Below are positions 1-58,383 of a stretch of 58,383 nt of DNA, one piece after another; position 1 is the stretch's first letter, and each line of letters opens with the position of its first letter. Position numbers and translations under genes: made by a program. The notes under the pieces are model-generated. The model had not been told where the DNA came from. It worked only from the letters and a program-made list of their open reading frames with translations, and did not search any database. Source of the stretch: Peptococcaceae bacterium BRH_c8a (GTDB lineage Bacteria; Bacillota; Desulfotomaculia; Desulfotomaculales; Desulfallaceae); assembly GCA_000961575.1 (NCBI GenBank), contig LADP01000017.1:1-58383 (forward strand), given 5' to 3'.

Positions 1-3000
1 AGGACGGCCGAATTCGTCGTAATTGTAGTGGGCCGATGTTTTGCCGTTGATGCCCACCACCTTGGTCACTGTGCCCAGGTCGTCGTGCAGGTAGAACAGG
101 CTGTCCCACTGTTCTTTGTAGACCGTATTCGTACCCGACGGTATCCAGCCGTTATCGTGGTCGTCCAGAGCTAAAAAGTCCATACTTACTAGATTCAGCC
201 CGTAGGTGTAGCGCTGCACCTGGCTGTGTTCGCCGTAGGATAGCAGCAGGTTGTTGTATTCCTTGGTGTAGTCCACCACGTAATGCTGGGCCATGTAGTG
301 ACGGTTGAATTGTTTATCCCAGCCCGGCTTGGGGTTGCCGCCATGTGAAGGCGGCCCCGGGTTTTTGTTTTTGAGTTCTTCTACAAAGGCTGGCGGTCCG
401 CCCGGTCCCGGCGGGAACACCGGTCGGTTGTTGTGCTCGGCGCCGTGGTTTAAGTCGATAATGGCTTGAATTCTGTTGTCCAGCCCGTCGTAGGTGTAGC
501 TGGTAGTGTCACCGAACTTGTTGGTCACTTCAATCAACTGGTTGGCGGCGTCAAAGGCGTAGGTGTTGAATACCTTGCCCTCGCTGCGCATTTCAGTCAG
601 GTTGCCGCGGTTATCGTAGCTGTAGTGCTTGACGTCGCCGTCGTGGTCATACTGTTTGGTTAGTTGGTTCAAGTTGTTGTACTGGTAATATTTAGCCTCT
701 GTATACTCTTTTTCCTGCTCGATTAAGGCAATGCGGTTGCCCAGGGTGTCGTAGTAGTAGTTTTTGTACTCGCCACTGGCTTCCCGCACGCTGATTAGCC
801 GGTTCAATGCGTCATAGGCAAATGTATTCCCTTCGGTTTCTTCGAGCTCGTCTTCATCGAAGGCGTTTTTGCTGACTGCTGTTTTGTTACCCGCCGGGTC
901 GTAGGTGTAGGCGTAAGAGCCGGTTACCTTGCCGGAGGGGTCAATGTGACTGAGCTCGGTAATTTGCGATATGGCGTCGTATTTGTACTTGGTTTTGGTA
1001 CCGCCGGGAAGCAGCTGCTTCACCAGTTCACCCGCCGGGTTGTATTCGTAAGAGGTGGTGCGGCCGAAGGCGTCGGTGACCCCGGCAAGCCGATCAAGCT
1101 GGTCGTACTCATAAGATACCCGGCTGCCGTCGGGGTAGGTTTGGCTTTGTTTTTGCCCGGTGGCGTTCCAGGTGTATTCCTGCACCCGGCCGGCAAAGTC
1201 GGTGACCCGGGTGATGCGGCCCAGGGGGTCCAGATCGAAACTATTATCGCCCAGCCAGTCGGTAAACCCGGTCATGTATCCCCGTGGGTCATAGGTGAAC
1301 GCAACCTGCCGGTTATCGTCGTAGCGGATATTGGTCAGTTGACTGTTTAAATCGTATGCAAAGCCCGTGACAAAGTCGTCCTGGTCTGTGACCCGAACCA
1401 GATTGCCCGCCTCGTCGTATTCGTACCGCACGGTGTTGCCCAGGGCATCTTCCGCCGTTAGCGGTAGATTGCGCCCGTCGTAGGTGTAGTAGGTGGGCTG
1501 GTGGTAGATATCGCTGTTCAGGCAGTCGGCCGGCGCGTAGTACACGGCCTGGCTGACCGAAGCCTGTTCGTCATCATTTTCGGTTTCGTCGCCGATTCCA
1601 GTGATGGATGCTTCTTCTCCATATACGCTGGCGGTGACGGAAGCCTCTTCATCATCACCGTATACCTCTTCGGTTACCGATGTACCGTAAACCGACATGG
1701 TAACGGTGGCGGCGTCCTCTTCCAGGGAGGCCATGGTGGCGAGCAGGATGGAACGGTACTGGTGCACCGCCGTCAGGTTGCCCACCGGGTCGTAGTCATA
1801 CTTGGTATCATGGCCTGCGGCATCGGTAACCCGCGCCAGGCGCATCAGCTTGTCGTAGACGTAGCCGGTGGTATGGCCGTTGGGGTCGGTTACCGAGGCT
1901 ATCTGTCCCCGGGGTGTATATTCAAAGTACTGTGTTTGGCCCAGGGCGTCGGTGATGCTCTCCAGTTGGCCCAGGGAATCGTAGTCATACTCAGTGACCC
2001 GCCCTAGGGGATCGATGGCCCGGGTAACCCGGCTGTTCTTATCGTACCGCCAGCTCTGCCGGTGCCCTTCGGGGTCCGTCAGGCCGGTGAGGTTACCCTG
2101 GGGGTCGTATTCCATCTGCCACACCGCGCCGCCGGGCAGGGTGTGGGTTAAAAGCCGGTCCATTTCGTCGTAGCTGTATTGTTCGGTGTTGCCCAGAGGA
2201 TTCGCAACCGAGACCACCCGGTCGGCGTCGTCGTACTCATAGGATGTAACATGGCCCAGGGGGTCGGTAATGGTTACCAGCCGCCCGGCCAGGTCGTATG
2301 CGTACCCGGTAACGTTATCCAGGGGGTCGGTGACGGAAACCAGCCGGTTTAGCTCGTCGTACTCAAACTCTGTTACGGCCCCCCGGGGGTCTGTTTGCTG
2401 CACCAGGTTGTCGTTGGCATCGTAAGCGTAGCCGGTGGTATGGCCCTCGGGGTCGGTGGCCGCAACCAGCCGGTCCAGTTCGTCGTATGCATATTCCGTG
2501 CGGTGACCGTTGGCGTCGGTCATGGCCGTTACGTTGCCCCGCACGTCGTACTGGTAACGGGTGACGTTGCCCAGCGGGTCGACGATTCTTTCCAACTGGT
2601 CGGCGCCGTTGTAATGGTAGGTGGTGGTATGGCCTTCCTGGTCGGTAACGGTTTTGAGCACACCGTTGTCGTCGTAGTTGTAAGAAACGCTGTGGTCCAG
2701 GGCGTCGGTAACCCGGGTGGTGTTGTCGTTGCCGTCATAGGCAAACCCGGTGGTGGCACCTTCGGGATCGATGACGCTTTTGACGCGGTTGGCCTGATCG
2801 TAGCCGAACCGGGTGGTGTTGTTCAGGGCGTCCACCATCTCCCGGACGTTGCCGGCGGCATCGTGGTCGAAGGACAGGGCGGTCCCGTCGGGCTGTTTAA
2901 TGGTTTCAACCAGACCCCGGTCATTGTAAATGATTTCCGTGACCCGGCCCAGCGGGTCGGTGGTGGCCAAGAGGTTACCGGCGGCGTCGTAATCATAATG

Positions 3001-5013
3001 GTACTCCCGGTCGTCGGGCAGCACCATCAGGGTAGGCTTGTTCAGGTTGTTGTACCGGAACCCGGTGACCCGCTGCAGCGGGTCGGTAATTTGCAGCACG
3101 TTACCCCGGTCGTCATATTCGTAGTCATAGGTGTAGCCCTTCTTGTCGGTGTACGAGGTGACGTTATTGTCATCGTCGTAGGTAAAATGTTCAGTTTGTC
3201 CCAGCGGATCGGTCCGCTTAATCATGCGCAGCTGATCATCATACTGGTTAACGGTGACCCGCTGCAGCTGATCGGTGATGGTGGTGGTTTGGGCAGCTTC
3301 ATTATAGTTAAAGGTATAGATACCGCCCCGGGGGTCGGTTTGCTTGATTACCCGCCCCAGGTCGTCGTATTGGTTTACGTAGCTGCCGTCGCCCCGGGGG
3401 TTATTTAAGGCCGTCATATGGTGTTCGCTGTCGTAATCGTAGGTGATGGTTTCACAATCGGGGCCGGTGAAGGTGGTCAGGTTCAGGTCTTCGTAACCGT
3501 ACTCCACACTTCGCCCGCTCTGGTCGGTAATCTTTTCAATGAAGCCGTCCCGGTTGTAGTCCAGGTGCAGGCTGCCGGAGGCAGTGCTGATTTGCACCAG
3601 CTTCAGGTCATTGTAGGTAAGCTCGGTGTCGTTGCCGTTGGGGTCAGTTATCCGCAGCAAGTAACCGCCACGGTTGAAGGTGTAGGTGGTGCCGTCGGGT
3701 TTTGCTAAGGTGTAGGTGTCGTCATGGTTGCGCGATAGCGTGTTAAACACGCCTTCGGGTGACTTGAAGGTGTTCTGGTCCAGTTCGTAATGCTCCCGGT
3801 GGCCGTCGGCGAATATGACTTCCACATCACCGCCGCGATTAATTAAGAGCCGGTATTCAAAATTATGGTGCCAGTTGGTGCCCAGCCGACCTTCGTAGCT
3901 GTCCAGGCTGTTGTAATACCGGGCGAACCGGATGGGGAAGGCGCCGGATACGATAATATCGGTGTGCTGGTGAATGTAGTTGCCCGTGGCCAGGTTCACG
4001 GGGTCACCGTCGGAGTCGCAGAAGAAAAGTTTTTCTAAACCTAAGCATAATTTCTCCCATAAACTAAGTAATAATTGCATTGGTTCTAAACGCGTATCAT
4101 TGATGGGATTGTGGATTAACAAACGCCAGTAATCTTCAAGGGCGTAGATGTCACTGATGCCGTTATCGTCGGCAATTTTACGCGATTTAGTTGAATCGCC
4201 GTAAAAGTGGCGGGCGATGTTATCCAGGTTCGCCTGAGGCGTGACAATGTATTTTAACAGGTCAAGCTCACCGCTGATGTTCCTTTCTTCTATTTCATAG
4301 TAAATTTCGGTGCCGCCGTCGGGAGTGAGCCGGCTTCTTTCTTCTTCCACGTACTTTTTAGCCGAAATTTTTACCCGGTCAAATTCCCGCAGTTGAATAT
4401 CCAGGGTCCAGGTGCTGCCGGACAGATTGGCTACCCTGATATCACCGTCCACATTAACTCTTACTTCGACAATATTTTCCTCGTCCAGTGGTCCATAAAC
4501 AACGAAGGTGTCTTTTGTTTCATCACCGTACGGTCCTTCGCCCTCCAGGTTGGGGGCGATATTGATGCCGCCGGTAGGGTTGCTGCTGACGATTAAGCTG
4601 CTTATGGATGGGTACATGGAATAGTCGGGCTGTCCCGGCAGGGGTCTGACCACTACCTCGTACACGCCGTCCGGTACGATGCTGCCGCTGTCGTCGGTGC
4701 CGTCCCAGGTTTCCGAGTTCTGGACGTAGCCGCCGGGATAGGTTCTGGCCCCTACCAGGGTGCGCACCAGTTCCCCCCGGGAATTTTTAATTTTTATTGA
4801 GGCGGTATGCTGCAGCTGGAAGTTCCAAAGTATTTTTACGTCGTCCCCGGAGGTGGGGTCGTAAACCGAGGGTTCGAATTTAATGTATTTGGTCGGGGTG
4901 GAATTTGCGTCTTTGGCTCCGGCCAGGCCGGTGGCCAAAATCGCCAGCGTAAGAACCGCCGCCAGAAACAGGCCTAATATCAATAAAGGTAGACGTTGTT
5001 TGATGGATTGCAT
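1..5013 (-). CDS. Giant LysM/Rhs (YD-repeat) surface protein, 3' end outside window
   Basis: Open for 1,671 codons from an ATG at 5013 with an AAGGAGG site to the window edge, with no stop. An N-terminal hydrophobic segment (about residues 8-32) looks like a signal peptide. A FlgD-like Ig segment follows (about 40-130), then a LysM-like segment (about 250-290, containing NLDNIARHFYGDSTK), a DUF6531-like entry domain (about 330-420, NLATGNYIHQHTD) and tens of YD repeats such as YDYDAAGNLLATTDP to the edge. A non-YD acidic linker interrupts the repeats at about residues 1090-1170. Rhs/YD proteins form large shells, often with a variable C-terminal toxin or effector; that end is not visible here. 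It starts 51 bp after the SLH gene and is probably its operon partner under the upstream c-di-GMP riboswitch. Plus-strand ORFs across this gene are shadows. Confidence 0.93.
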   Translation of the reverse strand, partial: MQSIKQRLPLLILGLFLAAVLTLAILATGLAGAKDANSTPTKYIKFEPSVYDPTSGDDVKILWNFQLQHTASIKIKNSRGELVRTLVGARTYPGGYVQNSETWDGTDDSGSIVPDGVYEVVVRPLPGQPDYSMYPSISSLIVSSNPTGGINIAPNLEGEGPYGDETKDTFVVYGPLDEENIVEVRVNVDGDIRVANLSGSTWTLDIQLREFDRVKISAKKYVEEERSRLTPDGGTEIYYEIEERNISGELDLLKYIVTPQANLDNIARHFYGDSTKSRKIADDNGISDIYALEDYWRLLIHNPINDTRLEPMQLLLSLWEKLCLGLEKLFFCDSDGDPVNLATGNYIHQHTDIIVSGAFPIRFARYYNSLDSYEGRLGTNWHHNFEYRLLINRGGDVEVIFADGHREHYELDQNTFKSPEGVFNTLSRNHDDTYTLAKPDGTTYTFNRGGYLLRITDPNGNDTELTYNDLKLVQISTASGSLHLDYNRDGFIEKITDQSGRSVEYGYEDLNLTTFTGPDCETITYDYDSEHHMTALNNPRGDGSYVNQYDDLGRVIKQTDPRGGIYTFNYNEAAQTTTITDQLQRVTVNQYDDQLRMIKRTDPLGQTEHFTYDDDNNVTSYTDKKGYTYDYEYDDRGNVLQITDPLQRVTGFRYNNLNKPTLMVLPDDREYHYDYDAAGNLLATTDPLGRVTEIIYNDRGLVETIKQPDGTALSFDHDAAGNVREMVDALNNTTRFGYDQANRVKSVIDPEGATTGFAYDGNDNTTRVTDALDHSVSYNYDDNGVLKTVTDQEGHTTTYHYNGADQLERIVDPLGNVTRYQYDVRGNVTAMTDANGHRTEYAYDELDRLVAATDPEGHTTGYAYDANDNLVQQTDPRGAVTEFEYDELNRLVSVTDPLDNVTGYAYDLAGRLVTITDPLGHVTSYEYDDADRVVSVANPLGNTEQYSYDEMDRLLTHTLPGGAVWQMEYDPQGNLTGLTDPEGHRQSWRYDKNSRVTRAIDPLGRVTEYDYDSLGQLESITDALGQTQYFEYTPRGQIASVTDPNGHTTGYVYDKLMRLARVTDAAGHDTKYDYDPVGNLTAVHQYRSILLATMASLEEDAATVTMSVYGTSVTEEVYGDDEEASVTASVYGEEASITGIGDETENDDEQASVSQAVYYAPADCLNSDIYHQPTYYTYDGRNLPLTAEDALGNTVRYEYDEAGNLVRVTDQDDFVTGFAYDLNSQLTNIRYDDNRQVAFTYDPRGYMTGFTDWLGDNSFDLDPLGRITRVTDFAGRVQEYTWNATGQKQSQTYPDGSRVSYEYDQLDRLAGVTDAFGRTTSYEYNPAGELVKQLLPGGTKTKYKYDAISQITELSHIDPSGKVTGSYAYTYDPAGNKTAVSKNAFDEDELEETEGNTFAYDALNRLISVREASGEYKNYYYDTLGNRIALIEQEKEYTEAKYYQYNNLNQLTKQYDHDGDVKHYSYDNRGNLTEMRSEGKVFNTYAFDAANQLIEVTNKFGDTTSYTYDGLDNRIQAIIDLNHGAEHNNRPVFPPGPGGPPAFVEELKNKNPGPPSHGGNPKPGWDKQFNRHYMAQHYVVDYTKEYNNLLLSYGEHSQVQRYTYGLNLVSMDFLALDDHDNGWIPSGTNTVYKEQWDSLFYLHDDLGTVTKVVGINGKTSAHYNYDEFGRP

Positions 5014-5063
5014 TTTTTGCCTCCTTGAAAAAAACTTTGTAGATGACTGATTGCTTTAGATAA

Positions 5064-6962
5064 CTAAATTCTCTTTTCCCGTTCCAGCAGCCGGTACAGT
5101 ATTACGGAGGCCTCGGCCCGGGTGGTTTCGGCGCCGGGGTTCAGCCGGTTGTTATAGCCGCTTACCAGGCCCAAACTTACGGCGGTGCTCAGGGCTTCCT
5201 CGGCCCACGGGCTGATTTCGCCCCGGTCGCTAAAGCCGGACAGGTGGTCGTCTCCCGCCACCGTTTCAGCGCCGCTGTAGCGTATCAGCATAGCAGTCAT
5301 TTCTTCCCGGGTGATAGTTTGGCCGGGCATAAATTTGTTGCCGGGGTAGCCGCCCACCCAGCCGTTCTGCCGGGCTGTTTCTATGGCCGCGGCGGCCCAG
5401 TGGTCCGCCGGGACATCGGTGAATCCCGCGCTGTCCCGGGCTTGGGCAGGCGTGCGGCTGCAGTTGGCCAGCAGGGCCACGAATTCAGCCCGGGTAATTT
5501 TTTGTTCGGGCCGGAAGGTGTTATCGTTAAAACCGTTCACTATCCCGTGCGATGCCAGCACTTGTACGTCGCTGCCGCTCCAGTGGCCGGCCAGGTCTTT
5601 GAATGATACCGGTTTAATCAGCACGGCCACCGGGGCAAGGGTTTGTAGCTCTGCAGACAGGGTGTTTTGTTTTTCCCTGGCACCGGGCAGGTATACCCAG
5701 GTGTCCCCCTGCTGTTGATAAAGGGCGGCTTTTCTGTAATCCGCCTGGTCTTCGGGTAATGTAAAGGTTATGGTTACCGTAACCGGTTTTTGGGCGGCGG
5801 TTCCGTCAACCACCGGTGTATATACCGGGGTTACCGGTAGAAATTCGTCAATTTGTGCTTCGTCTTGCCGCAGGGTTAGTTCCACGTCTGTGGGGAAGGT
5901 GTCAGGGGCAAAGTCGAATACCGCCTGCCCGTCGGGCGAGGTGATGTTGTTCTGTTGGGCGGCTTTTAAGGTAACTTCAAATGATATAGAGACGTGGGAG
6001 ATGGTTATGCCGCTGCTGTTTGATGACTCGTTTGGCCTGGCTGGCAGCGGCTGCGTGGTGATATTGCTTCCTTTAACCGTGATGATTTGATTACCTTGCA
6101 GCAGCACTTGGTCCAGGTTTACGCTGCCCAGGTCGAGGGGGGTTTGGGTACCGGTGTCGGTATCCTGCAGCACCAGCCCGCTGTCCGTGGAGATAAGCAG
6201 GTTGCTGCCGGACATGGATACGGGCAGGTGGTCGCCCGCGCCCGAGGTGATGTCTTTTGTTTCACCCGTGGCGGGGTTGTGCAGTTTAACCTGGTAAGAG
6301 CCGTTCTCCTTTTGGGCGTAGGCCACCCGGCCGTTGTCCACCGCCAGCAGGAAGTTGATGTCCCGGCCGGAGGTAACCTGTTTATCCCGGCCGGAGTTGT
6401 AAACGTAAAGGTCGTTGCCGCCGTTGCGGAAGTCGATCCAGGCGGCGGTTTGGCCGTCGAATTTGAGGCCGGTGGGGTTGGTTAGCGTGGAGGTGATTAC
6501 TTCGGTGCTGCCGCCGGAGATATCGTAAAGACAGATGTCCCTTTTACCGAAATCGTAGCCGGTCCAGAGCACTTTGCCGTTCGTTATTTGCGGTTCCTGG
6601 TGGCTGTAGCCGGTGGCGGGGGATATTTTTTGGGTGCTTTGGGTGTTGATATCATACAGGTAAATGCTAAAACCGCCGAGGTCGGAGTCGGGGTCGTCGC
6701 GGTTGTCCTGCCATACTATGTAGTCGTCCCAGATGTCGGGATAGCCCTGAGTGTGGGGGTCGTCGGTGATTCTGGTAATTTCACCGCTGGTGATGTCGTG
6801 CATGAAAATTTCCCAGTTATTCTCGTACCAAGCCATGTAGACCTGCCGGTCGCCGGTAATACTGGTACCTGTTGGAGCAGGGTAGGCGGCGCCGGCCGGG
6901 CCGGCGGGGAATACGAAAAGCAGGGTTATTGCCAGTAACATTGTTAGCAAGATAGTGCGCAT
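5064..6962 (-). CDS. Secreted beta-propeller protein with three C-terminal SLH domains
   Basis: This 632-residue protein has a classic signal peptide (residues 1-26, cut near AGAAYP). Residues ~30-310 hold repeated TolB/WD40-like blades (ITSGEITRITDDPHTQGYPD, WDDYIVWQDNRDD). A beta-rich middle region spans about 315-445. Three S-layer homology domains fill 450-632 (DLAGHWSGSDV, DVPADHWAAAAIETA, SPWAEEALSTA). SLH domains bind secondary wall polymers, so the protein should sit on the cell surface. The start has an AAGGAGGAG site directly after the riboswitch terminator. The Rhs-type gene follows 51 bp downstream, so the two probably act together at the envelope. The ligand or substrate of the propeller cannot be read from sequence. 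Confidence 0.92.
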   Translation of the reverse strand: MRTILLTMLLAITLLFVFPAGPAGAAYPAPTGTSITGDRQVYMAWYENNWEIFMHDITSGEITRITDDPHTQGYPDIWDDYIVWQDNRDDPDSDLGGFSIYLYDINTQSTQKISPATGYSHQEPQITNGKVLWTGYDFGKRDICLYDISGGSTEVITSTLTNPTGLKFDGQTAAWIDFRNGGNDLYVYNSGRDKQVTSGRDINFLLAVDNGRVAYAQKENGSYQVKLHNPATGETKDITSGAGDHLPVSMSGSNLLISTDSGLVLQDTDTGTQTPLDLGSVNLDQVLLQGNQIITVKGSNITTQPLPARPNESSNSSGITISHVSISFEVTLKAAQQNNITSPDGQAVFDFAPDTFPTDVELTLRQDEAQIDEFLPVTPVYTPVVDGTAAQKPVTVTITFTLPEDQADYRKAALYQQQGDTWVYLPGAREKQNTLSAELQTLAPVAVLIKPVSFKDLAGHWSGSDVQVLASHGIVNGFNDNTFRPEQKITRAEFVALLANCSRTPAQARDSAGFTDVPADHWAAAAIETARQNGWVGGYPGNKFMPGQTITREEMTAMLIRYSGAETVAGDDHLSGFSDRGEISPWAEEALSTAVSLGLVSGYNNRLNPGAETTRAEASVILYRLLEREKRI

Positions 6963-7000
6963 TGTGGCTCCTCCTTTGTTATTGCCACGGCAACTAAAAA

Positions 7001-7038
7001 CAAAAAAGCCTACCCCGCGCGTCTACAACTGGGTAAGC
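7001..7038 (-). terminator. Intrinsic terminator of the first c-di-GMP riboswitch
   Basis: On the minus strand GCTTACCC pairs with GGGTAGGC (one G-U) and is followed by a T-rich run. It lies between the aptamer (7067-7141) and the SLH gene start, the position expected for an expression platform that ends transcription early. Confidence 0.8.
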
Positions 7039-7066
7039 TGTCTATTGTTTTATGCATGTATCCTTC

Positions 7067-7141
7067 GGTAACCCGGCTGCCGTTGCAGTGCTCCTGCTTT
7101 AGACCCGTGGCTTTGCGTCCCCGTCTTTCGACAGGTTTGCC
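7067..7141 (-). ncRNA. c-di-GMP-I riboswitch (GEMM-I) upstream of the SLH/Rhs operon
   Basis: The minus strand reads GGCAAACC, then a GAAA-type tetraloop hairpin, then GGGGACGCAAAGCC, GGGTCTAAAG and GGCAGCCGGGTTACC. These are the conserved blocks of the class-I c-di-GMP aptamer in the correct order and spacing (75 nt). The ligand follows from the family. The sense of control (on or off) is inferred only from the terminator just downstream. Confidence 0.93.
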
Positions 7142-7192
7142 TTTTTCGAAATACTATTTTTTACTTATTTAGTTACTGTGCCATTATACTAC

Positions 7193-7221
7193 AAATTTTC
7201 CCTAGCCAAAAAACTTTCGTT
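7193..7221 (-). promoter_or_regulatory. Probable sigma-A promoter for the riboswitch/SLH/Rhs operon
   Basis: A perfect TATAAT -10 (plus 7193-7198) stands about 50 nt before the aptamer. A poor -35 (TTGGCT, about 15 bp upstream) makes the exact call tentative. Confidence 0.5.
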
Positions 7222-7463
7222 CGTATTATTCCGGGAAGTTTCGACAAAGCAATTTATTGAACATGTGACAATTCCAGTGGAAAGTAGGAAACAATGAACT
7301 ACTGGGCCATGAACTGCTAAAAAATTTTCCCAGCCGGGGTATGAGGAAAACGAACGAAAGCGGTGTAGCTATAACTTGGGAACCTGGCAATATGTAATTT
7401 CGTCCATTAAATAAATAACTGGTAAGGGTTTCAACCATTGGCTGAAACAGGAGGGATAAAGGT

Positions 7464-8117
7464 ATGATTTATTTCACCAAAGATTGGTGCAGGGAAATGC
7501 AGGTAACGAGTTTCTTAGCTTTTCCTGAAACAAAGGAAGAATGGGATAATAATCTTGAACATTTCAAAACAATGGGGCTAGATTATAAAAAATTATACAA
7601 GCAGGACTTGATCGCACATAAAGTTGACTTATTAAAATTTCTGCCTGAATCATTCCACCCTTATATTTATAACGAAACGCTTAATTCCGAATATCCTTCG
7701 CCAGAGCTAAAAAAAATGGCTGAACAATGGCGGGAGGATTACCTTGAAAGAATAAATGCTGTTGCCAATGAATACAACCAATATTACAACTCGATCAAAG
7801 AAACGCTGCCCGAAAATGCTGTTCGGTTACACGAAAATTCATTGCATGATGCCAGTGTACTGTCATTTGCAGCTCCCTCCAGGGATACGTTTGAAATAAT
7901 ATTGGATTGCCGAGGGGGATTTCATTACTTCACAGACATTAAACTCACTTTTGTAGGAGTAAAAGAACTCTCTGTTCCCGATAAACTTGAAGGTACATAC
8001 TGGCTTTATAATGAAGTTTACGCTACAAAAGAAGGATTTGAGCTTCACGTTTTATTTCATCCTCTAACAGAGTTCACCATTGTTGCGGAGAGTGTATTTA
8101 TTGATGAACTTAATTGA
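7464..8117 (+). CDS. DUF4085-like hypothetical protein
   Basis: This 217-residue soluble protein has an ATG preceded by AGGAGGG. It begins MIYFTKDWCREMQ and has a charged helical first half (residues 1-110) and a beta-rich second half (residues ~115-217, LHDASVLSFAAPSRD). That outline resembles the DUF4085 family of Firmicutes, whose role is unknown. No catalytic motif is evident and there is no signal peptide. It is a single gene on the plus strand at the start of the accessory region; the family assignment is from memory of its N-terminus. Confidence 0.75.
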   Translation: MIYFTKDWCREMQVTSFLAFPETKEEWDNNLEHFKTMGLDYKKLYKQDLIAHKVDLLKFLPESFHPYIYNETLNSEYPSPELKKMAEQWREDYLERINAVANEYNQYYNSIKETLPENAVRLHENSLHDASVLSFAAPSRDTFEIILDCRGGFHYFTDIKLTFVGVKELSVPDKLEGTYWLYNEVYATKEGFELHVLFHPLTEFTIVAESVFIDELN

Positions 8118-8236
8118 GTCAACCCGGAATACACTGAAACCTGCTGCCACTTTAATCTGCAGCAATGCGGGCTGATCCACTGGTTTAATAAAAAAGTTAA
8201 GATGATTTATTAAATGTCCAAGGAGTGTGTCATACC

Positions 8237-8620
8237 ATGAAACAAATATCGCTCGGGTTATTTGGCGTTATTACGGTGGTTCCATTTATGGCCATAGGAT
8301 ATTTGATAATTGATTTACCGTATTATTATTTTATCGGATCTATCCTATTCGGTTTGATTCATTTATTACTGGCTTTATTTGCCAGGAAAGGTTTAATTAA
8401 ACCTAACGAGTACTACAAAAATAAAAAAGATTTAATAAATATCGGCATATTGGGAGTGGGTTTGTCCTTGGCTTGTACTTTTTTAATGTACGCATTGCCA
8501 GATTATAAACAAAATATTTTTAGTATTACCCCTTTAATTTATGGCTTCATTATATCTTTATATGTTCTAATAAACCAAAAAATAGAGAAAGGTAAAATAA
8601 AAAATAATCAGAGGTGCTAA
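8237..8620 (+). CDS. Small four-helix membrane protein, function unknown
   Basis: The 127-residue protein has four hydrophobic stretches (about residues 5-27, 30-50, 70-90 and 98-116) separated by short charged loops. The ATG at 8237 is preferred over an upstream in-frame GTG (8225) because AGGAG lies at 8221-8225, 11 nt before it. It ends in a lysine/asparagine-rich tail. No family recognised. Confidence 0.65.
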   Translation: MKQISLGLFGVITVVPFMAIGYLIIDLPYYYFIGSILFGLIHLLLALFARKGLIKPNEYYKNKKDLINIGILGVGLSLACTFLMYALPDYKQNIFSITPLIYGFIISLYVLINQKIEKGKIKNNQRC

Positions 8621-8768
8621 AAATTACAGAACCGAATCCGAATGAAATATTTCCATTGAAATGGCTTGGGTAAACCATAGTAAATTGACAATTTGATTCT
8701 CAAACTTTAGTGAAACGGACAATCATTGTTAAATTTCGAGAATGATGCAGTAAAGTTTAGAATGAACA

Positions 8769-8793
8769 AAAGACCGGGTATCACTCGGTCTTT
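8769..8793. terminator. Short terminator-like hairpin
   Basis: AAAGACCG and CGGTCTTT form a perfect 8-bp stem with a 9-nt loop. The rest of 8621-8950 is AT-rich and without a credible gene. A weak inverted pair (about 8695-8709 and 8752-8765) may be decayed insertion-sequence DNA. Confidence 0.55.
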
Positions 8794-8950
8794 ATATTGC
8801 GCATCTTCCTTGTTATACGTAGTAATAATATGGCTTTACTATTCGCAGACATAATTCGACACTATTTTTCCAATACATCACAAGGTTTTGAAATATAATC
8901 TAGAACTCAAGAACTACTCGTTAAAAAGCAAAGTAAGGAGTTGGTCTGCC

Positions 8951-9182
8951 ATGACTGATTTATACCAAATTTTTTTATACTATTGGGTTTATTATTGAAG
9001 TTTTTTTGAGATTTATACTTCTTGTTGCCGGCTTACTATTTTTGGGTGCCCTATTACTTCGGTATCTTTGGAATACCACAATACCAGAGTTATTTAACTT
9101 GAAGCCAGTAACCTATTGGCAGGCATTGAGACTTCTAATTTTAGCTAGTCTACTTTTTGGTGGCCCGAACTTAATTAATTGA
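8951..9182 (+). pseudogene. Small membrane protein split by a frameshift at a T run
   Basis: An ATG at 8951 behind AAGGAG opens MTDLYQIF and then stops after 15 codons. Shifting one frame at the run of seven or more T near 8970 continues as FYTIGFIIEVFLRFILLVAG and ends with TYWQALRLLILASLLFGG and a stop at 9182. The C-terminal pattern (PELF...YWQAL.LL..S.LFGG) is typical of a widespread small integral membrane protein. It is either a disrupted gene, a slippage-prone gene, or a sequencing error in the homopolymer. Confidence 0.7.
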
Positions 9183-9251
9183 CACACTAAATTCCTGATG
9201 TCGCATAATTTAGCTAATGCACATCACAAACAGGCTTTGAAGGTGCACCAA

Positions 9252-9290
9252 ATGGAAGCTATTATAGCCTTTTTTAGCTATAAAAATTTT
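9252..9290 (+). other. Orphan copy of the first codons of the 18277 membrane protein gene
   Basis: The plus strand reads MEAIIAFFSYKN, nearly identical to MEAVISFFSYKN at the start of the minus-strand gene 18062-18277. The preceding bases (ACCAAATGG) are also shared. After these codons the frame continues into unrelated antisense sequence. It is best read as a recombination scar. Confidence 0.6.
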
Positions 9291-9451
9291 ACAGAACCAC
9301 GGACGTGTGTCTTGAACCACTCTTTTACGTTGATCCATTCTTCTTGGACATCGAGTTCTCCGGACATTATATGTTCCAGTATACTTGTGATGTTAAAGCG
9401 AAAAATACCATTTGCGTACAATTCATCGCCTTCTTTAGCAGGAAAAGGCAT
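9278..9451 (-). pseudogene. Gene remnant, C-terminal fragment of a hypothetical protein
   Basis: The minus strand codes MPFPAKEGDELYANGIFRFN through to a stop at 9278 (57 residues). The composition is protein-like (DVQEEWINVKEWFK), but there is no ribosome site and an in-frame stop lies seven codons before the ATG. It lies between the orphan 5' copy at 9252 and the duplicated unit, consistent with a truncated gene. Confidence 0.55.
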
Positions 9452-9510
9452 ATATTTTTTATCAAGTTTGATTTTCTGTTTTTATTCATCAAGTTCCAAG
9501 CTTTTGTTCA

Positions 9511-11140
9511 ATCCTATTTGGGAGTTGCTGTACAATTTGGCTGTACGTCAATCTTCCATTCTCCAACCAGCAGGTAGGCCAGATTTTCCACCTCTACATG
9601 GATGGTTTCTGATTGCTCGGTGAACTCGCGATCCAGAAACATGCCCATTCGGTCACCCGGTCCTACTCCGCGCTGTCCATACTTGGCAGGCTCTCCTTTT
9701 TCATTATATGCCGTTACTAGATTAGGGAAAGGCCAGTTTTCAAATTCTTCCCTTTCCCAGTACCGCTTGGCTTCTTCCCTGGGCCGGATATCTATAACAG
9801 AGTAACCCCGTCCTTTTGAATCAGAAATGATACCCGCGGTCAGCACGGCATACGGGGGTTTTAAACCTCTTTTTTGTTTATGAAGAAGTTCAAATCTAAT
9901 CCCGCGTTCATCCCAAACGATTTCCTCCAGGCTGATATCAGTGTTGACCATGGTTATGATGGGCCGGTTTAGATTTTGTCTTTTCACATCTATTCCATCT
10001 TCGTAACGGTACTTCGTGGCGTCTATGGTAAAATCAAATTTTTCATCGCCCACCAGGACAGCTCTCTCAATTTCAAGGTTAAATTTGTGGGGTACGGTAT
10101 CCATTGCATCGAATTTTGCCCTGTATCTCGCTTTATCGCCACCTGACTCCAGCGGAATCCAGATACGCCGGCTGTCATTATTTACATTAGTTACATACCC
10201 GATAAAGTGGTAAATCTGTTTTCCATCCGGGTGGTCAAAGTCCAGATACAGGTAACTTTCGGTGGGTGCCAGTTCCAGTCCCCTAAGCTTAATTACTCCT
10301 TCAAGTAATGGTAGTTCCTCGTCTACTGAAAGATAAATAGGTTCATCCCAGGCAGGGTCATAACTAACCGAAAACGGGATTTTCTCTATTTTTGTTTGTT
10401 CTTCACCTTTGTTTAGTGTAACGTCTAGCTCCAGGTTTAGCTCAGTTTTTTCGTTACTTGGTTGGCGACTTTCCTTCACATTGTCAAATATGAAGGTACT
10501 ATAAAAACGGTTATCATACAGCGCCCCTTCACCGATATCCATATCTTTCGTATGGTTCATCACGTCCATATCCTCTTCATTGACCCAGCGAAGTGTCGTG
10601 TTGGTTTCGTCTGGGACTAAGTTGCCTAGGGAATAGACCACATAGACAAGTTCATTGGAATACCAGACTTTTTCCAAACGGATATCTCTGTCCTGTTCGG
10701 GAACATCAAATGTTAAAGCTGGATAACTGACCCGGCCTGCGCATTCGGCCCTTTTCAGTCCCGGTATCTTTTCACACAGATAATCCTGTAACTGAGCTTC
10801 AGTGGCCACTTTAATTACAGGCGAATCTTTTTTTTCATTAATGTATAAGCACCTCGCCAAGAATAAAACAACAAGCACAATAGTTAAACTAATGGTTACC
10901 AACCGGAGCCGATTTTTAATAGTGTTACTTTCGGACATGCTCAGTTACCTCCATGGGGCAGATACTTAAGCTGGCTAACGTCCCGTAATCTTACCCTTTC
11001 GTACCATCTGTTTGGATATGTAATTACGATATCACTCATAGTCAATCCTGGGGGCAACAAAAGGCAAAGAGATTGCCGCCCAGCGGGTGCAACTACTATC
11101 CCCGCTGCTAGCGGAAGGGCTTGACGCGGCCATAAGCAGG
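9511..11140. repeat. 1.63-kb duplicated unit, copy 1
   Basis: Nearly identical to 24679-26310, in the same orientation, from ATCCTATTTGGGAGTTGC to CGCGGCCATAAGCAGG. It contains a complete 474-codon gene on the minus strand and the first codons of a transposase-like ORF on the plus strand. Differences are scattered substitutions and two or three single-base indels. The two copies are about 15.2 kb apart. Confidence 0.92.
9514..10938 (-). CDS. Membrane-anchored hypothetical protein (intact copy)
   Basis: This 474-residue protein has one N-terminal transmembrane helix (about residues 12-29, LVTISLTIVLVVLFLARCLY) and a long extracytoplasmic beta-rich region. The layout resembles DUF4179/DUF5643-type anti-sigma-associated proteins, but I cannot confirm a family. 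It lies inside a duplicated unit; the second copy (24682-26107) is frameshifted, so this is the only intact one. No partner sigma factor lies nearby. The start is the first ATG after the upstream stops; the ribosome site is weak (GGAGGTAACTGAGC). Confidence 0.75.
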   Translation of the reverse strand: MSESNTIKNRLRLVTISLTIVLVVLFLARCLYINEKKDSPVIKVATEAQLQDYLCEKIPGLKRAECAGRVSYPALTFDVPEQDRDIRLEKVWYSNELVYVVYSLGNLVPDETNTTLRWVNEEDMDVMNHTKDMDIGEGALYDNRFYSTFIFDNVKESRQPSNEKTELNLELDVTLNKGEEQTKIEKIPFSVSYDPAWDEPIYLSVDEELPLLEGVIKLRGLELAPTESYLYLDFDHPDGKQIYHFIGYVTNVNNDSRRIWIPLESGGDKARYRAKFDAMDTVPHKFNLEIERAVLVGDEKFDFTIDATKYRYEDGIDVKRQNLNRPIITMVNTDISLEEIVWDERGIRFELLHKQKRGLKPPYAVLTAGIISDSKGRGYSVIDIRPREEAKRYWEREEFENWPFPNLVTAYNEKGEPAKYGQRGVGPGDRMGMFLDREFTEQSETIHVEVENLAYLLVGEWKIDVQPNCTATPK

Positions 11141-11445
11141 GAAATTAAGAAAAAATCTGCCAGCAGACCGGCTTATCCGAGCGTACGCTGCGCAGATACT
11201 TGGCCTAGTACCGGGCAGTTGGCTTTGGGGGATTAAAACCTAAAGGTAAAGGCCGGCAAATCGAAGAAGCCATTCCATCAAATATTCTAACCCAGGCTAT
11301 CCTACTACGCCGTGAGGTGCCCAGCCGCAGCATCGCCCAGATTATTCAGATCATGGAATGGAAAGGGCTGATCCAGGAAGGGCAAGAAACCGCACAGGAG
11401 ATGGGGAACCCGTTTGACGCTATGCTCTTATACAAACTTTACTAA
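11041..11445 (+). pseudogene. Degenerate transposase N-terminal half
   Basis: Reading AAQRVQLLSPLLAEGLDAAI, then after a frameshift at an A run CQQTGLSERTLRRYLA, an in-frame TAG, then YRAVGFGGLKPKGKGRQIEE and LLRREVPSRSIAQIIQIMEW. This is the HTH-containing front of an integrase-core (rve) transposase of a kind common in Desulfotomaculum-like genomes. The catalytic DDE half is missing. The first ~75 bp belong to the duplicated unit. Confidence 0.8.
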
Positions 11446-11519
11446 TAAACATTTTTAATTTCATATATAATTGACTTTAAAATACATTTGTAACAAATCT
11501 AAATTAGGAGGAGGGTATT

Positions 11520-11835
11520 ATGCCTGCACTTGTTATTGGCTTGATATTAATAGTTTTATGTATTTGTTATGCTGTGTTTCACGTAAAAAAAACAGGAAAA
11601 GAAGTCAATCTTGAAAAAAGAGGACTCAACATAGTAATTTGTTTTGAGTTTAAGTTCTTTAGTCATTTCTTTAAAGCTATTTTGGAATTTGGCTGTGTAT
11701 GTGGATGATTACGGCGCAGACCCTGTCCTTGTGACTGGCGGATCGTTTTGGCTTTATATGGATTGGATTAGGCTAGGTTTACTTCTTGTTCTCTGCGTAA
11801 TTTCAGGATTAAAACTAATTAAATGGTCAAAATAA
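11520..11835 (+). pseudogene. Small two-helix membrane protein, reading frame broken
   Basis: A strong AGGAGGAGGG site precedes ATG 11520 and one N-terminal helix (LVIGLILIVLCICYAVF). That frame ends at 11708. The overlapping +1 frame (from about 11644) carries a second helix, WIRLGLLLVLCVISGLKL, ending at 11835. Together they look like one protein with a frameshift between about 11640 and 11700. Two separate small proteins are possible but less likely, since the second has no ribosome site. Confidence 0.55.
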
Positions 11836-11990
11836 GTATTTATTATATTCAGGGTATCCCGGTGGAATAAAGAAAATAACCAGTTAATCTCTTTGTCATT
11901 CTCCTTGTGCTGCGAATTTAACGACGGAGTAGTTTGCCATAGCTTTTGTGATGTTTAATGGTTATATATAGGCGATATAAACCTTTGTTT

Positions 11991-12259
11991 TTATTGCTTA
12001 ACAAACTCAATTAAACTAAAAATGAAACCTGTTGTTATTAGGTAGATTGCTATAAAGTATGGAATCATGGGATCAATACGATTATAAAACGTTGTATTGT
12101 ATACTATAAAAAAATAAATATTCCTATTAACGTAATATGTATTCCAAATAAAACATTTGCAATAGGTGCTTTCCTTTTTGCCTTTTTTAATAGAAATATA
12201 TCTATTATAGCACTTATAATTGCAAAAATTGAGAACGTAGTAAAATAAGACAAAAGCAA
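11991..12259 (-). pseudogene. Small membrane protein frameshifted at a seven-T run
   Basis: A TTG at 12259 five bases after a GGGGGG site starts LLSYFTTFSIFAIISAIIDI, which ends early at 12104. In another frame the sequence continues directly from the T7 run (plus 12108-12114) as IVYNTTFYNRIDPMIPYF and FIFSLIEFVKQ to a stop at 11991. The joined product would be about 88 residues with three helices. This is the second T-run frameshift in a small membrane gene in this region. Confidence 0.65.
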
Positions 12260-12393
12260 GTTTCCCCCCTTTAAATTAACATGTCCTACCTGGTAAATCG
12301 TAACTAATTCACATTTATTACCTGATGTTCCATTATAACATATTTTGAAGCTGTGACACATTTTGAATATTCTTGCCGTTTAGTACCGTGAGT

Positions 12394-12643
12394 CCGGTAC
12401 ATAGGATACCACGATTCCGGATGAGGATACCGATAGCGTTTATGCCGCGAAAGCCTCTTGATAATGAGTAATGGCATTTAGGCTTTCACGCCAAGCATCA
12501 CCCTGGCTTATGGGTGATGCCTCTGATGCATCCAAACATGCCATTAGAGGCTCATTGTCAAGAGGACCGTGGAATAAATGCGAAAACTAGATGGGCAACA
12601 ATAGCGGTATCGAGTTACCGGAATCACAGTTTCCATAATCCGG
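12394..12643. repeat. ~250-bp nested imperfect inverted repeat (MITE or structured RNA)
   Basis: The left arm (12394-12488) and the right arm (12539-12643) are reverse complements over several blocks: GATTCCGG...GATACCG, GCGTTTATGCCGCG / GCATTTATTCCACG and CCTCTTGATAATGAG / CCTCTTGACAATGAG. At the tip GCATCACCC pairs perfectly with GGGTGATGC (12495-12520). Alternative stems (GCCTCT/AGAGGC) overlap. No coding capacity is convincing. Confidence 0.75.
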
Positions 12644-12729
12644 TCAGCCGGTGCAATCTGCACAGGCATACTCACTATGATAAAATAATTACTAAGTTTA
12701 ACTCATGAATTATTGAAAGGACTGAGCTT

Positions 12730-13290
12730 GTGTATTCTTTCGGAAGAAAAATATTTTTTGTTGGGCCAACCTTTATTGTAGTTATTGCTTTACTTTTCTT
12801 TGTTTTCTCTGATCCTAACAATGACACTCAAGAAATACAAAAAGCAATTCGGGAATCAATTATGGAATCAAATACACACGTGGAAAAAGTAGTTCACATA
12901 AAGAAAGTGGAAAATGTAACATTGGCGTTTTACGCGACCCCGAAAGGCTTGGCAGTTGGGAGACTTGAACAGACATTTAGGGGTTGGAAATTGATTGAAG
13001 GTACTGGGTATATAGAATTTAACTCCGGAAGTGAATTGCCATGGATTTGGTGTAATATGGGGGAATCAGCAAAATCGCTTCCTGTTTATTACGGTATTGT
13101 TTCGAATCCAAATATACAACGTGTGGAAGTTGACGAGAAACACGAAGCAAAAATCATTGCTACATACAAAGACAATAAAATTTGGACCCTAATCGGGCAG
13201 GGAACTTCGGGGACAGAGGAAATCCAAGGGATGACGAACCAAGGGGAAGTTATTTATAGTCGTTTAAACCATAGTAAATCCTTGAGGTAA
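12730..13290 (+). CDS. Membrane-anchored hypothetical protein
   Basis: The 186-residue protein starts at GTG 12730 behind AAAGGA, with one N-terminal transmembrane helix (about residues 8-27, IFFVGPTFIVVIALLFFVF) and a soluble extracytoplasmic remainder. The middle (GLAVGRLEQTFRGWKLIEGT) is reminiscent of small exported stress or sensor proteins, but no family is recognised. It stands directly after the inverted-repeat element, which may carry or influence its promoter. Confidence 0.7.
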   Translation: MYSFGRKIFFVGPTFIVVIALLFFVFSDPNNDTQEIQKAIRESIMESNTHVEKVVHIKKVENVTLAFYATPKGLAVGRLEQTFRGWKLIEGTGYIEFNSGSELPWIWCNMGESAKSLPVYYGIVSNPNIQRVEVDEKHEAKIIATYKDNKIWTLIGQGTSGTEEIQGMTNQGEVIYSRLNHSKSLR

Positions 13291-13424
13291 AAGCGGTAAG
13301 CGAGCTTAACAAACTTTTTGAACATTTTGTTATTAAGCGAAAAGATAAAAACCACTACCAACTATTATATTATTTACCGTTTTATTTCGGTTTGGGTTAT
13401 GGGCACAACTAAAAATAAATTTGG

Positions 13425-13619
13425 TTATTCTTCCCTCTTTTTTTCATCCTTTTTTTCTTTTATTAAACTATATGCTGAGAAAAAAACAACAAGGCCAAAA
13501 AAACTAATATATGCCCAATCAGCTTGTGTCCACTCAGAACTATATCTGGTGGAAAATACCCACAGTAACCATAAAGGCCCTAAAATTACAATAATTTGGT
13601 TAATTTGTCTTGGTAACAA
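13425..13619 (-). CDS. Two-helix small membrane protein
   Basis: 64 residues starting at TTG 13619, seven bases after a strong GAGGAGGT site. Two hydrophobic segments (about residues 8-24 and 36-53) flank a short loop, and the tail is very charged (KEKKDEKKREE). The strong ribosome site and the helix plus basic-tail layout support a real gene. Function unknown. Confidence 0.65.
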   Translation of the reverse strand: MLPRQINQIIVILGPLWLLWVFSTRYSSEWTQADWAYISFFGLVVFFSAYSLIKEKKDEKKREE

Positions 13620-13740
13620 ATAAAGTACCTCCTCTTCATGGATTTGTTGTTCAAAGGCATCGGTTATTTTTTTGTAGTTATAGTAAAATTATACCAGAAT
13701 CAACATGGCGAGACACTACATTCCGAGTGAACATAACAAA

Positions 13741-14265
13741 GAAAGTATGCGGCGCCCATGGAAAAACCAAGCAGCGCTATTTTGTAGAAATATCCGGATA
13801 GCTACTCACAAAGTCGATTGCCCCCAGGAGATCCCGCACTTCATACTGGCCGATGGATGTAAAGTTGCCGTCCGACTCACCGCAATTACGGAAAACAAAC
13901 ATTAACACATGGTACCCGGCATTGACCAGTTCTTCGGCCAGGGACAGGGCGGGCACGTCATCCTGCAGCCGGTTGTTACTGTAACCGTGGGCGATGATTA
14001 CGGTCCGGTCGCTGTTTGCAGCGGGGAACAGCCACCCCTTGATTTGTAAATGATCTTCCCGGCTGGAGAAGGTAACATCCTAGTAATCCAAGCCGAACGC
14101 GGCGGGAGTTACGTATACGGGATAACGCCGTGGGTGGGCGATAGACTAGCACACGTCTAATGAAACAAGCAGGGAAAATAATAAAACTATTGCGGTTGCT
14201 TGAATGACGAGCCACCGTTTTTTATTTGGCCTTTTCCGGGCTTGTTCAACCTTTATTTCCGACAA
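13741..14265 (-). pseudogene. Alpha/beta hydrolase pseudogene
   Basis: TTG 14265 with GAAGGAGG starts a protein with an N-terminal membrane helix, then VTPAAFGLDY, DVTFSSREDH, IIAHGYSNNR (oxyanion/HG motif) and ELVNAGYHVLMFVFRNCGES. Two in-frame stops interrupt it, and a frameshift follows at an AAAA run near 13780. After the shift the nucleophile elbow ALLGFSMGAA (GxSxG) is readable. Sequence then turns unrelated near 13740, so the C-terminal half with the catalytic Asp and His is gone. Confidence 0.8.
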
Positions 14266-14340
14266 ATAAATCCTCCTTCCAAAATCCATGTTCCCCACCA
14301 TTTAGTCCAGGAATAACGGCCCTGGAACACCAGCCTAATA

Positions 14341-16002
14341 TCAAACAACATCTTTCCAGGTAATTTTAGCACTTGCTTTCCATAAAGTTGCAGTAACCAA
14401 AAACACTACGATTATATATATGATCAATCCAATGTAAAAATCTTGCAAAGTATAATGTAATCCGGCAGTTATGCTGCAGAAGACAAGCGAGCCTAGAAAT
14501 ATCCCAAGACTGACGCTTCGGCCGCTTTGCATACCCTTGCTAAACGGCAACTCTTTTGGTGACATCCTGAAAATTAAAATAATCAATAGCAGCATGTTTA
14601 AGAAAATCAATAATATATGCGGCACTAAACTAATTCCATAAAGCGGTGTAAACAATAAGCACACGAACAGGTATATCGGAATGAGATACTTTAATACAAA
14701 ACCCGTTAACGCTCCCCTGAGTATTACCCCAGGTGACTCAATGGGCAATGCTTTATATATCCAGGCTCCTTTGTACATTTCGCTGGAGTTCATAGTCGTG
14801 ATGCTTGCTGAGAGAATAAAGACAGTGATATAAATGGATAGGTAAAACGGCCCATGGGAAATATATGATAGTGACTGATTCACCGAATCAGTTCCCACCA
14901 GCAGGTTAATTAACATAATGAGAGGTAGGAACGCTGCCAGCCCAAGATTGGGAAATAGCCGCAGCTTTAAACTCCTTTCGCTGGAAATCATGTTTTGAGC
15001 AAATCTGCAAAAGATGTTTTCGCTCGTATCGGGCATGATATAAGAGTACAGTTTTTTATATTTTAATGCTCTACTTTCCAGTGTTTTACGCTTTCGCGTC
15101 GCGGCCCGGTCCAGCTTGTATAGATTTTTTTCAAAGTATCCGGTGGCAAACTTGAAATATAGTACCCAAAGCAAAACAGGCACCAACAACCCAAGCAAAC
15201 TTAAGTAAACCAAATGGTCATCAACCTTGCTCTCCAAAACCAAACTAAAAGGTGCCGCAAACCAGGCGGAAGGAAGCAGGTACATCCACCATTTAATGAC
15301 AAAAACAAAATCATAATCTACAAAACTATATATGCGACCAATAAACTGGTATCCAACCATCATCACCAGTGAAAAGACAACTTGAAAGTAATTTATGACA
15401 TCTCTAAGTCTATCACCATCAAAAAACAACAGCATGAAAAAATAAAAAAAGGATGTCAAGAAAAGAATAAATCCCGAAACAAGCAGCAATTCACCAAATA
15501 ATAACACAAAAAACAAAAAACCATGCACAAAAAGCCCGACTACTAGAGAAGGCCCGGCCATAACAACAATAATAGTCAATAAGTTAATGATGATATGCGT
15601 CATTTTAGCGGCATTAACAGTCCTGGAATCTATAGGTTTGGATAATAAGATCGTCTTATCTTTTGTATCCAGTAATACCGTCGAAAATTCTGCCACCATA
15701 GTCATGGCCACCATAAATATAATCATGCCCATTGTTAAATTCATTTTAATAAACAGGGGTAGGGGCAGGAAAATAAAAATCACAAAGATAATACCGATGA
15801 ATCCATAGGTTAATAAAGATTTATTGAAAGCGTTTGCTTCATTTTTATGCCCGGAACTAGCCAACACGGCGGGCACTCTTCTCCGGTCCATCAACAATTT
15901 TATTTGTAATATCTGTCTCATTACTGCATAATTAACTCCCATTACCCGGTAAAAGAAGCTAAACAAATCAATAATTTTTAGCACGCTGAATTCTGGCATC
16001 AC
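14341..16002 (-). CDS. ABC transporter permease (exporter type)
   Basis: A 553-residue protein with about 12 hydrophobic segments in two groups and a central charged loop (about residues 285-345, LYKLDRAATRKRKTLES). Its first codon overlaps the stop of the ATPase gene by one base, so the two are translationally coupled and should form one transporter. The large double-length permease with a cognate single-domain ATPase resembles ABC-2-like exporters of Firmicutes. The substrate cannot be predicted. Confidence 0.82.
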   Translation of the reverse strand: MMPEFSVLKIIDLFSFFYRVMGVNYAVMRQILQIKLLMDRRRVPAVLASSGHKNEANAFNKSLLTYGFIGIIFVIFIFLPLPLFIKMNLTMGMIIFMVAMTMVAEFSTVLLDTKDKTILLSKPIDSRTVNAAKMTHIIINLLTIIVVMAGPSLVVGLFVHGFLFFVLLFGELLLVSGFILFLTSFFYFFMLLFFDGDRLRDVINYFQVVFSLVMMVGYQFIGRIYSFVDYDFVFVIKWWMYLLPSAWFAAPFSLVLESKVDDHLVYLSLLGLLVPVLLWVLYFKFATGYFEKNLYKLDRAATRKRKTLESRALKYKKLYSYIMPDTSENIFCRFAQNMISSERSLKLRLFPNLGLAAFLPLIMLINLLVGTDSVNQSLSYISHGPFYLSIYITVFILSASITTMNSSEMYKGAWIYKALPIESPGVILRGALTGFVLKYLIPIYLFVCLLFTPLYGISLVPHILLIFLNMLLLIILIFRMSPKELPFSKGMQSGRSVSLGIFLGSLVFCSITAGLHYTLQDFYIGLIIYIIVVFLVTATLWKASAKITWKDVV

Positions 16003-16784
16003 TAAACTCCTTGCAATTCGGTAATAAATTCATGCGCAATCTCTTTGTGTTTGTTAAAACCGGTTAACTGGTTGAAAATTTGCTCCAATGAGCCCTGCTT
16101 GCTCTTTTCCTTGAGCTCGACAAAGCTGCCGTCGGCAACGATTTGCCCGTCATTTATTAATATTATTCTGCTGCTGATCTTCTCCACAACATCCATAATG
16201 TGCGACGAATAAAATATAGTCTTCCCCAAAGCCACCAGTTCCGCCAGGATCTCCTTGACAATCATTACGCTGTTTGCATCCAGGCCGCTTAATGGTTCAT
16301 CCAAAAACAAAATATCCGGATTATGGATTACACTGGAAATAATTAATAGCTTTTGTTTCATCCCTTTGGAGTAGGAAGATATTCTGGAGTGGTAGACTTC
16401 TTCTATGCCAAGCAAAGACATCAGCTTTTTAGCCTTATCATCTACCTGCTTTAAATCCAGCCCGTAAACTTCTCCAATAAATGTAAGATACTCGTATGCG
16501 GTCAGGTTATCATAGATCTCCACCGTCTCGGGGACGTAGCCTATTTTCCTCTTATATGCCACGCCGCCTTTGTCAATGTCTTCCCCAAGGATACTGATTG
16601 CACCACTGTAACCGTCTACCAGCCCGAGCAGGATTTTAACCGTGGTGCTCTTTCCCGCCCCATTGGGTCCAATGTAACCAATAACCTGGCCTCTATATAT
16701 CTCCAAATTAATTCCCTTGAGTACCTGTTTGGGGCCATAACTCATTTTTAGATCTTTTATAGTTATTACCGCTTCAGTGCTCAT
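16002..16784 (-). CDS. ABC transporter ATP-binding protein
   Basis: 260 residues with Walker A GPNGAGKSTT, a signature variant YSKGMKQK in place of LSGGQ, Walker B ILFLDEPLSGLD and the switch His in YSSHIMDV. This is the CcmA/YtrB-like class pairing with ABC-2 exporters. It is the first gene of the pair, with GGGATGAG before the ATG, and overlaps the permease gene by one base. Confidence 0.93.
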   Translation of the reverse strand: MSTEAVITIKDLKMSYGPKQVLKGINLEIYRGQVIGYIGPNGAGKSTTVKILLGLVDGYSGAISILGEDIDKGGVAYKRKIGYVPETVEIYDNLTAYEYLTFIGEVYGLDLKQVDDKAKKLMSLLGIEEVYHSRISSYSKGMKQKLLIISSVIHNPDILFLDEPLSGLDANSVMIVKEILAELVALGKTIFYSSHIMDVVEKISSRIILINDGQIVADGSFVELKEKSKQGSLEQIFNQLTGFNKHKEIAHEFITELQGV

Positions 16785-16871
16785 TTGCGTCTCATCCCTT
16801 TACTATGCAATCAAGGTGAAAATGTCCATCGTTGCTAATATCAATTTGTTTTAACGATTACTAAATCATTT

Positions 16872-17348
16872 TTAAAAATATTTTTTAACAAAAACTTTTA
16901 ATCCACCTGCCATTTTAAATGGAATTTCCTTGTTTCCTTCTTTAACATAACCTTTTAACTCAATACTTGGGTTTTCAAAATCAAGTAAATCAGTATCTGA
17001 AAATACTTCTTTAACAGGGGCATAAATTGAGAATTGTATAGATTCTTCTGTTTTAAGGTTTACTGGTCTTGTTAAATTATCTGCCTTTCCTTCAACCATA
17101 AAAGGATTATTTTTTGTTCCATTTGATGTTTTTATTGGATAGCTTAAATTAAGCATAAGATGGGTTAACTCAAATCCGGTTTTATTTGTTAGTTTTATGG
17201 TATAGGATTTGAACTCCTCTTCTGATTGTATATTTATAACGCTAAAAATAATATTTTTATCATCAAACTGTTCCTCTTTTGTTGAACATCCTACTATCAA
17301 AAAAAATAACAGGAGCAAACTCAGTAGAATCAAATAATTTTTCTTCAT
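16872..17348 (-). CDS. Putative lipoprotein, hypothetical
   Basis: 158 residues from ATG 17348, placed seven bases after GGAGG. It has a basic start (MKKNY), a hydrophobic core and a lipobox LIVGC, so it should be exported and lipid-anchored at Cys. The mature part is Ig-like in appearance (FKSYTIKLTNKTGFELTHLM), as in FixG/DUF-type surface domains. It is downstream of a truncated gene whose open frame overlaps its first codons. Confidence 0.75.
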   Translation of the reverse strand: MKKNYLILLSLLLLFFLIVGCSTKEEQFDDKNIIFSVINIQSEEEFKSYTIKLTNKTGFELTHLMLNLSYPIKTSNGTKNNPFMVEGKADNLTRPVNLKTEESIQFSIYAPVKEVFSDTDLLDFENPSIELKGYVKEGNKEIPFKMAGGLKVFVKKYF

Positions 17349-17987
17349 CTTCCCCACCTCCAATATCCGGGCTTAAACCTTGGAGCTTTTCATCATCCAA
17401 TTCGTATAGGTTTCCCTTGGCTTGCTCTATTGGTTTAAAGCCAACAATATATTTTATTGTCATTTCCTGATTTTCCATAGCGAAATCTGTATTATATGCT
17501 ACCTTATCCCGCAGCTTCATATCCAGGCGGACTGACGGAACCTGGAGGTCAATGTCCCCTTGTAACTCTCCACCGTAGGGGAATGACTTTTTGAACAGGT
17601 TAATATTATCAATGGGGACATCGGCGGCTATTAGTTCAATATTGATTGCTTCAACAGGACAACTACCGGGATTACTAATTTCTGTTTTATCCGCAGTTAC
17701 GTTATAAATTCGCATGGAAAGCCTTCCGTCATTATAACTAACTGAAGTAAGCGGTATTCTGAGTCCGCCGGCCAGAACCTGATCTTCGGCTACATTAAAC
17801 TCCACAATGAATGAATTGTCCTTTGTCTCCACCTTGCCCAGCACCATATCCCAGGACAGGGTGCCAAAAACCACCTCCCGCTGCAAGTATAAATCCGACC
17901 GGGTAAGCTCACCGCTGCCAATGTCATAGGTCAGACGGTTCAAGTCTGATAATCCCTTTGTTAATCTTAGTTCCCGGGTCCATTTAT
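17263..17987 (-). pseudogene. 5'-truncated hypothetical gene
   Basis: The frame is open from an upstream stop (17989) with protein-like sequence from its first codon (KWTRELRLTKGLSDLNRLTY), so the real start and N-terminus are missing. No ribosome site fits any start. The last ~30 codons after GGGEDEE run antiphase into the lipoprotein gene and look random, so the 3' end is probably lost too. The middle (ELTRSDLYLQREVVFG) is a beta-rich domain of unknown family. Confidence 0.6.
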
Positions 17988-18061
17988 ATTAAAGACTCAA
18001 TTATCACCTAAGATGTTCCTGTTAGTGCATAATAAAAGACCCCAATTGAAGAGGTCTTTAA

Positions 18062-18277
18062 TCATTTCCGACTCTTTTTTATCGGAGATATAAGAAAACA
18101 TATCATGGAAGAGCCCAAATACGAAAGAAAAGCAGGGATACCGACTTTAATCCATTGATTATCAAATTTACTTCTGCACTTGGCGTAAAAAAATTCCCAT
18201 AAAACCCAATACAAAACCACTATTCCTAAACCCGCCCCGCCATTTTTATAGCTAAAGAAGGATATAACAGCTTCCAA
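18062..18277 (-). CDS. Small membrane protein, 71 residues
   Basis: MEAVISFFSYKNGG opens the protein, followed by two hydrophobic segments (about 16-32 and 48-64) and a basic tail (SPIKKSRK). No strong ribosome site is visible, so the start is tentative. Its first codons reappear at 9252-9290 on the other strand, which suggests this locus has been copied or rearranged. Function unknown. Confidence 0.5.
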   Translation of the reverse strand: MEAVISFFSYKNGGAGLGIVVLYWVLWEFFYAKCRSKFDNQWIKVGIPAFLSYLGSSMICFLISPIKKSRK

Positions 18278-18878
18278 ATGGTATACCCCCGAATAAGGAA
18301 TACTTACTTTTACACTAACACTAAGTTTATATTAATACATCCCGGCTGTGTGATATTTTTAGCCCGCCATAGAAAAATTTTACTACAAATTAGTAACAAG
18401 CTGCTACTAATATTGCCAGGTCTTATAGGCAGAGCCAGTTATCATGGCTCTTGAAATATTCCCCACGGTAGGGGGAAAAAGCCTTAAATTGCGAACTTTT
18501 AGGAACCTGGCGATAGGCAATTTCGTCGTTAAAGTAGATAGTTAAGTCATATCAAGGGGTAGAGATTATTTGTTTAACGGCCATGCAAATTAATTTACCC
18601 GGCGCAAAATAAACTGCTTTTGCCGAAAAGCCAACCAGTTGCTCGCCACCACGACGGCGGGCGCTCATGGATCAGTTTCTACCCTGCTGAGGGCGGGGTT
18701 ACAAAATAATAAATACTGGTAGCATTCCTATTGAGAAAACGGTCCCGGGACAGGAGTGCTGCATACCAGTGGTGATCAATATGGAAATGAGCGGCAAATA
18801 TTACTTTGGGAAACGATAATACTTACAGACTGATACCATCAATATAATTGAAATCAGCAATTAACAGGGGGTGGTGAA
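18278..18878. other. Gene-poor stretch with decayed sequence
   Basis: No ORF with a ribosome site. It holds a small hairpin near 18455-18482, a ~35-bp block (about 18499-18533, GGAACCTGGC..TA.G.AATTTCGTC) also found at 7376-7411, and a short minus-strand frame (MSARRRGGEQLVGFSAKAVY) that may be a gene fragment. Confidence 0.5.
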
Positions 18879-19043
18879 ATGAGACACCGCCAGGCGCATT
18901 TTGCAATAACCGGTAAAATAATTTTTTCCACGGAACATTACGGAACAGAGTTTCATGCCGCTGGTGTGGATGATAATGATATTGCGTTTATACGTTCTAT
19001 TTTACCCGAGGATGCCATCTTGCATTTTTTGATTGAAAATTAA
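18879..19043 (+). CDS. Small soluble protein of 54 residues
   Basis: ATG 18879 follows a GGGGGTGGTG site. The product (starting MRHRQAHFAITGKIIFS, ending AILHFLIEN) has no membrane segment. Good ribosome site and protein-like composition support it. It is too short for the usual ORF cut-off. Function unknown. It directly precedes a truncated solute-binding gene. Confidence 0.5.
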   Translation: MRHRQAHFAITGKIIFSTEHYGTEFHAAGVDDNDIAFIRSILPEDAILHFLIEN

Positions 19044-19052
19044 ACGGCTTTA

Positions 19053-19721
19053 ATGCATTTTTACTTAATCTTAGTTTTTAGATTTGCTATAACTACTTCA
19101 GAGAAGCTTTGCGTTCTGCTCAATGCCATTAGTGAAGAGGCCAATATAGACATTGAAATCAAGAAAATGGAATTTCCAGAGCTTTTCCCGGCTTTAAAAG
19201 AGGCTCAAATTGATGGCGCTATTTCAGCTATCACCGTTACGGAAATGAGACAGCAAATTTTTCATTTTTCAGTTCCATACTTTTTATACGGCCAATGTGT
19301 GACTGTGCGTTCGGATAACCAAGATATCAGCAGTTTTAATGACCTGGAAGGTAAAATAATTGGCGTACGCACTGGAACAGTGGCTTATGATGAAGTCATC
19401 AAGCTACCCGATGTCAAGGTTGTCGGGTACGAATCTATGGATGAAGCTTTTCAAGCATTAAAGGATGGAGCTTTGGACGCGATAATATCTGATTTTCCCG
19501 GCACGGCATATTACATCCGGGAGGGTAACAAAAATATTAAAATTGTCGGCGATACAATAATCAATCAACCAATCGCTATCGCTTTTCCCAAAAATAATTC
19601 TCAACTGCCGGACTTCGTTAATGATGCTTTGGCCAAGTTAAAAGAAAGCGGTGAATTTGCCCGGATTTATAAGCACTGGTTTGGGGTTGAACCCCCGCAA
19701 TATACCGGTAGGACGCTTTAG
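19053..19721 (+). pseudogene. 5'-truncated family-3 solute-binding protein
   Basis: Most of a bacterial extracellular solute-binding protein family 3 domain is present: FPELFPALKEAQIDGAISAI, MRQQIFHFSVPYFLYGQC, LEGKIIGVRTGTVAYD, DAIISDFPGTAYYI and LKESGEFARIYKHWFG. The signal peptide and the first ~50 residues, including the ligand-contacting first lobe strand, are missing and replaced by unrelated codons (MHFYLILVF). No ABC permease or ATPase lies beside it. An unusual cytoplasmic protein is possible, but a truncated gene is more likely. Confidence 0.65.
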
Positions 19722-19782
19722 ATAACACTGGTCAATAACTGAAGTTAATTTATCCAATAAGTAATTTCCCATGGTATATTTA

Positions 19783-19835
19783 AATTGGGGTAGTACCAGC
19801 GTCGTGTCACCATCGACGCTGGTACTACCCCAATT
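19783..19835. terminator. Perfect 22-bp-arm hairpin between convergent genes
   Basis: A perfect 22-bp inverted repeat (arms 19783-19804 and 19814-19835) surrounds a 9-nt loop, TGTCACCAT. It lies between the ends of the plus-strand gene 19721 and the minus-strand gene 19944, so a bidirectional terminator is the simplest reading, although there is no long T run. Confidence 0.65.
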
Positions 19836-19943
19836 GTTAATCAGCGGTGTTTAACCCTAAAAAGTAATCATCAACCCGTAAGCGACAAGCACTGGTATAA
19901 GCTGCATTAAATAAATCACTACATTTTAATGACAAAACTATGA

Positions 19944-20783
19944 TTACGAATCAACGCATAACAAGTATTCCTTACCTATCCTTTTTGCTTTTGTTGAAGC
20001 AAGACTGGCCTTATTGATGAGATTCTCAATTACTTTATTAGCGCTTTTTCGCGCGTGTTTTCTTTGACCGCCACAAACTCCAGCTGAAATGGAAAGTGGC
20101 TTGCCCATCTCAATACTCTCTTTTTTTACCGCCGCAACAACGCTTTGTACCAACTTACTTGCGTCATTTACTTTTCTTAATGACACAATTACAAATTCAT
20201 CCCCGCCATACCGACACAAAAAGTCGCAATCATTATTTATATGCTTTGATATAATCTCCGCAATGTTTTTTATGCATTTATCCCCATAAACGTGGCCATA
20301 TTCCTTGTTTATGTGGCCAAAGTTATTGATATCAAACAGTATCACTGAAATTTCATGACCTTCTGTTATCAACCTGTTGGCCAACTGGTAAATGTAAATG
20401 GAATTATGTATGCTAGTTAACGGGTCATACTGATTTCCCATATATTTTGTAACGATTGACTTTGTTAACAATCCGACTAGGTGACCTTTATTGACCACAG
20501 GAAGCCTTTTGATGTTATACTTAGTCATTTGGGTAACCACATCCCAAATGATATCAGCAGGTGAGCAGTAAATTACTTTTTTAGTCATTGAATCTGCAAC
20601 AAGTCGGTTAGGGTGACTGAAGTAAATATCACTTGACGTTATAATCCCGACCAGTTTTTCATTATCAATGACAGGCAGCCCACCAAACCCGAGTTTTTTC
20701 ATGTAGCTGGCCGCCTGAAAAACACTTTTTTCAGTGCTGATGGTGTGAACAGGGCTTGACATTATGTCCTGTACCTCAAACAT
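19944..20783 (-). CDS. CBS-pair/GGDEF protein, predicted diguanylate cyclase
   Basis: 279 residues. Two CBS motifs occupy residues 1-120 (MSSPVHTISTEKSVFQAASY, AADSMTKKV-like second half) and a GGDEF domain residues ~125-275, with the intact active-site loop RYGGDEF and the metal-binding FDINNFGHIN. The product would make c-di-GMP from GTP. CBS pairs usually sense adenine nucleotides, so activity may follow energy state. No RxxD inhibitory site is seen five residues before GGDEF. The ATG follows the stop of the upstream gene without any gap. It is the third gene of a riboswitch-headed operon. Confidence 0.9.
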   Translation of the reverse strand: MFEVQDIMSSPVHTISTEKSVFQAASYMKKLGFGGLPVIDNEKLVGIITSSDIYFSHPNRLVADSMTKKVIYCSPADIIWDVVTQMTKYNIKRLPVVNKGHLVGLLTKSIVTKYMGNQYDPLTSIHNSIYIYQLANRLITEGHEISVILFDINNFGHINKEYGHVYGDKCIKNIAEIISKHINNDCDFLCRYGGDEFVIVSLRKVNDASKLVQSVVAAVKKESIEMGKPLSISAGVCGGQRKHARKSANKVIENLINKASLASTKAKRIGKEYLLCVDS

Positions 20784-21140
20784 TTAAATATCAACTTCCC
20801 TGGTAATTGAAATGGTAATGCTGAGTTTGGCCTTTATAAGGGACTTCTCACAAGTAAACATATTCACTTCTTCCAATATCATATCAACAAGCCTTTCACG
20901 CTTTACCCAGTTAAATAGCTCGACCTTTACAGCTATAGCCTCTATGTGTCCATTTTCCATTTCTATTACCTCATACTGACCGGGTGCGAGAGCATCAACC
21001 ATTCTTCGCACAGCTTCCGGGCCTATGGCAGCGCGCCTGCCAATAAGTAAAACGTCCTGCATCGGTGGAAGATCAAAATCGGAAAAACGTATGTTTATGT
21101 CCGCTTTTCTACTCCCCCGGTCTTCGATGATACTATTCAT
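20784..21140 (-). CDS. Hypothetical protein between HD-GYP and GGDEF genes
   Basis: 118 residues from ATG 21140 (GAGGG eight bases upstream), chosen over an in-frame ATG at 21170 inside the previous gene. It is soluble, with no cysteines of note and a mixed alpha/beta composition (RFSDFDLPPMQDVLLIGRR, GPEAVRRMVDALAPGQYEVI). I do not recognise a family. Its stop abuts the GGDEF start (TAA-ATG), and it starts 17 bp after the HD gene, so it must be made together with two c-di-GMP enzymes. Confidence 0.75.
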   Translation of the reverse strand: MNSIIEDRGSRKADINIRFSDFDLPPMQDVLLIGRRAAIGPEAVRRMVDALAPGQYEVIEMENGHIEAIAVKVELFNWVKRERLVDMILEEVNMFTCEKSLIKAKLSITISITREVDI

Positions 21141-21156
21141 ATCGCATACCCTCTTT

Positions 21157-21765
21157 TCAAAGCGGGACATTAAAAACCTGAAACTTTTTAATTTTACTAT
21201 GGGGCAAAATCGAACCTTTCATATGTATCATCAAATAATCCTCAAAAGCTTCAACAAACTGGGGAGCAAACTGGGTACCTTTGTTTAGGTTTAATTCAGT
21301 GAGAGCATCAAACATTGTCTTTTTCTTTTGATATGACCTGAGACTGGTCATCGCGTCAAAAGCATCAGCAATTGTTATAATACTCGCCAGCTCCGGTATT
21401 CCATCGCCGGATAGCCCCTCATAACCTTGACCGTCCCATCGTTCATGATGATACAGTATAAGGGGTAGGTACTTCCCTACTCCCTCAATATGTTCGAGCA
21501 TTTTTTTCCCCAGAGTCGTATGGGTCTTAATTAAACGAAATTCACTGTCAGTTAATCTGTCAGTCTTGTTAAGTGTTCTTTCGTCAATACAACTTTTCCC
21601 TATATCATGTAGCAAAGCCCCGTAACCCAGTGTTTTAATCTTTTGTTGGCTTAAACCGGCATGTTGGGCAATTTTTATGGATATACTACAAACATTACAT
21701 GAATGTGTATATAAGTCATCGCTAACCCCACTTAATATGATGCCGACAAGTTTCTCAATGCGCAA
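21157..21765 (-). CDS. HD-GYP-like phosphodiesterase domain protein
   Basis: 202 residues consisting of an HD-GYP-type domain alone, with no sensor domain. Visible are LLHDIGK, KTHTTLGKKMLEHI, YHHERWDGQGYEGLSGDG and IADAFDAMTSLRSY. Metal ligands H/HD/H/HH/D are present. The diagnostic GYP triad reads GYE, so c-di-GMP hydrolysis is likely but not certain. The start is TTG 21765 after GGGGGT. First gene of a c-di-GMP riboswitch operon that also encodes a GGDEF protein, so the operon holds a synthesis and a degradation candidate. Confidence 0.85.
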   Translation of the reverse strand: MRIEKLVGIILSGVSDDLYTHSCNVCSISIKIAQHAGLSQQKIKTLGYGALLHDIGKSCIDERTLNKTDRLTDSEFRLIKTHTTLGKKMLEHIEGVGKYLPLILYHHERWDGQGYEGLSGDGIPELASIITIADAFDAMTSLRSYQKKKTMFDALTELNLNKGTQFAPQFVEAFEDYLMIHMKGSILPHSKIKKFQVFNVPL

Positions 21766-21840
21766 CTTAACTGTACCCCCATTAAATTCAAGGCATTCTT
21801 TGACATCGAAAGGGGGTGTGGTAGGAAAATAAAAAACACT

Positions 21841-21924
21841 GTTTCCCCCGCAGCCTGGCGATCATGCACAAAAAGTGCCTTAGACCCATGGCTTTGCGCC
21901 CTACTCTTTCGAAGTAGTTTGCCC
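21841..21924 (-). ncRNA. c-di-GMP-I riboswitch upstream of the HD-GYP/GGDEF operon
   Basis: The minus strand gives GGGCAAACTACTTCGAAAGA (P1 and tetraloop), GTAGGGCGCAAAGCC, GGGTCTAAGG and, 3', GCCAGGCTGCGGGGG. The order matches GEMM-I. It differs from consensus in GGGCGC for GGACGC and in the last P1 strand, so it is a slightly divergent member. No clear terminator follows; control might be at the ribosome site. Confidence 0.85.
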
Positions 21925-21969
21925 TATAGAAACAGATTGTTTAAAAATATGACAAAAAACAACAACAAT

Positions 21970-21999
21970 ATTATACAACTATGTGGATACATTAATCAA
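21970..21999 (-). promoter_or_regulatory. Probable sigma-A promoter of the HD-GYP/GGDEF operon
   Basis: Minus strand TTGATT, an 18-bp spacer and TATAAT, about 45 nt before the aptamer. The divergent regulator gene (22053) starts close by, so promoter regions may overlap. Confidence 0.55.
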
Positions 22000-22052
22000 T
22001 AAATATAAACTGTTAGTATACATTTATTTAATGAAGTTGAGGTTTTTGAAAA

Positions 22053-22376
22053 ATGTTAAAAGCAATACTTGGTAAAAATATTCGTTATATCAGGGAGTCG
22101 AAAGGGGTTTCCCAAAAGGATATGGCCTTACTGGCCGGATTTACACCCGCGTATCTGGGATATCTAGAAAGAGGACAAAAAAACCCATCTGTCGATTTGG
22201 TGCAAAAGATAGCCGCCGCGCTCGATACTGAAGCATATAAATTGTTTTTAATAAAAAGCGATATACCAACTGAATTAACACAATTGATTCACTCAATATG
22301 GGATTTGGGGCCAGAGCATACGGAGTTTATAACTACCGTAATAAAAGCCTACGTAAAAACAAAAAAAAATTGCTAA
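22053..22376 (+). CDS. XRE-family transcriptional regulator
   Basis: 107 residues. Residues ~8-62 form a helix-turn-helix of the XRE type (GKNIRYIRESKGVSQKDMAL, GYLERGQKNPSVDLVQKIAA). The C-terminal ~40 residues are a small helical part, probably for dimerisation. It is divergent from the riboswitch-controlled HD-GYP operon and shares an intergenic region with it, so autoregulation or control of that operon is plausible but untested. Confidence 0.88.
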   Translation: MLKAILGKNIRYIRESKGVSQKDMALLAGFTPAYLGYLERGQKNPSVDLVQKIAAALDTEAYKLFLIKSDIPTELTQLIHSIWDLGPEHTEFITTVIKAYVKTKKNC

Positions 22377-22590
22377 AGCTAAGAGAACGACTGTTAGATA
22401 ACCGAAGTCATTATGGCCATAGTTAATTTAATTCATCATCCGCCGAGATACACTGTACACGATGCGAGACTTGCGGTTGAGGTGCACTTTCCTATTATTT
22501 ACCAGAACAGCTTACTTAGCCCAGGGTATCAATAAAATTAATTTCTTTCTGAATGATGTGTTTAGTTTAAAATGCTGTTCATTAAATTGT

Positions 22591-22631
22591 AAAGCCCGTA
22601 TATCCTTTATCCAAGGGAAATGCGGGCTTTT
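22591..22631 (+). terminator. Terminator hairpin downstream of the XRE gene
   Basis: AAAGCCCG and CGGGCTTT form a perfect outer stem (22591-22598 / 22623-22630) with an inner CCTT/AAGG stem, followed by TTTTC. The region 22377-22590 holds only a doubtful 40-codon frame (22413-22535) without a ribosome site. Confidence 0.65.
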
Positions 22632-22716
22632 CGATGACGTGCCATCTTGTAGGCTATTCATTTAATGCAGCCTATAAATATAACTTACAATATATTGGCA
22701 TCACCTCCTTAAAGAG

Positions 22717-22739
22717 AAAAACTCCGTATATCTACGGAG
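22717..22739 (-). terminator. Minus-strand terminator followed by an orphan Shine-Dalgarno
   Basis: On the minus strand CTCCGTA/TACGGAG with a 4-nt loop is followed by TTTTTCTCTTT, then AAGGAGGTGATG (22701-22711) that opens only a nine-codon peptide. It looks like a leader or attenuator whose gene has been lost. Confidence 0.5.
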
Positions 22740-22917
22740 ATTAAAAGTCTAATTGTTTCACAGTATCTTTGTACTGTACAGCAAAAAATTTATTCAACTC
22801 TGGATAAATTATAAGGTTAAATATATATTGTTAAAGGTAGACCCAAACTGGCAAAATTGCTTAAACTAATTTAGTAACTTAATGCAAATCTTTTAGGAGG
22901 AATATTATAGGAAAATG

Positions 22918-22945
22918 TCGAATAAAGTTTAAAATCTTTATTCGA
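22918..22945. other. 10-bp inverted repeat upstream of the ComFB riboswitch
   Basis: TCGAATAAAG and CTTTATTCGA flank TTTAAAAT. It may be an operator or a weak hairpin about 80 bp before the third riboswitch. Confidence 0.4.
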
Positions 22946-23024
22946 TGAAGAAAGATAATACTTGGAAGCCGAAATACAATAGCTCCTTCTTAACAGATTA
23001 ATATGAACTGTTTAAGTAAAAAAA

Positions 23025-23100
23025 TCGGGCAAACCGGTCGAAAGACCGGGACGCAAAGCTATGGGCCTAAAGCTTTTAAGCTATGGCTGCCAGGTTGCTT
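23025..23100 (+). ncRNA. c-di-GMP-I riboswitch upstream of a ComFB-family gene
   Basis: The plus strand reads CGGGCAAACCGG, a CGAAAG tetraloop hairpin, CCGGGACGCAAAGCT, ATGGGCCTAAAG and GGCTGCCAGGTTGCT. This has all GEMM-I blocks in order and a well-paired P1 (GGCAA/UUGCU). Confidence 0.92.
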
Positions 23101-23126
23101 ATATAATGAACTAATGGATTATTAAG

Positions 23127-23157
23127 CGGCCTATGGTTACATGGCCGTTTTCTTTTT
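23127..23157 (+). terminator. Terminator of the third c-di-GMP riboswitch
   Basis: CGGCC/GGCCG with extra paired bases and a short loop, followed by TTTTCTTTTTT, placed between the aptamer and the ComFB-type gene. Confidence 0.8.
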
Positions 23158-23194
23158 TAATAATAAACAATTATTCAGAAAAGAGGTCTCTATT

Positions 23195-23488
23195 ATGGTC
23201 GTTAATTATGTAGAAATAGCAGTTAAAGAAATAATGGAAAAGCTAATTGAGGATTATGGGTACTGTAAGTGTGAAATATGTAAGGCCAGGGCGCTTGCAA
23301 TGACTTTAAATGATATTGAACCTCAATATGTTTTAACAGATGCTGAGTTTTTGGCGGCTAAAGCAAGTTTTGTTAGGCCGGACAATTATGCAAAACTGTT
23401 ATCAATTACAATGGATTCATTACGCAAGGTTAGTGAAAGTATTAATCACGACATCCAGCTTATGGCAATGAAAAATATTGCTGTATAA
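23195..23488 (+). CDS. ComFB-family protein, candidate c-di-GMP receptor
   Basis: 97 residues from ATG 23195 (AGAGG nine bases upstream); an upstream in-frame ATG at 23141 lies inside the riboswitch terminator and is rejected. The sequence has the ComFB hallmarks: NYVEIAVKEIMEKLIEDYG, then CKCEICKARALAMTLNDIEP with clustered cysteines, then PQYVLTD. Named for a late competence gene of Bacillus; cyanobacterial members are reported as c-di-GMP receptors. Being itself behind a c-di-GMP riboswitch suggests a receptor whose level follows its ligand. No competence genes are nearby. Confidence 0.88.
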   Translation: MVVNYVEIAVKEIMEKLIEDYGYCKCEICKARALAMTLNDIEPQYVLTDAEFLAAKASFVRPDNYAKLLSITMDSLRKVSESINHDIQLMAMKNIAV

Positions 23489-23556
23489 CAATATAAATAA
23501 AAACAGATAAAGCTCCGCTGGGAATATGGTAAGTTTAAAATTTTGTTAGCAAAACC

Positions 23557-24240
23557 GTGTTGCAGGGTGTCATCACCCTGACGGTGGCGTTTATAATAAT
23601 CAGGATTTTGGGGGCCCTTTACCGGATACCCTTGGCTCGCATGCTGGGTGCCGAGGGAATGGCTTTTTATGTTCTGCCCAATCAGATTTACTACCTTTTT
23701 TTTACTCTTTCTACGGCGGGAATACCGGTGGCTTTGGCCAGCATAATATCAGAAAAAATAGTACTTGGCCAATACTGTGATGCGTTACGTACCTTTAGGG
23801 TGGCACGGGCTGCGATGCTTCTGTTAGGGCTGACTTTTTCCTTCCTGCTTTTTGCAAGTGCAGAGTGGTTAATAAAGATTGGTTTGGTTGCTATTCCCGA
23901 GACTTATCTGGGAATGCAGGTAATAGCACCGGTAATATTTTTTGCCGCGGTGACAGCAGCTTATCGGGGTCTTTTTCAAGGGTTTCGGGATATGCAGGTG
24001 GTGGCGTACTCACAAGTGGTCGACCAAGTAATGATGGTTGTGGCTACCTTACTGTTTAGCTATCTGCTTTTGCCCCGCGGTCTGGAAATTGCCGCTGCAG
24101 GAGCTAACCTGGGCACCATGCCGGTGCGGTGGGAGCTACATTGATGTTAATTTTTCTTTACCAGAGGCGGCGACTGGATATACTGGAGATGGCCAAACAG
24201 GACTTGTCCGGGGTCAGTGAGGGAACGTTATCCCTAAGTT
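23557..24240 (+). pseudogene. spoVB-like flippase fragment, truncated and frameshifted
   Basis: The frame reads LQGVITLTVAFIIIRILGAL, YRIPLARMLGAEGMAFYVLP and FFAAVTAAYRGLFQGFRDMQ, the N-terminal third of the SpoVB/MATE-like polysaccharide flippase family. The first residues and the ribosome site are missing. Near 24118-24130 the frame shifts; the other frame continues GAVGATLMLIFLYQRRRLDI and then loses similarity near 24240. About 220 of the usual ~520 residues remain. Confidence 0.8.
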
Positions 24241-24378
24241 CCAAGCTTTTGTTAAATAGACAAGTTGCACACCCAAAAGAGGGCCTCTTCAGTGTACTAT
24301 GATGTGGACATAATATATGGCAGCTTCTAGACAGGCAACACCATCAACTTCCGGGCACTAAAACGGTTGGAACACAAA

Positions 24379-24648
24379 TTAGGATATTAGATATAACCTA
24401 AGGGTAAATACTCCTACACTTATTATAAATACTGAAGTTAGAATAACCCAGATAAAATACCTTTTATTTGTTGCTATCATTTCAATGCCTAGCACAGCAA
24501 ATAATAAACCTAAAGAAAACATCATCAATATACCGTTAAGACCGAAAGACGGGCTGAGAATGTTCCTAACTGCAAATAATATAGTCGTAATGGTAAGCAG
24601 AATTCGCAAGGTTAGAAACGGTTGTTTACTCTTCCAGAGACTGACCAT
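24379..24648 (-). CDS. Small membrane protein, possibly DUF3953 family
   Basis: 89 residues from ATG 24648, six bases after GAGGGAG. Three hydrophobic stretches (about 13-30, 38-57, 65-83) with SLGLLFAVLGIEM in the middle recall DUF3953 proteins of Bacillus. It lies between the spoVB fragment and repeat copy 2. Function unknown. Confidence 0.55.
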   Translation of the reverse strand: MVSLWKSKQPFLTLRILLTITTILFAVRNILSPSFGLNGILMMFSLGLLFAVLGIEMIATNKRYFIWVILTSVFIISVGVFTLRLYLIS

Positions 24649-24678
24649 ACAAATCTCCCTCACTAAACAATCTATTAT

Positions 24679-26310
24679 ATCCTATTTGGGAGTTGCTGTA
24701 CAATTTGGCTGTACGTCATTCTTCCATTCTCCAACCAGCAGGTAGGCCAGATTTTCCACCTCTACATGGATGGTTTCCGATTGCTCGGCGAACTCGCGAT
24801 CCAGAAACATGCCCATTCGGTCACCCGGTCCTACTCCGCGCTGTCCATACTTGGCGGGCTCTCCTTTTTCATTATATGCCGTTACTAGATTAGGGAAAGG
24901 CCAATTTTCAAATTTTTCCCTTTCCCAGTACCGCTTGGCTTCTTCCCTGGGCCGGATATCTATAACAGAGTAACCCCGTCCTTTTGAATCAGAAATGATA
25001 CCCGCGGTCAGCACGGCATACGGGGGTTTTAAACCTTTTTTCTGTTTATAGAGAAGTTCAAATCTAATCCCGCGTTCATCCCAAACGATTTCCTCCAGGC
25101 TGATATCAGTGTTGACCATGGTTATGATGGGCCGGTTTAGATTTTGTCTTTTCACATCCATTCCATCTTCGTAACGGTACTTCGTGGCGTCTATGGTAAA
25201 ATCAAATTTTTCATCGCCCACCAGGACAGCTCTCTCAATTTCAAGGTTAAATTTGTGGGGTACGGTATCCATTGCATCGAATTTTGCCCTGTATCTCGCC
25301 TTTATCGCCACCTGACTCCAGCGGAATCCAGATACGCCGGCTGTCATTATTTACATTAGTTACATACCCGATAAAGTGGTAAATCTGTTTTCCATCCGGG
25401 TGGTCAAAGTCCAGATACAGGTAACTTTCGGTAGGTGCCAGTTCCAGTCCCCTAAGCTTAATTACCCCTTCAAGTAATGGTAGTTCCTCGTCTACTGAAA
25501 GATAAATAGGTTCATCCCAGGCAGGGTCATAACTAACCGAAAACGGGATTTTCTCTATTTTTGTTTGTTTTTCATCTTTGTTTAGTGTAACGTCTAGCTC
25601 CAGGTTTAGCTCGGTTTTTTCGTTACTTGGTTGGCGACTTTCCTTGACATTGTCAAATATGAAGGTACTATAAAAACGGTTATCATACAGCGCCCCTTCA
25701 CCGATATCCATATCTTTCGTATGGTTCATCACGTCCATATCCTCGTCATTGACCCAGCGAAGTGTCGTGTTGGTTTCGTCTGGGACTAAGTTGCCTAGGG
25801 AATAGACCACATAAACAAGTTCATTGGAATACCAGACTTTTTCCAAACGGATATCTCTGTCCTGTTCGGGAACATCAAATGTTAAAGCAGGATAACTGAC
25901 CCGGCCTGCGCATTCGGCCCTTTTCAGTCCCGGTATCTTTTCAAACAGATAATCCTGTAACTGAGCTTCAGTGGCCACTTTAATTACAGGCGAATCTTTT
26001 TTTTCATTAATGTATAAGCACCTCGCCAAGAATAAAACAACAAGCACAATAGTTAAACTAATGGTTACCAACCGGAGCCGATTCTTGATAGTGTTACTTT
26101 CGGACATGCTCAGTTACCTCCATGGGGCAGATACTTAAGCTGGCTAACATCCCGTAATCTTACCCTTTCGTATCATCTGTTTGGATATGTAATTATTCGA
26201 CATCACTCATAGTCAATTCTGGGCAACAAAAAGCCGAAGAGATTGCCGCCCAGCAGGTGCAACTACTATCCCCGCTGCTAGCGGACGGGCTTGACGCGGC
26301 CATAAGCAGG
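24679..26310. repeat. 1.63-kb duplicated unit, copy 2
   Basis: Nearly identical to 9511-11140 in the same orientation. Its right end at 26310 joins abruptly to a truncated epimerase gene. The left side differs from copy 1: AAGTTCCAAGCTTTTGTT stands next to copy 1 (about 9491) but 430 bp away from copy 2 (24237), with a small gene between. Confidence 0.92.
24682..26107 (-). pseudogene. Frameshifted second copy of the 474-residue membrane protein gene
   Basis: Same gene as 9514-10938, with an extra C near 25300 (CTCGCCTTTATCG against CTCGCTTTATCG in copy 1), giving a 286-codon 5' frame and a separate 3' frame. The rest of the sequence is almost unchanged, so the break is recent. A short plus-strand start of a transposase ORF lies after it, as in copy 1, and is cut off after DAAISR at the copy end. 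Confidence 0.88.
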
Positions 26311-26312
26311 TT

Positions 26313-26564
26313 AACAACATTGCTTGGGTTATTAAGAATTTCCCGGTGGTAGCGGTTTTTGGAAAAGGGGATTATCGTTTACAGCCAATATACGTTGATG
26401 ATTTAGCAGGATTAGCAGTTGAGCAGGGGAAAAATAGCAATAATATCATCATTGATGCAATTGAACCGGAAACTTTTACTTATAGGGCGTTAATTGAAAA
26501 AATTGGTGAGAACAAGTTTCTCTTTTATATATTGGCGATAAATAATAAAAAAAAGCGGTCATAA
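26313..26564 (+). pseudogene. NAD-dependent epimerase/oxidoreductase fragment
   Basis: The frame reads NNIAWVIKNFPVVAVFGKGD, YRLQPIYVDDLAGLAVEQG and AIEPETFTYRALIEKIG. This is the middle part of an NAD(P)-binding nucleoside-diphosphate-sugar epimerase-like protein (extended SDR family). The Rossmann start is cut off at the repeat copy 2 junction, and the C-terminus is missing. Confidence 0.75.
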
Positions 26565-26571
26565 TGACCGC
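26547..26571 (-). terminator. Terminator of the bcd-etfBA-thl-hbd-crt operon
   Basis: On the minus strand GCGGTCA and TGACCGC form a 7-bp stem with a 3-nt loop, followed by eight T. It lies 19 bp after the stop of crt. Confidence 0.88.
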
Positions 26572-26589
26572 TGCGGAAAGGATATAGGG

Positions 26590-27372
26590 TTATTTGCCCG
26601 CAAAGTCCGCCTTCCTCTTTTCCAGGAATGCGGCAATGCCCTCATCCCGGTCGGTCGTGGAAAATACCACTCCGAATAGGTCAGCCTCGTGGACAAATGC
26701 TTTTTCCAGGTCCATTTCCAGACCGTCATTGATCGCTTCTTTGGTCAACTGTACAGCCACCGGACCCTTGGCAGCTATCCGGCCCGCCATTTTTTTACAA
26801 AAACTGAGTAAATCAGCAGCGGGAACCACGTGATTAACCAAACCGATACGCTGGGCTGTTGCTGCATCGTAAATATCGGCAGTAAACAAAATTTCCTTGG
26901 CCAGGCCGGGGTTCACCAGTCTGGTCAGACGCTGGGTACCGCCAAAACCGGCAATTAGACCCAGGCCTACTTCGGGCTGGCCCAGTTTGGCGTTTTCCGA
27001 AGCCACGCGAATATCACAGGCCATAGCCAGTTCGCAGCCCCCGCCCAGGGCGAAACCGTTAATCGCTGCAATTACGGGTTTAGACAAATTTTCAATGCTG
27101 CTGAAGGTCTTCTGGCCTAAACGGGCAAACCCCCTGGCCTCCAATGGGGTTAACTTTTGCATGTGCGCGATGTCCGCACCGGCTACAAAAGCTTTTTCAC
27201 CGGCGCCGGTGAGAATTACTACCCGCACCTCGCTGTCATTGCCCAACTGTTCGATAGCCTGGCCCAGCTCGGTTAAAGTCTCTTCATTCAGGGCGTTTAG
27301 CACTTTGGGCCGGTTAATGGTTAGTACGGCGACGGGGCCGTCTTTTTCAAGTAGTATATTGTTCCATGTCAT
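26590..27372 (-). CDS. crt: Enoyl-CoA hydratase (crotonase)
   Basis: 260 residues hydrating crotonyl-CoA-type enoyl-CoA to 3-hydroxyacyl-CoA. The start ATG 27372 (MTWNNILLEKDG) lies nine bases after GAGGAGGG; upstream in-frame ATGs are too close to or before that site. The crotonase fold shows AGADIAHMQ (oxyanion hole), NGFALGGGCELAMACD with the catalytic Glu region, and QPEVGLGLIAGFGGTQRL. Last gene of a beta-oxidation operon; the preceding gene ends 69 bp upstream. It may work in fatty-acid oxidation or in butyrate formation. Confidence 0.93.
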   Translation of the reverse strand: MTWNNILLEKDGPVAVLTINRPKVLNALNEETLTELGQAIEQLGNDSEVRVVILTGAGEKAFVAGADIAHMQKLTPLEARGFARLGQKTFSSIENLSKPVIAAINGFALGGGCELAMACDIRVASENAKLGQPEVGLGLIAGFGGTQRLTRLVNPGLAKEILFTADIYDAATAQRIGLVNHVVPAADLLSFCKKMAGRIAAKGPVAVQLTKEAINDGLEMDLEKAFVHEADLFGVVFSTTDRDEGIAAFLEKRKADFAGK

Positions 27373-27440
27373 TTGAAGCATCCCTCCTCTAAATTGGGAC
27401 AAAAGGGGACATATGTCCCCTTTTATTATTCCCTGTGCTG

Positions 27441-28295
27441 CTATTTATCGTACACGTAAAATCCACGCCCGGTTTTCCGACCTAGCCAGCCGGCAGCTAC
27501 ATATTTGCGCAGCAGCGGGCAGGGACGGTATTTACTGTCGCCAAGACCCTTGTGCAGCACTTCCATAATGTACAGACAGGTATCCAGACCAATTAAGTCT
27601 GCCAGGGCAAGCGGACCCATGGGATGGTTCATACCCAATTTCATTATCTGGTCCACCGCTTCGGGAGTAGCAACCCCCTCGTATACACAGTATACAGCTT
27701 CGTTAATCATGGGCAGCAACACGCGATTGCTTACAAAGCCCGGCGCGTCGTTAACCTCAACGGGTACTTTATTCATGCGCTCGCTAAGTTCTTTAACCGC
27801 ATTGTAAGTATCGTCGTCGGTGGCCAGTCCGCGAATAATTTCCACCAGTTTCATCACCGGCACGGGATTCATGAAGTGCATGCCAATCACTTTTTCCGGG
27901 CGTTTTGTCACCGCGGCTATTTCAGTGATCGGTAGTGAGGAGGTGTTACTTGACAGGATGGCGTGCGCCGGGGTAATACTATCCAACTCACGGAATATAT
28001 TGCCTTTGATTTCCATGTTCTCAATGGCTGCCTCAATGACGATGTCCACGTCAGCTGCGTCCTTTAAAGACACAGACGGTTTAATGCGGCCTAAAATAGC
28101 GGCTTTGCCGACTTCATCAAGGCGTCCTTTGCTGACGTCGCGGCTTAGGTTCTTGTCAATAATGCCTAGGCCCCGCTGGACGAATTCGTCCTTAATGTCG
28201 TTTAATACCACTTCACATCCCGCCATAGCGGCAACCTGAGCGATGCCGGAACCCATTTGCCCGGCCCCGATAACCATTGCTTTTTTAATTTCCAC
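27441..28295 (-). CDS. hbd: 3-hydroxybutyryl-CoA dehydrogenase
   Basis: 284 residues from GTG 28295, six bases after GGGAGG; an in-frame ATG at 28313 lies before that site. N-terminal NAD-binding motif [15 protein letters not shown], then [14 protein letters not shown] and the conserved [17 protein letters not shown], and a C-terminal dimer domain ([20 protein letters not shown]). It oxidises 3-hydroxyacyl-CoA with NAD in the cytoplasm, between Crt and the thiolase of the same operon. Confidence 0.95.
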
Positions 28296-28328
28296 GATGA
28301 ACCTCCCAGACATGATTTTTTCTATAAG

Positions 28329-29510
28329 TTAAACGTTTTCAACTACCATGGCTGTTCCCTGACCGCCGCCGATGCACAGTGTGGCCAGACCATATTTTAC
28401 GCCCCGTCTTTTCATTTCATAAAGTAAGGTAACTAGGATCCGGGTTCCGCTGCAGCCGATAGGGTGCCCGATAGCTACGGCTCCACCGTTGACATTGGTT
28501 ATCTCGAGTGGCATCTCAAGTTCCCGTGTTACGGCCAGCGCCTGGGCCGCAAAAGCTTCGTTGGCTTCGATAAGACCCATGTCGGCGATAGTTAAACCGG
28601 CTTTAGCCAGGGCTTTCTTACTGGCCGGAATGGGCCCCAGTCCCATATACGCGGGGTCAACACCGGCCGATGCGGCGGCACGAATGACAAATAGCGGCGT
28701 CAGCCCAAGTTCCCGTGCTTTTTCCGCAGACATTACCACTACTGCCCCTGCGCCGTCATTTAAACCTGAAGCGTTACCGGCCGTGACAGTGCCGTCTTTT
28801 TTGAAAGCCGGCTTAAGTTTGGCTAGCCCTTCGGCGGTGGTACCGCGACGGGGGAATTCATCGGTATCGAAAAATACCGGTGCTCCTTTTTTTGCTGGCA
28901 TAGCCACCGGCAGAATTTCATCTTTAAAGCGTCCTTCGTCAATAGCAGCTATCGCCTTGGCCTGGCTGCCGGCCGAAAAAATATCCTGGTCTTCTCTGGT
29001 TATGCCGTATTTGGCGGCGATATTTTCCGCCGTAATACCCATATGTACGTCATTGAAGGCGCACCACAGCCCGTCTTTAATCATAGCATCTACCAGTTTA
29101 CCGTCACCCATACGGTATCCCCAACGGCTTTTATCCAGCAGGTAGGGAGCGGCCGACATGTTCTCCATGCCTCCGGCCACAATGACATCGGCTTCGCCGG
29201 CACTGATTAGTTGCGCTGCCAAGCCTACTGTTTTCAGACCCGAGCCGCAAACTTTGTTCAATGTCCAGGACGGTACTTCGTATGGGATACCGGCTTTAAC
29301 TGACGCCTGGCGGGCGGGGTTTTGTCCCAGGCCGGCTTGCAGTACATTGCCCATAATTACTTCGTCTACCTGACCGGGCTCTACACCGGCCCGGCGCAGG
29401 GCCTCTATTATGACTGCGGCTCCTGTGTCGGCTGGAGCTATTGATGTCAGGGAACCGCCGTATTTGCCGACCGCTGTGCGAACTGATCCAACTATTACTG
29501 CCTCACGCAA
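28329..29510 (-). CDS. thl: Acetyl-CoA C-acetyltransferase (thiolase)
   Basis: 393 residues, TTG start after AAGGAGG. All catalytic motifs are intact: active Cys in [14 protein letters not shown], the [11 protein letters not shown] loop, [17 protein letters not shown] and the final [10 protein letters not shown]. It cleaves acetoacetyl-CoA (or condenses two acetyl-CoA) in the cytoplasm. The next gene hbd starts 34 bp later. A long hairpin separates it from etfA upstream. Confidence 0.96.
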
Positions 29511-29589
29511 AAAAATAACCTCCTTGGCATTTAGTCAGGTAACCTGCATCTAATTACTACAACCGCACCTGCTGAGCGGAATGCAGTGC

Positions 29590-29623
29590 CACAAGCCGGC
29601 AGGCGTTTACCTGCCGGCTTGTG
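29590..29623. other. Perfect 14-bp hairpin between etfA and thl
   Basis: CACAAGCCGGCAGG and CCTGCCGGCTTGTG surround CGTTTA. Without a T run on the minus strand it may act as an mRNA processing or stabilising stem that sets different amounts of Etf and thiolase, or as a weak terminator. Confidence 0.7.
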
Positions 29624-29697
29624 CAATTTTGCTGATACTACCGGGGCTTTGATTAAAAACACCGGTCTTGGGTCTTAAAAATTTTATTGTTTATGTG

Positions 29698-30672
29698 CTA
29701 GGCCATAATCTTTTTCAGTTCTTCGGTCAGCACGGGCACCACTTCAAATATGTCGCCCACGATACCGTAATCGGCTACTTTGAAAATATTGGCTTCCTCG
29801 TCTTTGTTAATGGCTACGATGCACTTGGCGGAACTCATACCGGCCAGGTGCTGAATAGCTCCGGAGATGCCACAGGCGATGTACAGAACCGGTGATACAG
29901 TTTTACCGGTCTGGCCGACCTGGAAGCTATGGGATATCCAACCCGCGTCTACTGCCGCACGGGATGCGCCTACTGCGGCACCAAGTACGTCGGACAGTTC
30001 TTCCAGTGCTTTAAAGTTCTCGGGCGCCTTCATGCCGCGGCCTCCGCTAACGATGATGTCGGCTTCGGTCAGTTCCGGGCGGGTGGAAATTTGGCGCACG
30101 ATGTCTTTAACTACCTGGCGAATGTCACCGGTGTCAGGGGTAACTTTAACCACTTCCGGGGTCTTAGCCCCTGCCACGGGAGCAAATGTATTGGGGCGGA
30201 TAGTGGCCATTGCTGGACGAGCATCCGGGCAGGAGGCCTTAACAAAAGCCTTACCGGCGTAAACCGGCCTGGTAAACACCAGTTGTCCGTCGGCCAGTTC
30301 CATACTGGTGCAGTCAGTCATTAACCCGGTTTCCAAACGCTGGGCCAAACCGGCGGCCAGATCGCGTCCGGTAACAGTGCAACCAAGGAGCAGTGCACTG
30401 GGTTCATATTGTTTAACCAGATCGGCTACAACTTTTGTGTAACCGTCAGTGGTGTAGTTCTCCAGAGCGTCGGCTTCTACCAGGTATACTTTATCGGCAC
30501 CGTATTCACCAAGGGCCTCAACCAGGCCGGCAACATCTTTGCCCACTAAAACGGCTGCCAATTCTTCTCCCAGTTGATCGGCTATTTTACGTCCTTCACT
30601 TAATAGTTCAAACGCAACTTTTTTAACCTGACCTTCGCGCTGTTCGGCAAAAATCCAAATTCCTTTGGCCAT
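29698..30672 (-). CDS. etfA: Electron transfer flavoprotein alpha subunit
   Basis: 324 residues with AAGGAGGG before the ATG. The N-terminal domain (MAKGIWIFAEQREGQVKKV) and the C-terminal FAD domain with GGRGMKAPENF, GASRAAVDAGW, QVGQTGKTVSP and YIACGISGAIQHLAGM are typical. With EtfB it accepts electrons from the acyl-CoA dehydrogenase encoded in the same operon. It lies 30 bp after etfB. Whether the complex bifurcates electrons cannot be decided by eye. Confidence 0.96.
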   Translation of the reverse strand: MAKGIWIFAEQREGQVKKVAFELLSEGRKIADQLGEELAAVLVGKDVAGLVEALGEYGADKVYLVEADALENYTTDGYTKVVADLVKQYEPSALLLGCTVTGRDLAAGLAQRLETGLMTDCTSMELADGQLVFTRPVYAGKAFVKASCPDARPAMATIRPNTFAPVAGAKTPEVVKVTPDTGDIRQVVKDIVRQISTRPELTEADIIVSGGRGMKAPENFKALEELSDVLGAAVGASRAAVDAGWISHSFQVGQTGKTVSPVLYIACGISGAIQHLAGMSSAKCIVAINKDEEANIFKVADYGIVGDIFEVVPVLTEELKKIMA

Positions 30673-30702
30673 TTCTGTTTCCCTCCTTAATCTGTTAATT
30701 TG

Positions 30703-31464
30703 CTAAATAACTTTTGCCTCTTCGCGCAGCAACCGGGCCAATTCGCGAGCGGCTTCAGCGGGTTCGCCCGGGACAACTTTACCGGCCTGACGCGGTTCAG
30801 GCAACGAGAAGGAAATCGCTTTGACCTTGGGTGCCACTTCAACCCCGAGGTCGGATACGGATTTTTTATCCATAGGCTTTTTCTTGGCTTTCATAATCCC
30901 CTTCATGGACGGGTAACGAGGCTCGTTCAGGCCCTTTTGCGCAGTAAACACAGCTGGCAGAGCCACTTCAACCACCTCGCTGCCACCTTCGATTTCGCGG
31001 GTGGCAACGGCTTTATCGCCTGCTATTTCGAGCTTGGTAATTACGTTAACTACCGGAACGTTTAATACTTCCGCCACTCTGCTCATGACCTGGGCCGAGC
31101 CATCGTCAATAGCTCTAAAACCACCCAGTATAACGTCATATTCCAGCTCGCCGATGGCTTTGGCCAGTACAATGGCGGTAGCGTACTCGTCCATATCAAC
31201 TTCACCGGTTTCCAACAACACGGCTTTGTCGGCACCCATAGCCAAGGCTTGGCGCAGGGCGTCCTGAGCTTTTGGGCCGCCAGCGCAGATTACGGTTACT
31301 TCACCTTCACCGCTTTCTTTGATACGCAACGCCTCTTCCACGGCATATTCATCGTAGGGGTTCATAATCATGGTTACCCCTTTGTTGTCAATTTTGCCGT
31401 CGCCGTCAAAGGCAATTTTGGCTTCGGTATCAAAAGTTTGTTTCATGCAGACCAGAATCTTCAT
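30703..31464 (-). CDS. etfB: Electron transfer flavoprotein beta subunit
   Basis: 253 residues; AAAGGGGG before the ATG. It begins MKILVCMKQTFDTEAKI and contains MIMNPYDEYAVEEALRI, GADKAVLL and GGFRAIDDGSAQV, then KKKPMDKKSVSDLG near the end, all EtfB features. It is the partner of the following etfA and lies 39 bp after bcd. Confidence 0.95.
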   Translation of the reverse strand: MKILVCMKQTFDTEAKIAFDGDGKIDNKGVTMIMNPYDEYAVEEALRIKESGEGEVTVICAGGPKAQDALRQALAMGADKAVLLETGEVDMDEYATAIVLAKAIGELEYDVILGGFRAIDDGSAQVMSRVAEVLNVPVVNVITKLEIAGDKAVATREIEGGSEVVEVALPAVFTAQKGLNEPRYPSMKGIMKAKKKPMDKKSVSDLGVEVAPKVKAISFSLPEPRQAGKVVPGEPAEAARELARLLREEAKVI

Positions 31465-31503
31465 TCTTATCCCCCTTTGCAGTAAGTAATGTGGTTATTG
31501 GTA

Positions 31504-32643
31504 CTACTTTAAAATATTGGCCGCAACTACCATACGCATGACCTCGCTGGTACCCTCGTAAATCTCAGTTATTTTGGCGTCGCGCATCATACGCTCCACC
31601 GGATATTCCCTGGTGTAACCGTAGCCGCCGAAAATTTGTACGGCCTTGGTGGTAACCCACATGGCACACTCGGAGGCGTACAATTTAGCCATAGCTGCTT
31701 CCTTGCTGTAGGGCTGTTTGCTGTCTTTAAGGTAGGCGGCCTGATAAACCAGCAAGCGGGCTGCTTCGATACGGGTAGCCATATCGGCCAACATCCATTG
31801 GATGCCTTGGTTGGAATTGATGGGTTTGCCAAACTGTTCCCTTATTTTGCTGTATTTTAGGGCTTCCTCGTAAGCGCCCTGAGCAATGCCAAGGGCCTGG
31901 GAGGCTATACCGATGCGTCCGCCGTCTAGAGTCATCATGATTACCTTAAAGCCCATGCCTTCATCACCCAGCAAATTGGCTTTGGGAATTCGGCAATTTT
32001 CAAATACCAACTCATAGGTGGCCGATGCCCGGATACCCATCTTATGTTCCTTTTTGCCGAACGTAAAGCCCGGGGTTCCTTTTTCGACAATAAAGGCCGA
32101 TAGTCCTTTATGTTTTTTGGATTTATCCGTGGCAGCTATAATTACGTATATATCAGCCACATATCCGTTGGTAATAAATATCTTGCTGCCGTTTAGCACA
32201 TATTCTTCCCCGTCCGGAACGGCGGTGGTTTTAGTAGCGCCGGCATCGGATCCTGCCGCAGGTTCGGTGAGGCCCATAGCGCCGATTTTTTCACCGCTGG
32301 CCAAAGGAACTAAAAATTGTTGCTTTTGTTCCTCAGTACCAAAATTGTAAATCGGCCAACTGCACAGAGAAGTATGAGCCGAAATAAGGACGCCACTGGA
32401 GGCGCAAACCCGGGAGAGTTCTTCCACCCCAATAGCATAGCTCAAATTATCCATGCCCGCACCTTCATAGTCTTCGGAGAAGGGAATACCGGTGAGGCCC
32501 ATTTCGGCCATCTGACCCCACAAGCTGTAATCATATTCTTCGGCCTCATCCATGGGGCCGGCTTTGGGAGCAATTTCTTTCTCTGCGAAATCTCGCACGG
32601 TTTTACGAATCATTTCCTGTTCTTCGTTTAATTTAAATTCCAC
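31504..32643 (-). CDS. bcd: Acyl-CoA dehydrogenase, butyryl-CoA type
   Basis: 379 residues, GTG start after GGGAGG. Contains FAD-contact motifs [20 protein letters not shown] and [16 protein letters not shown], and the C-terminal catalytic Glu in [19 protein letters not shown]. It oxidises short acyl-CoA (or reduces crotonyl-CoA), passing electrons to EtfAB. First gene of bcd-etfB-etfA-thl-hbd-crt, 112 bp downstream of a sigma-54 promoter. Confidence 0.93.
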
Positions 32644-32754
32644 AATGTAAACCTCCCTTTAGTTGGTACGGGGGCAACTCCTTAACGGAAACTACACCTA
32701 TTAAATATACTTTGACGGAGTTAATCCCAATCCTCTTACTTTTTTTAATATTTT

Positions 32755-32772
32755 TTGCAAGAAACATACCAA
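32755..32772 (-). promoter_or_regulatory. Sigma-54 (-24/-12) promoter of the bcd operon
   Basis: Minus strand TTGGTATGTTTCTTGCAA: GG and GC are exactly 12 bp apart, as in TGGCACG-N4-TTGCA. The only PAS/AAA+ sigma-54 activator in the window lies 6 kb upstream in the same cluster. The stretch 32644-33131 holds no other gene. Confidence 0.8.
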
Positions 32773-32960
32773 CGTTAAGGAAAACTACAACCGGTGGGGA
32801 CAATAACGGTCAAGACTGGTGTTTGTTCAGAAAACCAGTTCATAATAACCAACAGCCATCAGTCTCATTGACAGGCTTTATTACACCACGTTCTTTATGT
32901 GTAAACACACATGGACAAAAAACGATCTATAATCATCCACCACCTTGTAAACAGATTTAT

Positions 32961-33012
32961 AATACCTTAGTAGTAACTGACTGAACGTTCAGTCAGTTAC
33001 TACTAAGGTATT
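32961..33012. promoter_or_regulatory. 52-bp perfect palindrome, possible operator or enhancer site
   Basis: Every base from 32961 to 33012 pairs with its mirror base, with no loop; the centre is TGACTGAACGTTCAGTCA. It is 190-240 bp upstream of the bcd -24 box, a usual distance for an enhancer of a sigma-54 activator, and its centre also resembles TetR-family operators. Confidence 0.7.
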
Positions 33013-33063
33013 TCATCCGGGCATTATCGTCAATAGGTAAATTTTAAGGAAGAAGAAAGGCGA

Positions 33064-33097
33064 ACAGCGGACACATGCCCTAGCATATGCCCGCTGT
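33064..33097 (-). terminator. Probable terminator after the acyl-CoA synthetase gene
   Basis: ACAGCGG/CCGCTGT with further partial pairing (ACATGC/GCATAT), followed on the minus strand by a T/C-rich run. Confidence 0.5.
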
Positions 33098-33131
33098 CTA
33101 TAAGTTTAATTAAATTTGATTAAAGACCAGT

Positions 33132-34754
33132 TTATTTGGTCGCCCATTCTGCTTCACGCAGTTCGATACGGCGTATTTTACCGCTGATGGTTTTAGGCAG
33201 GGTCTCGACAAACTCAATTTTGCGCGGGTATTTGTAAGGCGCTGTATTTTTCTTAACAAAGTCCTGCAGTTCCTTAGCCAGAACGTCAGATCCCTCGTAA
33301 CCGGGCGCCAAGATAACAAACGCCTTAACTACCTCACCGCGCACCGGGTCAGGACTGGAAACAACTGCGGACTCAGCCACCGCCGGGTGCTCAATAAGTG
33401 CACTTTCTACTTCAAACGGCCCGATGCGGTAACCGGAAGCCAGAATTACATCGTCGGCCCGGCCTACAAACCATAGGTAACCGTCTTCGTCCTTGATAGC
33501 CCGGTCACCGGTGCAGTACCAATCGCCACGAATGGTGGAAGCGGTCTTTTCAGGATTCTTCCAGTATTCTTTGAACAAACCTACGGGCCTGACAGGTTTT
33601 ACTTTAACGGCAATGTCGCCTTCCTGACCCCGGGGTAGAATGTTGCCTTCATCATCAATAACTTCTACGACAAAGCCCGGACTGGGTTTACCCATGGAAC
33701 CGGCGCGTACCTCAAGGGGCGTGAAAGTGCCGGCCAGGCAGACAGATTCAGTTTGCCCGTAGCCATCGCGAATCTGAAGTCCAGTAGCTTTTTGCCAAAC
33801 TTCAATAATTTCCGGGTTCAAAGGCTCACCGGCCGCCACAACGTGACGTAAAGAGGGGAAAGTGTACTTGGCAAGGTCCTCAAGCACGAACATACGGTAT
33901 GCCGTGGGCGGGCCACACATGGTGGTAACCGGGTATTTGCCCAGGTTGGTAAGAGTTTTCTTGACATCAAACCGGGGGGTATGGTGTACAAAAATTGCCG
34001 CACCACAACTCCAGGGTCCGAAAACACTGCTCCAGGCCGCTTTGGCCCAACCGGTGTCAGACAAGTTCCAGTGTAGGTCGTCCGGACCGAGATCAAGCCA
34101 GAATTTACCGGTAACGAGGTGCCCGATGGGATAGCTGGCATGGGTATGCACAGTCATTTTCGGGTATCCGGTGGTGCCGGAGGTAAAATATAGAATTGCG
34201 TTATCGTCACTCTTGGTGTTTACAGTTTCGAACTGGTCTGAAGCCGGAGCAACGACCTCTTCGTAGTTTGTCCAACCTTCTCTGGTGGAGCCTACAATAA
34301 TAAAGCTCTTAACAGTGGGGCACTCGGCGCGGACTTCATCCGCTTTGGGAGCGATGTCAGCGTCGGTGATTACGCAAACCGCATCGGCGGATTCAAAACG
34401 ATATTTTAAATCCTTGGCGGTAAGCTGGGTGGTGCCCGGGCTAATCACAGCGCCCATGCGCAGGCAGGCGATATTTATTTCCCACCATTCAATAAGTCTC
34501 GGCAATACTACAATTACAGTGTCGCCCTTTTTAACACCCTGTTCGGCAAGTACATTGCATAGTTGGCGGGACCGTTGATTCAACTGGGCAAAGGTTCTTT
34601 TTTCTTGATTGTCAGCATCATCAACCCACCACAGGGCTAACTTGTCCGGATCCTGGGCCCACTTATCCAGCACATCCCGGGCAAAGTTGTAATATTCCGG
34701 CACATCAAATTTGAATTCCGCGTAAGTCTTGTCATAATCGACCATATTTGGCAT
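33132..34754 (-). CDS. Acyl-CoA synthetase, medium-chain (ACSM-like)
   Basis: 540 residues from ATG 34754 (MPNMVDYDKTYAEF), 12 bases after AAGGAGG; longer frames to 34874 run through the promoter region and are rejected. Adenylation motifs are complete: FTSGTTGYPKMTVHTHAS, NLSDTGWAKAAWSS, DGYGQTESV, WYCTGDRAIKDEDGY and the catalytic Lys in PKTISGKIRRIEL. It activates a carboxylic acid with ATP and CoA. The overall layout resembles ACSM/short-to-medium acyl synthetases. It has its own sigma-54 promoter and probably feeds the adjacent dehydrogenases. Confidence 0.92.
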   Translation of the reverse strand: MPNMVDYDKTYAEFKFDVPEYYNFARDVLDKWAQDPDKLALWWVDDADNQEKRTFAQLNQRSRQLCNVLAEQGVKKGDTVIVVLPRLIEWWEINIACLRMGAVISPGTTQLTAKDLKYRFESADAVCVITDADIAPKADEVRAECPTVKSFIIVGSTREGWTNYEEVVAPASDQFETVNTKSDDNAILYFTSGTTGYPKMTVHTHASYPIGHLVTGKFWLDLGPDDLHWNLSDTGWAKAAWSSVFGPWSCGAAIFVHHTPRFDVKKTLTNLGKYPVTTMCGPPTAYRMFVLEDLAKYTFPSLRHVVAAGEPLNPEIIEVWQKATGLQIRDGYGQTESVCLAGTFTPLEVRAGSMGKPSPGFVVEVIDDEGNILPRGQEGDIAVKVKPVRPVGLFKEYWKNPEKTASTIRGDWYCTGDRAIKDEDGYLWFVGRADDVILASGYRIGPFEVESALIEHPAVAESAVVSSPDPVRGEVVKAFVILAPGYEGSDVLAKELQDFVKKNTAPYKYPRKIEFVETLPKTISGKIRRIELREAEWATK

Positions 34755-34807
34755 TTGTTTAAAAATCCTCCTTCGCATACTAATATTCGTTTTATGACAT
34801 ATGTATA

Positions 34808-34824
34808 TTGCAAAAAGCCCGCCA
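34808..34824 (-). promoter_or_regulatory. Sigma-54 promoter of the ACSM-like gene
   Basis: Minus strand TGGCGGGCTTTTTGCAA, with GG and GC 12 bp apart, about 55 bp before the start codon. Three ACATGTTT copies (34846, 34891, 34972) lie just upstream and could be activator sites. Confidence 0.78.
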
Positions 34825-35001
34825 CAAGTTAACATGATCCACATTACATGTTTAAATCGTGGCCGGCCTCTCACTATTCACCTAATATACACATGTTTCA
34901 GACAGTTTGGTGTATTCAAAAAATAATGTATTATCCAAATATACTGCATCGTTTATTGTAAACTCTTCTTGACATGTTTTAAACGCGTGCATTTACATCG
35001 G

Positions 35002-36681
35002 TTAGGCTGTTTCGATCCCGGCATCTTCTTCACGGCCATATTTTTGGGTAGCCATTTCCCGTAATTTGTATTTTTGGATTTTACCACTGGCTGTGCTGGG
35101 GTATTCATCAACAAACAAAATAAAGGCCGGTATCTTGTGCCTGGCGATTTTACCCTTACAAAATTCTTTAATCTCATCCTCGGTGGTTGTTTCACCTGCT
35201 TTGACCTGAATAAACGCGGCCACTTCCTCGCCATACTTACGGCTTGGAATACCCACCACCTGGATATCCTTAATTTTGGGGTTGGTATACAGGAATTCTT
35301 CAATTTCTCGGGGGTAAATATTTTCCCCACCGCGAATAATCATGTCTTTAAGCCGACCGGTAATCTTACAATAGCCATTTTCATCCATGATAGCCAGATC
35401 CCCGGTGTGCAGCCATTTATCGCTGTCGATAGCCTGGGTGGTGGCTTCGGGCATGTTATAATATCCCTTCATTACATGATACCCCCGGGTGCAAAGCTCT
35501 CCCTGCACCCCGGCCGCCACTTCTTCTCCGGTTTCGGGATTAACGATTTTCACCTCGACGTTTGGCAGCGCCCGCCCTACGGTGCTCACGCGCAGTTCGA
35601 TGGGATCATCCGTCCTGGTCATCGTAATGCCGGGTGAAGATTCAGTCTGACCGTAAGTGATGCAGATCTCACTGGCACCCAGTTTGTTAACCACAGCCTT
35701 CATAACTTCGATCGGACAAGGTGCCCCGGCCATGATACCTGTGCGCAGCGTTGATGTGTCATACTCGTTCTTCTCCAATTCCTCCAACTCGGCTATAAAC
35801 ATGGTGGGGACTCCGTGCAATGCGGTAGCCCCGCACGCCTGAACGGTCTCCAGTACCGTTTTGGCTTTAAATGATTCCACTGGTGCCATAGTGGCCCCGG
35901 AGACAAGGCATAAAAGGGTGCCCATTACGCAGCCGAAGCAGTGAAAGAAAGGTACTGGAATGCATAGGCAGTCATCGGGGCTGAAATTCTGGCATTCAGC
36001 CTGACTGACAGCATTACCGACGACGTTGGTGTGGGTTAGCATAACGCCTTTGGGGAACCCCGTGGTACCTGAGGTATACTGCATATTGATTACATCATCC
36101 GGATCCAGGGCGGCTTCCCGGGCCAAGAGCTCTTCATCGGTAATTTGGCTGCCCATTTCGTACAGGTCGTCCCAGTTGAACATGCCGGGCTTCTTTTCCT
36201 CACCGATATAGATTACGTTTTTAAGTTTGGGTAACCGGGGGCAGTTAAGTTGGCCGGGCTCACTGCTATTGAGCTCGGGACACAATTCGTACATGATGTT
36301 GACGTACTCGTCTTTTTCCCGAATTCCGTTAACCAAAATTATAGTAGTAGAGTCGGACTGTTTAAGTAAATACTCCAACTCAAAGGAGCGGTAGTTGGTA
36401 TTGACCGTAACCAACACCGCGCCCATTTTAGCACTACCAAACTGGGCGTAAATCCATTCGGGCACATTGTTGGCCCAGACTGATATATTTTCTCCCTTTT
36501 GTACACCCAGAGCCATTAGTCCTTTGGCCACCTTGTTGCAAACACCCTGAAACTCCCGATAATTATACTTAATTCCCCTTTGGGGGTACATCAATGCAAT
36601 ATTCTCTTCCAGTTGTTCAGCCATTAAATCTACCAGTTGGCCAATGGTGACTTTACCTACCTCAAACTGTGGCCCCTTCAT
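35002..36681 (-). CDS. AMP-forming fatty-acyl-CoA ligase
   Basis: 559 residues from ATG 36681 (AAGGAGGTT four bases before). Motifs: MQYTSGTTGFPKGVMLTH, TYGQTESSPG, KWLHTGDLAIMDENGYCKI, GRLKDMIIRGGENIYP and the terminal Lys in PSTASGKIQKYKL. This is the FadD/AcsA-like class for aliphatic acids. Gene neighbours are acyl-CoA dehydrogenases, so the product enters beta-oxidation. No sigma-54 box is visible upstream; a MITE-like element separates it from the preceding dehydrogenase gene. Confidence 0.93.
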   Translation of the reverse strand: MKGPQFEVGKVTIGQLVDLMAEQLEENIALMYPQRGIKYNYREFQGVCNKVAKGLMALGVQKGENISVWANNVPEWIYAQFGSAKMGAVLVTVNTNYRSFELEYLLKQSDSTTIILVNGIREKDEYVNIMYELCPELNSSEPGQLNCPRLPKLKNVIYIGEEKKPGMFNWDDLYEMGSQITDEELLAREAALDPDDVINMQYTSGTTGFPKGVMLTHTNVVGNAVSQAECQNFSPDDCLCIPVPFFHCFGCVMGTLLCLVSGATMAPVESFKAKTVLETVQACGATALHGVPTMFIAELEELEKNEYDTSTLRTGIMAGAPCPIEVMKAVVNKLGASEICITYGQTESSPGITMTRTDDPIELRVSTVGRALPNVEVKIVNPETGEEVAAGVQGELCTRGYHVMKGYYNMPEATTQAIDSDKWLHTGDLAIMDENGYCKITGRLKDMIIRGGENIYPREIEEFLYTNPKIKDIQVVGIPSRKYGEEVAAFIQVKAGETTTEDEIKEFCKGKIARHKIPAFILFVDEYPSTASGKIQKYKLREMATQKYGREEDAGIETA

Positions 36682-36934
36682 AAACAACCTCCTTATACGA
36701 AAATTATTCTGCTGCCTGTCCTCGTGCTTTTAATTATAGTGTCTGCTAAAAATTATTGATGAGAGGCCTGGTCTTCTGATCAATACCAAACCCCACCTAA
36801 ATTTCTCTCTGTTTATTTTGCGCTACTTAGTTTAAAAATTCTGAATATACCTTATAAAAAATTTTTAAACCACCTCCTGATAATTTATATTTTCAATTTG
36901 TTTTTCATTATATTTTAACATGATTACTCACTTT

Positions 36935-37038
36935 ACTCAGTAATCCCCATTGGGGAGAGCTGTCATCCTGAGCGTTAGCGAAGGATCTAGATTCTTCACT
37001 TCGTTCAGAATGACACGACGCTGTACCATTTACTGAGT
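36935..37038. mobile_element. MITE-like element with a palindromic core
   Basis: ACTCAGTAA (36935-36943) and TTACTGAGT (37030-37038) are terminal inverted repeats around a 55-bp imperfect palindrome (36961-37015) of the form TGTCATCCTGAGCG...GATTCTTC...CAGAATGACA. Similar short repeats are common between genes in many bacteria. No ORF inside. Confidence 0.75.
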
Positions 37039-37082
37039 TAACGGTATAACCATATATTTTTAATTTTTATTTTTGCTAGTCT

Positions 37083-38222
37083 TTAACATCCCAGATGACG
37101 GGCAATTACCATGCGATTAACTTCTGAAGTGCCTTCCCCAATTTCAAGCAATTTGGCGTCCCGGAGATAACGCTCTACGGGGAATTCTTTCATGTAACCA
37201 TACCCGCCGTGAATCTGGATTGCTTCCAGAGCAGCTTTGGTGGCAATTTCCGAAGCAAATAACTTGGCTATCGCCGCTTCCTTACCAAAAGGCTGGCCGT
37301 TGTCTTCAAGCCACGCTGCTTTAAGATACATCAAGCGCGCAAGTTCCACGTGGGTGGCCATATCGGCCAGCTTAAACTGGATGGCTTGGAATTTGGAGAT
37401 CGTCCGACCAAATTGCACTCTTTCATTGGCGTATTTTAATGACGCATCCAGCGAAGCCTGGGCAATGCCAACGGCCATAGCGGCGATGGCAACGCGTCCT
37501 CCGTCAAGTACCTTTAAAAACTGTTTAAAACCTTGACCCTCTTTACCCACTAGGTTTTCCTTGGGCACCCTAACATTATCAAAAAATAGTTCGGTAGTAT
37601 TAGAACCATTCAGACCGAGTTTTTCGTATTTAGAGCTGATGGTAAAACCAGGGGCATCGGTGGGGACAATGATGGCGCTGATGCCTCTTTTACCTTTGCT
37701 TTTATCAGTAATGGCTGTGATGGTAACAAACTTGGCGAAACTGGCGTTGGTAATGAAACACTTACCACCGTTGATAACATACTCATCGCCTTCTAGTACT
37801 GCCGTTGTTTTGGTGCCCCCGGCATCAGAGCCAGCCTCGGGCTCAGTCAGCCCAAACGAGCCCATAGCTTGACCGCGGCACAAAATATTCAGGTATTTTT
37901 GCTTCTGTTCTTCGGTGCCAAAAAGGTATATTGGTTTGCAGCCCAGTGATACGTGAGCTTCATAAGTGATACCGGTGGAGGCGCAGGCACGGGTAATTTC
38001 TTCGGTAGCCAGGCAATAACTGGTAAAGTCTGCACCCGCTCCGCCGTACTCTTCGGGGAAAGGTAAGCCCATTAAATCCATTTCGGCCAGCTTTTTAATA
38101 ATGTCCATAGGGAATTCCTTAGAACGATCGATATCTGTCGCTCTAGGGACAATAACTTCCTGAGCGAAATCTCTGACCACGTTCCTAATCATTTCCTGAT
38201 CCCGGGTTAAATTAAAATCCAA
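37083..38222 (-). CDS. Acyl-CoA dehydrogenase (second copy)
   Basis: 379 residues, TTG start after AAGGAGGG. Contains GSFGLTEPEAGSDAGGTKTT, CFITNASFAKFVTITA and the catalytic Glu in AKLLEIGEGTSEVNRMVIA. It is clearly related to the 31504 protein but not a recent copy, so it may serve another chain length or a branched substrate. Gene order places it directly after the sigma-54 activator gene. I found no -24/-12 box, but a pair of CCGAACGGT sites lies upstream. Confidence 0.92.
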   Translation of the reverse strand: MDFNLTRDQEMIRNVVRDFAQEVIVPRATDIDRSKEFPMDIIKKLAEMDLMGLPFPEEYGGAGADFTSYCLATEEITRACASTGITYEAHVSLGCKPIYLFGTEEQKQKYLNILCRGQAMGSFGLTEPEAGSDAGGTKTTAVLEGDEYVINGGKCFITNASFAKFVTITAITDKSKGKRGISAIIVPTDAPGFTISSKYEKLGLNGSNTTELFFDNVRVPKENLVGKEGQGFKQFLKVLDGGRVAIAAMAVGIAQASLDASLKYANERVQFGRTISKFQAIQFKLADMATHVELARLMYLKAAWLEDNGQPFGKEAAIAKLFASEIATKAALEAIQIHGGYGYMKEFPVERYLRDAKLLEIGEGTSEVNRMVIARHLGC

Positions 38223-38298
38223 TGTGGTCCCTCCTTAATTATGAAAATAGATTTAAACTTAACCCATGCAAAAAACAGGCGACCAGTCATAATTTTTA

Positions 38299-38328
38299 CC
38301 GAACGGTCAATATAGGACTCCGAACGGT
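38299..38328. promoter_or_regulatory. Two CCGAACGGT sites 21 bp apart
   Basis: Identical 9-mers at 38299-38307 and 38320-38328, two helical turns apart, 77-106 bp upstream of the second acyl-CoA dehydrogenase. Spacing on one face of DNA suggests a regulator binding site. Confidence 0.5.
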
Positions 38329-38412
38329 AGTTTTAAGCCCTTGAATGAAATGTTGACCTGTTAACCATAATATCCAAAAGCCAGCGGCGCATAATGTGTA
38401 AACTTGTTTTAC

Positions 38413-38439
38413 ATATTTACGATATTTACGATATTTACG
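38413..38439. repeat. Three tandem ATATTTACG units
   Basis: Perfect 9-bp unit repeated three times in the gap between the activator gene and the dehydrogenase gene. Confidence 0.85.
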
Positions 38440-38479
38440 ATTGGATAGCGACCGCCTGTATTACAAGATTGACCTTTTT

Positions 38480-39913
38480 TTAAGCCAGATTGTACTTAAC
38501 CAGTTTTTTATACAAGCCCGGTCTTGATATGCCCAGCAGTTTGGCTGCTTTGGCCTTGTTACCTTTACTGTTTTTTAGAGCTTGTAAAATAACCAATTTT
38601 TCAGTTTGATTAACGATTTCATTCAAGGTCTGGCCATCGCTCAGGGGCAAAGACAGCCCGTTTTCCCGGTGCAATGTTTCTTCCACCGCACCTGATATTT
38701 CCCCGTCCAAAAGGCTGGCTATATGCGAGGGTAGGTGTTCTTTATAAATAATGTTACCCTCAATGACATTAAAGGCGCGTTCAATGGTGTTTTCCAATTC
38801 CCGCACGTTGCCGGGCCAGGAATACCTTTTAAACAGGGCCTCTACTTGAGAATCAAGAGCGGTTACTCGGAGCCCGAATAACCGGTTATATTTATCAAGG
38901 AAGCAGTGCATCAGTTCCCTGATATCTTCCTTCCTTTCGCGGAGCGGCGGAATGCACAAATTAACCACGTTCAGGCGATAATACAAATCCTCGCGAAACT
39001 TTTTATATTTAACTAGATGCTCCAAATTTACATTGGTCGCCGCAACAACTCTGACATCCGAAACTTTTGCTTCCCCGGCACCCAGTTTCTGAATCTCCTT
39101 TTCCTGGATAAACCTGAGCAGTTTGGCCTGTAAGGAGAATGAAATATCGCCAATTTCGTCTAGAAATACAGTGCCCCCGTTGGCCAGTTCCAGTTTGCCA
39201 ACTTTACCGCCTTTCTTACCGCCAGTAAAGGTGCCTTCTTCGTAACCGAAAAACTCAGATTCCAACAAGGTATCTGGAATAGCAGCACAGTTTATTTTAA
39301 TAAATGGCCCCGAACGCCGCAAACTGGCAGCATGAACAGCCTGGGCGAACAATTCCTTGCCCGTACCGCTCTCCCCGGTAACCAAAACATTTGAATTGCG
39401 CGGTGCCACCTTAAGCAACGTTTCTTTTAAATCAACTAACTGGGGACTGTTACCAATAATGTTATCCACGGTATACACAACTGTCGATCCAGCCCGGGAA
39501 TGTCGTTTTCTTTTACTAACCCCGTCAGAATTCCCGTATTCCGTTTCCCGCTCGGGATTAAGGAAAATAATTTTTGCCAATGCCCCTTGTATTTGTTTGT
39601 TATTGGTGATGGGTATATAATCGGCCAGGAAACTACGGCCATCGATACTGTCTATCTTGCCGAACTCGGGTATCCCGTTTTTTAACACCGTGATTAGTTT
39701 GCGCAACCCGTTATGTTTACACACTTCGGTTAGCTGCCTGCCCACAATTTTACTCGGAGATGTTTTAAGCGTCGCGGCTAGGGTGGTGTTTACCTGTTGA
39801 ATGACACCACTTTTTCCGATAACCAGCAACCCCTCGTTGCTGTTTTCAAATATGGTATGCAGAATTTTTTCCGCCGAATGCTCGCCACCGCCAGTACTCT
39901 CCGGATAATTCAC
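38480..39913 (-). CDS. PAS / AAA+ / Fis sigma-54-dependent activator
   Basis: 477 residues. A PAS domain (about 15-120, LLVIGKSGVIQQVN) is followed by the AAA+ core (about 145-385) with Walker A VTGESGTGKELFAQ, Walker B NGGTVFLDEIGDIS, the arginine-containing FREDLYYRLNVV and SWPGNVRELENTIERA. A Fis helix-turn-helix is at the C-terminus (KAAKLLGISRPGLYKKL). The sigma-54-contact loop reads GTFTGG instead of GAFTGA, which is unusual. It sits at the head of the fatty-acid cluster, and two -24/-12 promoters lie within it, so control of bcd-etfBA-thl-hbd-crt and of the ACSM-like gene is likely. The PAS ligand is unknown. Confidence 0.93.
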   Translation of the reverse strand: MNYPESTGGGEHSAEKILHTIFENSNEGLLVIGKSGVIQQVNTTLAATLKTSPSKIVGRQLTEVCKHNGLRKLITVLKNGIPEFGKIDSIDGRSFLADYIPITNNKQIQGALAKIIFLNPERETEYGNSDGVSKRKRHSRAGSTVVYTVDNIIGNSPQLVDLKETLLKVAPRNSNVLVTGESGTGKELFAQAVHAASLRRSGPFIKINCAAIPDTLLESEFFGYEEGTFTGGKKGGKVGKLELANGGTVFLDEIGDISFSLQAKLLRFIQEKEIQKLGAGEAKVSDVRVVAATNVNLEHLVKYKKFREDLYYRLNVVNLCIPPLRERKEDIRELMHCFLDKYNRLFGLRVTALDSQVEALFKRYSWPGNVRELENTIERAFNVIEGNIIYKEHLPSHIASLLDGEISGAVEETLHRENGLSLPLSDGQTLNEIVNQTEKLVILQALKNSKGNKAKAAKLLGISRPGLYKKLVKYNLA

Positions 39914-39930
39914 TTTATCACCTCGGTTGA

Positions 39931-39969
39931 TAGATCGAATTTAATAGATCGAATTTAATAGATCGAATT
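39931..39969. repeat. Tandem 14-bp repeat in the leader of the activator gene
   Basis: TAGATCGAATTTAA occurs twice and is followed by TAGATCGAATT. It lies 18-56 bp before the start codon, within or next to the promoter, so copy number could change expression. Confidence 0.85.
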
Positions 39970-40132
39970 GCGAATATTTTAACAATTTAACATACCTATT
40001 GTACAGGATGGTTTAGGGTCTATTATTATAATTAACACGACCATACTCGTCAATGCTCTCTTTTATAGTTAATGTCACAACTGGATACACTTTTTAGTTA
40101 CGTTTGGAACACATTGAAACTTTTGACCTTAT

Positions 40133-41629
40133 TCAGGCGCTTCTGGTCCATTGCATTAGTTTCTTGATGCCTTCACGGTATAGTTGTAGATACTCAACCG
40201 CCGATCGGGCCCAGGAATAATCTATTTCCATAGCCGCGCGTACCAACCGGCGCCAGGCAGCGGGATTTTGCCCGTATAATTTTAGAGCTCTGTAAATTGC
40301 ATCCAATAACGCACGACTGTTATATTCGGCAAACACAAAGCCATTACCCGAACCGGTGACCGGGTTATAGTCAGTTACGGTATCGGCCAGCCCGCCGGTA
40401 GCGCGGGCCACCGGTATAGTGCCATACCGCATGCTAATCAACTGCCCCAGGCCGCATGGCTCAAACCGTGATGGCATCAAGAAAACATCTGCGCCGGCAT
40501 AAATCCTTTGGGCCAGTACAGTGTTAAACCCAATTCGGGTTACCATCTTTTCCGGGTATGTTTGACTGAAACTGCTAAATTGCGCTTCATAGTAAGAGTC
40601 ACCGCTACCCAAAAGAATAAATTGAATATCTAGTGCCATCAGTTCATCCATAATTTTGGCCAACAAATCCAGCCCTTTTTGATCCACCAGGCGTGATACC
40701 AATCCTAGGACGGGTACTTCTCTGACCGGCAGGCCCAATTCCTTTTGCAGAGCGAACTTGTTATCTTTTTTATTTTCGATACTATTGCTATTGTAGTTGC
40801 GAAAGATGCGGGGATCCTTATCCGGATTAAACTCATGATAGTTAATTCCATTAATAATACCATAAAGATCGGCCGACCTTTTTCTAAGCAGGCCGTCCAT
40901 CCGTACACCAAATTCCGGGTGCTGAATTTCCGCTGCATAAGTGCGGCTAACTGTATTTACAACGTCAGCATACATAATGCCCATTTTGATGTAGCTCACT
41001 GAACCGTAAAATTCTAGTTGTTCCGAGGTAAAATAGTCCTCTTGCACCTCTAAAATACTTAGCACATCCGGGGGAAAAATGCCCTGATATTGTAAATTGT
41101 GTATCGTAAACACTGTGGCTATGCGGTTATAAAAATCATCCTTGGTGTATTTGGTTCTGATAAAAAACGGTATGGGTCCGGTCTGCCAATCATTGCAATG
41201 TATAATATCCGGTTGCCAACCAAGGCGCGGCAGCATTTCCAGTAGAGCCAGACAAAAAAAGGTAAATCTTTCGGCATCGTCTGCATACATATATATATTG
41301 TCACGAAAAAAGTAGTGGTGGTTGTCAACCATATATACCGGAATCTGACGCTGTTCACCTTGATACTCGGCTTCAATACTATCATGGCGAACAATGGCTG
41401 TTTCGATGCGACCGCCAAACGGTACCGGAAAATCCATCAAGTATTTGGCACCCTCGGTTTGTTTATAACGGGGCATTGCTACCCGCACATCGTTCCCGCC
41501 ATAAACATTACCTCCGGCAGTAGCCAAGGCCTTGGGCAAAGAACCTGCCACATCCGCCAACCCGCCCGTCTTGGCAAAAGGCGCAACTTCTGACGAAACC
41601 AGTAATATTTTAAGCGGTCGGTCAAACAT
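40133..41629 (-). CDS. glgA: Glycogen/starch synthase
   Basis: 498 residues, CGGAGGTG before the ATG. The ADP-glucose-binding motif KTGGLADVAGSLPKA is near the N-terminus, HNLQYQGIFPPDVL in the middle, and the C-terminal lobe has SRFEPCGLGQLISMRYG and VARATGGLADTV. This GT5 enzyme elongates alpha-1,4-glucan from ADP-glucose in the cytoplasm. No other glycogen genes lie beside it. An inserted segment around residues 280-300 (NYNSNSIENKKDNK) is low-complexity. Confidence 0.95.
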   Translation of the reverse strand: MFDRPLKILLVSSEVAPFAKTGGLADVAGSLPKALATAGGNVYGGNDVRVAMPRYKQTEGAKYLMDFPVPFGGRIETAIVRHDSIEAEYQGEQRQIPVYMVDNHHYFFRDNIYMYADDAERFTFFCLALLEMLPRLGWQPDIIHCNDWQTGPIPFFIRTKYTKDDFYNRIATVFTIHNLQYQGIFPPDVLSILEVQEDYFTSEQLEFYGSVSYIKMGIMYADVVNTVSRTYAAEIQHPEFGVRMDGLLRKRSADLYGIINGINYHEFNPDKDPRIFRNYNSNSIENKKDNKFALQKELGLPVREVPVLGLVSRLVDQKGLDLLAKIMDELMALDIQFILLGSGDSYYEAQFSSFSQTYPEKMVTRIGFNTVLAQRIYAGADVFLMPSRFEPCGLGQLISMRYGTIPVARATGGLADTVTDYNPVTGSGNGFVFAEYNSRALLDAIYRALKLYGQNPAAWRRLVRAAMEIDYSWARSAVEYLQLYREGIKKLMQWTRSA

Positions 41630-41805
41630 AAATGCACCTCCGTCACTTTATCTGTGTATCACATTTTTCTCGATATTGGTTTTAGACCCTCAATAACAAA
41701 GGTTGCCCCGAAATATTAATATTTTATGCAAAACGACATCAACGATAAAATGAAGCAGGATAATAGATCCATTTTATCGAAATTTAAGAAAAGAGGACAC
41801 CTCAA

Positions 41806-42498
41806 ATGTCCCAACTTATGAATGTCCCCAACTTGTGTAAATCGCTGACATTGGATGTGGGTATTGTGCCGAAAGAAGCTGTTAACATCAAGGGAACCAG
41901 GCAGGGTTTGGTGATTCTTTTTGACGCCGAGCAAAGGTTTGAGGATCTTAAAGCCGGTTTAAAATATAAGATGGAATCTTCCAGAGGTTTTTTTACCGGT
42001 GCTAGGTTTATCCTATACGGGGCTAATAAATTGGTGCCGGCTGAGATTAACGAATTGGAATCTATATGCGCGGAATACGGTTTAATTGCGGATCCGGACG
42101 TGCAGTGGCCACCTGGAAGGCCCCAAAAATCCCGCAAAGTCGAACCGGCATCACTGAAGCGCCCGTTGCCCGGCGACCCTGCATTACTGGTGAAACGCAC
42201 CCTGCGCTCGGGTCAGTTAATTACTCACCCGGGTCATATAACCGTGCTGGGCGATGTTCACGCCGGTGCCGAAGTGGTCGCCGGCGGCAACGTACTGATT
42301 ATGGGTACCTGCTCTGGATTCATTCAGGCAGGCGCGGGCGGCGACGCTTCGACCTGTATTGTGGCTCTTTCCATTTTTGGAGCCCAATTAAGAATTGCAG
42401 ACAAAACGCTCATCGTGACAAATGAACGACCGCCGGGCAGTCCGCTGATAGCCCGAATCAAGCAAAACCAAGTGGTAATATCTACATACGAACTATAA
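41806..42498 (+). CDS. minC: Septum site-determining protein MinC
   Basis: 230 residues. The N-terminal domain (IKGTRQGLVILFDAEQRFED) and the beta-helical C-terminal domain with RSGQLITHPGHITVLGDVHA, GAEVVAGGNVLIMGT and GGDASTCIVALSIFGAQLRI are typical. MinC blocks FtsZ polymerisation at cell poles as a partner of MinD. It is alone here: minD and minE are not adjacent, unlike the usual order. Confidence 0.93.
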   Translation: MSQLMNVPNLCKSLTLDVGIVPKEAVNIKGTRQGLVILFDAEQRFEDLKAGLKYKMESSRGFFTGARFILYGANKLVPAEINELESICAEYGLIADPDVQWPPGRPQKSRKVEPASLKRPLPGDPALLVKRTLRSGQLITHPGHITVLGDVHAGAEVVAGGNVLIMGTCSGFIQAGAGGDASTCIVALSIFGAQLRIADKTLIVTNERPPGSPLIARIKQNQVVISTYEL

Positions 42499-42500
42499 TT

Positions 42501-42568
42501 AAATATCACATAAAAATGGGACAGGTGATGATTTAAATCATCACCTGTCCCATTTTTATGTGATATTT
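42501..42568. terminator. 68-bp perfect palindrome, bidirectional terminator
   Basis: Perfect 34-bp arms without a loop, centred on ATTTAAAT (42534/42535). The GC block GGGACAGGTGATGAT pairs with its complement and is followed on each strand by CATTTTTATG. It lies between the convergent minC and nudix genes. Confidence 0.85.
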
Positions 42569-42589
42569 TAAAGTTTTAATTTAATTTGC

Positions 42590-43129
42590 CTAAAGGTCAT
42601 TACTAATTACCCGGTGCGCCGTCAACAAACCTACAATTGTCTTGGCATCCGTAATTTCTCCCCGGTCTACCTTAGCCAGCGCTTCGTCCAGAGGCATGTT
42701 AACCACTTCAATGAATTCATCCTGATCAAGGTTTTGTTGATGCCTGGTTAAATCGCCCGCCAAAAACAGGTGGATCTTTTCCGTGCAAAACCCGGGCGAG
42801 GTGTAAAAACTAGCTAGCCGGCGCAGGGTTTTGGGTCGGTACCCGGTTTCCTCTTCCAGTTCCCGCCCGGCACAGTCTTTTGGACTCTCACCCGGTTCCA
42901 GCTTACCTGCTGGTATTTCCAGCAGCATGCCACCGGCAGCATAACGAAACTGATTTATTAATAGTACTGTTCTATCTGTAGTTATGGCTACCACCGCTGT
43001 AGCGTCAGATGATTTAACCACCTCCATAGTAGCAGTCCTGCCGTCGGGCAGTAAAACCTGGTCCCTGTGCACGTCCACTATTCGGCCCTGAAAAACCGTT
43101 TCCGAATTACCCGTTTTATTTCCAGGCAT
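42590..43129 (-). CDS. nudF: Nudix hydrolase, ADP-ribose pyrophosphatase type
   Basis: 179 residues with a complete Nudix box GKLEPGESPKDCAGRELEEE followed by TGYRP (residues ~84-108). The preceding IPAG and the proline 15 residues after the box (TSPGF) fit ADP-sugar pyrophosphatases. It hydrolyses ADP-ribose-like compounds using Mg. It lies 78 bp before a DUF3786 gene stop on the same strand, a pair probably cotranscribed. Confidence 0.9.
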   Translation of the reverse strand: MPGNKTGNSETVFQGRIVDVHRDQVLLPDGRTATMEVVKSSDATAVVAITTDRTVLLINQFRYAAGGMLLEIPAGKLEPGESPKDCAGRELEEETGYRPKTLRRLASFYTSPGFCTEKIHLFLAGDLTRHQQNLDQDEFIEVVNMPLDEALAKVDRGEITDAKTIVGLLTAHRVISNDL

Positions 43130-43207
43130 TTTCTTAATCCCCCATTATTCTATCTTCGCACAGCCTGTAAGCTCGAAATAACAACCCCACCTGAACCTTA
43201 GTCTTCT

Positions 43208-43825
43208 TTATAATCCGGCCAGCCTTTTCATCTCCCAAATGGCCAGGCCCGGAAGTAGTGCGTAATCCTCGGTATGCAGGTGTGCCGGCGCAGAGGCATC
43301 AAACAGTACGTTTCCACTGGCCGGAAATTCGTCATCGCCTTCCCATAGTACAAAAGTAATGGGTATTTTAGGTAACACCGGCACCGTAACCGCTACATCC
43401 CCCAGATCCGTTTTCCAGCCGCCCAGCTTTTGAGCCGCCTCCACCAGCGCCTCGGGAGCGGTACCGAATATGGATACCAGCGGCCTGATAGCTCGGTTGG
43501 TAAACGGCCCAATGTATATAGAGCCGCTGGGCAGTTCCTGAAAGGCAATACTTATGCCCTCCACATCCCGTGGGCTACAGTTGGTCAGGTAATGCAGCAG
43601 CACTATTTCATCAGCCAGCGGCACTGCCCCCTGCCCTGCTACCCGTTCAGCCCTGCCCATGGGATAGTAAACCCGGTACTCTTGTCCTAAAAATGGTACC
43701 ACAAAATAAGCCCCGTTCCGGTTAAACGCCACCCGGGCATTGGACTCCATAGCCCCGGGATCAGCCAAGGCAAATTCCTTGCCGGCCTTTTCTCGAGCCG
43801 GCTGTAAGTTAATCTGGGCCGCCAT
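43208..43825 (-). CDS. DUF3786 protein
   Basis: 205 residues with VPFLGQEYRVYYPMG, EIVLLHYLTNC, AFQELPSGSIYIGPFTNRAI and FVLWEGDDEFPASGNVLFDA, the conserved pattern of DUF3786. The family is common in anaerobes with corrinoid proteins, and its role is unknown. GGAGGCGG precedes the ATG. Divergent from the activase cluster, sharing the intergenic region 43826-44043. Confidence 0.88.
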   Translation of the reverse strand: MAAQINLQPAREKAGKEFALADPGAMESNARVAFNRNGAYFVVPFLGQEYRVYYPMGRAERVAGQGAVPLADEIVLLHYLTNCSPRDVEGISIAFQELPSGSIYIGPFTNRAIRPLVSIFGTAPEALVEAAQKLGGWKTDLGDVAVTVPVLPKIPITFVLWEGDDEFPASGNVLFDASAPAHLHTEDYALLPGLAIWEMKRLAGL

Positions 43826-43922
43826 GTTCCGCCTCCTTATTTATTGGTTCATAGTCTATATATTATACAATTCCCCGGCGGCCCCTGCCTTAAAAAACAG
43901 TTTCTTCCCGTTTTGGATAATC

Positions 43923-43960
43923 TAGCGCCAGCTTGTTTCACATTTTGTTGCATGGCGCTA
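43923..43960. other. Inverted repeat in a divergent promoter region
   Basis: TAGCGCCA (43923-43930) and TGGCGCTA (43953-43960), 22 bp apart, between DUF3786 and the activase cluster. Centre-to-centre distance is 30 bp, about three helical turns, so a looping operator is possible. Confidence 0.45.
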
Positions 43961-44043
43961 AAGGATTTTATTAATTAAACAAGAATACATTATTATGTTT
44001 GGCATATATGGGTAATAACCAAAACCCAGGAGGTATTGAACAG

Positions 44044-45015
44044 GTGCGTATTGGCATCCCCGGAGCTTTATTTTATTTTGTTTATTACCCCATGTGGAAA
44101 GTGTTCTTTGAAGAACTGGAAACCGAGGTAATTACATCGGGCAAAACTACCAGAGAAATGGTTGATAACGGTGTTCGTGAAGCTTTAGCCGATGCCTGCG
44201 TGCCTGTTAAACTATTTTTTGGTCACGCCATGGCCCTAAAGGATAAAGTTGACCAGCTCTTTATACCACGCATTGTATGTATGAACAGCAAAACAGTTTA
44301 TTGTCCTAAGTTCTTGGGCCTGCCGGACATGATTAGGCACGGGTTGCCAGATATGCCTCCGGTCATCGATGTGCGCATCGATACCCGCGACAAAAGATTT
44401 GCCGCCTTAAGGGCGTTTATGGCCACCGGACACATGCTGAAAAAGTCAACCCCGGCGGTGTTGGGTGCTTACGCCAAGTCAAGGGTCACCCAGATGAAAT
44501 TTTACCGGTTACTGCGTAGCGGTTTTCAGCCTGCCGAAGCTATTGATATGGTATTTAACCGCATCAAGGCCAAGCCGGTGATAACCACCGGGCAGATGAC
44601 CTTTGCTGTGGTTGGCTACCCCTATATTATTAATGACCAGTATATCAGTGTAGATGTGGTTAACAAATTACGCCGCATGGGCATTAACGTACTCACGCCG
44701 GATAATATCTCTCCGCTGTCCGTTGCGATGCAGCATTACGATTCGGGCAAGCGGATGTTCTGGACTTTTAGCGACAAGGTGCTGCGGGCCACCCGTTACT
44801 TCGCAGACCGCAAAAACATTGACGGCATCATTCATCTTTCAGCTTTCGGCTGCGGGCCGGACTCCATTGTAGACAGGTTTATTCACATGGATAACAGCCG
44901 CCGCAGCGTGCCTTTTATGAGCCTTACCATCGACGAACATAGCGGCGAGGCGGGCATTGGCACCCGACTGGAAGCATTTGTGGATATGGTAAAAAGAAAA
45001 AAGCGAGGCGAATAA
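44044..45015 (+). CDS. Activase-related protein (DUF2229-type, HgdAB-like)
   Basis: 323 residues from GTG 44044, ten bases after AGGAGG; an upstream in-frame ATG (43999) precedes that site. It begins RIGIPGALFYFVYYPMWKVF and contains LADACVPVKLFFGHAM, IPRIVCMNSKTVYCPKFLGL and FGCGPDSIVDRFIHMD with cysteines likely to hold a [4Fe-4S] cluster. The family is related to 2-hydroxyacyl-CoA dehydratase component D and to 'CoA protein activases'. Its substrate is unknown. First of three genes with tight spacing (3 bp to the next). Confidence 0.85.
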   Translation: MRIGIPGALFYFVYYPMWKVFFEELETEVITSGKTTREMVDNGVREALADACVPVKLFFGHAMALKDKVDQLFIPRIVCMNSKTVYCPKFLGLPDMIRHGLPDMPPVIDVRIDTRDKRFAALRAFMATGHMLKKSTPAVLGAYAKSRVTQMKFYRLLRSGFQPAEAIDMVFNRIKAKPVITTGQMTFAVVGYPYIINDQYISVDVVNKLRRMGINVLTPDNISPLSVAMQHYDSGKRMFWTFSDKVLRATRYFADRKNIDGIIHLSAFGCGPDSIVDRFIHMDNSRRSVPFMSLTIDEHSGEAGIGTRLEAFVDMVKRKKRGE

Positions 45016-45017
45016 CT

Positions 45018-46115
45018 ATGCGCAAGGTTTCATTCCCGCATATGGGAGAATCCTACCGCGCTTTTAAAATGCTTTTAACCGACCTGGGCAATGAAGTTGT
45101 ACTGCCTCCCCGCCCCAGCCGCCGGACACTTAACCTTGGGGTACAGCATTCACCGGAATTTGCCTGTTTCCCATTGAAAATAGTGATGGGTAATTACCTG
45201 GAAGTAATTGATAAGGGTGCCAATTTATTGGTTACGTCCGGAGGAGTTGGGCCATGCCGGGCCGGTCTTTACGCCGAATTGCACAAAAAAACCCTGCGCG
45301 AGCTGGGGCATCCGGTGGACATAATTGTGTTTGAACCCCCCAGGTTGCACCCTATTAACTTTATTCGCAATGTAAACAGGCTTAACCCGGCCCGGTTATC
45401 CATCAAAGCAATCATCGAGTGTATCAAACGGGGTTGGCGCAAACTGCAAGCCCTGGACAACTTGGAAAAAATAAGCCACATCATCAGGCCCGAGGAGTTA
45501 CACCGGGGCACCACCACCAGAATGTATAAAAAAGTATTGGAATGGGTGGACAGTGCCTATACCACCAATGAAATTATCGAGGCTGAAGCTGCGGCCGTGG
45601 ATGAAATGAACAAGATACCCCGAGATCATGAGCGACTGATTCTAAATTTGGGCATGGTGGGCGAAATATACGTGCTTTTGGAACCGGCCAGCAACCTGGA
45701 AATTGAAGAAGTACTGGGTAATCTGGGTGTACGGGTAGAACGGTCTATGTTTCTCACCGGTTGGACCCGAGATAATACCTGGAAAGAGACCACCGAGGGC
45801 ATGACCGTAAAAGACGCTGCCCACCCTTACCTGCCGGAATTAATCGGCGGACATGGGCGTGATTCTATCGGTCACACCATCCTCTACGCCAAGCGCAACT
45901 TTGACGGGATTGTCCAATTGGCACCTTTCACCTGCATTCCCGAGATAGTAGCGCGCACTATCCTAAACAAGGTAAGCCACGATTACAGTATCCCGGTACT
46001 GACATTCTTCCTTGACGAACAGACCGGCAAAGCAGGCATGGTAACCCGACTTGAGGCATTTGTTGATTTGATGCGCATGAAAAAAATGCAGGCTGCTAAA
46101 CTGAAACCTGCTTAA
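45018..46115 (+). CDS. Second activase-related protein (HgdAB-like)
   Basis: 365 residues starting three bases after the previous stop. Contains HSPEFACFPLKIVMGNYLEV, TSGGVGPCRAGLYAELH and LAPFTCIPEIVARTIL, again with single conserved cysteines suited to an iron-sulfur cluster. It resembles the previous protein in its second half (DEQTGKAGMVTRLEAFVDLM against DEHSGEAGIGTRLEAFVDMV), so the two probably form a heterodimer. The genes are coupled to an ATPase of the BadF/HgdC type. No true 2-hydroxyacyl-CoA dehydratase operon (CoA-transferase, enoyl reductase) is adjacent. Confidence 0.82.
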   Translation: MRKVSFPHMGESYRAFKMLLTDLGNEVVLPPRPSRRTLNLGVQHSPEFACFPLKIVMGNYLEVIDKGANLLVTSGGVGPCRAGLYAELHKKTLRELGHPVDIIVFEPPRLHPINFIRNVNRLNPARLSIKAIIECIKRGWRKLQALDNLEKISHIIRPEELHRGTTTRMYKKVLEWVDSAYTTNEIIEAEAAAVDEMNKIPRDHERLILNLGMVGEIYVLLEPASNLEIEEVLGNLGVRVERSMFLTGWTRDNTWKETTEGMTVKDAAHPYLPELIGGHGRDSIGHTILYAKRNFDGIVQLAPFTCIPEIVARTILNKVSHDYSIPVLTFFLDEQTGKAGMVTRLEAFVDLMRMKKMQAAKLKPA

Positions 46116-46160
46116 TTAATTGACAATCAAGCCATTCATCACCAAGGATGTGATTTTAGT

Positions 46161-47132
46161 TTGAAAGCCTATCTTGGCATCGATGTTGGTTCAGTGAGTA
46201 CCAATATAGCCGTGCAGAACGGGGCCGGGGAAATTATTGCCGGCCTTTACTTACGAACCCAAGGGCGACCAGTGGAAACAATCCAGGCCGGTCTAAAGGA
46301 AACAAGACGGATTTTGCCTGCGGATATCGAAATCTGCGGAGTGGGCACAACAGGAAGCGGTCGCTACCTGGCGGGAGTAATTGTTGGAGCTGACGTAATT
46401 AAAAACGAAATTACCGCCCATGCCGTCGCCGCCTCATATTATGTGCCGGATGTTAAGACCGTGCTGGAAATAGGCGGTCAGGATTCAAAGATGATCATCA
46501 TCCGGGATGGTATTGTCACCGACTTTGCTATGAACACCGTATGCGCCGCCGGAACGGGCTCTTTTCTAGACCAGCAGGCATCTCGCCTGGGCATTCCCAT
46601 CACCCAGTTCGGCACCTTGGCGCTGCAGTCTGCAAACGCAGTGCGCATTGCCGGCCGGTGCACTGTTTTTGCGGAATCTGACATGATTCACAAACAACAA
46701 ATGGGCCACTCATTAAAGGATATTGTAAATGGTCTATGCGAAGCCCTTGTACGTAACTACCTGAATAACGTAGGGAAAGGCAAGGAACTCTTGGCACCGG
46801 TTATTTTTCAGGGCGGCGTGGCCGCTAATGCCGGCATCAAAGCCGCTTTTGAGAGAGCTCTTAACCTGGAAATAGTTGTGACGCCGCATCACGATATTAT
46901 TGGTGCCATTGGTGCCGCATTGTTGGCCAAGGAAGAATTGGATATAATTAAAAAAACGACAGTTTTTAAGGGGTTCTCCATTACCGACCTGGCTTACCGC
47001 ACTGGCAGCTTTGAATGCGATGGCTGCCCCAACGCTTGTGAAATCGCTGAAATTTACGAAGAAGAACGGGTTATCGGACGTTGGGGGGCACGATGCCCCA
47101 AGTGGGATATCGTGGAGGATAACAATGAATGA
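46161..47132 (+). CDS. BadF/BadG/BcrA/BcrD-type ATPase (acyl-CoA dehydratase activase)
   Basis: 323 residues from TTG 46161. ASKHA-fold motifs: YLGIDVGSVSTNIAV, ICGVGTTGSGRYLAGV, VLEIGGQDSKMI, GGVAANAGIKAAF and IGAIGAALLA. Cys in NTVCAAGTGSFLDQ and GRCTVFAESDMIH match the two ligands of the [4Fe-4S] cluster bridging the HgdC dimer. A C-terminal extension has CDGCPNACEIAE and RCPKWD, extra cysteines not found in HgdC. The enzyme drives low-potential electrons with ATP into its partners, here probably the two upstream proteins. Confidence 0.92.
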   Translation: MKAYLGIDVGSVSTNIAVQNGAGEIIAGLYLRTQGRPVETIQAGLKETRRILPADIEICGVGTTGSGRYLAGVIVGADVIKNEITAHAVAASYYVPDVKTVLEIGGQDSKMIIIRDGIVTDFAMNTVCAAGTGSFLDQQASRLGIPITQFGTLALQSANAVRIAGRCTVFAESDMIHKQQMGHSLKDIVNGLCEALVRNYLNNVGKGKELLAPVIFQGGVAANAGIKAAFERALNLEIVVTPHHDIIGAIGAALLAKEELDIIKKTTVFKGFSITDLAYRTGSFECDGCPNACEIAEIYEEERVIGRWGARCPKWDIVEDNNE

Positions 47133-47334
47133 AAATGATCTTAGAATACTAGCCACCTTTGCGAACGTTACAATTATATGTGTAATGTTAGGTTCGGGAA
47201 CCTGGGTGGCCCTTGATGCCCGCAAAAAGGGGCGTACCGCCGCTGAAATAGTATCGTGGTTTTTTTTCGCTACCATGTTCATTTTAATCGGACCATTGCT
47301 TTACGTCTTGTTCAGGAACAAGTTTTATAAATAA
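47125..47334 (+). CDS. Small two-helix membrane protein
   Basis: 69 residues from ATG 47125 with GTGGAGG, overlapping the activase stop by 8 bp. Helices about 8-26 (ATFANVTIICVMLGSGTWV) and 42-62 (VSWFFFATMFILIGPLLYVL). No family recognised. Tight coupling suggests cotranscription with the activase genes. Confidence 0.72.
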   Translation: MNENDLRILATFANVTIICVMLGSGTWVALDARKKGRTAAEIVSWFFFATMFILIGPLLYVLFRNKFYK

Positions 47335-47336
47335 TT

Positions 47337-47360
47337 CCGTCGGTAATCCGGCGGTTTTTT
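47337..47360 (+). terminator. Terminator of the activase cluster
   Basis: CCGTCGG/CCGGCGG stem with TAAT loop (one G-U pair) followed by TTTTTT. Confidence 0.85.
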
Positions 47361-47557
47361 GTATTAAATGTAAATGTCTACAATGGTTCTACTCTGTCAA
47401 CTATATGATACAAATTGCCCAAATATTCAGCCGGTAAACCCACCCCTAACAAAGGCATATTTTTTGCATATTATTAAGAATTAAATAAGGAATTAAAAAT
47501 TATTCTTGCACAATTATTGCAAACATTGAACCCATTTCGCAGCAGGGAGGTGTAACA

Positions 47558-48097
47558 ATGTCCCGCAAACGGATAGATAAAGGCCTGGTGCAGATTTATA
47601 CCGGTAACGGCAAAGGCAAGACAACGGCGTCTTTGGGCCTGGCACTGCGTGCCATGGGGCACGGCTACAAGGTATTTATGCTTCAATTTATGAAAGGCAG
47701 CAAGGAGTATGGTGAATTACAGGCAGCTGAAAAATATCTGCCAAACCTAATCATCGTACAAAGCGGCCTGGAAACCTTCGTTAGCAAAGAAAACCCGTCC
47801 CAGGCGGATATCGAACTGGCCAGGCAGGGCCTGGAAACGGCAAAAAAAGTAATCACAGAAGGCCATTACGACGTGGTTATCCTAGACGAAATAAATGTTG
47901 CTTTGGACTTCAACTTGATTGACCTGGACGAAGTAATTGAAATGGTTAAAAACAAACCGGAGCGCTTGGAACTTATTCTGACGGGCCGCTACGTTCCCAG
48001 TAAACTGGCTGAATACGCCGACCTAATCAGCGAAGTATCACTGGTCAAACATCCTTATTATAAGGGGGTACCCGCCAGAAAAGGAATAGAATTCTAA
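47558..48097 (+). CDS. cobO: Cob(I)alamin adenosyltransferase, CobO type
   Basis: 179 residues with AGGGAGGTG before the ATG. P-loop IYTGNGKGKTTASLGLALRA, MLQFMKGSKEYGEL and DVVILDEINVAL are diagnostic. It makes adenosylcobalamin from cob(I)alamin and ATP, the cofactor of the mutase encoded 1 kb downstream. A cobalamin riboswitch is not visible upstream. Confidence 0.95.
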   Translation: MSRKRIDKGLVQIYTGNGKGKTTASLGLALRAMGHGYKVFMLQFMKGSKEYGELQAAEKYLPNLIIVQSGLETFVSKENPSQADIELARQGLETAKKVITEGHYDVVILDEINVALDFNLIDLDEVIEMVKNKPERLELILTGRYVPSKLAEYADLISEVSLVKHPYYKGVPARKGIEF

Positions 48098-48134
48098 TGC
48101 CATTTTTAATGAGTTAATGAAGCGGGGTGAATAA

Positions 48135-49100
48135 ATGTTACAAGTAAGCAAACTCCTTGAGGGGGATAAACGCACAGCAGCCAAAATGATCACCCTGATT
48201 GAAAACGATGGTGAAGGCAAACAGCAACTGCTTAGTGAAATATATCCCCATACCGGTCGCGCTCACGTGATCGGCGTTACAGGTTCGCCGGGGGCGGGCA
48301 AGAGTTCGCTTACAGATGAACTAATCAAACGAGCCCGGGGCGACAACCGCAAAGTTGGCGTAATCGCCGTGGATCCTACCTCTCCCATTTCCGGCGGTGC
48401 ACTTTTAGGCGACCGGATTCGCATGCAGGAGCATGCCCTGGATAAAGGCGTGTTTATCCGCAGCATGGGTACCAGAGGCTCACTAGGGGGGCTGGCCCGG
48501 GCCACCAGGGATGTAGTTAAGGTATTGGATGCTTACGGGTGTGAAATCATCATCGTGGAAACTGTCGGGGTTGGTCAAAGTGAGCTTGATATCATGCACT
48601 ACGCCGATACCACGCTGGTGGTTCTAACACCGGGTGCCGGCGACCACATCCAAACCATCAAGGCCGGGATTATGGAAATAGCCGATATCTTCGTCATCAA
48701 CAAGTGCGACCTTGGCAACACCAAAAAAATGATGATCGATATAGCGCAGATGCTGGACATGAGCCCCCGTTTCGACGGGCGTTGGCGCCCTCCGGTAGCG
48801 GAAACCAGCGTAAAAAATAACACCGGCATCGAAGAATTATGGTCACTCATCGGCCAGCACCTGGAATATACCCAAAAAAGCGGCGAACTGGATCAGTCGG
48901 TGCGTAATCGACTAAGCATGGAAGTGGTGGAAATGGCCGAGGAAGAAGTGCGTCGCCTGCTCTGGGAACAGTTCAACAAAAACGGGAGTATGGACGATTT
49001 GCTTGATAAACTGGCTCAAAGAGAAGCCGACCCTTATAACGAAGCACGCAAGTTGGTACAAAACTTTATCTGCCAAATACCAAATGGAAAGGAGCTTTGA
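48135..49100 (+). CDS. meaB: MeaB/ArgK-type GTPase, mutase chaperone
   Basis: 321 residues. P-loop GVTGSPGAGKSSLTDELIKR, DPTSPISGGALLGDRIRM, ETVGVGQSELDIMHYADT and NKCDLGN show a G3E GTPase. MeaB gates transfer of adenosylcobalamin into methylmalonyl-CoA mutase and protects it from inactivation. It lies 37 bp after cobO and 3 bp before the large mutase subunit. Confidence 0.96.
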   Translation: MLQVSKLLEGDKRTAAKMITLIENDGEGKQQLLSEIYPHTGRAHVIGVTGSPGAGKSSLTDELIKRARGDNRKVGVIAVDPTSPISGGALLGDRIRMQEHALDKGVFIRSMGTRGSLGGLARATRDVVKVLDAYGCEIIIVETVGVGQSELDIMHYADTTLVVLTPGAGDHIQTIKAGIMEIADIFVINKCDLGNTKKMMIDIAQMLDMSPRFDGRWRPPVAETSVKNNTGIEELWSLIGQHLEYTQKSGELDQSVRNRLSMEVVEMAEEEVRRLLWEQFNKNGSMDDLLDKLAQREADPYNEARKLVQNFICQIPNGKEL

Positions 49101-49103
49101 TAA

Positions 49104-50768
49104 ATGACACAAAAAAAACTAGATGAAATCAAGGCCGCCGGAGAAAACTGGCGCGCTAAAAGAAGCAAATTGAAGGACCGGGACGCTCGGTTCGAAACAG
49201 TTTCCGCCCTGCCGGTAAACGATATTTATACCCCGGAGGATCTTGGTGCATTTGATTACATGAAAGACCTGGGGTTCCCGGGTGAATACCCATACACCAG
49301 GGGAGTTCAAAGCAATATGTACCGCGGGCGGTTGTGGACAATGCGCCAGTTTGCCGGATTCGGCACTGCCTCGGAATCTAATGAGCGCTACAAATTTCTG
49401 CTGGCTAGAGGCCAAACAGGCCTTAGTGTAGCTTTCGACATGCCTACCATTATGGGTTACGACAGTGATCACCCCCGCTCCCTGGGGGAAGTGGGACGCG
49501 TGGGGGTGGCTATTGACAGTCTGGCCGACATGGAAACGTTGTTCGACGGCATCCCGCTGGACAAAGTCAGCACCTCGATGACCACCAACGCACCGGCATC
49601 CATTCTGTGGTGTATGTATTTAGCCACCGGCGAAAAACAAGGTGTACCTTCTGATAAACTAACCGGTACCATCCAAAACGATATTTTAAAAGAATACATT
49701 GCTCAGAAATCGTGGATTTTCCCGCCGCATCCATCCATGCGTCTGATCACTGATATTTTTGCCTATGCCAACAAACACGTGCCCAAGTGGAACAGTGTCA
49801 GTATCAGCGGATATCACATCCGTGAAGCAGGTTCTACCGCTGTTCAGGAACTGGCCTTTACCCTGGCCGACGGTTTCGCCTACGTGGAAGCCGGTATTGA
49901 AGCGGGCCTTAATGTTGACGACTTCGCACCGCGGCTGTCGTTCTTCTTCAACTCGCATATCGACTTTTTTGAGGAAATTGCTAAATACCGGGCAGCCAGG
50001 CGCATTTGGGCGCGGCGGATGAAAGAAAAATACGGCGCCAAAAACCCCAAGTCGTGGATGCTGCGGTTCCACACCCAGACGGCCGGGTGCAGCTTAACCG
50101 CCCAGCAGCCTGAAAACAACATCGTCCGTACCGCTTACGAAGCAATGGCGGCAGTGCTGGGCGGCACCCAGTCGCTGCACACCAATTCCATGGACGAAGT
50201 GCTGGCACTACCCACCGAAAAATCAGTGCAGATTGCACTGCGCACCCAGCAAATTATCGCTTACGAAACCGGTGCCGCCAACGTCATCGACCCGTTAGCG
50301 GGCTCCTATTTCGTGGAGGCGCTTACCGATCAGATGGAAGCCGAAGCCGAAAAATATTTCGAGGAAATTGAGCGCCGGGGCGGTGTACTGGCGGCCATTG
50401 ACCAAAACTACTTCCAACAGGAAATCGCTGACGCCGCATACCAGTATCAGCGGGCTATTGATAAAAAAGAACGTTACCAGGTGGGCGTCAACGAATTCGT
50501 TGATACCAGTGAAGAACTGGACATTGATTTGCTGACCATTGACCCGGAAATTGAACGCAAGCAGGTGGAGAGTGTACAAAAACTGCGCCGCGAGCGGGAC
50601 AATAACAAAGTACAGGATACCCTGGACAGGTTGCGGGTAGCGGCCCGGGGTAGTGAAAACATGATTCCGTGTATTCTTGAATGTGTCCGGGCATACACCA
50701 CCCAAGGAGAGATAGTACAGGCGCTGCGTGAAATTTTTGGTGAATACAAAGAAAAACCAACATTTTAA
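49104..50768 (+). CDS. Methylmalonyl-CoA mutase, large (catalytic) subunit
   Basis: 554 residues, the TIM-barrel half without the B12-binding domain. Motifs [51 protein letters not shown] and [20 protein letters not shown]. The Tyr of NMY and the Arg of PSMR, which separate methylmalonyl- from isobutyryl-CoA mutases, are present. It interconverts methylmalonyl-CoA and succinyl-CoA. Its partner small subunit starts 21 bp later. Confidence 0.95.
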
Positions 50769-50789
50769 TAGATAAGGGAGGGCACGCCA

Positions 50790-51191
50790 ATGGCAAGAAA
50801 AATTAGGGTTCTGGTAGCAAAGCCCGGGCTCGACGGCCATGACCGCGGCGCCAGGGTAATTGCCCGGGGATTGCGGGACGCCGGGATGGAAGTAGTTTAT
50901 ACCGGACTGCACCAAACTCCGGAACAAATAGTGGAAGCTGCTATTCAGGAAGATGTCGACGTGGTGGGATTGTCTATACTAAGCGGTGCGCACATGACAC
51001 TATTCCCCAGAATATATGATTTATTAAAAGAAAACGGAGCCGAAGATATAATGGTTATGGGGGGCGGCACCATTCCCGAGGCTGACGTTAAGGCGCTAAT
51101 AGAAGGTGGCTGGGCCGCCCAAATATTCACCCCGGGGGCCACGCTGGAAAGCATAGTGGACTGGATTAACACTAACGTAAATCTCAATTAA
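50790..51191 (+). CDS. Methylmalonyl-CoA mutase, small (B12-binding) subunit
   Basis: 133 residues with the cobalamin motif [18 protein letters not shown] (DxHxxG), then [12 protein letters not shown] and [12 protein letters not shown]. His of DGHDRG replaces the lower ligand of adenosylcobalamin. Last gene of cobO-meaB-mutase. Confidence 0.96.
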
Positions 51192-51209
51192 CCAGAAACA
51201 AAATACTTA

Positions 51210-51246
51210 CCGCCTGGTTAACCCGGGCGGTTTTTGTTTTTTTTAA
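51210..51246. terminator. Terminator between mutase and desulfurase genes
   Basis: CCGCC and GGCGG in a hairpin followed by TTTTTGTTTTTTTT on the plus strand; it overlaps the 3' end of the minus-strand desulfurase gene. Confidence 0.8.
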
Positions 51247-52415
51247 CAACTGCAGCCGCCTGTTATTTCAGCCAGATCGCGTCCCCGGATATCTCTAAGG
51301 CACTGCAGGGCAAAGTCCACCTCGCTTGCAGTGTTGAAGTAGGAAAAGCTAAATCGCACCAGTTTTTTCTCCAATGTACCTAATGTACGGTGAGCGTCGG
51401 GGGCGCAGTGTAATCCGGCCCGGCAGGCAATGTTGTACCATTTGTCCAGGGCACCACCCACGGCCCCGGTATCCTGGCCTTCAAGCAGAAACGACACCAC
51501 CGGTGCCCGCTCCGCTTCCGCGCCGGGCCCATAAAGTTTAACGCCGGGCATTCTACCGGCACTTTCAATGAACCGGCGGGTCAGACCCAGCTCATGTTCC
51601 CTGATGGTATTGATGCCGGTTTGGCTAATAAACTCCAGTCCCGCACCAAGCCCGGCAATACCGGGTGAATTTAAAGTACCGCTTTCATACTTCTCCGGCA
51701 GCACCTCGGGTTGACCCGGATCTGTGGAATGGCTTCCAGTCCCCCCTTCTCGAAAAGGACGCACTTGGGCCCGTTCCCCCACATACAAAATGCCGGTACC
51801 CGGTGGGCCCATCAGCCCTTTATGCCCCGGTAAGGCCAGCAGGTCAATATTCATATCCTGCACGTCGATATCCAAAACACCGGCACTTTGCGCGGCGTCT
51901 ACGATAAATATAAGCCCTTTTTGCCGGGCCAGGGCACCAATCTCCCGCACCGGCATCACTGTGCCGGTAACATTGGAAGCGTGGGTAATGACAATTATTC
52001 TGGTATTAATCCGGATCGCTTTTTCAATCTTACGGGGATTAAGCGAACCGTCCTCTGCGCATGGCACTTTGGTGACGCTAATTACCCTGCGCAACCCGTA
52101 TAACGGCCTGGTAACCGAGTTATGCTCCATAGAAGTGGTAATCACATGGTCACCCGGTTTGATAGAGCCTTTAATGGCCATGTTCAAAGCATCGGTGGCA
52201 TTAAGAGTAAATATGACCCTGTCCCGATCCGGGATGTTAAACAAGCGGGCTATGGCATTACGGGTTTTATCCACCACTTGACCTGCTTCCAGAGACATCC
52301 GGTGCCCGGAACGGCCGGGGTTGGCCCCCTTGTCATCCAGACAACAGCGCATGGCATCCGTCACCCCCGGTGGCTTGGGCCAGGTGGTGGCGGCATTATC
52401 GAAATAAATCAACAT
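51243..52415 (-). CDS. Cysteine desulfurase-like class V aminotransferase
   Basis: 390 residues from ATG 52415 with CGGAGGTG. PLP motifs: MEHNSVTRPLYGLR, IVDAAQSAGVLDIDVQD, the PLP Lys in LPGHKGLMGPPGTG and the catalytic Cys in RAGLHCAPDAHRTLGT. The C-terminus GGCSC is typical of this single-gene desulfurase family of clostridia. It would mobilise sulfur from cysteine for cofactors or selenium. No SUF or ISC genes are adjacent. Confidence 0.88.
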   Translation of the reverse strand: MLIYFDNAATTWPKPPGVTDAMRCCLDDKGANPGRSGHRMSLEAGQVVDKTRNAIARLFNIPDRDRVIFTLNATDALNMAIKGSIKPGDHVITTSMEHNSVTRPLYGLRRVISVTKVPCAEDGSLNPRKIEKAIRINTRIIVITHASNVTGTVMPVREIGALARQKGLIFIVDAAQSAGVLDIDVQDMNIDLLALPGHKGLMGPPGTGILYVGERAQVRPFREGGTGSHSTDPGQPEVLPEKYESGTLNSPGIAGLGAGLEFISQTGINTIREHELGLTRRFIESAGRMPGVKLYGPGAEAERAPVVSFLLEGQDTGAVGGALDKWYNIACRAGLHCAPDAHRTLGTLEKKLVRFSFSYFNTASEVDFALQCLRDIRGRDLAEITGGCSC

Positions 52416-52558
52416 AAACACCTCCGGTAACCTATATTCTTTATCCAAACCGTGGTGTTATACTATAAAAAACAAAAATCGCTCGGCCTGTGTTTAATTC
52501 TTGGTGCGCGCCGGCGTGAAAACGTAAGATTGTGGATTTTTAGGGGGAGACGATTCGG

Positions 52559-53479
52559 TTGGAAGTTATCACCGCCAGAAACCTGGTTAAGGAGTATCAC
52601 GGCTTGCGGGCCGTGAACGACATTAGCTTTTCCGTCCACCGCCAGGAGTGTTTTGGTATCCTCGGCCCGAACGGAGCCGGCAAGACCTCGACGGTGCGGA
52701 TGATGTTCGGCTTCTCGCCCATCACCGCAGGTGCATTACATGTTCTGGGCTGGGACGTAACCCTTGATGCCAGAGAAATCAAGGCCCGGTTGGGTATCGT
52801 ACCGCAGGAGAACAACCTGGATCTGGACCTTAAGGTGCTGCAGAATCTCCTGGTCTACGCCAGTTTTTTCAATATTCCCGAACCCCAAGCCCGGGAGAGG
52901 GCCCTGGAACTGCTGGATTTTTTCGGACTCTCCGATAAACATGACGCCAAGGTGGACCACCTATCCGGCGGGATGAAGCGCCGCCTGACCATCGCCAGGG
53001 CCCTGATTAACAACCCCGAGATTATCATTCTGGATGAACCGACCACGGGGCTTGACCCTCAGGCCAGGCACACGGTCTGGCAGCGCCTGCGCCAGTTGCG
53101 CAGTCGAGGCGTGACTATTATTCTAACCACCCACTATCTGGAAGAGGCCGCCCAGCTTTGTGACCGGCTAATCATTATGGACCACGGGGACATTCTGGAC
53201 GAGGGTACTCCGGGCCTCCTGGTTGAGCGGCACGTCGGCGCCGAAGTGCTGGAGGTTGGTCAGGGTGCCGTTGCTGCGGACAACCTGCTTAAGCAGTTTC
53301 AAAATCAGATTAGGGGCCACTTGGTGGTAGGAGATAACCTGGTGCTTTACCCGCTTAACGGGCGGGAACTGCTGTCCCGACTGCAGGATCTGCCGCAGCA
53401 GTTTGACCACTACCTGCTCCGGCCGTCCACCCTGGAAGATGTCTTCCTGAAACTTACCGGAAGGGGGCTTACGGAATGA
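52559..53479 (+). CDS. ABC transporter ATP-binding protein (NodI/DrrA-like)
   Basis: 306 residues from TTG 52559, GGGGGAG upstream. Walker A GPNGAGKTSTVRMM, signature LSGGMKRRLTIARAL, Walker B IIILDEPTTGLDP and TTHYLEEAAQLCDR. The ~80-residue C-terminal extension is typical of drug- or lipo-oligosaccharide-export ATPases. Its stop overlaps the permease start by 4 bp. Confidence 0.93.
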   Translation: MEVITARNLVKEYHGLRAVNDISFSVHRQECFGILGPNGAGKTSTVRMMFGFSPITAGALHVLGWDVTLDAREIKARLGIVPQENNLDLDLKVLQNLLVYASFFNIPEPQARERALELLDFFGLSDKHDAKVDHLSGGMKRRLTIARALINNPEIIILDEPTTGLDPQARHTVWQRLRQLRSRGVTIILTTHYLEEAAQLCDRLIIMDHGDILDEGTPGLLVERHVGAEVLEVGQGAVAADNLLKQFQNQIRGHLVVGDNLVLYPLNGRELLSRLQDLPQQFDHYLLRPSTLEDVFLKLTGRGLTE

Positions 53480-54255
53480 GCAACCCTCTGCGGATGGACA
53501 TCTCCCCCCGGGTCGTCAAGGTCTTCCGGCGTCACCTAACCGTGTACCGCCGCAACTGGAAGGTCAGCCTGTCATTCAACTTCTTTGAGCCCCTGCTTTA
53601 CCTGGCAGCGCTGGGCTATGGCCTGGGCGTGTACGTACAGGCCATTGAGGGCCTTACCTTCATCCAGTTCATCGCTCCCGCCCTAATCGCTTCATCGGCC
53701 ATGTTTTCCAGTGCCTACGAATGCACCTACGGCACCTTCATCCGCATGGAATTCCAGAAGACCTTCCAGGCGATGGTGGCCACGCCGGTAAGTATGGACG
53801 AGGTATCGTTGGGTGAAATTCTGTGGGGATCCTTCAAGAGCTTCTTGTACGGCTCGGTGATCCTGTTCGTTATTTTAGTGCTGGGCCTGGTTGCCTCACC
53901 TTGGGCCCTGCTGGTGCCTGTAGTCCTCTTAGTAAGCGGACTGTTGTTTGCATCACTGTCCATGATTTGGATTGGGCTGGTACCGAATATCGACAGTTTT
54001 AACTATTACTTTTCGCTGGTCATTACACCGCTCTTCCTATTCTCCGGTGTGTTTTTTCCCTTGAGTGGCCTGCCGGCCATCGCCCAAACGCTGGCCTGGG
54101 CCAGTCCTCTGTATCACGTGGTGAACCTGACTCGTGGTCTCGTGTTGGGTAATGTGGGCATGCACCTGGTCTGGGACTTCGTGTGGTTGGTAGTGGTGGC
54201 AGCCGTGCTGATACCGATTGCTATTCACCTAATGCGGCGCCTGGTGATCAGGTAA
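53476..54255 (+). CDS. ABC-2 permease (NodJ-like)
   Basis: 259 residues with about six membrane segments and the ABC-2 signature region FFPLSGLPAIAQTLAWASPL, YHVVNLTRGLVLGNV. It overlaps the ATPase gene by 4 bp (ATGA), so both are made together. The NodIJ/DrrAB-like layout fits an exporter for a lipid- or drug-like molecule; the substrate is unknown. Confidence 0.9.
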   Translation: MSNPLRMDISPRVVKVFRRHLTVYRRNWKVSLSFNFFEPLLYLAALGYGLGVYVQAIEGLTFIQFIAPALIASSAMFSSAYECTYGTFIRMEFQKTFQAMVATPVSMDEVSLGEILWGSFKSFLYGSVILFVILVLGLVASPWALLVPVVLLVSGLLFASLSMIWIGLVPNIDSFNYYFSLVITPLFLFSGVFFPLSGLPAIAQTLAWASPLYHVVNLTRGLVLGNVGMHLVWDFVWLVVVAAVLIPIAIHLMRRLVIR

Positions 54256-54268
54256 ACACATAAGCTTT

Positions 54269-55426
54269 TTACCTGCCGCGCTTTTCAAGCAGACTGGCCA
54301 CTTTGACAACCTCTTCACCATAGCGGTCTTTTAATTGATCTAGGGCCTTAGTTATTTTTTCCTCTTTAACCTGTTGCTCATCAGGGAATAGTGTAATTAC
54401 TTGCTCCCTGGTTAACTTGCCACAGGTCACACCAATTAGCCTGACCGGAGGTTGGCAGTGTTTGTCCAACAAACGGTTTACCGTCGTATAAATGGCGCCG
54501 GTCAGGTTGGTCGGTTCAGGCAAACCTTCCGTTCGGGTCACCAGTTTGCGATCCGGGTACTTAATCTTAAGCGTTACGGAACCGCACTTTAGATTATCAC
54601 GGCGCAAACTGCGCCCCACCTTCTCGGTCAGCCGGCGCAGTGTTTGCCGCAGTATATCCATCTCCCGGACGTCCTTGGCAAAAGTAACCTCCTTGCCCAC
54701 CGACTTGGCCTCGCGGTGTGGTTCAACCGATCTGGTGTCCTCACCCCGGGCAAATTGGTAAAGTACGGTGCCATACTTTCCGAAACCCTCTTCCAAAAAG
54801 CTTTGTGACAGCTCCCTTAACTGACCAATGGTATAAACACCGATGCGTTTTAACTTATCCGCCGTCTTTAAGCCGGTACCCCACATCTTTTCTACCGGCA
54901 GCGGTGCAAGAAATTCCAGCACTTTCTCCTGCGGGATTACCGTGAACCCACCCGGTTTTTGGTAATCGGAAGCCAGCTTGGCAATAAACTTGTTGGGGCC
55001 GATACCCACCGAGGCGGATAATTGGAGCTCTTCTTTAATGCGCCGCTGGATTTCCGCTCCGATAAGCTCCGGCGGCCCAAACAGCTTTTCAGTGCCCCGC
55101 ACATCAAGAAACGCTTCATCCAATGAAACAGGTTCAACCAGCGGCGTATATGCATTAAAAATTGCCATTATGGCACTGGAAACTGCCTTATACTTTTGAT
55201 GGTTGGTTGGAACAATAACCAGCCCGGGGCATTGTTTAACGGCGGTGGCCATCGCCATAGCCGAATGCACACCGAACCGGCGCGCCTCGTATGAAGCGGC
55301 GGCCACCACACCCCTCTGTTCCGGCCTGCCGCCCACCGCTACCGGCCTGCCTTGCAGTTCCGGGTTGTCCCTCTGCTCCACAGAGGCGAAAAAAGCGTCC
55401 ATATCAACATGGATTATGTTAGCCAT
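54269..55426 (-). CDS. dinB: DNA polymerase IV
   Basis: 385 residues. Y-family motifs: IIHVDMDAFFASVEQRDNPE (catalytic Asp), VEPVSLDEAFLDVRGTEKLF (catalytic Asp-Glu), and LSASVGIGPNKFIAKLASDY. The C-terminal little-finger domain is complete. Error-prone lesion-bypass polymerase. It ends 14 bp from the convergent ABC permease gene. Confidence 0.95.
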   Translation of the reverse strand: MANIIHVDMDAFFASVEQRDNPELQGRPVAVGGRPEQRGVVAAASYEARRFGVHSAMAMATAVKQCPGLVIVPTNHQKYKAVSSAIMAIFNAYTPLVEPVSLDEAFLDVRGTEKLFGPPELIGAEIQRRIKEELQLSASVGIGPNKFIAKLASDYQKPGGFTVIPQEKVLEFLAPLPVEKMWGTGLKTADKLKRIGVYTIGQLRELSQSFLEEGFGKYGTVLYQFARGEDTRSVEPHREAKSVGKEVTFAKDVREMDILRQTLRRLTEKVGRSLRRDNLKCGSVTLKIKYPDRKLVTRTEGLPEPTNLTGAIYTTVNRLLDKHCQPPVRLIGVTCGKLTREQVITLFPDEQQVKEEKITKALDQLKDRYGEEVVKVASLLEKRGR

Positions 55427-55640
55427 ACTAATCCAATCCCCACACTTTTTTAGTTACAAACGGCACGGCTACAGGCATTGGTTAAATTCTTGCTATGTAT
55501 AATATTCGCTTTGTTTTCGTTTGTTTTGGATATTCTAGTGTGCAGTAAATATAAATTGCTTCGTCTGTGAGTAGTTGTCACATTTGGGTATACGTGTTTA
55601 TATATATATTATATTTATATATTATATTTTATTATTTTTT

Positions 55641-55695
55641 AGTTTAGTTTAGTTTAGTTTAGTTTAGTTTAGTTTAGTTTAGTTTAGTTTAGTTT
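55641..55695. repeat. AGTTT microsatellite, 11 perfect copies
   Basis: Uninterrupted AGTTT tandem repeat between AT-rich DNA (55427-55640, no gene seen) and the following minus-strand ORF, whose stop codon lies inside the array. Confidence 0.95.
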
Positions 55696-56175
55696 ATATA
55701 ATGGGCCCGAGTTCGGTTCCCGGATCGGTTCCCAGATCGGTGTACAGGTCGGTTCCCAGGTCGGTTCCCAGATCGGTGTACACTTCGGTGGAATATTTCC
55801 CCCGATGTCTTTTATAGGTTCCCGGGTCGGTGGAATATTTCCCCCGATGTCTTTTATAGGTTCCCGGGTCGGTGGAATATTTCCCCCGATGTCTTCGGTA
55901 GATGCCCCATACGCGCGCTTACGGGCAACATCTGACCTCTGACCCGGCCTCCCAGCCTTGGTTGGTACACGATACGTCATATCGTGGTGTCTGATAATAG
56001 TTTTTTTGTCTACTTGCGGATAGGCCTGTAGCGTCAGATTGGCTGCTGCAAACCACTCTGGCGAATTACACTTATTGTTCATGTCATAAAAATGAATCAT
56101 GAAGCCTGTGTTATTGCGTCCAACGGGTTTGTTTCGAGCCAATCTACAAAGACATTCATCCGCAGGGCAGTTCAT
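55684..56175 (-). CDS. Hypothetical protein with C-terminal 14-residue and 4-residue repeats
   Basis: 163 codons. Residues 1-95 have no repeats (MNCPADECLCRLARNKPVGR, FAAANLTLQAYPQVDKKTII, RDVARKRAYG-like basic segment). Then DIGGNIPPTREPIK occurs twice and a third time in part, encoded by 42-bp DNA repeats (about 55785-55895), then WEP/REP-type short units encoded by 12-15-bp repeats. The last codons and stop fall in the AGTTT array. No strong ribosome site. The front is unassigned; it could be a real gene with an expanding tail, or a gene broken by repeat growth. Confidence 0.45.
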   Translation of the reverse strand: MNCPADECLCRLARNKPVGRNNTGFMIHFYDMNNKCNSPEWFAAANLTLQAYPQVDKKTIIRHHDMTYRVPTKAGRPGQRSDVARKRAYGASTEDIGGNIPPTREPIKDIGGNIPPTREPIKDIGGNIPPKCTPIWEPTWEPTCTPIWEPIREPNSGPLYKLN

Positions 56176-56273
56176 GTTCGTGTGGGGGTTAGAACATGGC
56201 CACCTTCAAGCTAGCATAGGCAATTACAACGTTCAATACAAAAATTCATATTTATGATAAATATTTTCTTAAA

Positions 56274-56834
56274 CTACTGCTTCTTGCTGGTTTTTTTATT
56301 AAGTTTTAACACAATATTTCGCTTCGCTGCCATATTTTGAAACAGGTTTGCTGCAAGTGTAGCTTTTTCTTTTAGCGTTAGACTGTCAGATTCTGTTTCA
56401 GTTGCAATTTGTTCCATTACGGATCTTATATCTTGCAGTTCAAAAAGATTAACAGCCAGGCAGAAAAAACTCTTTCGCCGCCCATCGTTGTATTTTGCCA
56501 ATAAGTATTTTAAAATTCCTATTTTTTCAGCAAGTTCAGATTGATAGGATTCTATTCCTATTTTCTTGACTTTCTCGAAATCCTTTAACTGATTGCGATG
56601 AGTCATAAAGGAGTCAAACGCATCTATGCCATCATATTTTTCACAAGGATACTGATCGCATAAATAACAGTATTCAATTCCGCCACGCTGTTGGCTGCAC
56701 CTTGCAATTGCACATGGTTGATTACCAGCTCCACCCCCACAACCAGGACAGTAATTACCCAAGTGCATTGAACACAGCCCACAGTTTAAGCCACAAAGCG
56801 AAAATAAAGGATAGCACCTTGTAAAATTTTTCAT
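56274..56834 (-). CDS. DUF3795 cysteine-rich protein
   Basis: 186 residues. A cysteine-rich N-terminal half (CGLNCGLCSMHLGNYCPGCG, CSQQRGGIEYCYLCDQYPCE) fits DUF3795, a probable metal- or Fe-S-binding domain. The C-terminal half is helical and charged. The family role is unknown. The upstream region has only a modest ribosome site. Confidence 0.8.
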   Translation of the reverse strand: MKNFTRCYPLFSLCGLNCGLCSMHLGNYCPGCGGGAGNQPCAIARCSQQRGGIEYCYLCDQYPCEKYDGIDAFDSFMTHRNQLKDFEKVKKIGIESYQSELAEKIGILKYLLAKYNDGRRKSFFCLAVNLFELQDIRSVMEQIATETESDSLTLKEKATLAANLFQNMAAKRNIVLKLNKKTSKKQ

Positions 56835-56948
56835 TTGCCTAATTCCTCTGTTCCTGTTTATCGGTAAAATTATATAAATACTCAGGACTTGAACAAATTA
56901 AGCTCATAACTGTCCAAAGCCCTAGACGTCAAAGTACGTTATGTACCT

Positions 56949-57794
56949 CTATTGCTTCTTCGCTATAACAGCAAATTCGGTGGCTTCCGGGTTAAATGGT
57001 GAGCCTGCAACATCCGAGTAAAACGTATCAATCGTGAGCCCGCACTCCACAAACTCTCTCTCAAGCATCTCGGGGCTGAAATATTGCAGCCAGTTATATA
57101 TCGTTCTTGTGCGTGATTCCTCAATAACTGTATATTTATCAAGGACTACCTTTTCGTCCTCATATTTGAACGTGTTTAAAAATCCGTAATAATTATGCGA
57201 AGACCAGAAACCATTAAGGAGATTGGACTCATACATTACTGTTTCTTTTCGTTGTTCAAAAGCTGTTAATGAATAAACATCGAGAAGAACAGAACCGCCA
57301 GGTTCTAGGATCGTGTTGAACTTGTTAAGCATTTTTTCCCTCTGTTCGGGACTGAGGGCGCAGAAATCGCACATGATCATCAGAATCAGATTAAAGCGAT
57401 CATCTGTTTCAAACTCCAGGTAGTTCTGATTTAAATAACTAATGGACAGCCCTTCTCGAGTTGCGACTTCTCGTGCGTACTTAATTGACCTATTGGAGAA
57501 GTCTATACCTGTCACAATCGCCTGTCTGTGAGACAGCCTTTTCGTATACAATCCCGGCCCACAGCCGAAGTCGGCAATCTTGGTTCCCCTTTCAACGTTA
57601 AAATGGGAAGTGATCCATTCGACCGAACGATCAATAAAAGCTGCATTCCTTGAAGAAGCGTCAATGTCCTCGTTCAGATGAAACGAGAGCATCTGCCATG
57701 ATGTAAATTCGTCCGTCCACAAATCACTTGCTGTGTAAAACTCGAATGGCTTAGGACGAGTGTTTATTTTTTCCAGTTCCTCAAACATTTTCAT
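56949..57794 (-). CDS. Class I SAM-dependent methyltransferase
   Basis: 281 residues from ATG 57794 (GAGGGG 12 bases before; another in-frame ATG at 57812 precedes that). Motif I IADFGCGPGLYTKRL, motif II region IDFSNRSIKYAREVA, and LILMIMCDFCALSPEQR (motif IV area). The front part (FEFYTASDLWTDEFTSWQML) and the end resemble methyltransferase domain 25 proteins of Firmicutes. Substrate unknown. Confidence 0.85.
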   Translation of the reverse strand: MKMFEELEKINTRPKPFEFYTASDLWTDEFTSWQMLSFHLNEDIDASSRNAAFIDRSVEWITSHFNVERGTKIADFGCGPGLYTKRLSHRQAIVTGIDFSNRSIKYAREVATREGLSISYLNQNYLEFETDDRFNLILMIMCDFCALSPEQREKMLNKFNTILEPGGSVLLDVYSLTAFEQRKETVMYESNLLNGFWSSHNYYGFLNTFKYEDEKVVLDKYTVIEESRTRTIYNWLQYFSPEMLEREFVECGLTIDTFYSDVAGSPFNPEATEFAVIAKKQ

Positions 57795-57861
57795 TATTAA
57801 TAGTCCCCTCATATCTTTAAGGATTGAAACTCTTAATCTTCGATAATAGATAAGCCATCAT

Positions 57862-58011
57862 ATGAATAGCACTAAACTGCTGACGCAGTGGTTAAACAAC
57901 ATTGCGCCTATGCTTCTTTATCCACACTGCTACCGGTTTGTAGCAGTATTTTCTTTTTATGGTCACGCCTCTAAAATATTCATAGTGCCGGCAAGCACTG
58001 AAATATTTTAA
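57862..58011 (+). CDS. Small ORF just before the integrase
   Basis: 49 codons, MNSTKLLTQWLNNIAPMLLY to PASTEIF, ending 12 bp before the integrase ATG; no clear ribosome site. It includes a hairpin ACTGCTAC/GTAGCAGT followed by T-rich bases (57946-57970). Peptide or untranslated leader both possible. Confidence 0.3.
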   Translation: MNSTKLLTQWLNNIAPMLLYPHCYRFVAVFSFYGHASKIFIVPASTEIF

Positions 58012-58023
58012 AGGAGCTTATAC

Positions 58024-58383
58024 CATGACAAAAGAAGAAATCCTCAAAAAGTTGAAGTTTGACACCCGAATCAGAGGGCTGAGCCAAAACACCCAAGATG
58101 AGTATTACACCAAGGCCAAGCGTTTTCAGGACTACTACGACAAACCCGCAACAGAGCTGGACATCGATGATATCAAAAACTACTTGTACTATCTCTTAAC
58201 AGAAAAAAAGCTTGCACCCGGCTCAATCAACACGTATAACAGCGGTCTGAGATTCTTGTACAACGTAACTTTAAACAACCCCGTCAACGGAAACCAAATC
58301 CCCTGCCATCATAAGCAACGTCGCATCCCAGATATTTTAACCCGCGATGAAGTCACTAATCTTTTCAACGCCTGCGATAACTT
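58024..58383 (+). CDS. Tyrosine recombinase/integrase, N-terminal part (cut by window edge)
   Basis: 120 codons to the edge, AAGGAG before the ATG. The SAM-like core-binding domain is visible (LSQNTQDEYYTKAKRFQDYY, LAPGSINTYNSGLRFLYNV) and the catalytic domain begins (RRIPDILTRDEVTNLFNAC). The catalytic R-H-R-Y set lies outside the window. Such integrases often accompany IS91-type or other mobile elements, so the right end may be the border of one. Confidence 0.88.

Follow-up and report, generated by a model that had tools for sequence, protein, structure and literature searches.

A c-di-GMP-I aptamer before a conserved operon of HD-domain, uncharacterised and CBS-GGDEF genes, and its predicted action as a translational OFF switch

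We define "the window" as the whole stretch of DNA that was analysed, 58,383 nucleotides in length, and refer to the middle gene of the operon described here as "MID". The minus strand of the window carries an aptamer of the c-di-GMP-I family and, close-packed behind it on the same strand, the genes for an HD-domain protein, for MID and for a protein with two CBS domains and a GGDEF domain ("CBS-GGDEF"). The features of the locus, listed in the direction in which the operon is read, are as follows.

22053-22376, plus strand: gene for an Xre-type HTH protein, 107 aa, read divergently (Pfam HTH_3, E 3.3e-14)
21970-21999, minus strand: promoter-like TTGATT-18-TATAAT (10 of 12 consensus positions)
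21846-21933, minus strand: c-di-GMP-I (GEMM-I) aptamer (RF01051, 67.3 bits against a cutoff of 35)
21812-21817, minus strand: ACCCCC tract, predicted anti-Shine-Dalgarno arm (6 bp with GGGGGT)
21806-21812, minus strand: CTTTCGA, 7 bp of complement to TCGAAAG of an aptamer hairpin
21789-21795, minus strand: TGCCTTG, 7 bp of complement (with G-T) to TAGGGCA of the aptamer junction
21775-21780, minus strand: GGGGGT, predicted Shine-Dalgarno of the HD gene, 9 nt before TTG, read from the sequence
21157-21765, minus strand: gene for the HD-domain protein, 202 aa, HD-GYP-like, a predicted cyclic-dinucleotide phosphodiesterase (Pfam HD_5, E 1.1e-27)
20784-21140, minus strand: MID gene, 118 aa, conserved uncharacterised family (25-row alignment, 20 invariant columns)
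19944-20783, minus strand: CBS-CBS-GGDEF gene, 279 aa (Pfam CBS, 6.4e-26; GGDEF, 1.1e-25)
19783-19835, no strand assigned: long inverted repeat, possible two-way terminator, between the operon and the convergent gene 19053-19721

The HD gene starts at a TTG codon (21763-21765), MID follows it after 16 bp, and CBS-GGDEF follows MID after 0 bp. The initial annotation had described a GEMM-I aptamer at the head of a close-packed operon of HD, unknown and CBS-GGDEF genes, and the score of the aptamer, the common strand and the conserved gene order confirm that observation. Its 0 bp gap between MID and CBS-GGDEF agrees with our measurement, its gap of 17 bp between HD and MID is corrected to 16 bp, and the word "divergent", if it referred to the orientation of the aptamer, belongs instead to the Xre-type gene, the aptamer being on the operon's own strand. 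The length of 118 residues that it gave for the middle protein was retained in preference to the 128 aa of the mechanical open reading frame list, which starts MID further upstream, since the closest relative carries a TAA stop within the added stretch. The inverted repeat beyond the operon is 89% identical to its own reverse complement and is present as a single copy in the genome. The convergent gene at 19053-19721 encodes a solute-binding protein (SBP_bac_3), and the match begins at profile position 28, so the N-terminal part may be missing.

The initial annotation had placed the aptamer at 21835-21930; the covariance search put the RF01051 match at 21846-21933 on the minus strand, and this match covers the full model (positions 1-87) with an expect value of 4.6e-11 (gathering score 35). 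By its sequence the aptamer is an ordinary member of the GEMM-I family, and the leader RNA probably binds c-di-GMP. Promoter-like sites at this locus do not exceed the number in shuffled sequence (13 found, 14.0 expected), but in the leaders of relatives a TATAAT-like box can be made out by eye about as far upstream of the aptamer as it is here. No terminator-like site was found on the minus strand between the aptamer and the HD gene. A T-rich run lies 3' of the aptamer in the window locus; the combination of P1 with this run was considered as a terminator and rejected because the run is absent from loci L022-L026.

The HD protein retains the metal-binding residues H, HD, H, HH and D in all 17 HD rows of the alignment. 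In the GYP motif GY is kept but Pro is absent in 17 of 17 rows, with a one-residue gap at this site relative to solved HD-GYP enzymes. The label "HD-GYP-like" in the initial annotation therefore suits the metal ligands, but the missing Pro keeps us from calling the protein a canonical HD-GYP. Among solved proteins the closest in sequence is a 3'3'-cGAMP phosphodiesterase, and c-di-GMP phosphodiesterases come next. The HD protein is accordingly a predicted phosphodiesterase, with c-di-GMP and cGAMP as candidate substrates.

All 39 CBS-GGDEF rows retain the [GA]GDEF motif, and 36 of the 39 retain the Asp of GHxxGD. The signature DxDxFKxxND is broken in two places in all 39 rows, which show FG at the FK position and Lys in place of the ND Asp; the five solved relatives among the matches listed, three of which are constructs of a single protein, carry FK and ND there. 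The signature Lys (FK) of GGDEF domains has a role in phosphate binding. The earlier designation of this protein as a cyclase calls for caution, given the Gly that replaces the signature Lys. Cyclase activity can be predicted from the domain, and the two replacements, invariant as they are, mean that the protein may not be a cyclase. Accordingly we weigh a second reading, possible though in our estimate somewhat short of probable, by which CBS-GGDEF is a nucleotide sensor or the maker of another product and MID its partner or receptor, so that the operon would report c-di-GMP and not make it. The altered signature points in this direction, as does the lockstep occurrence of MID and CBS-GGDEF described below, but the retained [GA]GDEF motif and GHxxGD Asp are what would be expected of GTP-binding, possibly active domains.

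The initial view that the middle protein belongs to no known family held: the window MID has no Pfam match and no NCBIfam family was found for MID, while two of the 25 members gave one chance-level Pfam match each (E 0.11 and 0.2). A sequence search of the PDB with MID yielded no credible match (best E 0.18). The AlphaFold model, of moderate confidence (pLDDT 71, pTM 0.62), has the order strand-helix-strand-strand-helix-helix-strand. With this model the best Foldseek match was to RRM-type proteins (E 0.12), and the best VIA match had a Z of 3.2, with the PII-like proteins PstA, GlnK and SbtB at Z 2.6-2.9. These matches suggest a ferredoxin-like arrangement, no more; naming MID by its fold, as RRM-type or as PII-like/ACT-like, was rejected.

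Relatives of MID are widespread: they occur in 11 of 16 genomes of the family, at 28 loci of the genome collection and in 53 of 113 genomes of the class, the genome of the window counted. The 53 class genomes hold 56 matches, and neighbours were examined for those with assigned loci. After removal of duplicates (L028=L018, L029=L019, L030=L020, L055=L027, L056=L031, L057=L032, L059=L033, L068=L038 and L075=L041; L012 and L017 are the window itself), 50 distinct loci, window included, were examined. At 48 of the 49 loci that could be evaluated, MID is followed on its own strand by CBS-GGDEF. The exception, L072, has MID without CBS-GGDEF, and L027 was omitted from the 49 because its contig ends inside MID. 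MID may be a dedicated partner of CBS-GGDEF; the initial annotation had suggested that it may be an adaptor.

The upstream part of the operon is less widely distributed. HD lies directly 5' of MID in 17 of the 50 distinct loci, and the order is aptamer, HD, MID, CBS-GGDEF in these 17, the contig of L027 ending inside MID. Every HD locus has a GEMM-class aptamer upstream of HD on the same strand, against 2 of the 33 that lack HD, namely L065 and L070, where an RF01051 aptamer precedes MID; Fisher's test gives p = 1.7e-11 for this association, computed on rows that share ancestry and are not independent. We define "HD absent" as no tblastn match to the window HD directly upstream on the same strand, a definition by which an unrelated HD could be missed. 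Sixteen of the 17 aptamers belong to RF01051 and one, at L061, to RF03167; L061 is also the only HD locus that does not have the divergent Xre-type gene upstream (16 of 17). Named isolates with the operon include Desulfoscipio geothermicus DSM 3669 and Desulfocucumis palustris NAW-5. When 13 loci were compared for further common neighbours, no gene apart from HD and Xre, which belong to the HD clade, was shared by more than a pair of loci. Two relatives have features of their own: L037, which is without HD, carries a c-di-GMP-II-GAG riboswitch at 3210-3295, just 3' of CBS-GGDEF on the same strand, and L035 has at 1779-2135 a second, diverged MID gene that adjoins the MID-CBS/GGDEF pair and is read in the opposite direction.

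The 33 distinct loci with MID and no HD lend some weight to a reading in which the riboswitch acts on HD only, and MID and CBS-GGDEF form an independent downstream unit with its own promoter. A promoter-like match at 21132-21160 on the minus strand would fit such a unit, matches of this kind being at chance level. We regard this reading as quite improbable, given the common strand and 16 bp gap between HD and MID in the window, the position of HD directly 5' of MID in 17 loci, and the aptamers that stand before MID without any HD in L065 and L070.

In a phylogenetic tree of 48 MID plus CBS-GGDEF rows, 17 of 18 aptamer rows fall on one side of a branch with support of 99/97, and L061 is placed among the aptamer-less rows. 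In the HD tree the 17 leader HDs form one group (96/94) versus seven other HD domains, and HD therefore need not have come twice from different stocks. Both trees were built from best-HSP fragments with midpoint rooting. This can be read simply as a single main gain, with HD lost from L065 and L070 and a separate assembly or transfer at L061. The aptamer-HD-Xre cassette looks to have been added upstream of an older MID-CBS/GGDEF pair.

To describe the expression platform we compared the leaders of 16 loci (L061, L065 and L070 were excluded from the first pairing test and the access test). All 16 leaders carry, between the aptamer and HD, a pyrimidine tract able to pair with the Shine-Dalgarno. 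The arms of this hairpin vary in matched fashion among loci (CCCCC/GGGGG, CCCTCC/GGAGGG, CCTACTC/GAGTAGG, CCCTTTCC/GGAAAGGG), as listed by a script locus by locus, without pair-counting controls; the listing was used because a MAFFT alignment of whole leaders misaligned the platform. In most of the 16 leaders the tract and loop also carry segments complementary to the 5' half of the aptamer, and the two pairings, of the tract with the Shine-Dalgarno and with the aptamer 5' half, would compete for one stretch.

Several comparisons with shuffled sequences bear on these pairings. At 15 of the 16 loci, pairing between the aptamer 5' half and the platform exceeded that of dinucleotide shuffles, of which no more than 17 in 500 equalled it, the exception being L020 (69 of 500); for the combined pairing of the window locus the number was 7 of 500. 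Taken by itself, the Shine-Dalgarno hairpin passed a shuffle cut of 5% at just 4 of the 16 loci, the ACCCCC/GGGGGT helix of the window alone is within the shuffle range (65 of 500), and the complete leader of the window does not fold better than its shuffles do (z -0.51). When the sequences were cut differently, 15 of the 19 aptamers of the operon passed with no more than 11 of 500, L020, L061 and L066 failed, and L021 was an artefact; among control aptamers of the same genome 2 of 12 reached 15 of 500 or fewer. The pairing of the operon aptamers is stronger than that of these 12 other aptamers (Mann-Whitney p = 6e-4), a control set that excludes L004, a near copy of L003, and L015 and L016, which score just above the cutoff. 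Loci L020, L061 and L066 were kept in all counts despite failing one or both tests.

Folding calculations used a thermodynamic model that includes neither cotranscriptional folding nor ligand energy. Enforcing the aptamer pairs cost the Shine-Dalgarno some 0.2 or more of its access at 11 of the 16 loci and left access nearly unchanged in the window locus, L020, L021, L025 and L058; an earlier test with fewer aptamer pairs, in which two junction pairs were not enforced, gave a drop in 10 of 16. No locus of the 16 showed a clear gain in access (largest rise 0.01). The switch is predicted from these models to be translational and OFF. An ON switch, or action on transcription, would mean that c-di-GMP raises the operon, with more phosphodiesterase at high c-di-GMP and negative feedback by breakdown. 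This we consider unlikely. Near-identical aptamers are known in ON and OFF forms (PMC9262584), the folding model fails to separate two states in 5 of 16 loci, window included, and the window has its T-rich run 3' of the aptamer; but that run is missing from L022-L026, the minus strand from aptamer to HD has no terminator-like site, and enforcing the aptamer never clearly raises access.

Our preferred reading, to which we incline with some reserve, is a self-regulated c-di-GMP turnover operon with a translational OFF riboswitch. The parts of the operon, their order and conservation, and the complementarities are observed; the OFF direction and the coupling are inferred. When c-di-GMP is absent, the 5' half of the aptamer would pair with the left arm and loop of the downstream hairpin, leaving the HD Shine-Dalgarno open, and HD, MID and CBS-GGDEF would be produced. 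When c-di-GMP is bound, the aptamer would retain its 5' half, and the freed C-tract would pair with the Shine-Dalgarno. Translation of HD would then drop, and that of MID and CBS-GGDEF with it, through coupling or polarity.

The initial annotation had proposed feedback written at the RNA level, the ligand controlling the genes for its own synthesis and breakdown. That interpretation is partly supported: the aptamer does stand before turnover-type genes, and the evidence changes the view to a translational OFF switch, by which cyclase and phosphodiesterase would fall together at high c-di-GMP. Less cyclase would be negative feedback and less phosphodiesterase positive feedback; the overall sign would be set by whichever activity proves real and by regulation acting through CBS and MID.

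A broader reading, which we offer tentatively and would not call probable, is that MID and the invariant-FG CBS-GGDEF constitute a cyclic-nucleotide signalling unit of two proteins, so far undescribed and belonging to a single large lineage of Bacillota, an enzyme or sensor with its near-obligate partner. A cassette of c-di-GMP riboswitch and HD phosphodiesterase would have been joined onto it, perhaps repeatedly, once in the main clade together with the Xre regulator and once in L061 with another GEMM subclass, closing an RNA-level feedback on signal turnover.

The window contains three c-di-GMP-I aptamers, and RF01051 matches 16 times in the genome, in two cases barely exceeding the cutoff. 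For four of the 16, the first long reading frame downstream, a putative target, encodes GGDEF and/or HD domains: in the operon described here, in the GGDEF-HD sensor genes at L076 and L077, and in the gene at L078 for a GGDEF protein of membrane type. Other aptamers with an identified downstream gene precede one for a T2SSE ATPase with an MshEN domain, one for a chemotaxis receptor and, by eye, one for a FlgB-like protein. The top-scoring aptamer of the genome (90.7 bits; window 7064-7151) lies before a gene at 5064-6962 for 632 residues with three S-layer homology domains. At 160683-160935 of contig C44 (L002/L009), tandem c-di-GMP-I aptamers, each followed by what looks by eye like a hairpin with a T-run, precede a gene for a secreted-looking protein. 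In the region 23018-23488 of the window another c-di-GMP-I aptamer (81.4 bits) precedes a ComFB-family gene, and contig C39 carries a second copy (L004), 95.9% identical over 803 bp. ComFB reportedly acts as a receptor for c-di-AMP (PMC12313861), and a literature search found no report joining ComFB, c-di-GMP and a riboswitch.

According to a review, c-di-GMP riboswitches, unlike most, rarely control genes of ligand metabolism (PMC6366702). The operon is a conserved instance of this wiring, a c-di-GMP riboswitch before turnover-type genes of its own signal; through it, feedback by RNA on a second messenger, whether homeostatic or bistable, becomes open to experiment, and a protein family not yet studied comes to light together with the GGDEF subfamily of unusual signature to which it is linked. 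We found no description of the operon among the matches listed in the literature (titles and starts of abstracts, with subscription papers mostly outside the search). As far as this search shows, the conserved wiring to turnover genes, the platform predicted to compete with the aptamer 5' half, and the MID family are new.

Comparison with known systems places the operon among several partial counterparts. Both ON and OFF forms of c-di-GMP-I riboswitches are known, and Cd1 of Clostridioides difficile, also c-di-GMP-I, is an OFF switch (PMC6366702, PMC9262584). Cd1 and the riboswitch described here share the RF01051 family and OFF action, the latter predicted in our case. Cd1 acts by transcription termination before flagellar genes, whereas here no terminator is seen, the genes are of turnover type, the platform is predicted to mask the Shine-Dalgarno, and the competing strand would be the 5' half of the aptamer. 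In Vc2-type translational c-di-GMP riboswitches the ribosome-binding site is masked away from the aptamer. Masking of the ribosome-binding site, predicted here, is common to both, while genes and platform sequence differ. Geobacter reportedly has cGAMP signalling with Hypr GGDEF enzymes and GEMM-Ib riboswitches (PMC6456294), and as here a GGDEF protein and a GEMM-class RNA belong to one network. All leaders described here have G at the position that we take to be decisive for c-di-GMP. Hypr enzymes have the Asp of GHxxGD changed, whereas CBS-GGDEF retains it in 36 of 39 rows. In Xanthomonas, the HD-GYP protein RpfG forms a complex with a GGDEF protein and a PilZ adaptor. Both sets combine a protein of HD-GYP type with one of GGDEF type and a third, small one; unlike the RpfG complex, the set described here has a MID without PilZ match and an HD protein without the GYP Pro, and is encoded in one operon behind a riboswitch.
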